A DNA stretch of 45,381 bases from the NCBI GenBank assembly GCA_017415775.1, contig JAFQFC010000024.1, positions 1 to 45,381 on the forward strand. The letters are read 5' to 3'. The notes below the pieces were generated by a model. That model was not told the DNA's origin. It saw only the letters and a program-made list of their open reading frames with translations, and ran no database searches. The stretch's first letter is position 1; each line of letters begins with the position of its first letter. This DNA comes from Oscillospiraceae bacterium (lineage in GTDB: Bacteria; Bacillota; Clostridia; Oscillospirales; Oscillospiraceae). The position numbers were made by a program, and so were the translations under genes. Positions 1 to 45,381 of this stretch are shown here, piece by piece.

Positions 1-45
1 CTGATCGAGAAGCTGAAGCGGAAGGAGGAGTTCGAAAATGCCTAA
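1..45 (+). CDS. C-terminal end of an upstream hydrogenase-operon protein (partial)
   Basis: Frame 1 is open from the first base and ends LIEKLKRKEEFENA before TAA at 43-45. It overlaps the start of the next gene by 8 bases, and that gene's ribosome site (AAGGAGG) lies within this coding tail. Such tight coupling, just upstream of HydB, fits the small NuoE-like [2Fe-2S] subunit of a trimeric bifurcating hydrogenase. Only 14 residues are visible, so the identity rests on position. Confidence 0.6.
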   Translation: MIEKLKRKEEFENA

Positions 46-1918
46 AATGACCAGAGGTGACTTCCAGGACCTGCGGGCCGAAGCCAAGGAACTGCTGTTC
101 CGCCAGCGCCGTCAGGTATTGGTCTGCGGCGGTACCGCCTGCATCGCCAGCGGCGCCATGAAAGTATACGAATACCTCAAGGAAGAGTGCGCTCGCCGCG
201 GCATCGAGATCAGCGTGGATCTCAAGCACGAGACGGATGACGACGACACCGGCTTCCACCTGAAAAAGAGCGGCTGCCACGGCTTCTGCGAGATCGGTCC
301 CCTGGTGAGCATCCAGCCGCTGAATGTGCTGTATACCCACGTGAAGGTGGAGGACTGCGACGAGATCATCGAGAAGTCCATCATCGGCGGCGAGATCATC
401 GACCGGCTGCTGTACACCGCCGGCGAAAAGACCTGCCTCAACCGGGATCAGATCCCCTTCTGCAAAAACCAGTACCGGGTGGTGCTGCGCAACAGCGGCC
501 TCACCGATGCCGAGGATATGTGGGAATACGTGGCCATGGGCGGCTATTCCGCTCTGGAGAAGGCCCTGTTTGAAATGACCGACGTGCAGATCTGCCAGGA
601 GATCATCGACTCCGGTCTGCGTGGCCGTGGCGGCGGCGGTTTCCCCACCGGCCGCAAGTGGGAAAGCGTGCGCAAGAATGTGGCTGACGTGAAGTACGTG
701 GTCTGCAACGGTGACGAGGGTGACCCCGGCGCCTTCATGGACCAGGGCATCATGGAGGGCAGCCCCCACAGCGTCATTGAAGGTATGATCATCGCCGGTG
801 TGGCTACCGGCGCTACCGAGGGTTACATCTACGTCCGCGCCGAGTATCCTCTGGCCGTGGAGCGTCTGAAGATGGCCATTGCCAAGGCCGAGGAGGCCGG
901 CTTCCTGGGCGAGGATATCATGGGCAGCGGTCACAGCTTCCATATGCACATCAACCGTGGCGCCGGCGCCTTCGTCTGCGGCGAGGGCAGCGCTCTGACC
1001 GCCTCCATCGAAGGCAAGCGAGGCATGCCCCGTGTCAAGCCTCCCCGCACCGTGGACAAGGGTCTGTGGGCCCGTCCCACCGTACTGAACAATGTGGAAA
1101 CCTATGCCAATGTGCCTTTGATCATCACCAACGGCGCCGAGTGGTTCGCTTCCATCGGCACCGAGAAGAGCTCCGGCACCAAGGTGTTCGCCCTGACGGG
1201 CAACGTGGTCAACACCGGCCTCATCGAGGTGCCCATGGGCACCACCCTGCGGGAAGTCATCTTCGACATCGGCGGCGGCATCAAGGACGGCAAGAAGTTC
1301 AAGGCCGTGCAGATCGGCGGTCCTAGCGGCGGCTGCCTGACCGAAGAGCATCTGGACATGGGTCTGGACTACGACTCCCTGAAGAAGCTGGGCGCCATGA
1401 TCGGCTCCGGCGGTCTGGTGGTCATGGACGAGGACACCTGCATGGTGGAAGTGGCACGCTTCTTCATGCACTTCACCCAGAACGAGTCCTGCGGTAAGTG
1501 CGTGCCCTGCCGTGAGGGTACCCGCCGCATGCTGGAGATCCTGGAGAAGATCGTGGCCAACGAAGGCACGTTGGAAGACCTGGATATGCTGGAAGAGCTG
1601 AGCGCCACCATCACCGAGACTGCCCTGTGCGGTCTGGGCCAGAGCGCCTGCAAGCCCGTCCAGAGCACCCTGAAGCATTTCCGTCACGAATATCTGGCCC
1701 ATGTGGTGGATAAGCACTGCCCCCACTGCAACGGCCGTAAGAAGGAGCTGCAGATCGATCCCGAGCTGTGCCGTGGCTGCGGCAAGTGCAAGAATCAGTG
1801 CCCCATGGAGGCCATTGAGGGTCAGATCCGCATGCCCCATACCATCGACACCACCAAGTGCGTCAAGTGCGGCGCCTGTTGGGGTACCTGCCCCTTCGGC
1901 GCCATCAGAGAGGAGTAA
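38..1918 (+). CDS. hydB: Electron-bifurcating [FeFe] hydrogenase, NuoF-like flavin subunit (HydB/HndC)
   Basis: This 626-residue protein is the NAD(P)H-binding flavin subunit of a cytosolic multimeric hydrogenase, which couples H2 turnover to NAD(P)H and ferredoxin. Three blocks are visible. An N-terminal thioredoxin-like [2Fe-2S] domain carries Cys30, Cys35, Cys80 and Cys84. The NuoF core has GRGGGGFPTGRKWE (about 196-209) and CNGDEGDPGAFMD (about 223-235) for NADH and FMN, then the ESCGKCVPCREG iron-sulfur motif. The C-terminus holds a two-[4Fe-4S] ferredoxin domain (CRGCGKCKNQC and CVKCGACWGTC). The start at 38 follows AAGGAGG; an in-frame ATG at 47 is possible. hydA follows after a 5-base gap. 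Confidence is high for the family; NAD versus NADP preference cannot be read. Confidence 0.95.
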   Translation: MPKMTRGDFQDLRAEAKELLFRQRRQVLVCGGTACIASGAMKVYEYLKEECARRGIEISVDLKHETDDDDTGFHLKKSGCHGFCEIGPLVSIQPLNVLYTHVKVEDCDEIIEKSIIGGEIIDRLLYTAGEKTCLNRDQIPFCKNQYRVVLRNSGLTDAEDMWEYVAMGGYSALEKALFEMTDVQICQEIIDSGLRGRGGGGFPTGRKWESVRKNVADVKYVVCNGDEGDPGAFMDQGIMEGSPHSVIEGMIIAGVATGATEGYIYVRAEYPLAVERLKMAIAKAEEAGFLGEDIMGSGHSFHMHINRGAGAFVCGEGSALTASIEGKRGMPRVKPPRTVDKGLWARPTVLNNVETYANVPLIITNGAEWFASIGTEKSSGTKVFALTGNVVNTGLIEVPMGTTLREVIFDIGGGIKDGKKFKAVQIGGPSGGCLTEEHLDMGLDYDSLKKLGAMIGSGGLVVMDEDTCMVEVARFFMHFTQNESCGKCVPCREGTRRMLEILEKIVANEGTLEDLDMLEELSATITETALCGLGQSACKPVQSTLKHFRHEYLAHVVDKHCPHCNGRKKELQIDPELCRGCGKCKNQCPMEAIEGQIRMPHTIDTTKCVKCGACWGTCPFGAIREE

Positions 1919-1923
1919 GGAAC

Positions 1924-3624
1924 ATGGCAAAAGGAATTATGTACATCGACGGACAGCGGGTCCCCTTCGACGGCGAGCCCAACGTCCTGACTGTGATCCG
2001 CAAGGCCGGCATCGAGATGCCTACTTTCTGCTATTACTCCGACCTGTCCGTGTACGGCGCCTGCCGTATGTGCGTGGTGGAGGACGAGCGGGGTAAGATC
2101 GACTCTTCCTGCTCCATGCAGCCCCGTGACGGTCTGAAGATCCGCACCAACACCGCACGGCTGCTGAAGCATCGCCGCATGATCCTGGAGCTGATGCTGG
2201 CTTCCCATAACTGCAACTGCGCCATCTGCGAAAAGAGCGGACAGTGCCATCTGCAGGAGCTGGCCCTCCAGTTCGGCGTGCGCCGTGTCCGTTTCCAGGA
2301 CAACCGTGAGATCGCCGCATTCGACGACTCCTCCCCCGCTGTGGTCCGTGATCCCAGCAAGTGCATCCTCTGCGGCGACTGCGTCCGTGTCTGCGAGGAG
2401 AGCATCGGCATGGGCATCATCGACTTTGCCAAGCGCGGCTACAACATGCAGGTGACCCCCGCCTTCGGCCGTAAGCTCAGCGAGACCAACTGCATCAGCT
2501 GCGGTCAGTGCTCTGCCGTGTGCCCCACCGGCGCCATCACCGTGTATAACCAGATCGGTCCTGCCTGGCGTGCCATCCACGATCCCAACAAGCGTGTGGT
2601 GGTGCAGATCGCTCCGGCCGTGCGTGTGGCACTGGGCGAAGCCTTCGGCATGGGCAACGGTCAGAATGTGCTCTACCAGATGGTCAGCGCTCTGAAGCTG
2701 ATGGGCGTGGACGAGGTGTACGACACCATCTTCGGTGCCGACCTGACCACCATCGAGGAATCCAACGAATTCCTGGAGCGTGTGAAGAACGGCGGTCCCT
2801 TCCCCATGTTCACCTCCTGCTGCCCCGCCTGGGTCAAGTATCTGGAGAAGTGCAATCCCAAGTACCTGAAAAATATCTCCTCCTGCAAGTCCCCCATGGA
2901 GATGTTCGGCGCTCTGGTGAAGGACAAGTATGCCGCCAAGGATGCCGAGGACGGCAAGACCACCTTCCACATCGCCATCATGCCCTGCACCGCCAAGAAG
3001 ATGGAGGCTGCACGGCCCCAGTTCAAGAACGCCGAGGGCAAGCCCGACGTGGATCTGGTGCTGACCACCCAGGAAGTCATCGACATGATCAAGGAGTCCG
3101 GCATCCAGCTGGGCGAGCTGGAGTACGAGTCCCCCGACCTGCCCTTCGGTCTGGGTTCCGGCTCTGCCATGATCTACGGCACCACCGGCGGCGTGGCCGA
3201 AGCTGTGGCCCGCCACTGCCTGCCCGACAAGTCCAAGAACACCCTGCGCACCCTGGAGTTCTCTCCCCTGCGGGGCAACGAGGCTGTCCGTGAATGCACC
3301 CTGCAGGTGGGCGAGCTGGAAGTGAAGATCGCCATCGTCCATGGCCTGATCAACGCCCAGAACCTGATCCGTGAGATCGAGGAAGGCAAGGCCTTCTATC
3401 ACCTGATCGAGGTCATGACCTGCGTGGGCGGCTGCGTGGGCGGCGCAGGCCAGCCCTACGGCCGCAAGGCTGTGAAGGATCAGCGCCGTGACGGTCTGTA
3501 TCAGGCCGACAAGTCTGCGCCCTTCAAGCGTGCCGAGTACAATCCCGGCGCCGTCAGCCTGCTGAACAGCATGAGCGAGCACGAAAAGCATCACCTGCTG
3601 CACGTGAGCTACGTGGAGGAATAA
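1924..3624 (+). CDS. hydA: [FeFe] hydrogenase catalytic subunit (HydA/HndD)
   Basis: A 566-residue catalytic subunit that reduces protons or oxidises H2 at an H-cluster. In order: an N-terminal [2Fe-2S] ferredoxin domain (Cys36, 47, 50, 63), a His/Cys [4Fe-4S] site around 95-108, two [4Fe-4S] clusters (Cys147/150/153/157 and 190/193/196/200), then the H domain. H-cluster motifs are complete: TSCCPAW at 297-303 with Cys299 (proton relay) and Cys300, MPCTAKK at 353-359 with Cys355, and MTCVGGCVGGAGQP with Cys500 and Cys504. The C-terminal small-subunit-like helix region is fused. The ATG at 1924 follows GAGGAGTAAGGAAC; longer in-frame readings run back into hydB. A terminator follows, so this is the last gene of the operon. 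Confidence 0.96.
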   Translation: MAKGIMYIDGQRVPFDGEPNVLTVIRKAGIEMPTFCYYSDLSVYGACRMCVVEDERGKIDSSCSMQPRDGLKIRTNTARLLKHRRMILELMLASHNCNCAICEKSGQCHLQELALQFGVRRVRFQDNREIAAFDDSSPAVVRDPSKCILCGDCVRVCEESIGMGIIDFAKRGYNMQVTPAFGRKLSETNCISCGQCSAVCPTGAITVYNQIGPAWRAIHDPNKRVVVQIAPAVRVALGEAFGMGNGQNVLYQMVSALKLMGVDEVYDTIFGADLTTIEESNEFLERVKNGGPFPMFTSCCPAWVKYLEKCNPKYLKNISSCKSPMEMFGALVKDKYAAKDAEDGKTTFHIAIMPCTAKKMEAARPQFKNAEGKPDVDLVLTTQEVIDMIKESGIQLGELEYESPDLPFGLGSGSAMIYGTTGGVAEAVARHCLPDKSKNTLRTLEFSPLRGNEAVRECTLQVGELEVKIAIVHGLINAQNLIREIEEGKAFYHLIEVMTCVGGCVGGAGQPYGRKAVKDQRRDGLYQADKSAPFKRAEYNPGAVSLLNSMSEHEKHHLLHVSYVEE

Positions 3625-3639
3625 CCCGTCATTTGACAG

Positions 3640-3676
3640 AAAAAGGACCGTTTCCGTGAGGAAGCGGTCCTTTTTT
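3640..3676 (+). terminator. Rho-independent terminator of the hydrogenase operon
   Basis: AAAAAGGACCGTTTCC pairs with GGAAGCGGTCCTTTTT (one G-U pair) and runs into T6. It lies 15 bases after the hydA stop. The same stem recurs at 4599-4636. Confidence 0.9.
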
Positions 3677-3693
3677 GTGCGGCTGCGTGTGTA

Positions 3694-3860
3694 GGTTGCG
3701 GATAATTGTTGTTATGTAAATCTGCGAGATAGGGCGGAGAAAATTTATTCGGAGTTGGTGAGGGTGGCGTTGGAGTTGGTGGGGGTTCGGTTTTGCGGCG
3801 TGCCGGGGTCGGCACGCCCTACATCCACGGGCGCGCCATTGGGGATGCCGTTTCTGCCCA
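3694..3860. repeat. Composite intergenic repeat, copy 1
   Basis: It begins with the AT-rich box GGATAATTGTTGTTATGTAA (3699-3718), continues through ATAGGGCGG and a G-rich GGAGTTGGTGAGGG-type stretch, and ends in a hairpin GGCGTGCC-GGGGTC-GGCACGCC (3797-3818) followed by CCTAC. No gene is supported here. Related copies start at 15012, 22365, 22531, 22765 and 31695. Confidence 0.8.
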
Positions 3861-3876
3861 TGCTACCACCTGTTGC

Positions 3877-3905
3877 TTGACTTTTTCCGGGGAAGCCCAT
3901 ACACT
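3877..3905 (+). promoter_or_regulatory. Promoter of the membrane-linked XRE gene
   Basis: TTGACT (3877-3882), a 17-base spacer and TACACT (3900-3905), 30 bases before the ATG at 3936. Confidence 0.7.
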
Positions 3906-3935
3906 TTGGGTAAGAAAAGCAAGGAGGTGCCGTCC

Positions 3936-4598
3936 ATGACAAGCATTGGAGAAAACATCAGAGTGCTGCGCCTGGCCCGGGGCTGGACGCAGGAGGAGCT
4001 GGCGCAGCGGCTGCACCTGACACGGCAGGCGGTGGGCCACTACGAATCGGGCCGCACCGTGCCGGACATCGACACCTGCCGCCGTCTGGCGGAGGTCTTT
4101 GGCGTGGAGCTGGAGGTGCTGCTGGAGGGCGAGGGCGAGCCGGTAAAGCTGCCCCGATGGCTGTGGGGGCTGGTATTGGGAACAGCGGGACTTCCCCCGC
4201 TGGTCCGCTCGGTCATCATGGTGGTCAACCAGCGGCTCTATCCCCTGTACAATGCCGGTACTCTGCCGGAAGGCCAGCGGCTGGAAATCACGGAAAAGCA
4301 CTTTGCCCTGTCCGATGCCGCCAACGCCGTGGAAGCAGCCGGCTATGTGGCTTTTTTCGCAGTACTGATCGTGCTGGTGCTGTGGGAGGTTCGGCAGCGG
4401 ACGGCGCTGCCTTGGCGGCAGAAGCTGGTGCTTCTGGGACTTGTGGCGGCGGTCACCGTGGTGGTCACCTTCCCCTTTTCCCTGCTGGATCCCGTATTTA
4501 CCGCCACGGACTATCTGCTCCCCGCATCCTTCATCACCTACCGCTGCGGTATAGCGTTACTGATCGCATGGATCGCCCGCAAGGTGCAAAAACGATAG
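3936..4598 (+). CDS. XRE-family regulator with C-terminal membrane domain
   Basis: A 220-residue protein. Residues 1-65 form a Cro/C1 helix-turn-helix domain (IRVLRLARGWTQEELAQRL, then TRQAVGHYESGRTVPD). The rest is hydrophobic, with about four predicted membrane segments: near 78-95, near 135-155, near 168-190, and at the C-terminus, which ends in basic WIARKVQKR. The start follows AAGGAGG and a good promoter. It may be a membrane-tethered regulator that senses an envelope signal. The downstream terminator is shared with the convergent ABC exporter operon, but nothing shows it regulates that operon. The fold call is secure; the target is unknown. Confidence 0.85.
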   Translation: MTSIGENIRVLRLARGWTQEELAQRLHLTRQAVGHYESGRTVPDIDTCRRLAEVFGVELEVLLEGEGEPVKLPRWLWGLVLGTAGLPPLVRSVIMVVNQRLYPLYNAGTLPEGQRLEITEKHFALSDAANAVEAAGYVAFFAVLIVLVLWEVRQRTALPWRQKLVLLGLVAAVTVVVTFPFSLLDPVFTATDYLLPASFITYRCGIALLIAWIARKVQKR

Positions 4599-4636
4599 AA
4601 AAAGGACCGTTTCCGGAAGGAAGCGGTCCTTTTTGT
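4599..4636. terminator. Bidirectional terminator between XRE gene and ABC exporter
   Basis: AAAAAGGACCGTTTCC is separated by GGAA from an AAGCGGTCCTTTTT arm. A-run and T-run flank the stem, so it can serve the plus-strand XRE gene and the convergent minus-strand permease gene (stop at 4640). The stem is the same as at 3640-3676. Confidence 0.88.
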
Positions 4637-4639
4637 CGT

Positions 4640-5980
4640 TTATTTGCTCTCTTTCAGCATGGTCAGAATCTTCTTGGGCGAGGGGGGATTGCCCTTATAA
4701 AGGCTCATCATGCGGTAAAGCTTACCGGCCAGCAGGCACAAAGCCGCTGCCGTCAAAAGCACGATCAGCAGGCTCACGGCAGCCATGGCGAGACTCACGT
4801 CGCCCAGCAGCACACGGGTGGGCGTCACCAGAATGGCGGTGAAGGGGACGAAATCCAGCCACGCAGCGTTGGAGATCATTTCCTCGCCGCTGCCGCCCAG
4901 CAGGCAGATGAGGAAGCTGGCCACCAGCGTCAGGGAGAAGAGGACATTGGTGCTGCTCAGATCCTCGGCCTTACCGGCCAGAGCGCCGCCCACACCGGCA
5001 AGAGCGCAGTACAGCAGGAAGCCACCCAGCAGGATCCCCAGCGCCAGCGCCATGCTGCCCAGAGAGAACACGCCCTCGAACAGCCGCAGGGACGCAAAGA
5101 ACTGCAGGATACCGAACTGCGTCTCCGGGGCCAGTGTGCGGCACAGCCATGCGCCGGCGGCAAAGCCGCCGGCCAGAGACGCCAGCCAGATGCAAAGCTG
5201 CAGCAGACCTGCCGCCGCCATGGCCAGCACCTTGCCCAGCACCATGGCCGCCGGTTCCACCGTCACCAGGAAGAAGTCCATCAGCTTACTGGTTTTTTCC
5301 AGAATGACGCTGTTGGCCACGCCCTGACCATAGAAAAGGACCAGGAAATACATGACCATCACGCCCAGATAGGGCAGGATCATACCCAGCACCTCTTTTG
5401 CCTCGGCCTGGGGGTCGGTCGGCGGCGTCTCGGGGACATAGGGCATGGTGACGCTTACGTCGCTATAGACAGCGGCCAGCTGGTCCGGCGTCAGGCCGGA
5501 CTTCACCGCCAGAATGGCGGGGAAATTCTCCCACAGGAACAGCTCATAGGCAGAGAGGTCTTCCTGCGTCAGGGAAGTGTCCTCAGGAAGGGACACATGG
5601 GCCTCGTATGTGCCGCCGGTGCGGCGCAGGGTCACAACGATGGTGCGTTCCTCCGCCTCGTCGGCGGTATAGGTCACCGCCCAGCTCTCCGGATGGAGGG
5701 CCTGCAGGAAGGACCAATCGGTGATGGGAGCCTCCGTCTCGTCATGGATCAGCACGCTGTCGGCATGGCAGACAGGCAGCTCCCAGAGATCCTCCGGGAT
5801 ATATTCCGGCACAGCGGCGGGTTCGTTCCCGGCACGGGCGGCCATGACGCCCAGCACGATGGCGGGGACAAGGAAGCACAGCGCCGCCAGAACCGCCGTC
5901 AGACGGCGATAGCCGCCGCTGCAGGTCTGCTGGCGGAAGGTGAAGGCAAAGATGCGGCCCAGGCCTTTCCGTAGTTTCAT
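4640..5980 (-). CDS. ABC-2 type exporter permease (second permease)
   Basis: A 446-residue NatB/ABC-2-like permease. The N-terminus MKLRKGLGRIFAFTFRQ precedes a first membrane helix (about 25-45), a large extracytoplasmic domain of about 170 residues, and a cluster of five to six helices. It contains an EKTSKLMDFFLVTVEP motif, the counterpart of the EKGSKLIELLLLSVEP motif in the neighbouring permease. The start at 5980 follows AAAGGAGG and overlaps the preceding stop (ATGA). The two permeases are likely paralogues forming a heterodimer. Substrate unknown; Na+, peptide or drug export are all seen in the family. Confidence 0.88.
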   Translation of the reverse strand: MKLRKGLGRIFAFTFRQQTCSGGYRRLTAVLAALCFLVPAIVLGVMAARAGNEPAAVPEYIPEDLWELPVCHADSVLIHDETEAPITDWSFLQALHPESWAVTYTADEAEERTIVVTLRRTGGTYEAHVSLPEDTSLTQEDLSAYELFLWENFPAILAVKSGLTPDQLAAVYSDVSVTMPYVPETPPTDPQAEAKEVLGMILPYLGVMVMYFLVLFYGQGVANSVILEKTSKLMDFFLVTVEPAAMVLGKVLAMAAAGLLQLCIWLASLAGGFAAGAWLCRTLAPETQFGILQFFASLRLFEGVFSLGSMALALGILLGGFLLYCALAGVGGALAGKAEDLSSTNVLFSLTLVASFLICLLGGSGEEMISNAAWLDFVPFTAILVTPTRVLLGDVSLAMAAVSLLIVLLTAAALCLLAGKLYRMMSLYKGNPPSPKKILTMLKESK

Positions 5981-7290
5981 CGTGCCGCCTCCTTTCTGCT
6001 CCGGGCCATGGAAAACAGCTGTTTCCACTTCACCCGGCTGCCCCGATAGATAATGAGGTCTGCATAGACCCGGGCGCTGAGCCAGGCAAGGCCCGCCACC
6101 AGTGCTGCCTGGATGACCCAGGACACCAGCAGCACCCACAGGCCCACGTTGCCCTGCACATACTGCACCGGAGCGCAGAACATACTCAGCACCGGGCACA
6201 GGGCGCTGAAATGTGCCACGCCGCTGCCCGGAATGGCGGACACCACGCAGGCGGCGAGGTAGCCCACCATGGTGATGAGAGTCACGGTGCTGCTGGCAGA
6301 GCCCGCCTCCTCCATGGAGGTGCAGCAGGCGCCGGACAGGCCGCCGATAAAGCTCATGGTAAGATAGCCCAGCAGCAGCGACACCACCAGCACCACGGCG
6401 TAAAGCAGCAGGTGCGCCGGGTCGGTCTGCACCGCAGGCAGCACCGATCGAATGGCGTCGATGATATTCTTCACGCTGCCGCTGCTGAAAATGGTGGCGG
6501 TGATGACCAGCGATCCGGCCCAGCCGGCGATCATCAGCGCCAGCAGGCCCAGCACATAGACCATGGCGGCGAAGATCTTGCCCATCAGCAGAGCCAGCGG
6601 CTCCACGCTGAGAAGCAGCAGCTCGATGAGCTTGGAGCCCTTCTCCTCAATGACGGCACGGATGACGTAAGAAGCCGACATGAGGCACAGCATCATCACA
6701 GCGATGGCGTAGCCGTACTGGACCCAGAAGCCGTCCATAAAGTCATCGTCCGATTCGATATAGACATCCTCCGGCAGCGGAGCTTCGTCCGTCAGGCCGG
6801 GCAGCACCACGGTATAGTCGCTCCACAGCACATCCAGCTGCTGGTTGGTGACGCCGGCGGCAGCGATGCGGGCCTCCTCCACCAGCGAAACGACGCACCA
6901 GCGCAGGTAGTCCATATCCTCCTCCCCGGCCTCGCCGGTAAGGGTGATGTGATATTCGCCGTCGGTGGCGGTGACGGTGGCCACGGCGTCGGCACCGGCG
7001 GCGGGACCGTCGGTAAGAGTGACGCCGCGCCAGTAGCTGTCCTGCGCCAGAGCGGCGGCGGACAGGGGCAGATCGGTTTGGTTATCCAGCGCCACATGGG
7101 TCACGGCGGCGCCGGGCAGATCTTCGGTCTGGGCCTCGCCGCCCTGCACGTAAGTCAGCACCGGCATACTGGCCAGCACCGCCAGCACCATGATGGCCAG
7201 AGTGATGTTATTGGCACGATTGCGCAGGAACTGGCGCAGGGTGAAGGTAAAGACCTGCCCCGTCCCGGCCAGAGCCTCACGCAGTTTCAT
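5977..7290 (-). CDS. ABC-2 type exporter permease (first permease, NatB-like)
   Basis: A 437-residue permease with the same architecture as its downstream partner: a short basic N-terminus, one helix near 28-50, an extracytoplasmic domain to about 200, then six or so helices. The cytoplasmic-loop motif EKGSKLIELLLLSVEPLALL follows the second helix, as in NatB-like proteins. It overlaps the ATPase gene by 14 bases and the next permease by 4, so all three are translationally coupled. Confidence 0.88.
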   Translation of the reverse strand: MKLREALAGTGQVFTFTLRQFLRNRANNITLAIMVLAVLASMPVLTYVQGGEAQTEDLPGAAVTHVALDNQTDLPLSAAALAQDSYWRGVTLTDGPAAGADAVATVTATDGEYHITLTGEAGEEDMDYLRWCVVSLVEEARIAAAGVTNQQLDVLWSDYTVVLPGLTDEAPLPEDVYIESDDDFMDGFWVQYGYAIAVMMLCLMSASYVIRAVIEEKGSKLIELLLLSVEPLALLMGKIFAAMVYVLGLLALMIAGWAGSLVITATIFSSGSVKNIIDAIRSVLPAVQTDPAHLLLYAVVLVVSLLLGYLTMSFIGGLSGACCTSMEEAGSASSTVTLITMVGYLAACVVSAIPGSGVAHFSALCPVLSMFCAPVQYVQGNVGLWVLLVSWVIQAALVAGLAWLSARVYADLIIYRGSRVKWKQLFSMARSRKEAAR

Positions 7291-8275
7291 TGTCGTCCCT
7301 CCCTACCGTTTCCACGAAGATCTCGTGGAGGCTGGGTTCCCGCAGGTCGAAGGTCACGATGGTGACGCCGCCGGCGATGAGGGCCGACAGCAGCTCGTTG
7401 GCCTGCTGCTCACCGCTGACACGCAGGCGGTACTCGTTTTCCTTGCGGCTGAGCAGCTCCACACCCAGCGCCGTGAGATAGCCGGTAATGTCCTGCTCCG
7501 TCTTCAGCGACAGGTTCACCCGGCCGCGGCTTTTCTTGATGTCGTTGAGATGGCCCTGCAGCACCGTTTTGGAGCGGTCCAGAATGGTGATGTCGGTGCA
7601 GAATTCCTCCACCGTGGCCATCTGGTGGCTGGACATGATGAGATACTTGCCCCGGTCGATCTCCTCACGGATGATGGACTTGAAAAGATCCGTATTCACC
7701 GGGTCCAGACCGGAGAGGGGCTCGTCCAGGATCAGCAGCTCCGGGTCGGAGATCAGGGCGGCGATGAGCTGGATCTTCTGCTGATTGCCCTTGCTGAACT
7801 GATCGGCCTTCAGGGGCTTCTGCTTTTTCACGCCGCCCAGCGCAGGCGTGCGGCGCTTTTGGCCCATGAGGGCGGCTTCGTGGTTGGGCTTGGGGGCGTT
7901 GGGGTAGAGATACTCCTCCACCTCCAGACGGCGGGCCCAATCCCGGATGCGGCGCTCCGCCTCGGCACCCTTCACGCCCCGGAGGGCAGCAAAGTACAGC
8001 AGCTGATCCATCAGCTCGTACTTGGGATAGAGGCCACGCTCCTCGGCCAGATAGCCCACGTTGCAGGTGGCGGTATCCAGCGGCTTGCCGTTCCACAGCA
8101 CCTCGCCGCCGTCACGGCTGAGCATATTGAGCATCATGCGGATGCTGGTGGTTTTACCGGCGCCGTTGGTACCCAGCAGGGCGTAGACGCCGGGGCGTTC
8201 CATGGTGAAGCTGAGGTCCTCCACCACCACTTTTTTGCCGTAGCTTTTCTTCAAATGGGAAACAACAAGACTCAT
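7277..8275 (-). CDS. ABC exporter ATPase, NatA-like, with an extra loop before the signature
   Basis: A 332-residue ATPase energising the two downstream permeases. Walker A GTNGAGKTT (35-43), the YLAEERGLYP loop in the Q-loop position (75-84), signature FSKGN (160-164), Walker B LLILDE (180-185) and switch His217 are all present. The C-terminal DUF4162-like tail (about 230-332) is typical of the NatA/EcsA group. Unusual: about 25 residues (roughly 124-150, NAPKPNHEAALMGQKRR...) lie between the helical domain and the signature, where homologues usually go directly to the signature. All catalytic motifs remain, so it is probably active. Confidence 0.92.
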   Translation of the reverse strand: MSLVVSHLKKSYGKKVVVEDLSFTMERPGVYALLGTNGAGKTTSIRMMLNMLSRDGGEVLWNGKPLDTATCNVGYLAEERGLYPKYELMDQLLYFAALRGVKGAEAERRIRDWARRLEVEEYLYPNAPKPNHEAALMGQKRRTPALGGVKKQKPLKADQFSKGNQQKIQLIAALISDPELLILDEPLSGLDPVNTDLFKSIIREEIDRGKYLIMSSHQMATVEEFCTDITILDRSKTVLQGHLNDIKKSRGRVNLSLKTEQDITGYLTALGVELLSRKENEYRLRVSGEQQANELLSALIAGGVTIVTFDLREPSLHEIFVETVGRDDNETA

Positions 8276-8278
8276 GGT

Positions 8279-8479
8279 TTATTCCTCCTCGGTCCAGAAC
8301 AGTTCATCCAGCGTGCAGCCAAGGGTGCGGCAGATGGCAAGGCACAGCTTGATGGTGGGGTTATAGTCCCCCTTCTCGATGGCGTTGATGGTCTGGCGGC
8401 TGACGCCTACCGCCTCGGCCAGCTGCTGCTGGCTCATGTCACGGCCGGCCCGGGCTGCCTTCAGCTTGAGATTTTTCAT
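8279..8479 (-). CDS. Small XRE-family regulator of the ABC operon
   Basis: A 66-residue protein that is almost entirely a helix-turn-helix domain (MSQQQLAEAVGVSRQTINAI, then EKGDYNPTIKLCLAICRTL). It belongs to the short YgzD-like group often encoded with exporters. It overlaps the upstream membrane gene by 4 bases and ends 3 bases before the ATPase start, so it is cotranscribed. It plausibly represses its own operon through the palindrome at 9068-9085. Confidence 0.9.
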   Translation of the reverse strand: MKNLKLKAARAGRDMSQQQLAEAVGVSRQTINAIEKGDYNPTIKLCLAICRTLGCTLDELFWTEEE

Positions 8480-9012
8480 TCCTCGTCCTCCTGCCGGTCC
8501 TCATGGCGCTTGATGAGGATGGCCACCAGCACGATGGCGAAGAGCACCATGCAGGCCGGATTGATCACCGACAGCGTCAGCTGACCGTTATGGACAAAGT
8601 CGCCGTCCACGGCGTGCATGATGGTGGCGGGTACCTGGCACAGGGTCACCACGGTGAAGATGGCGATGCCGCTGCGGGGCGTCTGCTTCACGGTGAAGTA
8701 GGCGTCCCGGCGGATGCACTCCACCACGAACACCGCCACGGAGGCGAACATGCACAAAAAGCTGTCCACACCGGGCTTGGCCCAATGGACATCCAGCGCG
8801 CCGGAGACGATGCCGTTAACGCACAGCAGCAACAGCAGCGTCACAAAGGCCCGCTGGGCGGCAACACCCCGCTGCACCTGCTGGCGCTCGTCGTAGTCGC
8901 CGGGCTGCACGCCCCGGCGCTTCTGCACCGCCCGCACGACCATACAGACGACGGCCACTGCCAGAATACCCACCGCAAAACCGATATACCACGCCATAGA
9001 TTTTCCGTCCAT
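8476..9012 (-). CDS. Membrane protein with YDERQ motif, first gene of the exporter operon
   Basis: A 178-residue protein with about five predicted membrane segments and a charged end (IKRHEDRQEDEE). After the first helix it has YDERQQVQRGVAAQRAF; a YDERQ-plus-basic signature is common in small Firmicutes membrane proteins encoded beside YgzD-like regulators. The start at 9012 follows AAGGAGG; a longer upstream reading has no ribosome site. It may modulate the regulator or the exporter. Function unknown. Confidence 0.8.
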   Translation of the reverse strand: MDGKSMAWYIGFAVGILAVAVVCMVVRAVQKRRGVQPGDYDERQQVQRGVAAQRAFVTLLLLLCVNGIVSGALDVHWAKPGVDSFLCMFASVAVFVVECIRRDAYFTVKQTPRSGIAIFTVVTLCQVPATIMHAVDGDFVHNGQLTLSVINPACMVLFAIVLVAILIKRHEDRQEDEE

Positions 9013-9044
9013 TTGAAATTCCTCCTTGTTTTCTTCTTGAGGCG

Positions 9045-9091
9045 ATGGTATCACACGCCCGTCATTTTGTCAAGTATATATGACATTTTGT
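9045..9091 (-). promoter_or_regulatory. Promoter and candidate operator of the ABC exporter operon
   Basis: On the minus strand TTGACA (9068-9073), a 17-base spacer and TACCAT (9045-9050). A palindrome TGTCA-AGTATATA-TGACA (9068-9085) covers the -35, and TCATTTTGT is directly repeated at 9062-9070 and 9083-9091. These are good candidates for binding by the operon's XRE protein. Confidence 0.7.
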
Positions 9092-9111
9092 AAGAAGTTT
9101 TTTGCGTGGCA

Positions 9112-9345
9112 TCATTTTGCTGCGCTCAGCAGGGGCACGGCAGGTGCGAGCGGGAGCAGGGCGGCGCTGTGGATCGATGGCACGACGTGTGACCTTGGAA
9201 TGATTTTACGCCTTTGCCAGCAGGCCGTCCACCAACCTGAAGTTGCATCGGCGCCCCAGGGGCGCAACCTGAAGTCGCACAGCGAAACGTGCGGCAGAGC
9301 GCTTCTCTCCCCTTTTTTCGACAAAAATGGCAGCGCTTACAGGTT
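9112..9345. other. Gene-free stretch with degenerate hairpin repeats
   Basis: No convincing gene. CCTGAAGTTG (9236-9245) and CCTGAAGTCG (9268-9277) are spaced by a GCGCCCC-A-GGGGCGC palindrome (9251-9265). This recalls, in weaker form, the border-word arrays further along the window. Confidence 0.5.
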
Positions 9346-9349
9346 TCCA

Positions 9350-9377
9350 TTGATTTTTTGAAATTTTATGGTATACT
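9350..9377 (+). promoter_or_regulatory. Promoter upstream of murA
   Basis: TTGATT (9350-9355), a 16-base spacer and TATACT (9372-9377). It would give a leader of about 200 bases before murA. Confidence 0.6.
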
Positions 9378-9419
9378 GATGGTGTATAAAACTATATTTC
9401 GCTTCCCGCAGCAGTGGGC

Positions 9420-9485
9420 GGCGGTATTTGTTGTGCCCTTTACGGGCCTTTTTCTCGTATAAATACCGCCTGAACGGTGCTTTTT
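9420..9485 (+). promoter_or_regulatory. Structured leader of murA, possible attenuator
   Basis: GGCGGTATTT (9420-9429) pairs perfectly with AAATACCGCC (9461-9470) around an inner GCCC-TTTA-(C)GGGC hairpin. A T6 run follows at about 9481. It does not match a riboswitch class I recognise. It could be an attenuator or a terminator for a short leader RNA. Confidence 0.4.
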
Positions 9486-9583
9486 TCTTTTCTGCATCCC
9501 TTCCCCGGCGCAGCGGTATGAAGCTTTCACAAGGCGGGTATGTTATAACCGCTGTATCGACAACCTAAGAGAGGGTGCCTAAT

Positions 9584-10882
9584 TTGTATCAGTATATTAT
9601 CAACGGTGGCCAGCCTTTGTTCGGCGAGGTCACCATCAGCGGTGCCAAAAACGCCGCTGTGGCCATCATCCCCGCCGCACTGATGGTGGACGGTGTGTGC
9701 CGTATTGAGAATATTCCCCAGATCAGCGACGTGACGCTGCTGTACACCATTCTGGCCGGCCTGGGTGCCAAGGTCACCGAGATCGACGACCACACGGTGG
9801 AGATCGACAGCCGCAGCATCACCAGCACCGAGGCGGTGGATCCTCTGGTGTGCAAGATCCGTGCTTCCTACTACCTGATCGGCGCACTGCTGGGCCGTTT
9901 CGGTGAGGCCACCGTGGCCATGCCCGGCGGCTGCAACTTCGGCGTGCGGCCCATCGACCAGCATGTCAAGGGCTTCAAGGCCCTGGGCGCTGCCGTGGAC
10001 GAGGACGAGTGCGTGCACGCACAGGCCATCGGTCCCAACCGCCGTCTGGCCGGCGCCAACATCTATCTGGACGTGGTCAGCGTGGGCGCCACCATGAACG
10101 TGATGATGGCTGCCGCCATGGCCAAGGGCACCACCGTTATCGAAAACTGCGCCAAGGAACCCCACATCGTGGACCTGGCCAACTTCCTCAACTCCATGGG
10201 CGCCGACATCAAGGGCGCCGGTACCGACACCATCAAGATCCGGGGCGTGGACCGTCTGACCGGCGGCACCTACTGCATCATCCCCGACCAGATCGAGGCC
10301 GGTACCTACATGACGGCTGTGGCTGCCACCGGCGGCCAGCTGCTGATCAAGAACGTGATCCCCAAGCACATGGACTGCATCTCCGTCAAGCTGATGGAGA
10401 TGGGCGTATACGTGGAAGAGATGGACGACACGCTGCTGGTGCGCCGCACCGGTGCGCTGCGTCCCACCAACGTCAAGACCCAGCCCTACCCCGGTTTCCC
10501 CACCGACATGCAGCCCCAGATCGCCGCCGTGCTGGCGCTGGCACAGGGCCGCAGCACCGTCACCGAGGCGGTGTGGAGCAACCGCTTCCGCTACATCGAC
10601 GAGCTGAAGAAGCTGGGCGCACAGGTGGAGGTGGATGACCGCCGTGCCACCATCGACGGCGTGGAAAAGTTCCACGGTGCGCACGTGCAGGCCTGCGACC
10701 TGCGGGCCGGTGCTGCCATGGTGGTGGCCGGTCTGGCTGCCGAGGGCACCACCCAGATCAGTCAGGTGCAGTTCATCGAACGCGGCTACGAGGACATCAT
10801 CAACAAGCTGCGCTCCGTTGGCGCAGACATCTCCATCGTGCATATCCCCGACGAGCCTCTGCCCCCCGAAAGCGTGGGCTGA
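9584..10882 (+). CDS. murA: UDP-N-acetylglucosamine 1-carboxyvinyltransferase (MurA)
   Basis: It transfers enolpyruvate from PEP to UDP-GlcNAc, the first committed cytoplasmic step of peptidoglycan synthesis and the fosfomycin target. Length is about 432 residues, normal for MurA. SGAKNAA (19-25) holds the conserved Lys22/Asn23, and PGGCNFGVRPIDQHVKG carries the PEP-binding active-site Cys117, so this is a Cys-type, fosfomycin-sensitive form by sequence. The proposed start is TTG at 9584, 9 bases after AGAGAGG. An in-frame GTG at 9575 abuts the ribosome site and is less likely. Confidence 0.95.
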   Translation: MYQYIINGGQPLFGEVTISGAKNAAVAIIPAALMVDGVCRIENIPQISDVTLLYTILAGLGAKVTEIDDHTVEIDSRSITSTEAVDPLVCKIRASYYLIGALLGRFGEATVAMPGGCNFGVRPIDQHVKGFKALGAAVDEDECVHAQAIGPNRRLAGANIYLDVVSVGATMNVMMAAAMAKGTTVIENCAKEPHIVDLANFLNSMGADIKGAGTDTIKIRGVDRLTGGTYCIIPDQIEAGTYMTAVAATGGQLLIKNVIPKHMDCISVKLMEMGVYVEEMDDTLLVRRTGALRPTNVKTQPYPGFPTDMQPQIAAVLALAQGRSTVTEAVWSNRFRYIDELKKLGAQVEVDDRRATIDGVEKFHGAHVQACDLRAGAAMVVAGLAAEGTTQISQVQFIERGYEDIINKLRSVGADISIVHIPDEPLPPESVG

Positions 10883-10949
10883 GGGCCGCCGCTGCACACA
10901 GCCGGAACGACGGTATCTTTATGCCGCTCCCTTTTGGCATAACTTTTAC

Positions 10950-10989
10950 GCAGCGTTCATCCGGTTTTCCGCATGGACGCTGCTTTTTT
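10950..10989 (+). terminator. Terminator after murA
   Basis: GCAGCGTTCAT (10950-10960) pairs with ATGGACGCTGC (10973-10983), followed by T6. Confidence 0.8.
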
Positions 10990-11018
10990 ACTGTACAAAC
11001 AAGAGGTAAACACCATTG

Positions 11019-11813
11019 ATGACCCTACACACCATCGCCAGCGGCTCGGAGGGCAACTGCCTGCTCATCAGCTGCGGCGACACCCATATTTTAGTGGACG
11101 CAGGCATCTCCACCCGCCGCATCACCACGGCGCTGGCGGCGCTGGGCCTGCAGATGGCCGACATGGACGGCATTTTGCTGACCCATGCCCACCACGACCA
11201 CACCGCCGCTTTGAACATTCTGTGCAAGCACCACGAAACGCCCCTGTTCGCCTCCGCCGGTACGGCGGCCCAGGTGTGCGAGAAGTGCGGCATGGCCCAG
11301 TACCGGATGCGCATCGTGCGGCCCGGTGAGGCTTTCTCGCTGGGCGGCATCACCGTGACGCCCTTCCCCACCGCCCACGACGCCTGGGGCAGCATGGACT
11401 ATCGGCTGGACACAGAGACGGGCAGCATCGGCGTCCTCACCGACACCGGCTACGTCACCGACGAGGCCTACGACGCTCTGTGCGGCGTGGATCTTCTGGT
11501 GCTGGAGAGCAACCACGACATCGAGGCCCTGCGCTCCGGGCCCTATCCCTACTATCTCAAGGAGCGCATCGCAGGACCCCGGGGCCACCTGAGCAACGAC
11601 GATGCGGCACGGTTCGCCGCCGAAATGGCCCGCCGGGGCACGAAGGAGATCGTGCTGGCCCACCTGAGCCGGGAGAACAACACCCCCGCCATGGCCCTGC
11701 ACGCCGTACAGCGGACGCTGGAGGCCCACGGTCTTACTGCCGCCGTGACGGTGGCACCCCGCAGCGAGCTGAGCCGCTGCTACGAAGTGGAGGTTTCGCC
11801 ATGCAGAAAGTGA
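11019..11813 (+). CDS. walJ: MBL-fold metallohydrolase, WalJ/YycJ family
   Basis: A 264-residue metallo-beta-lactamase-fold protein. The dinuclear metal motif THAHHDHTAAL is near residue 56, with the usual downstream His and Asp (PTAHDAWG, LTDTGYV). SGSEGNC near the N-terminus is characteristic of the WalJ/YycJ group, linked in Firmicutes to cell-wall homeostasis and DNA-end processing. TTG at 11016 and ATG at 11019 are adjacent possible starts; ATG is preferred after AAGAGG. It overlaps rlmH by 13 bases, a pairing common in Firmicutes. The substrate is not shown by sequence. Confidence 0.9.
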   Translation: MTLHTIASGSEGNCLLISCGDTHILVDAGISTRRITTALAALGLQMADMDGILLTHAHHDHTAALNILCKHHETPLFASAGTAAQVCEKCGMAQYRMRIVRPGEAFSLGGITVTPFPTAHDAWGSMDYRLDTETGSIGVLTDTGYVTDEAYDALCGVDLLVLESNHDIEALRSGPYPYYLKERIAGPRGHLSNDDAARFAAEMARRGTKEIVLAHLSRENNTPAMALHAVQRTLEAHGLTAAVTVAPRSELSRCYEVEVSPCRK

Positions 11814-12283
11814 CCGTTCTGTGCGTGGGCAAGCTGAAAGAGAAATTCTACACCGAGGCCGCCGCCGAGTACCTCAAGCGGCTGCAGCGGCACTGCAAAT
11901 GCGAGATCATCGAGCTGCCGGAGAGCCGACTCTCCGAGGATCCCTCCCCTGCCGAAAAGCAGAAGGCGCTGGCGGCAGAGGCCGCAGCTATCCGGGAAAA
12001 GCTGCCCAAGGGCGGCGCCGTGGTGGCCATGTGCATCGAGGGCAAAACCTGCTCCAGTGAGGAGCTGTCTCGCCGCATGACGGACTTCGCCGTGGCGGGC
12101 AAGACCCAGGTCACCTTCCTCATCGGCGGCAGCGTGGGTCTCGACGAGGACTTGAAGCGGCAGGCCGACTGGCGGCTTTCCATGTCGCCCATGACCTTCC
12201 CCCACCACATGGCACGCATCATGCTTTTAGAGCAGATCTACCGGGCCTACCAGATCCAGCAGGGCACCCGGTATCATAAGTGA
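11801..12283 (+). CDS. rlmH: 23S rRNA (pseudouridine1915-N3)-methyltransferase RlmH
   Basis: A 160-residue SPOUT methyltransferase, the standard RlmH length, which methylates pseudouridine 1915 in helix 69 of 23S rRNA. KLKEKFY at the N-terminus, the FLIGGSVGLDE SAM-binding knot loop and the C-terminal HHMARIMLLEQIYRAYQI-type ending with YHK are all diagnostic. The start at 11801 follows GTGGAGGT inside the walJ end, so the two are coupled. Confidence 0.97.
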   Translation: MQKVTVLCVGKLKEKFYTEAAAEYLKRLQRHCKCEIIELPESRLSEDPSPAEKQKALAAEAAAIREKLPKGGAVVAMCIEGKTCSSEELSRRMTDFAVAGKTQVTFLIGGSVGLDEDLKRQADWRLSMSPMTFPHHMARIMLLEQIYRAYQIQQGTRYHK

Positions 12284-12310
12284 CGAGTGATAAGTAAGGA
12301 GGCATCCCCT

Positions 12311-12610
12311 ATGGACAACAGCTTCTGGGCCAGAGGCGCAGCCGGGCCGGCATGGCCTGTCAGGGCCGACGGCACCAAGGAAAAGGCCGTGCTGCTGTGC
12401 CGTGCGGCAGACAACACCGCCGGGGCGGAGATGACCATCTCCCTGCTGGCAGCATACAACATCCCCTGTTTCAAATACCAGGAAAACGACGGCGCTGCCG
12501 GTAAGGTGGTCAGCGGCTTCTCCGTGTTCGGTGCGGGGCTCTATGTCCCGGAGAGCATGGCCGAGGAGGCTGCCGCCCTGCTGGAGGCCGATGTGGAAGA
12601 AGAATCATAA
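12311..12610 (+). CDS. DUF2007-like small protein
   Basis: A 99-residue protein starting at ATG 12311 after AAGGAGG. The core AVLLCRAADNTAGAEMTISL, then LLAAYNIPCF, and the ending GLYVPESMAEEAAALLE resemble DUF2007 'putative signal transducing' proteins, in which a short alpha/beta domain ends in VPxxxAxxAxxLL. No catalytic residues are evident. It sits between rlmH and the sugar mutase and is probably cotranscribed. Function unknown. Confidence 0.75.
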   Translation: MDNSFWARGAAGPAWPVRADGTKEKAVLLCRAADNTAGAEMTISLLAAYNIPCFKYQENDGAAGKVVSGFSVFGAGLYVPESMAEEAAALLEADVEEES

Positions 12611-12645
12611 ATCCGTTTAACAAAACCGAAAGGAGTTTTTTTGAT

Positions 12646-14370
12646 ATGTCTTACATGAAGGAATACGAAAAGTGGCTCAAAAGCGGCGTGCTGACTGCCG
12701 AGGAAGTGGCAGAGCTGGAGGCCATCAAGAATGACCCCAAGGAGATCGAGAGCCGGTTCTACGGTCCTCTGGAGTTCGGTACGGCCGGTCTGCGCGGCAC
12801 CATGAAGATGGGCCTGCACCAGATGAACGTGTACGTGATCCGCTGGGCCACCCAGGGCTTTGCCGAGATCATCGCCGCCGAGGGCGAGGAAGCCAAGCAG
12901 CGTGGCGTTGCCATCTGCATGGACTGCCGCAACAACTCCGACCTCTTTGCCCGTGAGGCCGCCCGTGTCTGCGCCGCCAACGGCATCCACGTGCGCCTGT
13001 TCGAGAGCCTGCGTCCCACCCCCGAGCTGAGCTTCGCCGTCCGGGAGTACAACTGCCAGGCCGGCATCAACGTCACCGCCAGCCACAACCCCAAGGAGTA
13101 CAACGGCTACAAGGTCTACTGGGCCGACGGCGCACAGCTGCCTCCCCAGCACGCCGACGCCGTGGCGGAACGTCTGAGCAAGATCGACATTTTCGCCGAC
13201 ATCAAGACCATGGACTTTGACGAGGCCGTGGCACAGGGCCTCATCGAGATCCTGGGCGACGAGACCGACCGCCGCTTCATGGCCAACGTGGTGGCCATGA
13301 TCAACGACCGGGAGTCCATGGCTCAGGTCGCCGACCAGTTCGAAGTGGTGTTCACCCCCTTCCACGGCTGCGGCCACAAGCTGGTGCCCGAGGCACTGCG
13401 TGAGCTGGGCGTGAAGCATCTGCACTGCGTGGAAGAGCAGATGGTCATCGACGGCGATTTCCCCACCGTGGCCTCCCCCAACCCCGAGAACCCCGAGGGC
13501 TTCTATCTGGCCGTGGATCTGGCCAACAAGCACGGCGCCGACTTCATCGTGGGCACCGACCCCGACAGTGACCGTGTGGGCATCATGGTCCGTGCCAAGG
13601 ACGGCAGCTTCATCCCCGTCACCGGCAACCAGACCGGCGTGCTGCTGGTGGACTACGTGATCGGCGCTATGAAGCGTGCCGGCACCATGCCCGAAAAGCC
13701 CGTGGTCCTCAAGACCATCGTCACCACCGAGATGGCCCGCAAGGTGGCTGAGAGCAACGGCGTGACCTGCTACGACACCTTCACCGGCTTCAAGTTCATG
13801 GCCGAGAAGAAGAACGCTCTGGAAGAGAGCGGCGAGGGCAAGGTCATCATGAGCTACGAGGAGTCCTACGGCTACATGCTGGGCGACTACGTCCGGGACA
13901 AGGACGCCGTCACCGCTTCCCTCATCATCACCGAGATGGCCGCCTGGTATGCCACCCAGGGCATGACCCTGTATGACGCTCTGCAGAGCCTGTACGAGAA
14001 GTACGGCTGGTTCGGCGAGCAGACCCACAACCTGGTGATGCCGGGCCTGGACGGTCTGGAGAAGATGGCCGCCCTGATGAAGGAGCTGCGTGAGAATCCC
14101 CCCGCCCAGATCGCCGGCGTGGATGTGGTGGTCCGCAAGGACTACAAGGACGGCTCCGTCCTGTGCTGCAAGACCGGCGAGAAGAGCACCATGGAGCTCT
14201 CCGGCTCCAACGTGCTGCGCTTCGAGCTCAGTGACGGCACCGTGATCCTGGTCCGTCCCTCCGGCACCGAGCCCAAGATCAAGGTCTACGTGCTGACCAA
14301 GGGTGCCGACGCCGCTGAGCGTGACGCCAACATCGCCAAGTACGCCCAGTGGGTCAAGACCCTGAGCTGA
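12646..14370 (+). CDS. pgcA: Phospho-sugar mutase (phosphoglucomutase/phosphomannomutase)
   Basis: A 574-residue alpha-D-phosphohexomutase interconverting sugar 1- and 6-phosphates, probably glucose phosphates that feed polysaccharide and cell-wall precursors. GTAGLRG (near 46) opens domain 1, the active-site serine loop is TASHNPKEYNG (near 145), the Mg loop is DPDSDR (near 305), and the phosphate-binding loop is RPSGTEPKIKVY near the C-terminus. The length and N-terminal extension match Firmicutes PgcA-type enzymes rather than short ManB or GlmM. The ribosome site AAAGGAG lies before 12646 and a strong terminator follows. Confidence 0.93.
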   Translation: MSYMKEYEKWLKSGVLTAEEVAELEAIKNDPKEIESRFYGPLEFGTAGLRGTMKMGLHQMNVYVIRWATQGFAEIIAAEGEEAKQRGVAICMDCRNNSDLFAREAARVCAANGIHVRLFESLRPTPELSFAVREYNCQAGINVTASHNPKEYNGYKVYWADGAQLPPQHADAVAERLSKIDIFADIKTMDFDEAVAQGLIEILGDETDRRFMANVVAMINDRESMAQVADQFEVVFTPFHGCGHKLVPEALRELGVKHLHCVEEQMVIDGDFPTVASPNPENPEGFYLAVDLANKHGADFIVGTDPDSDRVGIMVRAKDGSFIPVTGNQTGVLLVDYVIGAMKRAGTMPEKPVVLKTIVTTEMARKVAESNGVTCYDTFTGFKFMAEKKNALEESGEGKVIMSYEESYGYMLGDYVRDKDAVTASLIITEMAAWYATQGMTLYDALQSLYEKYGWFGEQTHNLVMPGLDGLEKMAALMKELRENPPAQIAGVDVVVRKDYKDGSVLCCKTGEKSTMELSGSNVLRFELSDGTVILVRPSGTEPKIKVYVLTKGADAAERDANIAKYAQWVKTLS

Positions 14371-14383
14371 GGAAAAAAGTCAT

Positions 14384-14417
14384 AAAAAAAGAGAAGCCGC
14401 ACGGCTTCTCTTTTTTT
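14384..14417 (+). terminator. Terminator after the sugar mutase
   Basis: AAAAAAAGAGAAGCC-GCAC-GGCTTCTCTTTTTTT, a strong symmetric hairpin that could work in both directions. Confidence 0.92.
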
Positions 14418-14457
14418 GTTCGATGATAGGCGGGCGGGTAATCCCCGCCCCTACGTT

Positions 14458-14700
14458 TTATTCGTCACGCAGCAGTTCTTCGCAGCTGATATCCAGCGCT
14501 TTGGCCAGCGCCTTCACCTCGTAGTCCGGCACAAAGCGGTCGCCGCTTTCGATGCGCAGGATGGTCAGGTCTGTCACGTCAAAGCCCGCCAGCTGCAGCT
14601 TTTCCGCCAGCGCCCGCTGGGTCATTCCTTTCTGCTTACGCAAAAAACGCACCTTTTCACCGATGATGTTCTTTCTGTCACCGGACCAATAGATCTTCAT
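14458..14700 (-). CDS. XRE-family regulator A
   Basis: An 80-residue single-domain Cro/C1 regulator: VRFLRKQKGMTQRALAEKLQ, then DLTILRIESGDRFVPDYEVK. The start at 14700 follows AAGGGGAGAG. It is divergent from the first copy of the 54-residue protein (14797). Directly repeated CTTCTAAAGATGAA words lie between the two starts, so regulation of that pair is plausible. Confidence 0.9.
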   Translation of the reverse strand: MKIYWSGDRKNIIGEKVRFLRKQKGMTQRALAEKLQLAGFDVTDLTILRIESGDRFVPDYEVKALAKALDISCEELLRDE

Positions 14701-14711
14701 CTTGCTCTCCC

Positions 14712-14779
14712 CTTCTAAAGATGAAAGTTACTATTGATTTTATGCAAATTCCGTGATAACCTACTTCTAAAGATGAAGT
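14712..14779. promoter_or_regulatory. Candidate operators in the XRE-A/small-protein divergent region
   Basis: CTTCTAAAGATGAA occurs at 14712-14725 and 14764-14777, 52 bases apart. The second is also an inverted repeat, ACTTC-TAAAGAT-GAAGT. TTGATT at 14734-14739 may be a -35, but the -10 (TAACCT, 14757-14762) is weak. Confidence 0.5.
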
Positions 14780-14796
14780 TTTATGAGGTGGCAGAA

Positions 14797-14961
14797 ATGG
14801 AAATTTACAAGAAGATGTACTATCGCCTGTTCAACAGCATCACCGATGCACTGGCAGCGTTGGAACAGCAGAATTTCGGTGCAACGGCGGAAATTCTGCG
14901 TCAGGCGCAGATCGACAGCGAGGAGATCTATCTGGACGCAGAGGACGAGGACGAAGCATAA
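14797..14961 (+). CDS. Small conserved helical protein, copy 1
   Basis: A 54-residue protein, MEIYKKMYYRLFNSITDA followed by a predicted helical ALEQQNF...ILRQAQIDSEEIY segment and an acidic tail (DAEDEDEA). The start at 14797 follows GAGGTGG; ATG at 14773 would add eight residues without a better ribosome site. Copy 2 at 15719 is almost identical from YKKMYYR to the stop. I recognise the type as a small uncharacterised Clostridia protein with no known function. Both copies sit divergent to a helix-turn-helix gene, so a role as the regulator's partner is conceivable. Confidence 0.8.
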   Translation: MEIYKKMYYRLFNSITDALAALEQQNFGATAEILRQAQIDSEEIYLDAEDEDEA

Positions 14962-14995
14962 AGGAGCGCACCCGCTTTAGGTGCGCTCCTTTTAT
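14961..14995 (+). terminator. Terminator of small protein copy 1
   Basis: AAGGAGCGCACC-CGCTTTA-GGTGCGCTCCTTTT starts at the stop codon. It is duplicated with the gene at 15877-15909. Confidence 0.92.
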
Positions 14996-15011
14996 TCGTT
15001 CTTCGGCGGTT

Positions 15012-15360
15012 GGTTGCGGATAATTGTTGTTACGTAAACTTGCCAAATAGACGGCGAGGGTGGTTTTTTGGGGGGCGTGGGTGTGGGGGTGCGGGGGCGG
15101 CGGGCGGTTTTGTAGGGTGTGCCGACCCCAGCACACCGATTGCAGTATCCTCAGCAGACCGTCCGGAGGCCGGTCCCTACGGCACCTGGCGATAGAACCC
15201 GTAGGGGCCGATATCCTTATCGGCCCGGATGAGGACGTGCGGGAGGGGACAGAGCCCCTCCCCTACGGTGGCGGTCGGGAGAAGGCGTAGGGACCGGCGT
15301 CCCCGACGGTCCGGTGATGGCGGGCGGCAATCGGCGGGGGCAAGCCCCCGCCCTACGGTG
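15012..15360. repeat. Composite intergenic repeat, copy 2, with palindrome cluster
   Basis: A gene-free stretch. It starts with the GGATAATTGTTGTTACGTAA box, then a long G-rich run (15055-15110), GGTGTGC-CGACCCCA-GCACACC, ACCGTCCGGAGGCCGGTCCCTACG, and several hairpins bordered by GTAGGG or CCCTAC. Examples are GGGCCGATA-TCCT-TATCGGCCC, GGGAGGGG-ACAGA-GCCCCTCCC and GGCGGGG-GCAA-GCCCCCGCC. The order matches the copies near 22365 and 31695. Confidence 0.8.
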
Positions 15361-15383
15361 ATGGTCGACATAGGGATCGAAAC

Positions 15384-15419
15384 ATAAAAAGGTCATCAGA
15401 CCTCGTCTGATGACCTTTC
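15384..15419 (-). terminator. Terminator overlapping the 3' end of HTH regulator B
   Basis: AAAGGTCATCAGA (15388-15400) pairs perfectly with TCTGATGACCTTT (15406-15418). On the minus strand it is followed by TTTTTATG. The stop codon of the HTH gene (15396-15398) lies inside the stem. Confidence 0.88.
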
Positions 15420-15608
15420 CACAAAACGAACAACCTCGTTAGGGGTACAGCCAACGATGCGGCACAGTTTTTCCAGTGTGACCATGGTGATATTCTTATT
15501 CTTCTTCAAAGAGTCCAGCGTCTTATTGTCCACGCCGCCCTTTAAGAGCTGATACTGCGTCACGCCCTTTTGCTTCATGGTCGCCCACAAAGGACTGTAA
15601 TCAAACAA
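15396..15608 (-). CDS. Cro/C1-type regulator B
   Basis: A 70-residue helix-turn-helix protein: FDYSPLWATMKQKGVTQYQL, then GVDNKTLDSLKKNKNITMVT and CRIVGCTPNEVVRFVE. A TTG start at 15608 is proposed, 9 bases after GGGAGGT. GTG at 15617 is in frame but touches the ribosome site. The last codons and stop lie in the terminator stem. It is divergent from small protein copy 2, and a perfect palindrome lies between them. Confidence 0.82.
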   Translation of the reverse strand: MFDYSPLWATMKQKGVTQYQLLKGGVDNKTLDSLKKNKNITMVTLEKLCRIVGCTPNEVVRFVERSSDEV

Positions 15609-15640
15609 CGGCCACACCTCCCCCGCATTTCGTTGTTTTC

Positions 15641-15698
15641 ATTATATGAAAAAACATGCGAAAACCATATTGTGGGCATGTCCACAATATGGTATATT
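15641..15698. promoter_or_regulatory. Divergent promoters with a perfect operator palindrome
   Basis: CCATATTGTGG-GCATGT-CCACAATATGG (15665-15692). The plus-strand promoter is TTGTGG (15670-15675), 17 bases, TATATT (15693-15698), driving small protein copy 2. The minus-strand -10 TATAAT is at 15641-15646, which puts its -35 in the left half-site. Binding by regulator B would block both promoters. Confidence 0.78.
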
Positions 15699-15718
15699 GG
15701 AAGCAGGGAGGTGATTCG

Positions 15719-15877
15719 ATGTACAAGAAGATGTACTATCGCCTGTTCAACAGCATCACCGATGCACTGGCAGCGTTGGAACAGCAGAATTTCGGTGCAG
15801 CGGCGGAAATTCTGCGTCAGGCGCAGATCGACAGCGAGGAGATCTATCTGGATGCAGAGGATGAGGACGAAGCATAA
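15719..15877 (+). CDS. Small conserved helical protein, copy 2
   Basis: A 52-residue protein, MYKKMYYRLFNSITDA to DAEDEDEA, starting at 15719 after GGGAGGTG. It differs from copy 1 at the first residues and one Thr-to-Ala change (…NFGAAAE versus …NFGATAE). At the DNA level I see only three substitutions from the shared start to the stop, and the terminator is copied too. The upstream regions are unrelated, so the duplicated unit begins just inside the coding region. Confidence 0.82.
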   Translation: MYKKMYYRLFNSITDALAALEQQNFGAAAEILRQAQIDSEEIYLDAEDEDEA

Positions 15878-15909
15878 AGGAGCGCACCCGCTTTAGGTGC
15901 GCTCCTTTA
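15877..15909 (+). terminator. Terminator of small protein copy 2
   Basis: AAGGAGCGCACC-CGCTTTA-GGTGCGCTCCTTT, a copy of the 14961-14995 hairpin. Confidence 0.9.
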
Positions 15910-15923
15910 TTGTTTCTGCTTTC

Positions 15924-17003
15924 TTACTTCACGCCCGTTTTGAGATACGCCCGGATCTCCTCCACCGTCATACCGGCAAGGCCAAGGCGCTGGAGGTCGA
16001 TGCCGATGCCCCGCCAATCCCGCTCGTGGACCAGAGAATAGATACTGATGACGGCGTCCATGGTGGGGGTAGGCACGCCGCAGAGCTTGCCCAGCTCGCT
16101 CCACGGCACGAGACCGTTGGGGCAGTCCTCGGTGAGGTAGCGGTTCCAGATGCTGTCCGGGCCGGTGATGGGCGTCAGCTCCGGGGCGCCGTGCATCTTC
16201 TGGTAGATATCCTGCCAGCGAAGCTCGCCCTTGGGCTCGCAGAAGTCTTCCAGGGGCGTGAGACGATAGCCAAAGGCGGCACCCACGGCCTTGCGCTCGG
16301 CGTCGATGGCCCAGTCGATCTTGGCGGCGCCGAAGGTGAAATGCTCGTACATGCAGAATCGTCCCCGCAGGGCCTGCTGCTCGATGGCGCCGATATTGAT
16401 GAGGCAGGGACCGGAATGCACAGAAGGGTTCACCAGCGACAGGTCGCTTTCCAGCACATCCTCATAGACACGCTCGTAGGGGGAGATGTCCATCACATCT
16501 TCCAGCACCGTGCGGTCGGCATCTGCCGGGAAGAGGGCCACGCTGACAGGGCTCATGCCGGTGCAGTAAATGCTGGCAGGCCCGTCAAGGCGGGTGTCGT
16601 AGGGCAGGTTATTGGTCTGAACGATGACGGGGCAGTCCTCGCCCAGCACCGCCCGGAACTCCAGCGCACCGAAGCCGCCGGGATAGATGAGGATAGGCTG
16701 GTCCTTCCCCACCAGGCCACGCAGCTTTTCCGCCACGGCACGGTGAGCGGTGGAGGGGGTGACGACGGCGATGTAGTCGGCGCCGTCAACGGCACGGGCC
16801 ATATCGTCGGTGAGGAACTCAATGCGCCCCTCGCCCCGCAGCAGGCCGGTGCAGCGGATGGTGAGGGTATCACGCAGGACGCTGAGTTTTCCAATGAAAG
16901 CGCTGTCCTCGTACATACGGATGCGGTAGCCACGCATGGCAAGGTCCGCAGCCATGGTATGGGCGCCGTTGCCGCCGCCGATGATGGCAATGGTTTTTTT
17001 CAT
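15924..17003 (-). CDS. NAD/NADP octopine/nopaline dehydrogenase-family protein
   Basis: A 359-residue two-domain dehydrogenase. The N-terminal Rossmann fold opens with TIAIIGGGNGAHTMAADLA; the C-terminal half matches the octopine/nopaline dehydrogenase helical domain (HSGPCLINIGAIE, EHFTFGAAKIDWAIDAER). Such enzymes reductively couple or split amino-acid/keto-acid conjugates, but many bacterial members have unknown substrates. The start at 17003 (MKKTIAI) is set by AAAGGA eight bases upstream; ATG at 17012 overlaps that site. It follows the histidine phosphatase gene closely and probably shares the promoter at 17696-17725. Confidence 0.85.
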   Translation of the reverse strand: MKKTIAIIGGGNGAHTMAADLAMRGYRIRMYEDSAFIGKLSVLRDTLTIRCTGLLRGEGRIEFLTDDMARAVDGADYIAVVTPSTAHRAVAEKLRGLVGKDQPILIYPGGFGALEFRAVLGEDCPVIVQTNNLPYDTRLDGPASIYCTGMSPVSVALFPADADRTVLEDVMDISPYERVYEDVLESDLSLVNPSVHSGPCLINIGAIEQQALRGRFCMYEHFTFGAAKIDWAIDAERKAVGAAFGYRLTPLEDFCEPKGELRWQDIYQKMHGAPELTPITGPDSIWNRYLTEDCPNGLVPWSELGKLCGVPTPTMDAVISIYSLVHERDWRGIGIDLQRLGLAGMTVEEIRAYLKTGVK

Positions 17004-17008
17004 ATCTT

Positions 17009-17614
17009 TCATCCTTTCTGCGCCGTCAGAGCGCCGGTGTGATTCCATTTTTCCAGCTTCCAGACACCGTTTTCGTAGCTGAACACGGTGACGGAGGCGT
17101 TGTCCACCTGCAGATGCTGCAGCAAAATGTCGTGGCCAAGGGCGTGGTTCATCATCTGGTGCACTGTCCCCTCATGGCCGAAAACGGCCACGTTTTCGCA
17201 GCCTGTAAGCGTCTCCAGCTCTTCGGTGAAGAAGCTTTTGAGGCGCTCGCCCATCTGCTGCTGCGTCTCGCCGCCGTAGGCAGAGAAGTCCTGCTGCCGC
17301 ACAGCCTCCCAATAGGGCGCACCGTACTGCGCCGCCACATCGGCAATCAGCCGACCGGCCAGCGTGCCTACGCCGATCTCCCGGAGCTTATGGCTGTAGA
17401 TGGGCCGGCAGCCGGGCAGGGCGTCTGCCGCCGTCTGGCGGGCCCGGGGCAGGTCGCTGCAGTAGATGCGGTCAAAGGGGATGTCCTTCAGGTAAGCGTT
17501 GGCAGCCCGGGCCTGTGCGTGGCCCAGCTCCGACAGCGGCGTGTCCGACCAGCCGCAATGGCGGTTCTGGCGGTTGCCTTCGCTTTGTCCGTGGCGGATG
17601 AAGTAAACTTTCAT
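17009..17614 (-). CDS. Histidine phosphatase family protein (phosphoglycerate mutase-like)
   Basis: A 201-residue branch-1 histidine phosphatase. The catalytic motif RHGQSEGN is at 7-14 (His8), followed by SDLPRARQTA, the acidic GGETQQQMGERL segment and the second histidine in VFGHEGTVHQ. Length and motifs fit a small-molecule phosphatase rather than glycolytic PGAM. The start at 17614 follows AAGGAGAGG. It is the first gene of a two-gene operon divergent from a DeoR regulator. Substrate unknown. Confidence 0.88.
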   Translation of the reverse strand: MKVYFIRHGQSEGNRQNRHCGWSDTPLSELGHAQARAANAYLKDIPFDRIYCSDLPRARQTAADALPGCRPIYSHKLREIGVGTLAGRLIADVAAQYGAPYWEAVRQQDFSAYGGETQQQMGERLKSFFTEELETLTGCENVAVFGHEGTVHQMMNHALGHDILLQHLQVDNASVTVFSYENGVWKLEKWNHTGALTAQKG

Positions 17615-17640
17615 AGTCCTCTCCTTCTGCACAAAACATT

Positions 17641-17768
17641 CCACAAAATTTGTGGTTTTCCATATTTCGCATGGTTTTTCCAACGATTTAACCAAAGTAT
17701 AGTCCCCTGCCCGTTCCTCTGTCAAGGCTTATTTGTGGTTTTTGTGGTTTTTCTTTGAACTCCACAAA
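17641..17768. promoter_or_regulatory. Cluster of TTTGTGG boxes, candidate DeoR operators
   Basis: A perfect palindrome CCACAAAATTTGTGG (17641-17655), direct copies TTTGTGG at about 17732-17738 and 17741-17747, and CCACAAA at 17762-17768. They surround both divergent promoters. Repeated boxes of this sort suit a DeoR-type oligomer. Confidence 0.65.
17696..17725 (-). promoter_or_regulatory. Promoter of the phosphatase/dehydrogenase operon
   Basis: Minus strand TTGACA (17720-17725), an 18-base spacer and TATACT (17696-17701). Confidence 0.72.
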
Positions 17769-17770
17769 TG

Positions 17771-17799
17771 TTGACAACATTGACGGCGTATGGTAGGAT
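17771..17799 (+). promoter_or_regulatory. Promoter of the DeoR gene
   Basis: TTGACA (17771-17776), a 17-base spacer and TAGGAT (17794-17799), immediately after the CCACAAA box. Confidence 0.7.
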
Positions 17800-17828
17800 A
17801 CAAGCAAGAAATCAAGGGGGGCCATACC

Positions 17829-18602
17829 ATGCAAAACGACCGCATCCGGCAGATCATGACCATTTTGCTGCAGGAAAAAAAGGTGATCGCCAAGGATTTG
17901 GCGGAGCGCTTCGGCGTATCGCTGGAGAGCATACGACGGGATCTGAGCCAGCTGGAGCGGCAGGGCGCCGTGCGCAAGTTTTACGGCGGCGCAGCGCTGG
18001 TGGAGGAATTGCTGCCCGATGGCGAGGCGGAAATTTTTCAGGTGCGCCTGGCCGAGCACGGCAGAGAAAAGCAGGCCATTGCCCGGACGGCTGCCGCCCT
18101 CATCGGCGACGGCGAAACGGTCTATCTTGACTCCGGCACCACTGCCGCCGCCCTCATTCCATATTTGAAGGAGCGCCCGGGCCTGACGGTGATCACCCGG
18201 TCGCTGCGCAGCGCCGCCCAGCTTGGCATGTGCGAGCATCTGACAGTGTACTGTCTGGGCGGTGCAGTGAAGGTGGACACGCTCACCAACACCGGCTTCA
18301 TGGCCCAGGAGTGCTTGAACTTTTTCTCCCACATCGACACAGCCATCCTCTCCGGCGACGGCTTGGTGCCGCAGCAGGGCGTGGTGGATTTCGGCATGGA
18401 GAATCTCAGCTTCAAGCGCAGCGTTGTGGAGCGGGCAGGACGGGTTTTGGTGGTCATCGACAGCAGCAAATTCGGCCGCACCGCCCACTGCCTCACCTGT
18501 CCCACAGCGCACATCACCACGCTGGTGACCGACAGCGGTGCGCCTGCGGAGGCGCTGGCGGCGCTTCGCACGCAGGCTGCCCATGTGATCGTGGCGGAAT
18601 GA
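17829..18602 (+). CDS. DeoR/GlpR-family transcriptional regulator
   Basis: A 257-residue regulator. The N-terminal DeoR helix-turn-helix (RQIMTILLQEKKVIAKDLAE, then RFGVSLESIRRDLSQLERQG, about 5-50) precedes a sugar-phosphate isomerase-like effector domain with YLDSGTTAAAL (near 100) and VVIDSSKFG. The start at 17829 follows AAGGGGGG. Members usually repress a neighbouring catabolic operon until a phosphorylated sugar or related metabolite appears. The obvious target is the divergent phosphatase/dehydrogenase operon. Confidence 0.92.
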   Translation: MQNDRIRQIMTILLQEKKVIAKDLAERFGVSLESIRRDLSQLERQGAVRKFYGGAALVEELLPDGEAEIFQVRLAEHGREKQAIARTAAALIGDGETVYLDSGTTAAALIPYLKERPGLTVITRSLRSAAQLGMCEHLTVYCLGGAVKVDTLTNTGFMAQECLNFFSHIDTAILSGDGLVPQQGVVDFGMENLSFKRSVVERAGRVLVVIDSSKFGRTAHCLTCPTAHITTLVTDSGAPAEALAALRTQAAHVIVAE

Positions 18603-18608
18603 GCAGAA

Positions 18609-18641
18609 AAAGGCCCGAAGCGGTATGCTTCGGGTCTTGTT
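18609..18641 (+). terminator. Terminator after the DeoR gene
   Basis: GCCCGAAGC-GGTAT-GCTTCGGGT, followed by a T-rich tail broken by G (TCTTGTTGT). Confidence 0.65.
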
Positions 18642-18654
18642 GTATATCGAAAAC

Positions 18655-19060
18655 CACTCGCTGGGCGAGTGGTTCAAAAGAAGCCTTGTGGCGATAATGA
18701 AAAGGCGAAAGAAGTAATCCTTCTACATTTCGAAAAAGGTAAGCGGCTGAGCGGGTTAGACGCAGAGTCAGTGCAACATTTTGCCTTGTTTTATACAGCA
18801 ACTCTTGCCGGATAAAGGAGGTCAAGGAACCATCGGTTCCTTGCGGCGTTTCTTTGGTGACTTTCTTTCGCTGGTGAAAGAAAGTCACTCGTCGAAGACA
18901 GGACAAGGTGGCGACATAGCAGGGGGGCAAGTGCTGATTCTCTCCCTCAGTCAAAACCTGCGGTTTTGACAGCTCCCTCATCAGAGGGAGCCTTTGGAGA
19001 GCGACGAAATGCAAAAGTCAGTCCACTTTACGCGTTGGACGCGTGGCTGGTAACATAGGG
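18655..19060. repeat. Gene-free repeat-rich stretch
   Basis: No gene is supported. It holds ACCACTCG-CTGGG-CGAGTGGT, a perfect 12-bp-arm palindrome GTGACTTTCTTT/AAAGAAAGTCAC (18857-18888), and a minus-strand two-hairpin repeat at about 18939-19001 (TCAAAACCTGCGGTTTTGA plus GCTCCCTCATCAGAGGGAGC, flanked by CTCCC/GGAGAG). The last has the same layout as the repeats at 37921, 39126, 40050 and 42405. Confidence 0.7.
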
Positions 19061-19080
19061 CTTCGCCCGCATATGAAATA

Positions 19081-19099
19081 CCCCCGGCTTTGCCGGGGG
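19081..19099 (-). terminator. Probable terminator of the SGNH hydrolase gene
   Basis: CCCCCGG-CTTTG-CCGGGGG. On the minus strand it follows the stop at 19108 and is trailed by TATTTCAT, so the U-run is weak. Confidence 0.6.
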
Positions 19100-19107
19100 A
19101 TATTTAT

Positions 19108-19779
19108 TTATGCCAGATGCTCCCTGGCCCAGCTGCCGATGGTGTCAAACAGCCGCCGGTAGCCGGTCATATTCAAGTGGATGCCGTCGGGGGAGATCAT
19201 ACGGCAGTAGTTCTGATCCCACAGAAAGGCTCGGCGCACCGGGATCAGGGGCACGGCATGCTCCGCCGCCACGGCGGCCACCGTGTCGGAATAGAGCTCC
19301 TGATAGCGATAGATCATCTGGCAGTCCCCCAACCAGCTTAAAATGCGGCCCCGATCCGCTCCGCTGCGGCAGATGAAGCGCAGATACTTCTCCGCATCGA
19401 TGGGCGGCAGCGTCATCAGCAGGGGCTGCACCCCCTTTTGCCGCAGCAGCTCCACCGTTTCGCCCAGAATACGGCGAAACTCCGGCAGCTCCGTGCGGGG
19501 TTTATGCTCCCCTGTAGGGTCGTCGGAAATGGCCTGCCAGTCAAAATCGCTGTCGTTGCCGCCGTAGCCCATCAGGGCGTACTGCGCATTCAGTCCCCGC
19601 TGCGTGTCCCGCTCCACCAGCTGCCGGCCCTTGCGCACCGTGGCGCCCATCATGGCCCGGCTCACCACCTCAGGATGGCTGCCCAACAGCTCTGCGGCGT
19701 GGAAATGATAGTGAAACTCCTCGTCCGGCACGGTGGCCTTCAAAAGGGAGTCGCCGTAGAGATATAATTTGCCGGTCAT
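19108..19779 (-). CDS. SGNH/GDSL-family hydrolase
   Basis: A 223-residue esterase or lipase-like enzyme. Block I LYLYGDSLLKA carries the nucleophile Ser (about residue 10), block III is GYGGNDSDFDW, and block V DGIHLN supplies the Asp and His. No signal peptide is seen, so it is probably cytoplasmic. The start at 19779 follows AAGGAGG; an upstream reading lacks a ribosome site. It has its own strong promoter. The substrate could be an acyl or acetyl ester on a sugar or lipid. Confidence 0.88.
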   Translation of the reverse strand: MTGKLYLYGDSLLKATVPDEEFHYHFHAAELLGSHPEVVSRAMMGATVRKGRQLVERDTQRGLNAQYALMGYGGNDSDFDWQAISDDPTGEHKPRTELPEFRRILGETVELLRQKGVQPLLMTLPPIDAEKYLRFICRSGADRGRILSWLGDCQMIYRYQELYSDTVAAVAAEHAVPLIPVRRAFLWDQNYCRMISPDGIHLNMTGYRRLFDTIGSWAREHLA

Positions 19780-19814
19780 GGTCACTCCTCCTTGTTGCAT
19801 TTATCGTTAGACAT

Positions 19815-19843
19815 AATATAACATATTACATATCCTTGGTCAA
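19815..19843 (-). promoter_or_regulatory. Promoter of the SGNH hydrolase gene
   Basis: Minus strand TTGACC (19838-19843), 17 bases, TATATT (19815-19820). Confidence 0.75.
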
Positions 19844-19866
19844 GCATTATTTTATCTCGTTTTCTG

Positions 19867-19896
19867 TTGCATTATCCGCCGGCGATGTGGTATGAT
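19867..19896 (+). promoter_or_regulatory. Promoter of the DUF1836 gene
   Basis: TTGCAT (19867-19872), 18 bases, TATGAT (19891-19896). Confidence 0.7.
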
Positions 19897-19926
19897 AGGC
19901 AGCAGAAGAACAAGGAGGCGGATGCG

Positions 19927-20508
19927 ATGGCATACGACAAGACATTGGTGGCGGCCAAGCTGCAGCGCTGGGAGAACTATGTGGCCGGTTATTCCCTGCC
20001 GGCGTGGGAGAGCATCCCGGATTTTGGACTGTACATGGATCAGGTGATCGTGATCCTGCAGCAGTATCTGGATTTCATCCCCGCACCAACGGAGGGTAAG
20101 GACAGTTTCGTCACCGCCAGCACCATCAACAACTACGTGCGATTGAAGATCATGCCGGCGCCGGTGAAAAAGAAATACGGCCGGAAGCACATCGCTTACC
20201 TCATCATGATCCTGACGCTGAAGCTGTCACTGAGCATTTCTCAGATCGGGCAGCTTCTGCCGGCTGCGCCGGAGGAGGAACAGGTGCGCATGCTGTACAC
20301 CTACTATCAGGAGAAGTTCAGCCGCACCCGGCAGCACTTTGCCCACACACTGCAGCAGGCTGCGCAGGAGCTGGCCCGATCCGACGACGCCGACGCCGTC
20401 ACCGGCGGCATGACCATGGAGCACGCACTCAGCGGCGCCTTCCACACCCTGCTGGCCGGGAAGCTGATGGCGCTGGAGGGGATCGAGTGGGAGAAAACGC
20501 CAACTTAA
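19927..20508 (+). CDS. DUF1836-family protein, probable DNA-binding regulator
   Basis: A 193-residue protein with the DUF1836 core TASTINNYVRLKIMPAPVKK followed by KYGRKHIAYLIMILTLKLSL (about 63-102), a MerR-like winged helix arrangement. The C-terminal half is helical with no recognisable ligand motif. The start at 19927 follows AAGGAGGCGG. It is monocistronic between a good promoter and a terminator. Regulation by it is likely from the family; its targets are unknown. Confidence 0.88.
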   Translation: MAYDKTLVAAKLQRWENYVAGYSLPAWESIPDFGLYMDQVIVILQQYLDFIPAPTEGKDSFVTASTINNYVRLKIMPAPVKKKYGRKHIAYLIMILTLKLSLSISQIGQLLPAAPEEEQVRMLYTYYQEKFSRTRQHFAHTLQQAAQELARSDDADAVTGGMTMEHALSGAFHTLLAGKLMALEGIEWEKTPT

Positions 20509-20532
20509 TCGAATCTTAAAGGTTTTTTCAAG

Positions 20533-20571
20533 AAAAAGAGCGGTTTTTTTCAAAAAATCCGCCCTTTTTTC
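20533..20571 (+). terminator. Terminator after the DUF1836 gene
   Basis: AAAAAGAGCGGTTTTTTT-CAAAAAATCCGCCCTTTTTT: an imperfect stem (GCGG/CCGC plus A/T pairs) followed by a T-run. Confidence 0.7.
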
Positions 20572-20572
20572 T

Positions 20573-20601
20573 TTGCATCACCGCCCTGCCTGTGGTATAA
20601 T
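20573..20601 (+). promoter_or_regulatory. Promoter of the DUF212 gene
   Basis: TTGCAT (20573-20578), 17 bases, perfect TATAAT (20596-20601). Confidence 0.8.
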
Positions 20602-20634
20602 GACTTTGTGAACGAAAAAACAAGGAGCTACACA

Positions 20635-21099
20635 ATGAACTGGCTGACGGAACTTTTCACCAACCCCTTCCTCATCACCAGCACCTCCTCCTGGCTCATT
20701 GCTCAGGTGATGAAGGTCATCATCAATTTCTGCGTGACCCGCCAGCTGAGCTGGGAGCGCCTCTTCGGTGACGGCGGTATGCCCAGCGGACACAGCGCCA
20801 CGGTCTCTTCCCTGGCCATCTTTGCAGCGCTGCGCTGCGGCTGCGGCTCCTTTGAGTTTGCTGTGACGGCCATCCTCGCCATCATCGTCTGCCACGACGC
20901 CATGGGCGTGCGGCAGGAGACGGGCAAGCAGGCCGTTATCATCAACGAGATGGTGCAGCAGTTTGAAAAGCTGATGAAGCAGGACATCACCGACATCGAC
21001 CTGAAGGAGCTGGTGGGCCACACCCCTCTGCAGGTGATCGCCGGTATCACCGTGGGTATCTGCAACGCCCTCATCATGCATTTTCTGGTATTCAACTGA
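20635..21099 (+). CDS. Divergent PAP2-family membrane protein (DUF212, YuiD-like)
   Basis: A 154-residue membrane protein related to acid phosphatase/vanadium haloperoxidase. GGMPSGHSATVSSLA matches the PAP2 PSGHS block, and ICHDAMGVRQETGKQA-type residues correspond to the distal block. About four hydrophobic segments are visible. Homologues such as YuiD have this length. Start 20635 follows AAGGAG. Likely a phosphatase acting on a lipid-linked phosphate, but the substrate is unproved. Confidence 0.9.
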   Translation: MNWLTELFTNPFLITSTSSWLIAQVMKVIINFCVTRQLSWERLFGDGGMPSGHSATVSSLAIFAALRCGCGSFEFAVTAILAIIVCHDAMGVRQETGKQAVIINEMVQQFEKLMKQDITDIDLKELVGHTPLQVIAGITVGICNALIMHFLVFN

Positions 21100-21110
21100 A
21101 GCCTTTGACG

Positions 21111-21136
21111 CAGCCGCTTTCTACGGAAGGCGGCTG
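21111..21136 (+). terminator. Hairpin after the DUF212 gene
   Basis: CAGCCGC-TTTCTACGGAAG-GCGGCTG lies 11 bases after the stop. The following T-run is poor (TTGACATTT), so termination may be weak. Confidence 0.5.
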
Positions 21137-21166
21137 TTGACATTTACCACCCACCGGGCGTAGAAT
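21137..21166 (+). promoter_or_regulatory. Promoter of the PLP-enzyme gene
   Basis: TTGACA (21137-21142), 18 bases, TAGAAT (21161-21166). The -35 begins directly at the foot of the preceding hairpin. Confidence 0.75.
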
Positions 21167-21201
21167 CAAGGCAGTATACAGGGAAAGGACGGCCATGCCC
21201 T

Positions 21202-22317
21202 ATGAAGATCAACGAGCTGCAAACCCCCGCCATTCTGGTGGATCTGGACCGAATGGAGGACAATCTGAACACATATCACCGGGCGGCGCTGGCCCACGGC
21301 AAGCAGGTCTGGCCCATGATCAAGACCCACAAAAGTCGGGAACTGGCCCGGCTGCAGCTGGATACCGGCTGCAGCGGCTTCCTGTGCGGCACGCTGGACG
21401 AGGCGGAAGCGCTGGCGGATGACGGTGTGCAGAACCTGATGTACGCCTATCCCGTGGCCACCAAGCCGTCGGCAGACCGGGTGGCGGCACTGGCCAAGCG
21501 GTGCAATTTCATCGCCCGCATCGACGATCTGGACGCAGCACGCATCATGGACCGGGCGGCGGCAGAGGCGGGCGTCCTGCTGCAATACACCATCATCGTG
21601 GACAGCGGTCTGCACCGCTTCGGCGTGCAGCCGGAGCAGGCGGCAGACTTCGCCCGGGCAATGGAGCAGTTTCCTCACCTGAAGCTGCGAGGCATTTCCA
21701 CCCATCCCGGCCACGTGTACGGCGCTGCCACCAAGGAAGAAGTGGCCCAATGCTGCGTCGACGAGCGGCAGCGCATGGCGGTGGCTGCCCAAGTTCTGCG
21801 GCAGGCGGGCTACTGCGTGGACATGGTGACCAGCGGCTCTACCCCCACCTTTTTCGGTGCATTGGACGACGAGAACATCAACATCTGCCATCCGGGCAAC
21901 TACATTTACCACGACGTGATCCAGTGCGCCTCCGGGAATGTGGACTGGGAGCGGTGCGCCCTGACGGTGCTGGCCGCCGTGATCTCCCACCCGGCGGAGG
22001 GACTGTACCTGATAGACGCCGGTGCCAAGTGCCTGGGCCTGGATCAGGGCGCCCACGGCAACGGCTCCATCCGGGGCTTCGGCGCCGTGGTGGGTCACCC
22101 GGAGCTGACGGTGGTGGGCCTGTCCGAGGAAGTGGGCAAGCTCCGTGCGGAGGGCCCGACGGACTTGCAGGTGGGTGACATCATCCGCATCATCCCCAAT
22201 CACGCCTGCTCCGCCGCCAATCTGGCAAGCTACTGCGTGGGCGTCCGGGGCGACGAGGCAGAGGGGCTCATCGCCGTGGATCTGCGGAGCAACGCCACGA
22301 AAAAGGGCTTTGAATAA
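21202..22317 (+). CDS. D-threonine aldolase/D-serine dehydratase-like PLP enzyme
   Basis: A 371-residue fold-type III PLP enzyme of the DSD1/D-threonine aldolase group, acting on D-3-hydroxyamino acids. TPAILVDLDRMEDNL opens the barrel, MIKTHKS carries the likely Schiff-base lysine, and IRIIPNHACSAANL near the C-terminus holds the His and Cys positions that bind metal in DSD1-type proteins. The ribosome site AAAGGA is 12 bases before ATG 21202. A closer ATG at 21195 is out of frame and might start a short leader reading. Aldolase versus dehydratase cannot be settled from sequence. Confidence 0.88.
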   Translation: MKINELQTPAILVDLDRMEDNLNTYHRAALAHGKQVWPMIKTHKSRELARLQLDTGCSGFLCGTLDEAEALADDGVQNLMYAYPVATKPSADRVAALAKRCNFIARIDDLDAARIMDRAAAEAGVLLQYTIIVDSGLHRFGVQPEQAADFARAMEQFPHLKLRGISTHPGHVYGAATKEEVAQCCVDERQRMAVAAQVLRQAGYCVDMVTSGSTPTFFGALDDENINICHPGNYIYHDVIQCASGNVDWERCALTVLAAVISHPAEGLYLIDAGAKCLGLDQGAHGNGSIRGFGAVVGHPELTVVGLSEEVGKLRAEGPTDLQVGDIIRIIPNHACSAANLASYCVGVRGDEAEGLIAVDLRSNATKKGFE

Positions 22318-22328
22318 GGGATTTGGAA

Positions 22329-22364
22329 GGGAAAGCTGCCGATTTGCGGCGGCTTTCCTTTTTT
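22329..22364 (+). terminator. Terminator after the PLP-enzyme gene
   Basis: GGAAAGCTGCCG-ATTTG-CGGCGGCTTTCC (22330-22358) followed by T6. Confidence 0.9.
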
Positions 22365-22805
22365 AGTTGCAGATAATTGTTGTTATGTTAATCTGCAAAC
22401 ATAGGCGGCGGGAGTTCTTTCCCGTTGAGCAGATGGATGGTAACCGTTTCGTAGGGTCTGGCGTTTACGACAGCCCGCTGCACCATTCCACGGGAGGGGA
22501 CAGCGCCCTCCCCTACGAGATCCGCCTATTGGTTGCGAATAATTGTTGTTACGTTAACCGACAAACATAGGCGGCAGAAACTTTAAGGTGGGGTGGGAAT
22601 TGCGGTGGGGTGGGAATTGCGGTGGGGTGGGAATTGCGGCGGCGTGGCACATGGTGGCGAACGGGATGCGGCACACCGATTGCGACATCCTCAGCGGACC
22701 GTCCGGAGGCTGGTCCCTACGCCGCCTATCGAAAACACCCGTAGGGGTAGGCAATACCCGCATCGGTTGCGAATAATTGTTGTTACGTTAACTGGCAACA
22801 TAGAA
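22365..22805. repeat. Composite intergenic repeats, copies 3-5
   Basis: No gene in this stretch. The ATAATTGTTGTTAYGTTAA box occurs three times, starting about 22372, 22539 and 22771, twice followed by ACATAGGCGG. Between them lie GGGAGGGG-ACAGC-GCCCTCCC-CTAC, a 17-bp tandem repeat, and ACCGTCCGGAGGCTGGTCCCTACG followed by CCCGTAGGGG. CCGCCTAT (22522) and ATAGGCGG (22567) form an inverted pair around copy 4. Confidence 0.82.
22587..22637. repeat. 17-bp tandem repeat, three perfect units
   Basis: GGTGGGGTGGGAATTGC is repeated at 22587, 22604 and 22621 without change. It is part of the composite repeat. Confidence 0.92.
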
Positions 22806-22851
22806 AACGCCGTGTTGTTTGTTGCGCAGATTGGCGGACCGGGGGAATCAT

Positions 22852-22895
22852 TCTTAATTGTTAATTATTAATTGTAAATTATTAATTATTAATTG
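22852..22895. repeat. Low-complexity AT-rich tract
   Basis: Repeated TTAATTATTAATTG-type words in an otherwise GC-rich sequence, upstream of the flippase promoter. Confidence 0.7.
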
Positions 22896-23001
22896 CCGCA
22901 CCCCCAGCGGGCGGATATGGAATCCGCCCCTACGGCTCCTGTCGCAAACGGATCGACGCTCCCGCATCCTTCCCTGCCGCAAAAAACCGGTAGGAAATGG
23001 C

Positions 23002-23030
23002 TTTACAGCGGGCAAAATATTCGGTATAAT
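23002..23030 (+). promoter_or_regulatory. Promoter of the flippase gene
   Basis: TTTACA (23002-23007), 17 bases, perfect TATAAT (23025-23030). CTTTACAGCGG here is shared with the promoter at 27826. Confidence 0.78.
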
Positions 23031-23064
23031 AAATTGTTATTTTATGTGCAAAGGAGGGTGTTGG

Positions 23065-24594
23065 ATGAAGATCAACCAGATCAAGGCGGGCGCCATCATG
23101 TCCTATCTTTCCATGGGTCTGAGCACCGTCATCTCTCTGGTATACACCCCCATTATGATCTCCCGGTTGGGTGAGAGCGAGTACGGCGTGTACAATCTGG
23201 TGCTGCCCATCATCTCTTACCTGAATCTTCTGAGTTTGGGTCTGGGCAGCGCCTATGTGCGCTATTTCTCCCGGGCCAAGGTGGAGGACGACAAGCCGGC
23301 CATGGCCAGGATCAACGGCATGTTCCTGACCACCTATACGCTGCTGGGTCTGCTGGTGCTGGCCATCGGCTTCTACCTCTCCTTCCACGGTGAGGTGATC
23401 TTTGGCAAGAAGCTGACCGCCGACGAGATTGCCCTGGGCGAGCGGCTGCTGCGGATCCTGACCGTCAACGCCGCCATCCACTTCCCTGTCAACGTATTCG
23501 AGTCCCACGTCACCGTCAACGAGCGGTACTTCTTCCAGAAGCTGGTGTACATGGGCAAGCAGGTGCTCAACCCCCTCATCATGATCCCCCTGCTGCTACT
23601 GGGCTTCCGGTCTGTGACGCTGACCATCACGTCCCTGATCTTCACCATTCTCAGCGCCGTGCTGAACGTCGGCTACTGTCTGGGCAAGCTGCGCATGACC
23701 TTCGACTTCCGCCACTATGACTTCGGTCTGCTGCGGGAGATGATGGGCTACACCTTCTATGTCTTTATCGGCATCGTGGTGGAAAACATCAACTGGAGCA
23801 TCGACCGTCTGGTGATGGGCTGGGTCCACGGCACCACCGCCGTGACCATCTACACCGTGGCCAGCCAGCTGAACGTGTACTATCTGTCCTTCTCCAACGC
23901 CGTGAGCAACGTGCTGACGCCCCGGGTCCACCGCATGGTGGCCGAAAAGCAGTCCAACAAAGCCCTGACCAAGCTGATGACCAAGGCGGCCCGACTGCAG
24001 TTCATTCTGCTTGCCTGCATCTTCTTCGGCTTCGTGGCCGTGGGCCGCACCTTCGTGGTGCTGTGGGGCGGCGGCGAGCAGTTCGCCGTGGACTATGTCA
24101 CCACCCTGCTGCTCTTTGCCAGCACCATCATTCCCGCCATGCAGGTGGTGGGCATTGAGATCCAGCGGGCCAAGAATATGCACAAGTTCCGCTCCATCAC
24201 CTATCTGATCGTGGCCATGATCAATGCGCTGCTGCTGATCCCCGCCTGCCACTACGGCGGCTGCATCGGCGCTGCCGCCTGCGTGCTGTGCACCACCGTG
24301 TTCGGCCAGATCATCCCTATGAACTGGTACTACTACAAGCGCATCGGCCTGAACATCCCCTGGTTCTGGAAGAAGATCTGCCAGCTGCTGCCCAGCATGG
24401 TGATCCCCGCCGCTGTGGCGGTGTGCATCTGCCTCTTCGCCCACGTGAGCAGCTATTTCCACATTCTGCTGTGGGGCTGCGTGTTCGTGGCGGTGTACGC
24501 CTTCTTCCTGTGGTTCTTCGGTCTGAACAAGTTTGAGCGGGATCTGGTCGCCGTTCCGGCAGCCAAGATCTGGCGCCGCATCCGCCGGAGGTAA
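23065..24594 (+). CDS. Oligosaccharide flippase-family membrane protein (MOP/Wzx-like)
   Basis: A 509-residue polytopic protein with about 12-14 membrane segments, of the MurJ/Wzx/polysaccharide-transporter superfamily. The N-terminus INQIKAGAIMSYLSMGLSTV followed by VYTPIMISRLGESEYGVY is typical of exopolysaccharide flippases. The start at 23065 follows AAGGAGGG. No glycosyltransferases are nearby, so it is an orphan whose lipid-linked substrate is unknown. The TetR gene starts 5 bases after its stop, so the two are cotranscribed. Confidence 0.9.
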   Translation: MKINQIKAGAIMSYLSMGLSTVISLVYTPIMISRLGESEYGVYNLVLPIISYLNLLSLGLGSAYVRYFSRAKVEDDKPAMARINGMFLTTYTLLGLLVLAIGFYLSFHGEVIFGKKLTADEIALGERLLRILTVNAAIHFPVNVFESHVTVNERYFFQKLVYMGKQVLNPLIMIPLLLLGFRSVTLTITSLIFTILSAVLNVGYCLGKLRMTFDFRHYDFGLLREMMGYTFYVFIGIVVENINWSIDRLVMGWVHGTTAVTIYTVASQLNVYYLSFSNAVSNVLTPRVHRMVAEKQSNKALTKLMTKAARLQFILLACIFFGFVAVGRTFVVLWGGGEQFAVDYVTTLLLFASTIIPAMQVVGIEIQRAKNMHKFRSITYLIVAMINALLLIPACHYGGCIGAAACVLCTTVFGQIIPMNWYYYKRIGLNIPWFWKKICQLLPSMVIPAAVAVCICLFAHVSSYFHILLWGCVFVAVYAFFLWFFGLNKFERDLVAVPAAKIWRRIRRR

Positions 24595-24598
24595 CGCC

Positions 24599-25186
24599 AT
24601 GGCACGAAAAAACAGCCGCAACACCAAGGGCCGCATCGTTTCGGCCGCCTGGAAGCTCTTCTACGATCAGGGCTACGACAACACCACCGTGGAGGAGATC
24701 ATCGCCGAGTCCGGTACCTCCAAGGGCTCGTTCTACCACTATTTTGAGGGCAAGGACGCATTGCTGGAAACGCTGAGCCTGCTCTTCGACGAAAAGTACG
24801 AGGAGCTGCAGGGCGTGGCCGAGGCCATGGACGCCGTGGCGGCCCTCACCTTCCTGAACCGGGAACTCTTCACCATGATCGACAACCGCATCCCGCTGGA
24901 GCTGCTGGCCCGGCTGCTCTCAAGCCAGCTGGTGACCCGGGGCGAGAAGCACCTCCTCGACCGTGACCGCACCTATTTCCGGCTGCTGCACCGTATCGTC
25001 CGCCGGGGACAGGAGCGGGGCGAGCTGCGCAGCGACATCACCGCCAACGAGATCGTCAAGGGCTACGCCATGTTCGAGCGGGCGCTGATGTACGACTGGT
25101 GTCTGGTGGGCGGCGAATATGCGCTGGGCCGCTATGCCGCCGACATGATGCCCACCTTTCTGGAAGGGTATCGCACACGGCGATAA
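24599..25186 (+). CDS. TetR/AcrR-family regulator
   Basis: A 195-residue regulator. The N-terminal helix-turn-helix (RIVSAAWKLFYDQGYDNTTV, then IIAESGTSKGSFYHYFEGKD, about 12-55) is a clear TetR domain; the C-terminal helical ligand domain is not specific. The start at 24599 follows CGGAGG. Coupling to the flippase suggests it controls that unit, but no operator palindrome was found at the flippase promoter. Confidence 0.92.
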   Translation: MARKNSRNTKGRIVSAAWKLFYDQGYDNTTVEEIIAESGTSKGSFYHYFEGKDALLETLSLLFDEKYEELQGVAEAMDAVAALTFLNRELFTMIDNRIPLELLARLLSSQLVTRGEKHLLDRDRTYFRLLHRIVRRGQERGELRSDITANEIVKGYAMFERALMYDWCLVGGEYALGRYAADMMPTFLEGYRTRR

Positions 25187-25270
25187 AAATTTTTCAGGCA
25201 TATTTTTATTTCCAAAATTCGTCTTGTTAAAAATCCAGTATTTGCAAGAAAAATTTAACTTTTATCTTTT

Positions 25271-25298
25271 CGCCGTACAGAATTCGTTCTGTACGGCG
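25271..25298. terminator. Hairpin with TTCG loop between tetR and putP
   Basis: CGCCGTACAGAA-TTCG-TTCTGTACGGCG, a perfect 12-bp stem. It is preceded by T-rich sequence and followed only by TTCTCTATTT, so it suits the minus direction better or acts as an RNA 3' end for tetR. Confidence 0.6.
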
Positions 25299-25305
25299 TT
25301 CTCTA

Positions 25306-25334
25306 TTTACGTCTACAAAAAAATGTGGTATACT
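25306..25334 (+). promoter_or_regulatory. Promoter of putP
   Basis: TTTACG (25306-25311), 17 bases, TATACT (25329-25334). Confidence 0.65.
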
Positions 25335-25383
25335 GTCACACGTTAAAACGGTACAGCGATACCGAAAGTTAGGAGAGAGTATC

Positions 25384-26838
25384 ATGTTTAATGTTGAGAC
25401 GATCGTCTTTGTTGTCTACCTGGTGTTTATGCTGGGTATCGGCGTCTTTTTCTTCTTCCGCTCCAAGGACGGCGGCGACAAGACCTACTTCCTGGGCGGC
25501 CGCCAGATGGGCCCCTGGGTATCTGCCCTGTCTGCCGGTGCTTCCGACATGAGCGCCTGGGTGCTGATGGGTCTGCCCGCCTCCATCTACGCCGCCGGCA
25601 TCGGCCAGGCGTGGATCGCCATCGGTCTGGGCATCGGCTACACCATCAGCTGGCTGGTGGAAGCACCCCGTCTGCGCAGCTTCTCCTTGGTGGCCAATGA
25701 CTCCATCACCATCCCCCAGTATCTGACCAACCGCTTCCTGAGCAAGAGCAAGCTGCTGCAGATCATCTGCGCCGTCATCTTCCTGGTGGCCTACACGGTC
25801 TACGCCGCCTCCTCCATCAAGGCCTGCGGCACCCTGTTCAACACCGTGATGGGGCTGGACGCCACCGTGGCTATGTACATCGCCGCCATCATCATCATCG
25901 GCTACACCTTCCTGGGCGGCTTCAGCGCCGTGTGCTGGACCGACTTCTTCCAGGGTCTGCTGATGCTGGGCGCTCTGCTGATCGCCCCCATCTTTGCCCT
26001 GGCTCTGATCAACGGCGGCCAGGCTGCCGCTACCATGACCGAGCTGCCCGAGGGCTACTGGAACCTGTTCACCAACTGGAAGGATGTTGTTTCCGGCCTG
26101 GGCTGGGGTCTGGGTTACTTCGGTATGCCCCATATCATCGTGCGCTTCATGTCTCTGGAGAGCCAGGCTTCTTTGAAGAAGTCCGCCAAGATCGGTATCT
26201 CCTGGACGGTGCTGATCCTCATCTTCTCCGTGGCCTCCGGCTGCGTGGGCCATCTGCTGATGGGCGAGCTGGCTGACAGCTCCACCGTGTTCATCCAGAT
26301 GGTGCGTTTCATGTTCCCCGCCCTCATCAGCGGCATCCTGCTGTCCGCCATCCTGGCTGCCGCCATGTCCACCGCCGACTCTCAGCTGCTGGCTTCCGCC
26401 TCCGCCTTTGCCAGCGATGTGTATAAGCCCGTCATCCGCAAGGGTAAGGCCAGCGAGAAGGAAATGCTGTGGGCCGGCCGCTTCGTGGTGCTGGTCATCG
26501 CCGTCATCGCCGTGCTGATCGCCTCCAACCCCAACAGCGGCACCATCATGGGTCTGGTGGAGAACGCCTGGGGCGTGTTCGGCGCCGCCTTCGGTCCCGC
26601 CATTCTGCTGAGCCTGTTCTGGAAGCGCTTCACCTTCTCCGGCGCCGTGGCCGGTATTCTGGCCGGTTCCATCGTGGACATCTGCTGGCTGGCCTTCCTC
26701 AGCTCCACCGGCATTTACGAGATCATCCCCGGCTTCCTCGCCGGCCTGATCGCCGCCGTGGTGGTGTCTCTGGCAAGCCCCAAGCCCTCTGCCGAGGTGG
26801 AGGCCCTGTACGACAAGGCCGTGGCCTACGAGGACTGA
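25384..26838 (+). CDS. putP: Sodium/proline symporter (PutP)
   Basis: A 484-residue sodium:solute symporter with 13 predicted membrane helices, the PutP topology. FLGGRQMGPWVSALSAGASD followed by MSAWVLMGLPAS (helix 2, Na+ and proline site) and STADSQLLASASAFASDVYK (helix 9) match the proline-transporter subgroup. It imports proline with Na+. The start at 25384 follows AGGAGAG. Monocistronic. Pantothenate or other SSS substrates are less likely given the motif match. Confidence 0.93.
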   Translation: MFNVETIVFVVYLVFMLGIGVFFFFRSKDGGDKTYFLGGRQMGPWVSALSAGASDMSAWVLMGLPASIYAAGIGQAWIAIGLGIGYTISWLVEAPRLRSFSLVANDSITIPQYLTNRFLSKSKLLQIICAVIFLVAYTVYAASSIKACGTLFNTVMGLDATVAMYIAAIIIIGYTFLGGFSAVCWTDFFQGLLMLGALLIAPIFALALINGGQAAATMTELPEGYWNLFTNWKDVVSGLGWGLGYFGMPHIIVRFMSLESQASLKKSAKIGISWTVLILIFSVASGCVGHLLMGELADSSTVFIQMVRFMFPALISGILLSAILAAAMSTADSQLLASASAFASDVYKPVIRKGKASEKEMLWAGRFVVLVIAVIAVLIASNPNSGTIMGLVENAWGVFGAAFGPAILLSLFWKRFTFSGAVAGILAGSIVDICWLAFLSSTGIYEIIPGFLAGLIAAVVVSLASPKPSAEVEALYDKAVAYED

Positions 26839-26856
26839 GTCCCAACCATACAACGC

Positions 26857-26889
26857 AAAAGAGAAGCCCTGCCGGGCTTCTCTTTTTTC
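26857..26889. terminator. Bidirectional terminator between putP and lysR
   Basis: AAAAGAGAAGCCC-TGCC-GGGCTTCTCTTTTTT. It serves convergent genes, with lysR stopping at 26890. Confidence 0.92.
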
Positions 26890-27738
26890 TTATTCTCCGG
26901 TCCGGCACACTTCCGTCAGCAGGTCGCAGAAGCGGCGGGCGCACAGGGGCAGGTAGCGGTCCGGTGCGGTGTAGAGCCAGGTATCCCGCTGCTGGGGCAG
27001 CGGATGGAGGGCTACGCCGTCACCGAACTGGCCCTGCCACGAAAAGAGGGGCACCACTGCCGCGCCCAGTCCCAGTTCCACACATTTGCGCACGTAGTAA
27101 GGGTCGTCGCTCTGCACGGCGATGCGGGGCGTGAAGCCCGCCTCCCGGCACAGATCACGGGTCAGGCGGCACAGGCTGGTGCCCTCCCCCATGGTGATGA
27201 AGGGAACGTCGGCCAGCGAGGACAGTTCGCCGTCCCAGCGGTCGTAGGGACTGCTGCGGCTGACGGCGATGGCCAGCTGCTCCGAGAGCAGCTTCTGCCG
27301 GTGATAGCCGGTCAGGGTATCGTCATCTGCGGAGACGATCAGGTCAAATTGCTCCGCCGTGGGGTCGCAGAAGGTGCGGGTATGGATGCTGACGGCGCTC
27401 CAGCGGCGGCGGAACTGCTCCACGGCGTCCATGACGATGCGGCGGTTGCAGTTGACGCAGATGTGGACCTCGCCCCGCTCTCCGTCGTCCCGGGCGGCGG
27501 ACACGGCGCCGTCCAGCGCCGTCAGGCCCTGCTGCACCTGTCGGGCGAACTCCTCGCCCCGGCGATTCAGCGTCACGGCGTTGGCCCTGCGGTCGAAGAG
27601 CCGGACGCCCAGTTCCTCCTCCAGACGGCGCACCGTCTGGGAAATGTCCGACGGCGGCACGCCGAAATGCTCCGCCGTGCGGGCGAAGCTGCCGCTGCGG
27701 GCGGCGTGGCAGAATTTGCGAAGCTGCAGCAGTTCCAT
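26890..27738 (-). CDS. LysR-family transcriptional regulator
   Basis: A 282-residue LysR regulator. N-terminal winged helix: LQLRKFCHAARSGSFARTAE, then HFGVPPSDISQTVRRLEEEL (about 4-45) and LFDRRANAVTLNRRGEEF. The effector domain spans about 90-282. The start at 27738 follows CGGAGGG. It is divergent from the SemiSWEET/M20 pair, and its promoter overlaps a perfect palindrome, so autorepression and control of the divergent operon are likely. Effector unknown. Confidence 0.92.
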   Translation of the reverse strand: MELLQLRKFCHAARSGSFARTAEHFGVPPSDISQTVRRLEEELGVRLFDRRANAVTLNRRGEEFARQVQQGLTALDGAVSAARDDGERGEVHICVNCNRRIVMDAVEQFRRRWSAVSIHTRTFCDPTAEQFDLIVSADDDTLTGYHRQKLLSEQLAIAVSRSSPYDRWDGELSSLADVPFITMGEGTSLCRLTRDLCREAGFTPRIAVQSDDPYYVRKCVELGLGAAVVPLFSWQGQFGDGVALHPLPQQRDTWLYTAPDRYLPLCARRFCDLLTEVCRTGE

Positions 27739-27769
27739 GGTCGCACCCTCCGAGTGTCAGTTTTTTGTG

Positions 27770-27802
27770 ATTATAACACAGCGCAGCATCACTTGCAAGT
27801 GA
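27770..27802 (-). promoter_or_regulatory. lysR promoter with overlapping LysR box
   Basis: Minus strand TTGCAA (27793-27798), 17 bases, TATAAT (27770-27775). The perfect palindrome TCACTTGCAAGTGA (27789-27802) spans the -35. Confidence 0.78.
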
Positions 27803-27825
27803 CGCTATCTCATGGCGGTTCATGC

Positions 27826-27853
27826 TTTACAGCGGCGAAAAAGGCGATATAAT
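27826..27853 (+). promoter_or_regulatory. Promoter of the SemiSWEET/M20 operon
   Basis: TTTACA (27826-27831), 16 bases, TATAAT (27848-27853), 23 bases downstream of the LysR-box palindrome. Confidence 0.72.
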
Positions 27854-27885
27854 GGAGGGTGAAAATACCGTAGGAGGAAAAAACT

Positions 27886-28182
27886 ATGCCTGAAATTCTG
27901 GAGATCGTCATGCTGCTGTGCTTTGGTGCCTCCTGGCCCATGAACGTGGTCAAATCCTGGAAGGCCCGCACCGCCAAGGGCAAGAGCCTTGGCTTTCTGT
28001 GCATGATCCTGCTGGGCTACGTGGCCGGTATCGCCGCCAAGCTCATCAACCCCGCCTACATGGCCGCTTTCAGCGAGAAGTGGTACGTGCTGTTCTTCTA
28101 CGTCCTCAACTTCGCCATGGTCAGCGTGGACTTCTGCCTGTACTTCCGCAACCGGAAGCTGGATCGGGAGGCCGCCAAATGA
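27886..28182 (+). CDS. SemiSWEET/PQ-loop-like small membrane protein
   Basis: A 98-residue protein with three predicted helices. GASWPMNVVKSWKARTAKGK followed by SLGFLCMILLGYVAGI fits the half-SWEET (MtN3/PQ-loop) layout, in which two subunits dimerise to form a transporter. The start at 27886 follows TAGGAGG. It overlaps the M20 peptidase start by 4 bases, suggesting uptake coupled to hydrolysis, perhaps of a peptide or amino-acid conjugate. The substrate is inferred only from context. Confidence 0.78.
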   Translation: MPEILEIVMLLCFGASWPMNVVKSWKARTAKGKSLGFLCMILLGYVAGIAAKLINPAYMAAFSEKWYVLFFYVLNFAMVSVDFCLYFRNRKLDREAAK

Positions 28183-29576
28183 GAGCGCTGCTGCAGCAGT
28201 GGATCGCCCATCACCGCAGCGAATTGCTGGCGGATCTGGCCACCCTCATCGAAGTGCCCAGCGTGGCACGGCCCGGGGCGGACGGTCTGCCCTACGGCAG
28301 AGAGTGCCGTGAGGCGCTGAGTCGTGCCGAGACCATCGCCCGGAAGCTGGGCTTCGCCACCGACGTGTGGGACGACACGGTGCTGACGGTGGAATGGGGC
28401 GGCAGGGACGTGCCCTTCTGCATGCTGTGCCATCTGGACGTGGTGCCTGCCGGGGACGGCTGGGCCACCGACCCCTTCCGCCTGACGGTGGAGGAGGACT
28501 GCATCCGTGGCCGGGGCGTCACCGACGATAAAGGCCCCGCCGTGGCCGCCCTGTACGCCATGGCGGCGGTGCGGGAGCTGTGGCCGGAGCTGCGGTGCAG
28601 CCCCCGACTGTGGCTGGGGACCGCCGAGGAGATCGGCAGCGGCGACATGAAGCGCTGGCTGCAAAGCCACGCCATGCCCCCCTACGTCATCACCCCCGAC
28701 GCCACCGATCCTCTTGTCATCGGCGAGAGCGCCAAGTACCGCCCCGCCATCTCCGCTGCGTGGGAGCGCTCGCAGGCCCTGCCCCGGGTAACGCACCTGC
28801 AGGGCGGACGGGTCCGCAACGCCATTCCTGCCGCCGCCGAGGCCACCGTGGCCGGACTGACTGCCGCTCAGGTGCAGCCGCTGGCCGATGGTTGGACCGA
28901 GAAAACGGAGGTGGTCTTCACCCTCACCGACACCCCCGACGGTCTGCACATCGCCGCCCATGGCCGGGGCGCACACATCGGTAAGCCGTGGCTGGGCCGC
29001 AACGCCCAGACGGCGCTGACGGGCCTTCTGGCAGACCTGCCTCTGGCGGATGGTGGCTCCACCCGGGCCGTCCGCTCCCTTGCGAAGCTGTTCCCCTACG
29101 ACGATCCCCACGGCGAGGCCCTGGGTCTGACGGTGTCCGACCCCATCATGGGCCGCTGCCGTGTCAACGCCACCACCTGCACCCTCGGCGAGGAGGGGGT
29201 GGTGTGCCAGTTCGACTCCCGTGGCGGCGCCAACACCACGGAGGAGAACTATGCCCGCATCATCGACAAGGCCTTGCGCTCCGAGGGCTTCACGGTGGAG
29301 CAGTCGGAGATGGACGCCGCCCACTACGTGCCGCCCACGGCCAAGATCGTGGAGGACATGGCGGCTCTGTACCGTGAGGTGCGGGGCATGGATCCCGCCA
29401 TCGTGTCCATGGTGGCAGGCAGCTACGCCCACTTTGTAGAAGGCGCCATCGCCGTGGGCCGGGCAGAACCCGGCGTGGACTGCCGCATCCACAAGGCCGA
29501 CGAGTGGCTGCCGCTGGCAGATCTGGACCGTCTGGTGGAACTGCTGGCATTGAGCATCGTGCATTTTTGTGAGTGA
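28179..29576 (+). CDS. M20 family dipeptidase (PepV/Sapep-like)
   Basis: A 465-residue zinc metallopeptidase. CHLDVVPAGDGWATDPF (metal His and catalytic Asp), GRGVTDDKGPAVAALYA (bridging Asp), GTAEEIGSGD (catalytic and metal Glu) and PDATDPLVIGE follow the M20 order. An inserted dimerisation/lid domain spans about 200-350, and a late GSYAHF histidine completes the site. Length and pattern fit PepV/Sapep dipeptidases. ATG 28179 overlaps the stop of the SemiSWEET-like gene, so the two are coupled. Cytoplasmic. Confidence 0.9.
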   Translation: MRALLQQWIAHHRSELLADLATLIEVPSVARPGADGLPYGRECREALSRAETIARKLGFATDVWDDTVLTVEWGGRDVPFCMLCHLDVVPAGDGWATDPFRLTVEEDCIRGRGVTDDKGPAVAALYAMAAVRELWPELRCSPRLWLGTAEEIGSGDMKRWLQSHAMPPYVITPDATDPLVIGESAKYRPAISAAWERSQALPRVTHLQGGRVRNAIPAAAEATVAGLTAAQVQPLADGWTEKTEVVFTLTDTPDGLHIAAHGRGAHIGKPWLGRNAQTALTGLLADLPLADGGSTRAVRSLAKLFPYDDPHGEALGLTVSDPIMGRCRVNATTCTLGEEGVVCQFDSRGGANTTEENYARIIDKALRSEGFTVEQSEMDAAHYVPPTAKIVEDMAALYREVRGMDPAIVSMVAGSYAHFVEGAIAVGRAEPGVDCRIHKADEWLPLADLDRLVELLALSIVHFCE

Positions 29577-29586
29577 ATTGGATAGG

Positions 29587-29892
29587 AAAAGTCCCTGCTT
29601 GTAACAGTATAAGACAAAACTGCCCGAAGAAGAGAAAGTAAAGCTCTTTTTCGGGCGGTTCTTTTTATTTAGTGATATTCTTTGCTTCGCAAAGAGTGAT
29701 ATTTCCCTTTCGGGAAGTGATATTGAAACCTTATGGCTTCAGTGATATTTTATTCGCCTTAAACTGCCGTAGGCAACATCACTTGAACTTTAGTTCAAAT
29801 ATCACTGCTTTAGCAATATCACTCGCCGCAAGGCGAATAAAACTGCCCAAGTGTCCTTACGAACACTTGGGCAATCAATCAGGGACTTTTTT
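29587..29892. repeat. Hairpin array with GTGATATT/AATATCAC borders, enclosed by an outer inverted repeat
   Basis: Outer arms AAAAGTCCCTG (29587-29597) and CAGGGACTTTTTT (29880-29892). GTGATATT is direct at 29672, 29696, 29717 and 29742; the inverted word is at 29775 (AACATCAC), 29798 and 29815. Between the words are unrelated hairpins, e.g. CTTTGC-TTC-GCAAAG, TTGAAC-TTTA-GTTCAA and TCGCC-GCAA-GGCGA. TTATTCGCCTT and AAGGCGAATAA also pair. The flanking hairpins (CTGCCCGAAG…CTTTTTCGGGCGG and TGCCCAAGTGT/ACACTTGGGCA) may terminate the genes on either side. No gene is present. Confidence 0.85.
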
Positions 29893-29896
29893 GCAT

Positions 29897-30523
29897 TTAT
29901 TTGACCTGGCAGCCGCCCCACTCCACCACGGTGAAGCCGGTGCGCTCCGGAGCGGTCAGCTCCTGCGGTGCGATGTCCACCGCCTTGTCCAAGGGCTGCC
30001 ACGCCATGAACACACGCAGCACCGTGTCCGGGGCAGGGGTGACGTGCAGCCGTGCGCTGTCGGTGTAGGCATCGCCTTGGAAGGCGATGCGGTTATAGGC
30101 GTTGCCCTCCATCCGGGGCAGCCAGTAGATGAGGAACTCCTGCGCTTCGGTGTCCGTCAGGCCCAGCTTGGCAAGGGCGTCCTCCAGAAAGGCGGCGGTG
30201 TCACTGCCCGCCACGCAGAAGCCACGGGAGAAATCGTAAGCGGTGTCGCTTGCGCCCTCCCAGAACAGGCAGTAGTATTCCCGACCGGCAGCATCACGCA
30301 GGGTGCCGTCGGGGGCTGCGGTGACGGTCCAGCCGCCGTTGTAGGCGGGATAGGTGTGGGTCAAAACGCCGTCATAGTCCAGCGTCACGGTGACTTCCAT
30401 CTCCTCCTCCGGATAGAGGTAGACCACCGGCTTTTCGACCACCGGCTCGTTGAAAATATCACGGCAGGCGGTGAGAGAACACAGGCACAGCAGCGCCAGA
30501 CACAGGATCAAAACTTTTTTCAT
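29897..30523 (-). CDS. Lipoprotein with PVVYLYP motif
   Basis: A 208-residue predicted lipoprotein. The signal peptide KKVLILCLALLCLCSLTAC has a lipobox LTAC with the modified Cys at about 20. The mature part starts with EPVVEKPVVYLYPEEEMEV, an N-terminal motif recurring in Firmicutes surface proteins of unknown function, and ends FTVVEWGGCQVK. It should be anchored outside the membrane. The start follows AAAGGAGG. It lies 68 bases after the transglutaminase-like gene on the same strand and is probably cotranscribed with it. Confidence 0.82.
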   Translation of the reverse strand: MKKVLILCLALLCLCSLTACRDIFNEPVVEKPVVYLYPEEEMEVTVTLDYDGVLTHTYPAYNGGWTVTAAPDGTLRDAAGREYYCLFWEGASDTAYDFSRGFCVAGSDTAAFLEDALAKLGLTDTEAQEFLIYWLPRMEGNAYNRIAFQGDAYTDSARLHVTPAPDTVLRVFMAWQPLDKAVDIAPQELTAPERTGFTVVEWGGCQVK

Positions 30524-30591
30524 GGGAATGCGCCTCCTTTTGTCGTTGTACTTGATTAGACGGATGCGGCTGGGAAAAAGTTCCCAAGATT

Positions 30592-31620
30592 TCAGTTTTC
30601 TGCCATTTCCGGCACGTCCTCCCGGTTCTCGTCGGGCTGCTGGACCGTCAGCTCCTCGGCTGCCGCCTCGGTGAAGTCCAGCTGGATGACGCCTTGGGTT
30701 GCGTTGACGGCGCAGGCCACCGCCTTGCCCTTGGCTGCCGCCTGTGTCCGGGCGATGTCCAGAATCTCAGCGAGAATGGTGCGGTTCAACCCGCCGCCAC
30801 GCCAATGGAACACCAGATGGCCCTCCTTTTTCCGCAGGGCCTGCTTGATACGGCTGTCCACCTGCTCCATTTTGGTCAGGGAAATGCGGCGGTAGTAGAA
30901 GCCGTCGCCGTCGGTGCAGGGCGGCAGGGGCAGCACCAACCGCTCATGGTCACGGAAGAGGCGCTTGTCGTCCAGGCAGAAGTAGTCGTAACGCTTCACG
31001 CCACGCTGCAGGGAATTGTCGAAGGTGGCGTCCAGATGGTACCACTTGCCCTCCACCTTCACCGTGTTCCACGCATGACGGTACTTCACGCCCCGGTCCG
31101 GGTTGTGGTGGCTCAGGGCCACGATGCACTCCAGCCCCAAAGCGTCACACAGCACCTTCACCGTTTTGGCCATGCCCTCGCACACGCCCACGCCCTGGGT
31201 CAGAGGGCCGATGATCTCATGGGAATAGGATTTTTGCAGCTTGTCATAGCGCACGTTTTCCAGAATGAAGTCGTGGATGGCCACCAGCTTTTCCTGCTGG
31301 CTCTTGCCCTGCAGGGGGCGGACGAGGCGGGCCATGCGGCTGTCGATGGCCTGCCGATGCTCCCGGATCTTCTGCTTGTCGAAGAGGTATTCCGGGATCA
31401 GCTCCACATGGCTGGCCTGGGGGTAAAAGCGGTAGGTGAAGCCCACCACGAACCACAGCAGCGGCTCATCCAGCTTCAGCCGGGTATAGATGTCGGTCAG
31501 AGTCTCGTTTTCCAGCCGCTCGATGCGGATGGCGGGGCTGAGGGCGTCAAAGCCCTGCCGCAGGGTGTCGTACACCGCCTTGTGGGCCTTGGGCAGGCTT
31601 TTGTAGTAGTAGCCAGGCAT
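30592..31620 (-). CDS. Transglutaminase-like superfamily protein
   Basis: A 342-residue protein with a papain-like transglutaminase core. Cys147 in GVGVCEGMAKT, His182 in YRHAWNTVKVEGKWYHLD and Asp197 form the expected catalytic triad. There is no signal peptide or membrane helix, so it appears cytoplasmic. The ending is acidic. Many bacterial members are proteases or amidases rather than crosslinkers. The start at 31620 follows AAGGGGAGAGG; an upstream reading runs into repeat DNA. Confidence 0.85.
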   Translation of the reverse strand: MPGYYYKSLPKAHKAVYDTLRQGFDALSPAIRIERLENETLTDIYTRLKLDEPLLWFVVGFTYRFYPQASHVELIPEYLFDKQKIREHRQAIDSRMARLVRPLQGKSQQEKLVAIHDFILENVRYDKLQKSYSHEIIGPLTQGVGVCEGMAKTVKVLCDALGLECIVALSHHNPDRGVKYRHAWNTVKVEGKWYHLDATFDNSLQRGVKRYDYFCLDDKRLFRDHERLVLPLPPCTDGDGFYYRRISLTKMEQVDSRIKQALRKKEGHLVFHWRGGGLNRTILAEILDIARTQAAAKGKAVACAVNATQGVIQLDFTEAAAEELTVQQPDENREDVPEMAEN

Positions 31621-31694
31621 GGACCTCTCCCCTTTCGTGGTTTTTCCCCTATTATGGGGTCGGGGGAGCAAATTGTCAAGGTGCAGGGATGTGC

Positions 31695-31958
31695 GGTTGC
31701 GGATAATTGTTGTTATGTAAATTGGCAATCATGGGTGGTGGGAGAATATTAGGGGGGAGATGTTTTTTAGGGGGAGATGTTTTTTAGGGGGAGATGTTTT
31801 TTAGGGGGAGATGTTTTTTAGGGGGAGAGATCGTAGGGGGCGATGTCCCCATCGCCCCGAAATCGCCGCACCGGCGGACCGTCCGGGAGGCCGGTCCCTA
31901 CGATCTTCTGCCGAAAGGCGGCGTAGGGGCGATTCACGAATCGCCCCCGCCCTACGGT
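31695..31958. repeat. Composite intergenic repeat, copy 6
   Basis: GGATAATTGTTGTTATGTAA box at 31701-31720, CATGGGTGG, a 17-bp tandem repeat, then GTAGGGGGCGATG-TCCC-CATCGCCCC, ACCGTCCGGGAGGCCGGTCCCTACG and GTAGGGGCGATTC-AC-GAATCGCCCC. Same order as at 15012 and 22365. No gene is present. Confidence 0.82.
31752..31819. repeat. 17-bp tandem repeat, four units
   Basis: AGGGGGAGATGTTTTTT at 31769, 31786 and 31803, with a first unit at 31752 that has G for the leading A. A partial unit follows. The period equals that at 22587-22637, but the sequence is unrelated. Confidence 0.92.
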
Positions 31959-31959
31959 G

Positions 31960-33069
31960 TCACACGCCCCAGGCGGCGCCGTGCTTTTCAAAGAGCTGCA
32001 CAAAGCGCTTTTTCTGGGCGGGGGTCATGCGGGAAGCGTACTGCTCCGCCAGCGCCACGGCGGCGGCTTCGTTGCCGGCCTTGAGGTAGTTGCCCATGGC
32101 ACGCTGCAGACTTTCGGCGGCGGCAGAGCTGAGGGACTCCTGCTTCTTCTCCCCGGTCTGGGTCTTGCCGCTGTTGGCCTTGCGGCCATCGGAGGCCTTC
32201 TGCTCCTGCTTGGCCTTGTCGGCAAAGTAGTCCAGCAGCAGCTTATATTGATCGAAATCTCGCTGATATGCGTCCTGATAGCCCTCGTCGGAGCGTTCCA
32301 GCTCCGCCAGCCAGGCTTCGTAGGCCTGCTCCCAGGCGGCCTTTTCCTGTGCCTGCGCATCCAGCGCCGCCTCGTACTTGTCCTGCAGCGCCTTGCCCTC
32401 GGCCTGATGGCGAGCCAGGGCCTGCTGCTCCAGCTCGGGGAGCAGGGCGGCCAGCTGCTGCATGTACTGGTTGTAGGACTGCTGGGCCGCCGTCTGGGCA
32501 TAGCTGGAGCCGTAGCCGCCGGTGAGCGCCGCCGCCTGACCCAGCGTGTCGGCCATGGCGGCCTCGCCGCCCTGCTGGTACAGGCGGGCGTAGGTCTGAT
32601 AGGCGGCGTCCTGTTCGGGATCGTAGGAAAAACCGCCCTGCGCCGTCAGCTGACGGTACAGGCGCTGGAGCTCCTCGTCGAAGGTGGAGGTATAGTCGCC
32701 GGGCTTGGTGGCCGACAGGCTCTCACGCAGGGCCTGGGCTGCCTGCACCTCGTCGGAGGGCTGATAGCCCTGCTCCAGCGCCGCCAGACGGTCGCTGGTC
32801 TCATCGGACACGCCGGAGAGCACCTGCTTGCCGGTGGTGCCGGTGGTGCCGGGGGTAACGGTGGTGCCCAGCAGGCTGCTCCAGGTGTTCTTGCCCACGA
32901 TGCCGTCCACGGCAAGGCCCTGCTTTTTCTGATAATCCTTCACGGCGCTGCGGGTGGCGCTGCCGAAGCGGCCGTCCACGGCCAGATTGTAGCCGTTTTC
33001 GTTCAGCTTCTTCTGCAGTTCCTTGACAGAGCTGCCGCTGCTGCCGTATTTGATGGTGGCATATGCCAT
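31960..33069 (-). CDS. Phage-cassette peptidoglycan-binding protein with long helical tail
   Basis: A 369-residue protein. Residues 1-68 form a PG_binding_1 domain (GSSGSSVKELQKKLNENGYN, then AVDGRFGSATRSAVKDYQKK). A Thr/Gly linker follows, then about 280 residues of Ala/Gln/Glu-rich predicted coiled coil. No amidase, lysozyme or peptidase motif is visible, so it is not an endolysin by sequence. It is the last gene of the cassette; a role in cell-wall contact or as an ejected/tail-tip protein is possible. The start at 33069 follows AAGGAGAAC. Confidence 0.8.
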   Translation of the reverse strand: MAYATIKYGSSGSSVKELQKKLNENGYNLAVDGRFGSATRSAVKDYQKKQGLAVDGIVGKNTWSSLLGTTVTPGTTGTTGKQVLSGVSDETSDRLAALEQGYQPSDEVQAAQALRESLSATKPGDYTSTFDEELQRLYRQLTAQGGFSYDPEQDAAYQTYARLYQQGGEAAMADTLGQAAALTGGYGSSYAQTAAQQSYNQYMQQLAALLPELEQQALARHQAEGKALQDKYEAALDAQAQEKAAWEQAYEAWLAELERSDEGYQDAYQRDFDQYKLLLDYFADKAKQEQKASDGRKANSGKTQTGEKKQESLSSAAAESLQRAMGNYLKAGNEAAAVALAEQYASRMTPAQKKRFVQLFEKHGAAWGV

Positions 33070-33087
33070 TTTTGTGTTCTCCTTCCT

Positions 33088-34848
33088 TTACGCCGTCCGC
33101 TTCCAGACATTGACTGCCAGGTACGGCGGCATGTTGTTGTGGGGTGCGCTGCCGCCGGCGGCGGTGGTTTCCACGCCGTGGGCCGTGCCGCTGCTGGAGG
33201 GGATGTAGATCTCGGCAGCAGTTTTGCCGGTCATGGTGCGGTACGTTTCGTGGCGATGGCTGGGCATTTCCTCCACCGTCAGCGTGTGCTGCGCCTCGCC
33301 GCCGGTGCTGCCGAGGGCGTAGCTGCTGCCTGAGGCCAGCAAAAATACGTCCCGGATCCGCTGCCACGTGCCGCCGAAGAGGGCGGCGGGATCGGTACTC
33401 GCCACCGACAGATAGATGCTGCCCACGGGGTAGATGCGGTCGAAGTTGATCTTGCCCCACGGCGTGGCGTCGGTGTCGTTCACCGGGTCGGGCAGGCCGG
33501 TGAGGGGATGGCCGTTCATCCACACGCCCCACGCCATGTCCACACCCGGCTGTTCCGGGTACTTGCCGAAGCCTGCGCCCACGCCGCCCTCAGCCAGCGC
33601 AAAGCTGACCGACTCGGTGGGCACGGTGCAGACCACCCGCTTCTCCTCGCCCAGATCGTCACGGGCCACCACCTCCACCTCGTAGGAGGTGTCGGCAGCG
33701 AAACCGGACAGCACCTTCCCCTGCCCGCCGGTCAGAGTGGTCTCGCCGCTCCACGAGCCGTTCACCCGGCGGTAGCGGCAGGCAAGGTGCAGGCCGTTGT
33801 TCCCGTCCACGCTGCTGACCTGTCCCACCGCCAGCACGGAAACGTACACGCCGCTGTCATTGGCGCTGCCGTCAGCGCTGCAGCGGCGCACCTGCGTGCG
33901 CAGCAGCACAGGGGGATGGTAGTCGTGCACCTGCACGCTGCTGCCCGACACCACCGCCGTGCGGCCACGGGAATCGGTGACGGTCAGCCGGGGCGTCACC
34001 GCACCGGCCTGCTGCAGGGGGATGCGGCCGCTGCTGCCGCTGACCGTCTGGCCGGCACAGCTCATGGATACTTGCGTCACGGATGCGCCGATGCCGCCTG
34101 CCGGCTCTGCCTCATAGCAAAGGCGGCTGTGGCCCTTCACGGCCACGCCCCAGCCGGCCGCTGCGCCGTCGCTTTCCACCCAGACCGTCAGCCGGGCCGA
34201 AGGCACCATACTGCCGGGGACCAGCACCGTCACCGGCACTTCCCGGCTGCCCAGCAGCGTCTCGCCGCTGTAGGTCTCCAGCGTCAGCAACGCCTGGGCC
34301 GAGGTGGCATCGGGGATCTGCGCTGCCAGGGCCGTGGGCGGCGTCCACTCTACGGTGGTGGACTCCGTCAGTGCGGCAATGGTGCCGCTGCTGCTGCCCA
34401 GCGTATAGCGCAGGGTGTGGCGCAGCCCCTCCGTGGCCGGGGTGATGTGGATCGTCCCGGCGCTGCCCAGGGTGAAGGTTCCCGCCGTCAGTTCGCTGGC
34501 ACGGGGGATGTCCGTCAGGACCAGTTCCTTGTTGGCGTAGATCCAGCGCACCGAGGTATTCACGTCGAAGGACGCCGCCACCTGCACCGTCTTTTTGCCG
34601 TCCGGATCGTGCTGCACGGTACGGGTGGCGGAATAGAGGGTCGTGGTGGTGTTCTTATGCACCTTTTTCGCCGCCAGCGAGGCGATCTGCGCCCCGTCCA
34701 GCGTGATGGTACCGGAGGTGCTGCCGGTCTCGTTCCACGTGCCGTAGGAGGTGGTGATCTTCAGAACAATGGAGATCTTGCTGGTGTTGGCCACCTTGTC
34801 GACGGAGCCTTCCACCTCCTGCACCGTCAATGTCAAACTTGCTGCCAT
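33088..34848 (-). CDS. Phage tail fibre/collar-like protein
   Basis: A 586-residue protein. The N-terminal part (SLTLTVQEVEGSVDKVANTS…) resembles DUF859-type phage structural proteins built of beta-sandwich repeats. The C-terminus has the baseplate/collar pattern YPVGSIYLSVASTDPAALFG, HTLTVEEMPSHRHE and HNNMPPYLAVNVWKRTA, which forms receptor-facing trimers in many phages. It probably recognises the host surface. It sits 3 bases from the 34852 gene, with no room for a separate promoter. Confidence 0.85.
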   Translation of the reverse strand: MAASLTLTVQEVEGSVDKVANTSKISIVLKITTSYGTWNETGSTSGTITLDGAQIASLAAKKVHKNTTTTLYSATRTVQHDPDGKKTVQVAASFDVNTSVRWIYANKELVLTDIPRASELTAGTFTLGSAGTIHITPATEGLRHTLRYTLGSSSGTIAALTESTTVEWTPPTALAAQIPDATSAQALLTLETYSGETLLGSREVPVTVLVPGSMVPSARLTVWVESDGAAAGWGVAVKGHSRLCYEAEPAGGIGASVTQVSMSCAGQTVSGSSGRIPLQQAGAVTPRLTVTDSRGRTAVVSGSSVQVHDYHPPVLLRTQVRRCSADGSANDSGVYVSVLAVGQVSSVDGNNGLHLACRYRRVNGSWSGETTLTGGQGKVLSGFAADTSYEVEVVARDDLGEEKRVVCTVPTESVSFALAEGGVGAGFGKYPEQPGVDMAWGVWMNGHPLTGLPDPVNDTDATPWGKINFDRIYPVGSIYLSVASTDPAALFGGTWQRIRDVFLLASGSSYALGSTGGEAQHTLTVEEMPSHRHETYRTMTGKTAAEIYIPSSSGTAHGVETTAAGGSAPHNNMPPYLAVNVWKRTA

Positions 34849-34851
34849 GGC

Positions 34852-35604
34852 TTACCCTCCGATCCACTTGAAGGCCAGCCCGTTGTCGGTGGAGATCTCC
34901 CACCGGCCCAGGGTCAGGCCCTCCAGCACCGTGATGTTGCTGATGTACAGTCGGTTGTTGCTGACGTAGGCCACCTCCGTGGCGTCCTGCCAGAAGGAGA
35001 GCTTGGCGGCGGTGTAGGTGGCACGGAAGTTCTTCTGCTCCACCACCGTTTCCCCGTCGATCTCCTGCACCGTCAGGTCCTGACCCACCGCCACGCCGTA
35101 CACCGGCACGGCGCCGTCGTAGTAGACGATGCCGGTGCGGATATAGCCGCCGGTCTCCACCCGATAGCTTTCAAAGGCGGCGTCCACCGCCGCCACGTTG
35201 CGCTGCAGGTCGGAGATGAAGCTGTAGTACTGGGTGAGTGCCTCTGCGTTGCCCTCGATGGTGCTGTTCACCTGCTGCAGGTACGTGCCAAAGTCGCTGA
35301 CCGCCACGTATTGCCCCTGCAGCGACAGCTGAAGGCGGTCCATCTCGCTGTGGATCTGCTCCGCCGTGCGCACGATCAGGCTTTTCAGCTGGTCATACTG
35401 CTGCTTCTCCTCATCGGTGGCGGCGGGACGGACGGCAGGCGTCACCACGTCCTGCCCGCCCCGTCCGTCCAGACTGTCCGGTCCGCCCAGCTGCTGCAAC
35501 GCCAGATTCAGCTGCTGGGCCATCTGGCAGAGGTAGGCGTACTGCCGCTGCATCTGCTGCTGCAGGCTTCCCTCCGGATGAGGCGGCATGAGAAAGGTGT
35601 TCAT
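34852..35604 (-). CDS. Phage tail-associated structural protein
   Basis: A 250-residue protein. The N-terminal 160 residues are Gln-rich and helical (QQQMQRQYAYLCQMAQQLN), the C-terminal part is beta-rich (ETGGYIRTGIVYYDGAVPVY). It overlaps the upstream tail gene by 4 bases (ATGA). Its position between a propeller-like tail protein and the fibre suggests a connector or fibre-base role. No specific family recognised. Confidence 0.7.
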   Translation of the reverse strand: MNTFLMPPHPEGSLQQQMQRQYAYLCQMAQQLNLALQQLGGPDSLDGRGGQDVVTPAVRPAATDEEKQQYDQLKSLIVRTAEQIHSEMDRLQLSLQGQYVAVSDFGTYLQQVNSTIEGNAEALTQYYSFISDLQRNVAAVDAAFESYRVETGGYIRTGIVYYDGAVPVYGVAVGQDLTVQEIDGETVVEQKNFRATYTAAKLSFWQDATEVAYVSNNRLYISNITVLEGLTLGRWEISTDNGLAFKWIGG

Positions 35605-37319
35605 GTCTCGTCACTTCCCTTCTCATACACGGCGCTGACGGCATAGACCACGCACTCGCCGCTGCCCTGCAGGCGCAGCATGGTCTGGGCGCAGCGGCGG
35701 GGCCGCAGATGCAGCGTCACCGCCTGCGTCACGTCACGCCCGGTGACGCTGCCGCCTGTCTCCCAGGTGCGGCCGTCGTCATAGCTCAGCGCCGCCTCCA
35801 CTGTGGCCCCCGGTGCCAGCCGCAGCCGCAGGCTCAGCCGGATGGGATACTTGTGCCACGCACTTTCCAGTCCCAGCGCCGTGCTGCAGGCCATCCACGC
35901 CACGTCGCCCTCCGCCGTGCCGTGGCGGCCCTGCAGATCGTACAGCGTGCCGTCTTCGGCCAGGGCGCACAAACTGCCGTCCCACACCGCAAAGCCCATG
36001 ACCGCCAGCTCGTCCTCCCGATGCCACAGCTGGCGGCGGCTGTCGTAGACCAGCAGGTGCTGATCGCCCGATTCATCGGCGGCGCTGAGCCAGTATTTGC
36101 CCTCCAGCGCACCGGCCACACCGCCGTGGAGCCGGAGATGGCCCAGCGACCGGGACATGACCACCGGCAAGCTGCCGTCAAAGGCGTACACGCCGTCCCG
36201 GCCCAGATACAGCAGCGTACCATCCACGGCGCACACGCTGCCGTGACTGCCGGCCGCTGCGCCGGGACAGACCATGGTCACCACCTGATGGGCGCCGGTG
36301 GCGCTGGGATAGAGGCGCTCGATGCAGCGGTCCTTGAAAAAGAGGACCGTCCCCAGCCAGGACGCCGCTGCGGTGAACGGTCCGTCGCTGCCCCGGGCGG
36401 CGGCGTAGCTGTCGGTGCTGAGCCCTTCGTAGCAATGCCAGTTGGTGAAGTCGCCCAGCTTGCTGGCGTAGATCTCGTTGACGGCCCGGCCGTTCACGAG
36501 GCCGTACTTGCAGCCCCACAGGCGGTTGCCGCATTCGGTGACGAAGTCCATGTCCGGCACGCTGCGGCGCACCGTCACGGCAGCCGTCTGCATGCTGTCA
36601 CCGGCGGCGGTAACGCCCAGCACGATGGCGTCGTCCTGTACCAGACGCAGCACGTGCAGGCCGTTGAGGGCTGCCTGCTCACAGCCGAAGAGCTCCACGC
36701 CGTCGCCGGCGGCAAAGCCCACGCCGATGCCGGCGCAGCGCAGCATGGTACACACGTCCGCTGCCGCCGTCCAGACGCCTTCGCTGTACTGCCGCAGCAC
36801 CGGCTCCTTGCCGCTCAGGTCCAGCCACAGCGGCTCTTCCTCCGGGGCAGCCGGAGGCGTCTCGGCGGCCAGATAATCCTCCCACGCCATGCCGTCGCTG
36901 CGGCACAGGGAGATCTGCACCTCGTTTTGGGTGGTCACCGTATTCTCCATGGAACCAAATTGGCTCAGATCCCGGAGATTCACCCACAGCTTGTCGGGGA
37001 ACACCAGCAGATACGCACCCATGGACAAGAACTGCTTCTCCCCCGCCGTCAGCACAGCGCCCACCGCCGTGCCGCCCACGTACAGGGTTTGGCCGTCCAC
37101 CCAGATCAGCGTCTCCTTGTCCGTCACGCCGCCGGGCTGGGCCAGACGGGTCACCACGGAGCGCTGAGGGCGGCTTCGCAGCGCACCCTCGCCGTCGCTG
37201 CACAGATTCTCCATGGCGGCGATGCTGTTTTCCGCCGGACGGTCACGCAGATCCAGTCCGCCGAAGCGGCTCACCGTCACACGATGCAGGGCCGGCGTTT
37301 TCATACGGGAAAAGAACAT
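35601..37319 (-). CDS. Propeller-like phage tail/head-completion protein
   Basis: A 572-residue protein starting MKTPALHRVTVSRFGGLDLR, then AAMENLCSDGEGALRSRPQR. Repeated 'WVDGQTLYVGG', 'CGNRLWGCKYGLVNG', 'VDGTLLYLGRDGVYAFDG' and 'VWDGSLCALAEDGTLYD' strands indicate a beta-propeller-like fold as in podovirus tail tubular/stabilisation proteins. The 'N-x-x-x-x-x-G-x-L-R-x-R-P' opening is typical of that group. It probably closes the head-tail channel in a short-tailed particle. ATGA-coupled to the next gene. Confidence 0.75.
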   Translation of the reverse strand: MFFSRMKTPALHRVTVSRFGGLDLRDRPAENSIAAMENLCSDGEGALRSRPQRSVVTRLAQPGGVTDKETLIWVDGQTLYVGGTAVGAVLTAGEKQFLSMGAYLLVFPDKLWVNLRDLSQFGSMENTVTTQNEVQISLCRSDGMAWEDYLAAETPPAAPEEEPLWLDLSGKEPVLRQYSEGVWTAAADVCTMLRCAGIGVGFAAGDGVELFGCEQAALNGLHVLRLVQDDAIVLGVTAAGDSMQTAAVTVRRSVPDMDFVTECGNRLWGCKYGLVNGRAVNEIYASKLGDFTNWHCYEGLSTDSYAAARGSDGPFTAAASWLGTVLFFKDRCIERLYPSATGAHQVVTMVCPGAAAGSHGSVCAVDGTLLYLGRDGVYAFDGSLPVVMSRSLGHLRLHGGVAGALEGKYWLSAADESGDQHLLVYDSRRQLWHREDELAVMGFAVWDGSLCALAEDGTLYDLQGRHGTAEGDVAWMACSTALGLESAWHKYPIRLSLRLRLAPGATVEAALSYDDGRTWETGGSVTGRDVTQAVTLHLRPRRCAQTMLRLQGSGECVVYAVSAVYEKGSDET

Positions 37320-37334
37320 GGTCTGCCCCTCCCC

Positions 37335-37688
37335 TCAGCACAGCTTCAGCGCAGCGGCACGCTTTGCCTTGGCGCCGCCCCGGCCGTGATAATCCCGCCA
37401 GCTGAGGAACAGCTCGTTCCACGCCGTCATGGCGTTGTTGTAGCGCTCCATCTCCCGGTTGGCGAAATGGATCTGGGCCTCCACATAGCGGCTGTACAGG
37501 CCGTCGTAGGGCAGCTCGATCAGCAGCTCGTCGCCGTCGTCGAGACTGCCGGGCAGCGCCGCCCCCAGCTCCAGCGCAGCGAAACACTCCGCCTGCAGCA
37601 GCCAGTGGCGCTTCTGCTCGTCGGTGCAGCTGTTGGGCAGCAGGTCATCCACCTGACTGAGCACCCAACCCACCGTTACATGGGACAT
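37335..37688 (-). CDS. Head-tail connector-like protein
   Basis: A 117-residue, mainly helical protein (VGWVLSQVDDLLPNSCTDEQ, YSRYVEAQIHFANREMERYN, ending RAAALKLC). Size and position, between capsid and tail genes, fit a gp6/adaptor-type connector. The N-terminus 'V…WVLSQVDDLLPN…' resembles small adaptor proteins of Clostridia prophages. Start 37688 follows AAAGGAGG. Confidence 0.7.
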   Translation of the reverse strand: MSHVTVGWVLSQVDDLLPNSCTDEQKRHWLLQAECFAALELGAALPGSLDDGDELLIELPYDGLYSRYVEAQIHFANREMERYNNAMTAWNELFLSWRDYHGRGGAKAKRAAALKLC

Positions 37689-37704
37689 ACAGCCCCCTCC
37701 TTTC

Positions 37705-37905
37705 TCACTCCGCCATCTTCTCCACGAAGCGGCGGGCCTCCTCGGCCATGCGGCGGTTGTTGTCCAGCACCTCGGCCACGTAGGCAGGCACTTCCACCTC
37801 CACACCCTTCATGATCTTGAAGCTGCGGCCGTTGACCGAAACGATCACAAAGTTCTCCTCATTCTTTCTGCCCCGGGGCAGCATTACCTTGGTCATCTTG
37901 TCCAT
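37705..37905 (-). CDS. Small phage structural-region protein
   Basis: A 66-residue protein, MDKMTKVMLPRGRKNEENFV, then a hydrophobic strand region and an amphipathic C-terminal helix (NNRRMAEEARRFVEKMAE). The start follows TAGGAG. It lies between the capsid and connector genes, where phages often encode a small head-decoration or completion protein. No family recognised. Confidence 0.7.
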   Translation of the reverse strand: MDKMTKVMLPRGRKNEENFVIVSVNGRSFKIMKGVEVEVPAYVAEVLDNNRRMAEEARRFVEKMAE

Positions 37906-37920
37906 AAAAATCTCCTATCT

Positions 37921-38105
37921 AAATTTTCCTCTTTGCCTTCTCCCTCGGGAGAAGGTGCCCCGAAGGGGCGGATGAGGGGCGCTCTACCCTCGCACCCGCC
38001 CCTTCGCCAACCGTTCCCTGTTCATTCCCAGTTCCCCTCATCAGCCGCACTTTCGTGCGTCAGCTTCCCCCCAAGGGGAAGCCAAAGAGGAAGTGTTCAT
38101 CGCTT
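37921..38105. repeat. Inverted pair of two-hairpin repeats after the capsid gene
   Basis: Left: CTTCTCCCTCGGGAGAAG, then GCCCCGAAGGGGC and GGATGAGGGGCGCTCT. Right, in opposite orientation: CCCCTCATCAGCCGCAC…GTGCGTCAGC and CTTCCCCCCAAGGGGAAG. Together they make a large palindrome between the capsid stop (38110) and the next gene. Confidence 0.78.
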
Positions 38106-38109
38106 GTCC

Positions 38110-39105
38110 TCAGTTGGCCTGGTCGGTATTGGAAGAGCTGGAGCCGCACTCCACACGCACCATGTACTCGTCGTACAGGATGGCGGCGGCGTGGATACCC
38201 TTCCAGCCCACGGTGCTGCGCTGATCCAGAGGATCGGCGGTGCCGGAGCTGCCGCGGGGCTTGACGATGACCTCGGTGCCCTCGCTCAGATCCACCACGC
38301 CGTAAGCGCCCTTGCCCAGGAACAGGCAGGCGTACACGGCGCAGCCGTTCTTGCCCTCCTTCCAGACCTTGGCCTCGGTGGACTCCACGAAGCGTACGCC
38401 GTGCAGCTCGCCGATCTCACCGTTGAAGAGCTCCGTGGTGGCGGCGTACTGGTGTGCGTTCAGCCAGTCGGGGTCCATGCGCAGGTCGAAGGCCACGCTG
38501 GGATGGATGATGCAGATGTACTTGCCGTCGATCTTGGGGGCGTTCATCTTCTTCAGCTGCATGGCGGCATAGGCCACCAGGCCGCTGGTCAGGCGGCACA
38601 GGTGATCCAGCTGAGAGCGGCTGGTGATCTCGGTGCCGTCCATGTGGGGTGCATAGATCACCTGATTGCCCTGCAGGATCTCGTTGCGGGTCACGGTGTC
38701 CAGGGTCAGGCCCATGTTGGCACCGTGACGGTCGGTGATCTCCAGCACCACGTCGTCGATGGCGGTCAGATCCAGCATGTCGGACACGGTGGTGTAGTCG
38801 CCGTACTGAGCCAGCTCCTTGGTGATGTAGCTGACGGAGATGCCGCTGCCGTCGGGAGTCACGCCCTCGGTCAGGGGAGTCAGCGCCTTTTCGAAAGAGC
38901 CGAACTTACGCCACTCCACGGTCTTGCCGCCGCCCACAGGCAGGGCCTTGGTGGCAGCGAACTGGTTGTGGACCAGCTGAGGCTTGGCGTTCTCCAGCAG
39001 CTCCATGCCGTAGTAGGTCTTCATCTCGGCGCTCAGGCCGCCGGTGGTCTGGGTGTTCATGTCACCTGCAAACAGCTGCAGGTGGATGTTCTTGGTGTTG
39101 TTCAT
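38110..39105 (-). CDS. N4-gp56 family major capsid protein
   Basis: A 331-residue capsid protein of the N4-gp56 family, found in short-tailed and many Firmicutes phages. TYYGMELLENAKPQLVHNQF and ALPVGGGKTVEWRKFGSFEK, then LTPLTEGVTPDG, are family hallmarks, and AAILYDEYMVRVECG ends the fold. The first residues, MNNTKNIHLQLFAGDM, contain LQLFA, resembling the LQFFA site cut by Prp proteases in ribosomal protein L27 and some phage proteins. Cleavage after Phe12 would leave a mature N-terminus at Ala13. The start at 39105 follows AAAGGAG; an upstream ATG at 39126 has no ribosome site. Confidence 0.92.
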   Translation of the reverse strand: MNNTKNIHLQLFAGDMNTQTTGGLSAEMKTYYGMELLENAKPQLVHNQFAATKALPVGGGKTVEWRKFGSFEKALTPLTEGVTPDGSGISVSYITKELAQYGDYTTVSDMLDLTAIDDVVLEITDRHGANMGLTLDTVTRNEILQGNQVIYAPHMDGTEITSRSQLDHLCRLTSGLVAYAAMQLKKMNAPKIDGKYICIIHPSVAFDLRMDPDWLNAHQYAATTELFNGEIGELHGVRFVESTEAKVWKEGKNGCAVYACLFLGKGAYGVVDLSEGTEVIVKPRGSSGTADPLDQRSTVGWKGIHAAAILYDEYMVRVECGSSSSNTDQAN

Positions 39106-39125
39106 TGTTGAAAATTCTCCTTTCA

Positions 39126-39410
39126 TCTTTGCCTTCCCCTTTGGGGGAAGGTGTCAGCAAAGCTGACGGATGAGGGGCGCTCTTCTTTCGCTGCCCCCCG
39201 CAAAATGCGCTCCAATGATGTGTCGCTGCTGCGACATGATGCGGAGCTTACGCTCCATGATGCGTTTCCGCGATGCGGAAACATGATGTGCTGTCCGTTC
39301 TCATGCGCCGCAGGCGTGCATCATTTGCGCAGCAAGCATCATGCCCTTAGGGCACATCATCCGTTCCGCAGGGAACGGACATCATTTTGATGCCCTCCGG
39401 CCATCAAAAC
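39126..39410. repeat. Two-hairpin repeat plus ATGATG/CATCAT hairpin array (copy 1)
   Basis: 39131-39180 is CTTCCCCTTTGGGGGAAG, TCAGCAAAGCTGA and GGATGAGGGGCGCTCT. From 39215 ATGATG recurs at 39215, 39236, 39257 and 39283, and CATCAT at 39319, 39337, 39355 and 39380. Hairpins between the words differ: GTCGC-TGCT-GCGAC, GGAGC-TTAC-GCTCC, GTTTCCGC-GAT-GCGGAAAC, GCCC-TTA-GGGC, CCGTTCC-GCA-GGGAACGG. A terminal TTTTGATG/CATCAAAA hairpin contains the scaffold-like gene's stop. Confidence 0.85.
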
Positions 39411-39985
39411 CGGATCTTCTCCCCGTCCATGACCCTTCGGCGGATGTCGGCCAGCTCGCTGCCGGTCAGCTTCCGGGGATCCACACGGCTCACCGCCGTG
39501 CTGCGTCCCCCGCCTTCCCGGACACGCCTTGCCCCGGCAGCCACCGTTCCGGCGGCCCGGCGTGCCGTCTGCTGTGCGGCGTAGGCCATGGCCCGGCCCA
39601 TCAGCTCACGGCTGTGGACCACCTCGTAGGCGGTGCGGGGCGCTACCCCGGCGGCGATCAGGCGGGAAAACTCCCGGTTTTCCACCTCACGCCGCCAGTC
39701 GAACTCGGGATACACCGCACCCACCTCCTGCTGGGCCGCTTCCAGCGCAGCAAAGGCGGCACGGGCCGACTCCTGCTGATGCTGCTGGCGATGGCGCAGG
39801 GCTTCGTTCTCCCGGCGCAGGGTGCGCAGCCGTCCGTCCAGGATCTTCTGCACACGCCGGTCAAACGCCTCCTTGTAAGGGCCTCGGATCAGGTCCTCAA
39901 AGTCCTGATGCTCCCCGGCGTCGGGAGCCGCTGCGCCCGTGTTGTCAGTCATTTCGACCTGCTGCTGTAGGATCTCGTTTTCCAT
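39404..39985 (-). CDS. Scaffold-like phage head protein
   Basis: A 193-residue acidic/basic helical protein. The centre (FDRRVQKILDGRLRTLRREN, then RHRQQHQQESARAAFAALEA) is coiled coil, followed by a Tyr/Glu region and a basic end (TGSELADIRRRVMDGEKIRF). Size, helicity and position between the Prp-like protease and the capsid gene fit a capsid-assembly scaffold. The start at 39985 follows GAAAGGAGC. It has no LQxFA-type N-terminus, unlike the capsid protein. Confidence 0.75.
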   Translation of the reverse strand: MENEILQQQVEMTDNTGAAAPDAGEHQDFEDLIRGPYKEAFDRRVQKILDGRLRTLRRENEALRHRQQHQQESARAAFAALEAAQQEVGAVYPEFDWRREVENREFSRLIAAGVAPRTAYEVVHSRELMGRAMAYAAQQTARRAAGTVAAGARRVREGGGRSTAVSRVDPRKLTGSELADIRRRVMDGEKIRF

Positions 39986-40039
39986 ACTGCTCCTTTCTTC
40001 CCGTGGTAAGCCACGACCTCGCCACCCAACCACCCATCA

Positions 40040-40316
40040 AATCCACTACTACTTTGCCTTCCCCCTTGGGGGAAGGTGTCAGCAAAGCTGACGGATGAGG
40101 GGCGCTCTTCTTTCGCTGCCCCCCGCAAAATGCGCTCCAATGATGTGTCGCTGCCACGACATGATGCGGAGCTTACGCTCCATGATGCGCTGTCCGTTCT
40201 CATGCGCCGCAGGCGTGCATCATTTGCGCAGCAAACATCATGCCCTCAGGGCACATCATCCGTTCCGCAGGGAACGGACATCATTCACAGTTTGTTGTCA
40301 ATGACAACAAACTGTG
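40040..40316. repeat. Two-hairpin repeat plus ATGATG/CATCAT hairpin array (copy 2)
   Basis: Closely similar to 39126-39410 over its length but missing one hairpin unit (the GTTTCCGC…GCGGAAAC unit). ATGATG at 40140, 40161 and 40182; CATCAT at 40218, 40236, 40254 and 40279. It ends in a perfect 14-bp-arm hairpin CACAGTTTGTTGTC-AAT-GACAACAAACTGTG (40286-40316) that lies within the 3' end of the Prp-like gene. Confidence 0.85.
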
Positions 40317-40563
40317 GATACTCCCCCGCCAGCCACCGCAGGCCCAGCTCCAGCACCGACACGTCGGCCCCGTCACGAAGCAGCAGCACCACATGGCCCG
40401 GTTCAATGCGGCAGGTGCGCAGCTTGTCCTGCCGCTCCAGCAGCCGCACCTGCACGTAGAGCAGGGTGCTGACAGCGGCGCAGACGATGTCGCTGCCCTT
40501 TTTCCCGTAGCCGGCGTGGCCCTCCATGGTCACGCTGTTGCTGCAAATCTGCACCCGGATCAT
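40285..40563 (-). CDS. Prp-family cysteine protease in the phage cassette
   Basis: A 92-residue protein with the Prp signature EGHAGYGKKGSDIVCAAVST. The His16 and Cys28 dyad is 12 residues apart, as in ribosomal-processing protease Prp. Prp removes the N-terminal extension of L27 in Firmicutes and cleaves related sites in certain staphylococcal phage head proteins. Here the gene is ATGA-coupled to the portal gene and precedes the scaffold and capsid genes, the position of a head maturation protease. It is shorter than typical Prp (about 105-110). Its last ten codons form a perfect hairpin. The likely substrate is the capsid LQLFA site. Confidence 0.85.
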   Translation of the reverse strand: MIRVQICSNSVTMEGHAGYGKKGSDIVCAAVSTLLYVQVRLLERQDKLRTCRIEPGHVVLLLRDGADVSVLELGLRWLAGEYPQFVVIDNKL

Positions 40564-42278
40564 TGGGGCATCACCCCCAGCTGCACCTGACGGCGGACCT
40601 GCTCCACGGCGTCCACCCTGGCAGGCGTCACGGCAGGCGCATCCACTGCGGCGAGCGTCCCAACGGCGGCGCTCTCTTCGATGGCGGCCACCACGGCGTC
40701 CTTGTTCTTGAAATCCATCAGCGCCAGGCAGCGCAGGGCCTGATCGGCCATTTCGGGACGGAAAAAGCCCATCTGGTACAGCTGCAGCGCCAGCTGATTG
40801 TGCTCCATGGTCTTGTAGGGGTTCTCCTCCTGGGCCTCGATCTCCAGATCGAACTCCGGCACACGGTAGTGCTGCCCCAGACCGTCGGAGATGGTCTGCA
40901 TCTGCAGTCCTGCGCTGTCGTAGCTGACAAACGCACCGCTGCGGCCCAGCAGACGGAACTGACGGGGCAGGCCGTAGAACTGGCGCACCAGCTCGATCAC
41001 CAGCGTCACCACGTCGCTGAAGGCGTCGTAGCTGTCGGCGATCATGTTGCGGCTCAGCTTGCCGCCGGCCTCCTGCAAGGCGGCGATGGCGGTGGCAGCC
41101 GTCACGCCGCCGCTGGTGCCGCCGCTGGACACATCACGGTTGCCCGCCGTCTCCTTCATCTCGGCGATCTTGTTCTGCAGATACGCCACGTACACGCCGT
41201 CGAGACGGCTGGACTGGATGGGCGCAATGGAATCCGCCCCCAGATTGCCGTTGGTGTGGACGAAGGGCTGCGTCCAGTCGGCGTACTCCTCCTCGTTCAC
41301 CGCACCGTCGCTGCGGATGAAGAATCGGGGCGTGGCGCCGGCCAGCGCATTTTTCAAAATGGCCTGATTCATCAGGTCGATCTGCTGCTGGGGCGATTTG
41401 CACAGATCCACGTAGCCGTAGCCGCAGGGCGTGCCCTCCTCGGGGAACAGGGTGTCGAACACGAAGGGATAGCGGCCGTGGTCGTACCAGCCCCGGTCAC
41501 GCAGCTCCTCGTCGTTTTCCGAGGCATACAGCACGGTTTCCCCTACAAACTTGCAGTATTGCAGCACTTTTCTGCCCTCCTGCTCCGTGTGGTAGTACCA
41601 GTCCACCACCACGGTCTTGTCGGCGGTGTCCACGGTGTCGTCGTAGAGATAGCGGCTGATCGAATGGCCGCCGCCCAGCTTGCCCTCCAGCTGGGGATAC
41701 CGGCGCAGCAGCGCCTCGTTGTCCACCAGCTCCGTCACGAAGAGGTGGGGCGAGTCCTGAATGTCGGTGACGCCGCTCTGCCAGTACAGCTGCAGAAGAT
41801 CCACGCTGCGGATCTCCACCTCGCCCAGACCGCCGTCACGGCTGCCGTCCCAGAACACGCCGTACACGGCGCAGCCGGATTTCAGCTTGCGCCACCATGC
41901 GTCGGCGTACACCTTGCGAAAGCGGGTACGCTTCAAAATCACCGGCAGGATGCGGCTGAGCTTTTCGGCCTCGGCGGCGTCGCCGGGCTCACGGGGCAGC
42001 ACCGTAGGCTCGGGATAGCAGTCCATGGCGTCGGCGTGCTTGTTGAGGATGCAGTTCACCAGCCATGCGCTGGTGGGCTGGGGATCGGCGCCGTTGCCGC
42101 CCTGCCCACGCTTGGCCATCTCCTGCCAGTGGCGCAGCTTCCAGAACTGCTCGTTTTCGATGAGCCGCTGCTCCAGCTGCTTCTTGCCCCGGCGGTACTG
42201 CTCCAGCGTCTGGGCCGCCTTGCGTACCTCCTCCGGGCCAATGGCAGGCCGGGTCTTGGTGTAAATGGTTTGGTTCAT
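40560..42278 (-). CDS. Phage portal protein
   Basis: A 572-residue portal subunit, the dodecameric head vertex through which DNA enters. Residues such as WQEMAKRGQGGNGADPQPTS, then AWLVNCILNKHADAMDCYPE near the N-terminus, the central DLCKSPQQQIDLMNQAILKN and SSGGTSGGVTAATAIAALQE (tunnel region) are portal-like, resembling P22/podovirus-type portals. The start at 42278 follows GAAGGAGG. It lies between the terminase and the Prp-like protease. Family confidence is good by content and order. Confidence 0.88.
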   Translation of the reverse strand: MNQTIYTKTRPAIGPEEVRKAAQTLEQYRRGKKQLEQRLIENEQFWKLRHWQEMAKRGQGGNGADPQPTSAWLVNCILNKHADAMDCYPEPTVLPREPGDAAEAEKLSRILPVILKRTRFRKVYADAWWRKLKSGCAVYGVFWDGSRDGGLGEVEIRSVDLLQLYWQSGVTDIQDSPHLFVTELVDNEALLRRYPQLEGKLGGGHSISRYLYDDTVDTADKTVVVDWYYHTEQEGRKVLQYCKFVGETVLYASENDEELRDRGWYDHGRYPFVFDTLFPEEGTPCGYGYVDLCKSPQQQIDLMNQAILKNALAGATPRFFIRSDGAVNEEEYADWTQPFVHTNGNLGADSIAPIQSSRLDGVYVAYLQNKIAEMKETAGNRDVSSGGTSGGVTAATAIAALQEAGGKLSRNMIADSYDAFSDVVTLVIELVRQFYGLPRQFRLLGRSGAFVSYDSAGLQMQTISDGLGQHYRVPEFDLEIEAQEENPYKTMEHNQLALQLYQMGFFRPEMADQALRCLALMDFKNKDAVVAAIEESAAVGTLAAVDAPAVTPARVDAVEQVRRQVQLGVMPQ

Positions 42279-42300
42279 GTATTGACCTCCTTCATCGTCG

Positions 42301-42392
42301 GTGAGAAAAAGTCCTCTCACCTATAGGCGCCCGAAGCCCCTTTTTTGCCCATAAAGAGGCAAAAAAATGGGAAATCGGAAAAAATATTTTTA
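42301..42392 (-). promoter_or_regulatory. Conserved upstream element of the portal unit
   Basis: On the minus strand TTTTTTGCC-TCTTTATG-GGCAAAAAA, then GGGGCTTCGGG, ATAGGTGAGAGG and CTTTTT. A close relative lies at 45061-45147. I cannot place a convincing -35/-10. It may be a phage promoter, leader or terminator. Confidence 0.5.
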
Positions 42393-42404
42393 ACCCCCCT
42401 TGCC

Positions 42405-42640
42405 CTTCCGCCAAAACCTCCCTCTGACGAGGGAGGTGGCGCACAGCGCCGGAGGGAGAGATACACCGCACCCCTCGGCGGGCCGGGGTCGGCCCGCCCT
42501 ACAAAGCCACCCCGCAACCCCGTAGGGGACGATTCATGAATCGCCCGCCAATCGGGAGGGGACAGAGCCCCTCCCCTACGCACTGTCTGCCGATCAACCC
42601 GTAGGGGGCGATGTCCCCATCGCCCCGCCAACTTTTGCAA
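42405..42640. repeat. Palindrome cluster between terL and portal
   Basis: CCTCCCTCTGACGAGGGAGG plus TGGCGC-ACA-GCGCC and GGAGGGAG (the two-hairpin design). Then GGCGGGCC-GGGGTC-GGCCCGCC-CTAC, GTAGGGGACGATTC-AT-GAATCGCCC, GGGAGGGG-ACAGA-GCCCCTCCC-CTAC and GTAGGGGGCGATG-TCCC-CATCGCCCC. No gene is present. Confidence 0.8.
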
Positions 42641-42641
42641 G

Positions 42642-42822
42642 GTGAAGTTGCAAGACTCCGTCTTGCAGTGAAGTTGGCATGACTGCCAGCGAAGTTTTTG
42701 CTCTGACGGCAAAAGTGAAGTAAAGTTTCCCCCTTGCTCCACTTCGCCGCAGGCGAAACTTCTCAGCGAAGCTACTTCACTTGGCAGCGCCAAACTTCAC
42801 TTGCCCCGCAAGGGGCAAACTT
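42642..42822. repeat. GTGAAGTT/AACTTCAC hairpin array
   Basis: Direct words at 42642, 42668, 42689 (GCGAAGTT) and 42715 (GTGAAGT). Inverted words at 42757 (AACTTCTC), 42773 (TACTTCAC), 42793 (AACTTCAC) and 42818 (AACTT). The hairpins differ: GCAAGA-CTCCG-TCTTGC, GGCA-TGAC-TGCC, TTTGC-TCTGACG-GCAAA, TCGCC-GCA-GGCGA, TGGC-AGC-GCCA, TGCCCC-GCAA-GGGGCA. The last word overlaps the terL stop codon (42821-42823). Confidence 0.85.
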
Positions 42823-44191
42823 AGTTGGATCTGAACCGTCCCCGGTGCAGATCCAGCGGGTCCTCCGCCGGGAGCCGCTCCGTCTCCCGCCGCACCGGCG
42901 CAATGGGCCGTGACATGCAGAAATAGCGGCACTCGTCGGCCACGTGGTCCTCCTGATGGGTATCCAGATCCTCCACCTCCGTGCCGGAGAAGAGGAGCAG
43001 CGGCACCGTGCGCAGAAAGGCCCGGCAGGTGTTGAACACGTACATCTGGGGATAGCCCTCTTCATCGAAGCTCATGCGGTAATGCATCTGCATCCAGCCG
43101 GGAATACGGCGGTTGTCCCCCCGGTCGAAGTAAATGCGGTACTTCAGCGCCGTTTCGTAGATGCTCTCGCCCCGGCTGGTGTCCCAGATGGCGGGGTCGG
43201 CCACGCCCCGGATGTCCCGGCCCTTCAGCCACGGATGGTTGTCCTCCAGCTCCCGGATCTTTTGGAACTGCCGGTCCGGCGTCCAGCGCACGCCCTCGTC
43301 GGGGGTGTCGGTGCAGCCGTACAGCTCCAGAATGCGGTAGATGACGCCGTCGTGATCCACCGCCCACCAGGCGCAGGAGAAGGGCTTGGCATAGCCGAAG
43401 TCGTAGCTGCGGTAGACCCGCCACTCCCTCGGGATGTCGAAGGGCTCGATGACGTGGGTGAAGCGCCGGTCAGCGTAGTGGGTGGGATCGTCGGTGAACT
43501 CAGCGAAGAACTGCCCCTCGAAAATGTCCCACCGGCCCTCCAGCCACGCCAGACGCAGCTTTTCCGGCAGGGCCTGCAGCTGCCGCAGATAGTCGGGCTG
43601 GGCCGCCAGCAGGGCCGTGTTGTCCGTCACACGGGCCGGGATGAAGGCGTAGTCCTCGCCCTTTTCCCCCCGCAGATAGCGCCGATCGATAAAGAGGCGC
43701 TTGATGTAGCCGTGGCCCGGCCCGCCGGGGTTGCAGGTGTAGTAGATCCGCTTGGGAAAATCGTTGACGCCACGCAGGCAGGCGGCGAACTGCCGCAGCC
43801 ATTCCTCCCGCAGCTGGGTGGCCTCGTCGATGAAGATCACGTCGTACTCTGCGCCCTGATAGCGGTCCAGATCGCCGTCACAGGCGCAGTAGCCAAAGTC
43901 CAGCACGCTGCCGTTGCAAAAGAGGAACTGCCGTGCGGTGTGGCGATACTCCGCTACGCCGTGGAGCTCCCTGCGCAGAAAGCGCAGGTGGTTGTTTTCC
44001 AATTCCTGATAGGTGCGGCGGATCAGCAGCATGCGGATGCCCCCGTAGCGCAATCCCATGAGCCGTGCCTTGGTGCGCACGGCCCAGCTTTTGCCGCCGC
44101 CTCGTGCCCCGCCGAAGGCGATGTACTTTTTCCGACATTCCAGAAACTCCCGCTGCCGTGGATTGGGCCGCTGGATGGTCATGGTGGTCAT
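42821..44191 (-). CDS. Phage terminase large subunit
   Basis: A 456-residue DNA-packaging motor. The ATPase half has Walker A FGGARGGGKS (26-35) and Walker B DVIFIDEA (117-124). The nuclease half has the RNase H-like acidic residues Asp264 (YDFGY), Asp332 (VADPAIWD) and Asp419 (DHVADECRY). All are intact, so packaging could be functional. The start at 44191 follows AAAGGAAAG; the frame stays open upstream only because it crosses repeat DNA. The stop lies in the last border word of a hairpin array. Confidence 0.94.
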   Translation of the reverse strand: MTTMTIQRPNPRQREFLECRKKYIAFGGARGGGKSWAVRTKARLMGLRYGGIRMLLIRRTYQELENNHLRFLRRELHGVAEYRHTARQFLFCNGSVLDFGYCACDGDLDRYQGAEYDVIFIDEATQLREEWLRQFAACLRGVNDFPKRIYYTCNPGGPGHGYIKRLFIDRRYLRGEKGEDYAFIPARVTDNTALLAAQPDYLRQLQALPEKLRLAWLEGRWDIFEGQFFAEFTDDPTHYADRRFTHVIEPFDIPREWRVYRSYDFGYAKPFSCAWWAVDHDGVIYRILELYGCTDTPDEGVRWTPDRQFQKIRELEDNHPWLKGRDIRGVADPAIWDTSRGESIYETALKYRIYFDRGDNRRIPGWMQMHYRMSFDEEGYPQMYVFNTCRAFLRTVPLLLFSGTEVEDLDTHQEDHVADECRYFCMSRPIAPVRRETERLPAEDPLDLHRGRFRSN

Positions 44192-44289
44192 GTGAATCTT
44201 TCCTTTCCTTTTCTCGACCCTGCATACATGCAGGGTCATATCGGGCAACGACGGAGAGATCGTCAACCCTCTGCCCCCGTTCACAGCTT

Positions 44290-44486
44290 TACAAATGATG
44301 CGTCGCTGCCGCAACATGATGCGGAGCTTACGCTCCATGATGCGTTTGCGCAATGCGGAAACATGATGCGCTGTCCGTTCTCATGCGCCGCAGGCGTGCA
44401 TCATTTGCGCAGCAAGCATCATGCCCCCAGGGCACATCATCCGTTCCGCAGGAACGGACATCGTTGTGACGCCTTTGGCGTCACGC
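44290..44486. repeat. ATGATG/CATCAT hairpin array (copy 3)
   Basis: Four ATGATG words from about 44296, then CATCAT three times and CATCGT, around the same hairpins as copy 1 with small changes (e.g. GGAGC-TTAC-GCTCC, GCCC…GGGC). It lacks the two-hairpin leader of copies 1 and 2. It ends in a perfect GTGACGCC-TTT-GGCGTCAC hairpin (44466-44484) that contains the TerS stop (44481-44483). Confidence 0.83.
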
Positions 44487-44846
44487 CCCCCAGCTTTCCG
44501 CTTCCCCTTCCAGCACCACATGCAGGCTCTCGTCCTGGGCCTGTGGGCCTTCGGCCAGCTCCTGCAGCGTCAGCAGCTCCCGCACCAGCGCCGTCAGGTC
44601 CTTCAGCTCCCGCACGCTGACGGGGGCGCTGCGGTCGGTCAGCGTCTCCTCCACAGCGCCCATCAGCTGCCGTGTCACCGCCGCCAGACACCGGCCGGCG
44701 CTGTTGTTCCTGTCCCACGCCTCTGCTCTGGCACGGCGGCTGATGGTGGAGGTGGACACGCCGTAGCGCTCTGAGAGCACCTGATAGGTAGCGCCCTCCT
44801 GCTCATAGTCCCGGCGCACCTGCTCCCAGGGGACATTCAGCGCCAT
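44481..44846 (-). CDS. Phage terminase small subunit-like protein
   Basis: A 121-residue protein with an N-terminal helix-turn-helix (VPWEQVRRDYEQEGATYQVL, then SERYGVSTSTISRRARAEAW), followed by long helices (QLMGAVEETLTD, LKDLTALVRELLTLQEL) suited to oligomerisation. Such proteins recognise the packaging site and load the large subunit. It directly precedes terL, separated only by a hairpin array. It overlaps the zinc-protein gene by 10 bases. Confidence 0.82.
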   Translation of the reverse strand: MALNVPWEQVRRDYEQEGATYQVLSERYGVSTSTISRRARAEAWDRNNSAGRCLAAVTRQLMGAVEETLTDRSAPVSVRELKDLTALVRELLTLQELAEGPQAQDESLHVVLEGEAESWGA

Positions 44847-45034
44847 GTGTCCTCACCTCCCCGGCAAAGGTGGGCGGCAAAATACTGCCGTGCATACGCC
44901 GCCAGACAATCCTCGCAGATCACCTGACCGTTGATGAGGTAGTACTCCTGCCCAGCGGCGATGTCGCCGCCGCACAGCTCACACTCGCCCTGCAGCATCC
45001 GCCCGTCCTCTTCTCTCACCCGTGGAAAACGCAT
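44837..45034 (-). CDS. Small zinc-ribbon-like protein
   Basis: A 65-residue protein with two Cys pairs, CELCGGDI and ICEDCLAAY, spaced as in a treble-clef or ribbon zinc site (about 18-42). The ending is HLCRGGEDTWR. The start at 45034 follows AAAGGGAGG. It overlaps the terS start, so it belongs to the cassette; similar small zinc proteins occur beside terminase genes in Clostridia prophages. Function unknown. Confidence 0.72.
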   Translation of the reverse strand: MRFPRVREEDGRMLQGECELCGGDIAAGQEYYLINGQVICEDCLAAYARQYFAAHLCRGGEDTWR

Positions 45035-45060
45035 ATGGATTCCTCCCTTTCCCTGTTGTT

Positions 45061-45147
45061 TTGAAAAAAGCCTTTCACTTATCCCTCTCCCGAGGCCCTT
45101 TTTTGCCTGTGAAAGGGCAACAAAACGGGAAACGGTGAAAATTTTTC
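45061..45147 (-). promoter_or_regulatory. Second copy of the phage upstream element
   Basis: Minus strand TTGCCCTTTCACAGGCAAAA, then AAGGGCCTCGGG, ATAAGTGAAAGG and CTTTTTT. It matches 42301-42392 in order and spacing and lies just before the first visible gene of the cassette. Confidence 0.5.
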
Positions 45148-45158
45148 TCCCTCGGAGC

Positions 45159-45196
45159 AAAAAAAGCACCCGGACCGCTTTCGCAGTCCGGGCACT
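45159..45196 (-). terminator. Minus-strand terminator upstream of the phage cassette
   Basis: CCCGGAC (45169-45175) and GTCCGGG (45186-45192) form the stem; on the minus strand TTTTTTT (45165-45159) follows. It would stop transcription entering from the right, so the cassette probably starts its own transcript at or near 45061-45147. Confidence 0.72.
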
Positions 45197-45248
45197 CTGT
45201 CCAAATACATTCCTCTATACCCCCCTTGCCTAAAGGGGGGTGGGCAGA

Positions 45249-45381
45249 TTACAATTTGAAGTGCAACACTTCGAAAAATAAAAGACAATATACAAACCAT
45301 CGTGTAAAATGTAGTCACCACAACAAACACGCACACGAGGAGATCTGTATATTGTCCTACACACATTTTACACTGGAAGAA
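45249..45381 (+). mobile_element. Left end of an IS30-family insertion sequence (cut by window)
   Basis: The sequence ACAATTTGAAGTGCAACACT near 45251 resembles the left inverted repeat of Firmicutes IS30-type elements. It is followed by about 100 bases of leader and the transposase start. The exact boundary is uncertain because the right end is outside the window. Confidence 0.65.
45352..45381 (+). CDS. IS30-family transposase, N-terminus (partial)
   Basis: TTG at 45352, 9 bases after GAGGAG, reads (M)SYTHFTLEE to the window end. SYTHxTLEE is the conserved opening of many IS30 transposases, continuing into the helix-turn-helix region. Only ten residues are visible. Two 11-bp inverted repeats cross over this start (see findings). 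Confidence 0.72.
   Translation, partial: MSYTHFTLEE

Follow-up and report, generated by a model that had tools for sequence, protein, structure and literature searches.

What is the array of seven-base words and small hairpins that separates two convergent genes in an Oscillospiraceae bacterium, and how did it come to lie there? The stretch analysed here, referred to as the window, is the 45,381 nucleotides from position 1 of contig JAFQFC010000024.1 (assembly GCA_017415775.1), and the array occupies positions 29587-29892, between the converging ends of an M20 peptidase gene (29576) and a gene (29897) whose 208-aa product matches nothing in Pfam. The array is probably a non-autonomous mobile element of the S23/IVS type seated in a terminator loop, with words that are likely binding sites for S23 (PF05635, "23S rRNA intervening sequence protein").

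Words and stems of the array

Direct words, GTGATATT, start at 29672, 29696, 29717 and 29742 on the plus strand and are followed by inverted words, AACATCAC at 29775, which has one mismatch, and AATATCAC at 29798 and 29815. The window holds nine exact words where 0.43 would be expected, and 20,000 dinucleotide shuffles of 29587-29892 produced at most two words, so the array is not due to chance. Folding of the region is strong in both forms, with a z-score of -10.1 as RNA (29570-29910) and -8.6 as single-stranded DNA.

In its canonical orientation, the minus strand, the putative inserted element spans 282 bp (29598-29879) and has a 5' subterminal hairpin of subfamily c, recognised by eye (29844-29873, minus). 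A core stem (29749-29841, minus), for which covariation in alignment A1 is the evidence, then pairs TTTATTCGCC (29749-29758) with GGCGAATAAA (29832-29841) over 10 bp around the inner arm and its hairpins; this arm (29775-29822, minus) holds three hairpin-separated words that read GTGATAT, GTGATAT and GTGATGT in the canonical sense. Beyond the stem lies the outer arm (29672-29749, minus), with four words and three hairpins between them, and the canonical 3' end of the element carries a terminator-like hairpin and T run, seen by eye (29619-29660, plus), which resembles those at L029, L070 and L127 and at which a consensus scan gave no terminator. The covariance-model match of this copy (G000:C15, 29672-29843, minus) is a match by construction, because the copy is in the model's alignment.

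The core stem, which encloses the inverted words, is a rival to word-to-word pairing. The first-pass annotation had envisaged direct words pairing with inverted ones in a ladder of junctions, and covariation does not bear this out: in the 69 of 83 parsed elements that were tested, the innermost words were complementary in 3 of the 9 cases in which both were variant, against 2.16 for shuffled partners. Elsewhere in the window, phage-tail-like genes occupy 31960-34848 on the minus strand, with a peptidoglycan-binding protein beside a DUF859/Gp10_C baseplate-like protein.

Copies in other genomes and the folding of their hairpins

The window's genome contains five more similar stretches, and the covariance model finds 11 matches in it, which fall at 9 places counting that of the window. 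Exact words give 11 same-strand matches in this genome, four of them in the window, and the order of direct then inverted words recurs at two other loci while the opposite order occurs at none, a count that leaves out the window's own centre owing to its mismatch. With one mismatch allowed, the word strings of the fetched loci are mostly direct-then-inverted, and mixed strings occur too. An exact pattern taken from one small slot hairpin matches at least 113 stretches in species genomes, and the 80 titles among the matches listed are all Clostridia or other Bacillota; viral contigs, searched with one pattern, gave no match. Most of the 113 loci share a layout consisting of a 5' hairpin, then the stem TTnTATTCGCC/GGCGAATAnAA, with one hairpin per slot, GTGATAT words within the stem and ATATCAC words after it. 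Three inner words are present in 72 of the 83 parsed elements, and outside the stem there are typically four. At L040, L045, L047, L063, L123, L128 and L135 the stretch shown has direct words only and no inverted half.

Of 250 family genomes 22 match the array model, as do 59 of 391 class genomes (41 of 223 genera), with E-values that are rough. The end sequence of another subfamily, d, occurs 39 times in 11 of 12 genomes, against 0 for a control. Some copies of subfamily d are empty and cargo varies between the others, comprising a kinase (PF08543), GNAT proteins, a regulator of AraC/Cass2-like type and five proteins that match no Pfam family. Among the element ORFs scanned, none was recognisable as a transposase or nuclease.

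Thirty-three copies, including the window's, align slot by slot (alignment A1). The hairpins had been described as unrelated sequences set between conserved words; words and architecture are indeed conserved while the hairpin sequences vary, but the hairpins are specific to their slots across copies rather than unrelated. This homology between copies is evidence against growth of the array hairpin by hairpin, a mechanism proposed earlier. Local tandem expansion is seen at one locus, L038, and at L127, L130 and L061 an extra, larger hairpin sits in the loop of a slot hairpin, as though a second repeat had entered. Two-sided changes are found in 20 of the 41 predicted pairs of A1, and in its slot hairpins they far outnumber one-sided changes. 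The core stem has a variable position that forms a Watson-Crick pair in 84 of 90 elements (A-T 37, T-A 28, C-G 19). Slot stems are almost purely Watson-Crick, with 23 G-T and 13 A-C among 1785 pairs under a stem rule that favours Watson-Crick pairs, in a count that left out duplicate hairpins and loci where both strands or neither carried the anchor pattern; tRNA stems at these loci have G-T at 34 of 386 pairs. The surplus of G-T over A-C was considered as an RNA-strand signal and rejected, as it gives no strand bias (p 0.13). The scarcity of G-T together with the few one-sided changes in A1, an alignment that involves no trimming, therefore points to slot hairpins that fold as DNA, or to palindromes kept perfect by repair.

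Template-switch correction of quasi-palindromes in replication would keep the hairpins perfect without selection, leaving the words as the parts out of its reach. Such a process would give two-sided changes and few intermediates, as are observed, and the loop insertions and local expansion at L038, L127 and L130 also fit it, but slot order, conserved words, terminator targeting and the S23 link are left unexplained, which makes it an improbable account of the array.

The first-pass annotation knew of no named repeat class for the array, which needs correcting, since the Gut-1 RNA of Rfam (RF01706) spans the inner half of many copies. Rfam gave no match on the window at gathering score; below that score of 50 bits, Gut-1 matches the window at 44.8 bits (29771-29845, minus) and weakly at 40.3 bits (29630-29728, plus). 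Among 27 distinct loci scanned, 14 reach the gathering score, and the 13 misses include L001, which is the window copy, and L225 and L226, which have other words. Gut-1 is, like the inner half of the element to which it corresponds, a word-hairpin-word array of about 77 nt; it differs in that the Rfam model covers part of the element only, is typed as an sRNA and has the consensus word GUGAAAU. In the passages on it in Weinberg et al. 2010 (PMC2864571), Gut-1 is regarded as certainly a noncoding RNA and is listed solely for the human gut, and nothing is said there of mobility, S23 or terminators. Searches of open-licence PMC texts for "Gut-1 RNA" and "Gut-1 motif" found no paper. The element could thus be first a noncoding RNA gene that rides a mobile element, its hairpins serving RNA binding or processing, a reading for which the Rfam matches, the published view of Gut-1, the strong folding and a promoter-like sequence seen by eye 3' of the array in cargo copies all speak. 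The few G-U pairs of the slot stems compared with those of tRNA argue against it, and we regard it as unlikely, though an RNA 3'-end role of the array may exist despite that scarcity.

Insertion into terminator loops

Sequence comparison shows that these elements, which occupy many terminators in gut Clostridia, enter hairpin loops, above all those of intrinsic terminators, so that a stem half remains at each side of the element. Several subfamilies with differing ends, sorted by eye, have to their left an A-run and one stem half and to their right its partner half with a T-run, and these bracketing arms vary from locus to locus. Arm to arm, 25 hand-picked loci measure 280-415 bp, with exceptions of 161 and 929 bp (the latter with a gene), and some cargo-bearing elements reach 0.9-1.7 kb. 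Among elements for which a 5' hairpin was recognised and sufficient DNA was at hand, 39 in number, arms paired over at least 12 bases with their own partner in 23, against 11 of 117 swapped partners (Fisher 1.4e-9), where a cargo copy with its right arm farther than 600 nt away scored as a miss; the contrast is weaker at a cut-off of at least 11 bases (25/39 own, 30/117 swapped).

The clearest proof of terminator insertion, from sequence comparison, is an occupied and empty pair at the release factor 1 gene. In two siblings this gene is followed by an intact terminator with a six-base loop, AAAACGGAGAGC-AATCAC-GCTCTCCGTTTT, and in G277 an element of about 950 bp lies between those two stem halves. 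The gene was found in four of five genomes searched, the fourth having another terminator and no element. This is the one clear empty site, at a locus and copy other than the window's, and no target duplication is evident at it.

The window element likewise has stem halves on both sides, and the outer pair, AAAAGTCCCTG (29587-29597, plus) and CAGGGACTTTTTT (29880-29892, plus), is best taken for a terminator that the element has split, given the similar arrangement at other loci and the empty site of another copy. As far as CAGGGA, the right end corresponds to internal sequence of subfamily c, and this end may therefore be partly deleted and the arm pair partly coincidental. Support is good both for terminator insertion and for the family identity. 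The two flanking genes have retained terminator-like hairpins, and the insertion was therefore probably near-neutral. Terminator-like hairpins at both ends of the array, together with the convergent genes around it, would also suit a bidirectional terminator or an insulator of transcription that grew up at this site, but the identical element type stands at many unrelated places with locus-specific arms, plain terminators and other neighbours follow the window orthologues at L139 and L140 (proteins 72% and 65% identical), and the empty site of another copy also disfavours this origin, which is very improbable.

S23 genes, their repeats and related systems

One S23 query matched at 10 distinct array loci, and at all 10 an S23 gene (Pfam match E 2e-27) lies directly after the array on the same strand. 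Those loci had been fetched for their arrays, and a reverse search was therefore made, from S23 genes to the DNA upstream of them. For this, 40 S23 genes were hand-picked from 100 listed places without regard to arrays, two of them (G177:C10 and G022:C19) being already known beside an array-model match. Tandem 7-nt repeats lie upstream of 23 of the 40, against 1 of 396 random windows and 1 of 322 ORF upstream regions, and lag 7 stands alone among lags 4-12, the other lags giving 0-1 (one region at lag 8). A further 12 have hairpin-punctuated 7-nt words, judged by eye and mostly not GTGATAT, and five have neither. Counts of identical 7-mers were tried as a discriminator and dropped, as they separate S23 upstream regions from controls less well than lag 7. 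Across the 250 family genomes, arrays occur in 22 and S23 in 59, and S23 is present in 19 of the 22 array genomes compared with 40 of the 228 others (8e-11, with kinship between genomes ignored).

Plasmids give a similar picture. Plasmid records with S23 numbered 26, and among 12 plasmid S23 genes examined (Nostoc, Planktothrix, Treponema, Bernardetia and others), lag-7 repeats lie upstream of eight and downstream of eight, in inverted sense where inspected. At a stricter cut-off, three plasmids totalling 146 kb have five lag-7 runs and none at lags 5, 6, 8 or 9; four of the five flank an S23 gene and the fifth is 0.8 kb off with an identical word. In a tree of 58 of 60 S23 proteins, from which two under 80 aa were left out and two of the 12 plasmid loci are absent, and with word labels assigned by eye, single clades correspond to GTGATAT (99/97), RTGATGT (100/94) and TGAATTG (100/99), while proteins with the ATGAAG word do not form one, so that three of four word types track S23 clades. 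Of the GTGATAT proteins, 10 in all, nine belong to loci that were retrieved for GTGATAT or lie beside it. The hairpin-punctuated word types fall in one clade of 24 rows, together with three others.

The S23 reading of the words is thus a strong correlation, and the array words are likely S23 binding sites, judging from these sequence associations. Diagnostic parts of the family are the subterminal hairpin, the covarying core stem, the 7-nt words and the hairpin in each slot; some sibling elements have the S23 gene right after the array, some have cargo genes, and some have neither. The 282-bp window element has the hairpin-loop position and the 7-nt words and no S23 ORF, and no PF05635 match was found in the window's genome (an assembly 76% complete), G082 or G270. 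Lacking S23, and perhaps part of one end, the window copy is therefore a non-autonomous relative rather than a full member. S23 is a four-helix-bundle protein that forms a ring, as described in the relevant passages of PMC4990558, and its relative in PDB 2rld has five chains. Such a ring would bind the 7-nt words once the hairpins are extruded, an extrusion that would bring the words end to end on folded single-stranded DNA, and the complex would then find an extruded hairpin and insert there with a partner enzyme, which might be a reverse transcriptase or belong to host repair. Counting against the S23 model, the same passages of PMC4990558 hold that S23p is probably not expressed in Coxiella.

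The 23S rRNA intervening sequences with an S23 ORF resemble these elements in having a hairpin site in a host RNA gene and inverted-repeat ends, and heptamers precede the S23 ORF of the Coxiella IVS in the text consulted of PMC4990558. The elements here differ in their hosts, which are terminators, tRNA 3' ends and operons, in their hairpin-separated words and in their cargo genes. The window element lies between the M20 peptidase and 208-aa protein genes rather than in 23S rRNA, and so does not have the location of an IVS proper. Integron gene cassettes and MITEs are also small units with varied or no cargo and partly inverted ends, and the elements differ from them in the want of a recognised transposase in scanned ORFs; a subterminal inverted sequence is seen by eye in the elements. 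Avd of the diversity-generating retroelements is an S23 homologue. Homing of these retroelements requires a DNA hairpin or cruciform at the target, according to the relevant text of PMC3240598; they differ in that the elements read have no reverse transcriptase or template/variable repeat. The heptameric repeats of Xanthomonas, Nostoc and Beggiatoaceae (GGGAATC, GGGGATT, TAACTGA) are intergenic 7-nt tandems, partly in inverted pairs, and differ by having no hairpin slots; the STRR of cyanobacteria are comparable. One S23 gene on a plasmid of Planktothrix has a rotation of GGGGATT at its flanks. S23 is unmentioned in PMC4692102 and PMC4679880, according to a term search. Among the matches listed from open-licence PMC texts, no link of S23 to heptamer arrays or terminator loops was found apart from one IVS paper with heptamers before the S23 ORF, and literature on the words themselves was unrelated.

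Tentatively, S23 and its cognate 7-nt words might be what characterises a broad class of mobile elements that have no transposase of their own and enter the loops of DNA hairpins, with each contact of the S23 ring reading one heptamer of a folded single strand. To this class would belong, as members or as remnants, the intervening sequences of rRNA, heptamer repeats of cyanobacteria and others, the Gut-1 "RNA" and the terminator cassettes of the gut. The Xanthomonas and Nostoc repeats are, in the portion of PMC4692102 concerned, generally not linked to mobile elements, which counts against this widest reading. If it is true, it would give a job to the S23/IVP protein family, for which the cited paper gives no function in the passages seen, an origin to some heptamer repeats and to an orphan RNA motif of 2010, and a route by which gene cassettes spread among gut Clostridia via terminator loops.

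Further settings of S23 genes were observed. Plain heptamer arrays lie in apparent split tRNA terminators (AAAAGCGCCG ... CGGCGCTTTT) at L254 and L256 with an S23 gene just downstream, and S23 elements stand directly downstream of tRNA genes and terminators at L225, L226, L227, L245, L250, L251, L255 and L257. The plasmid genes at L260, L262, L267 and L268 are found between genes that resemble operons for defence or DNA modification, with DISARM drmD and MmeI, hsdS and hsdR, a helicase and an N6-methylase, and DUF1156 and Swt1 as neighbours.
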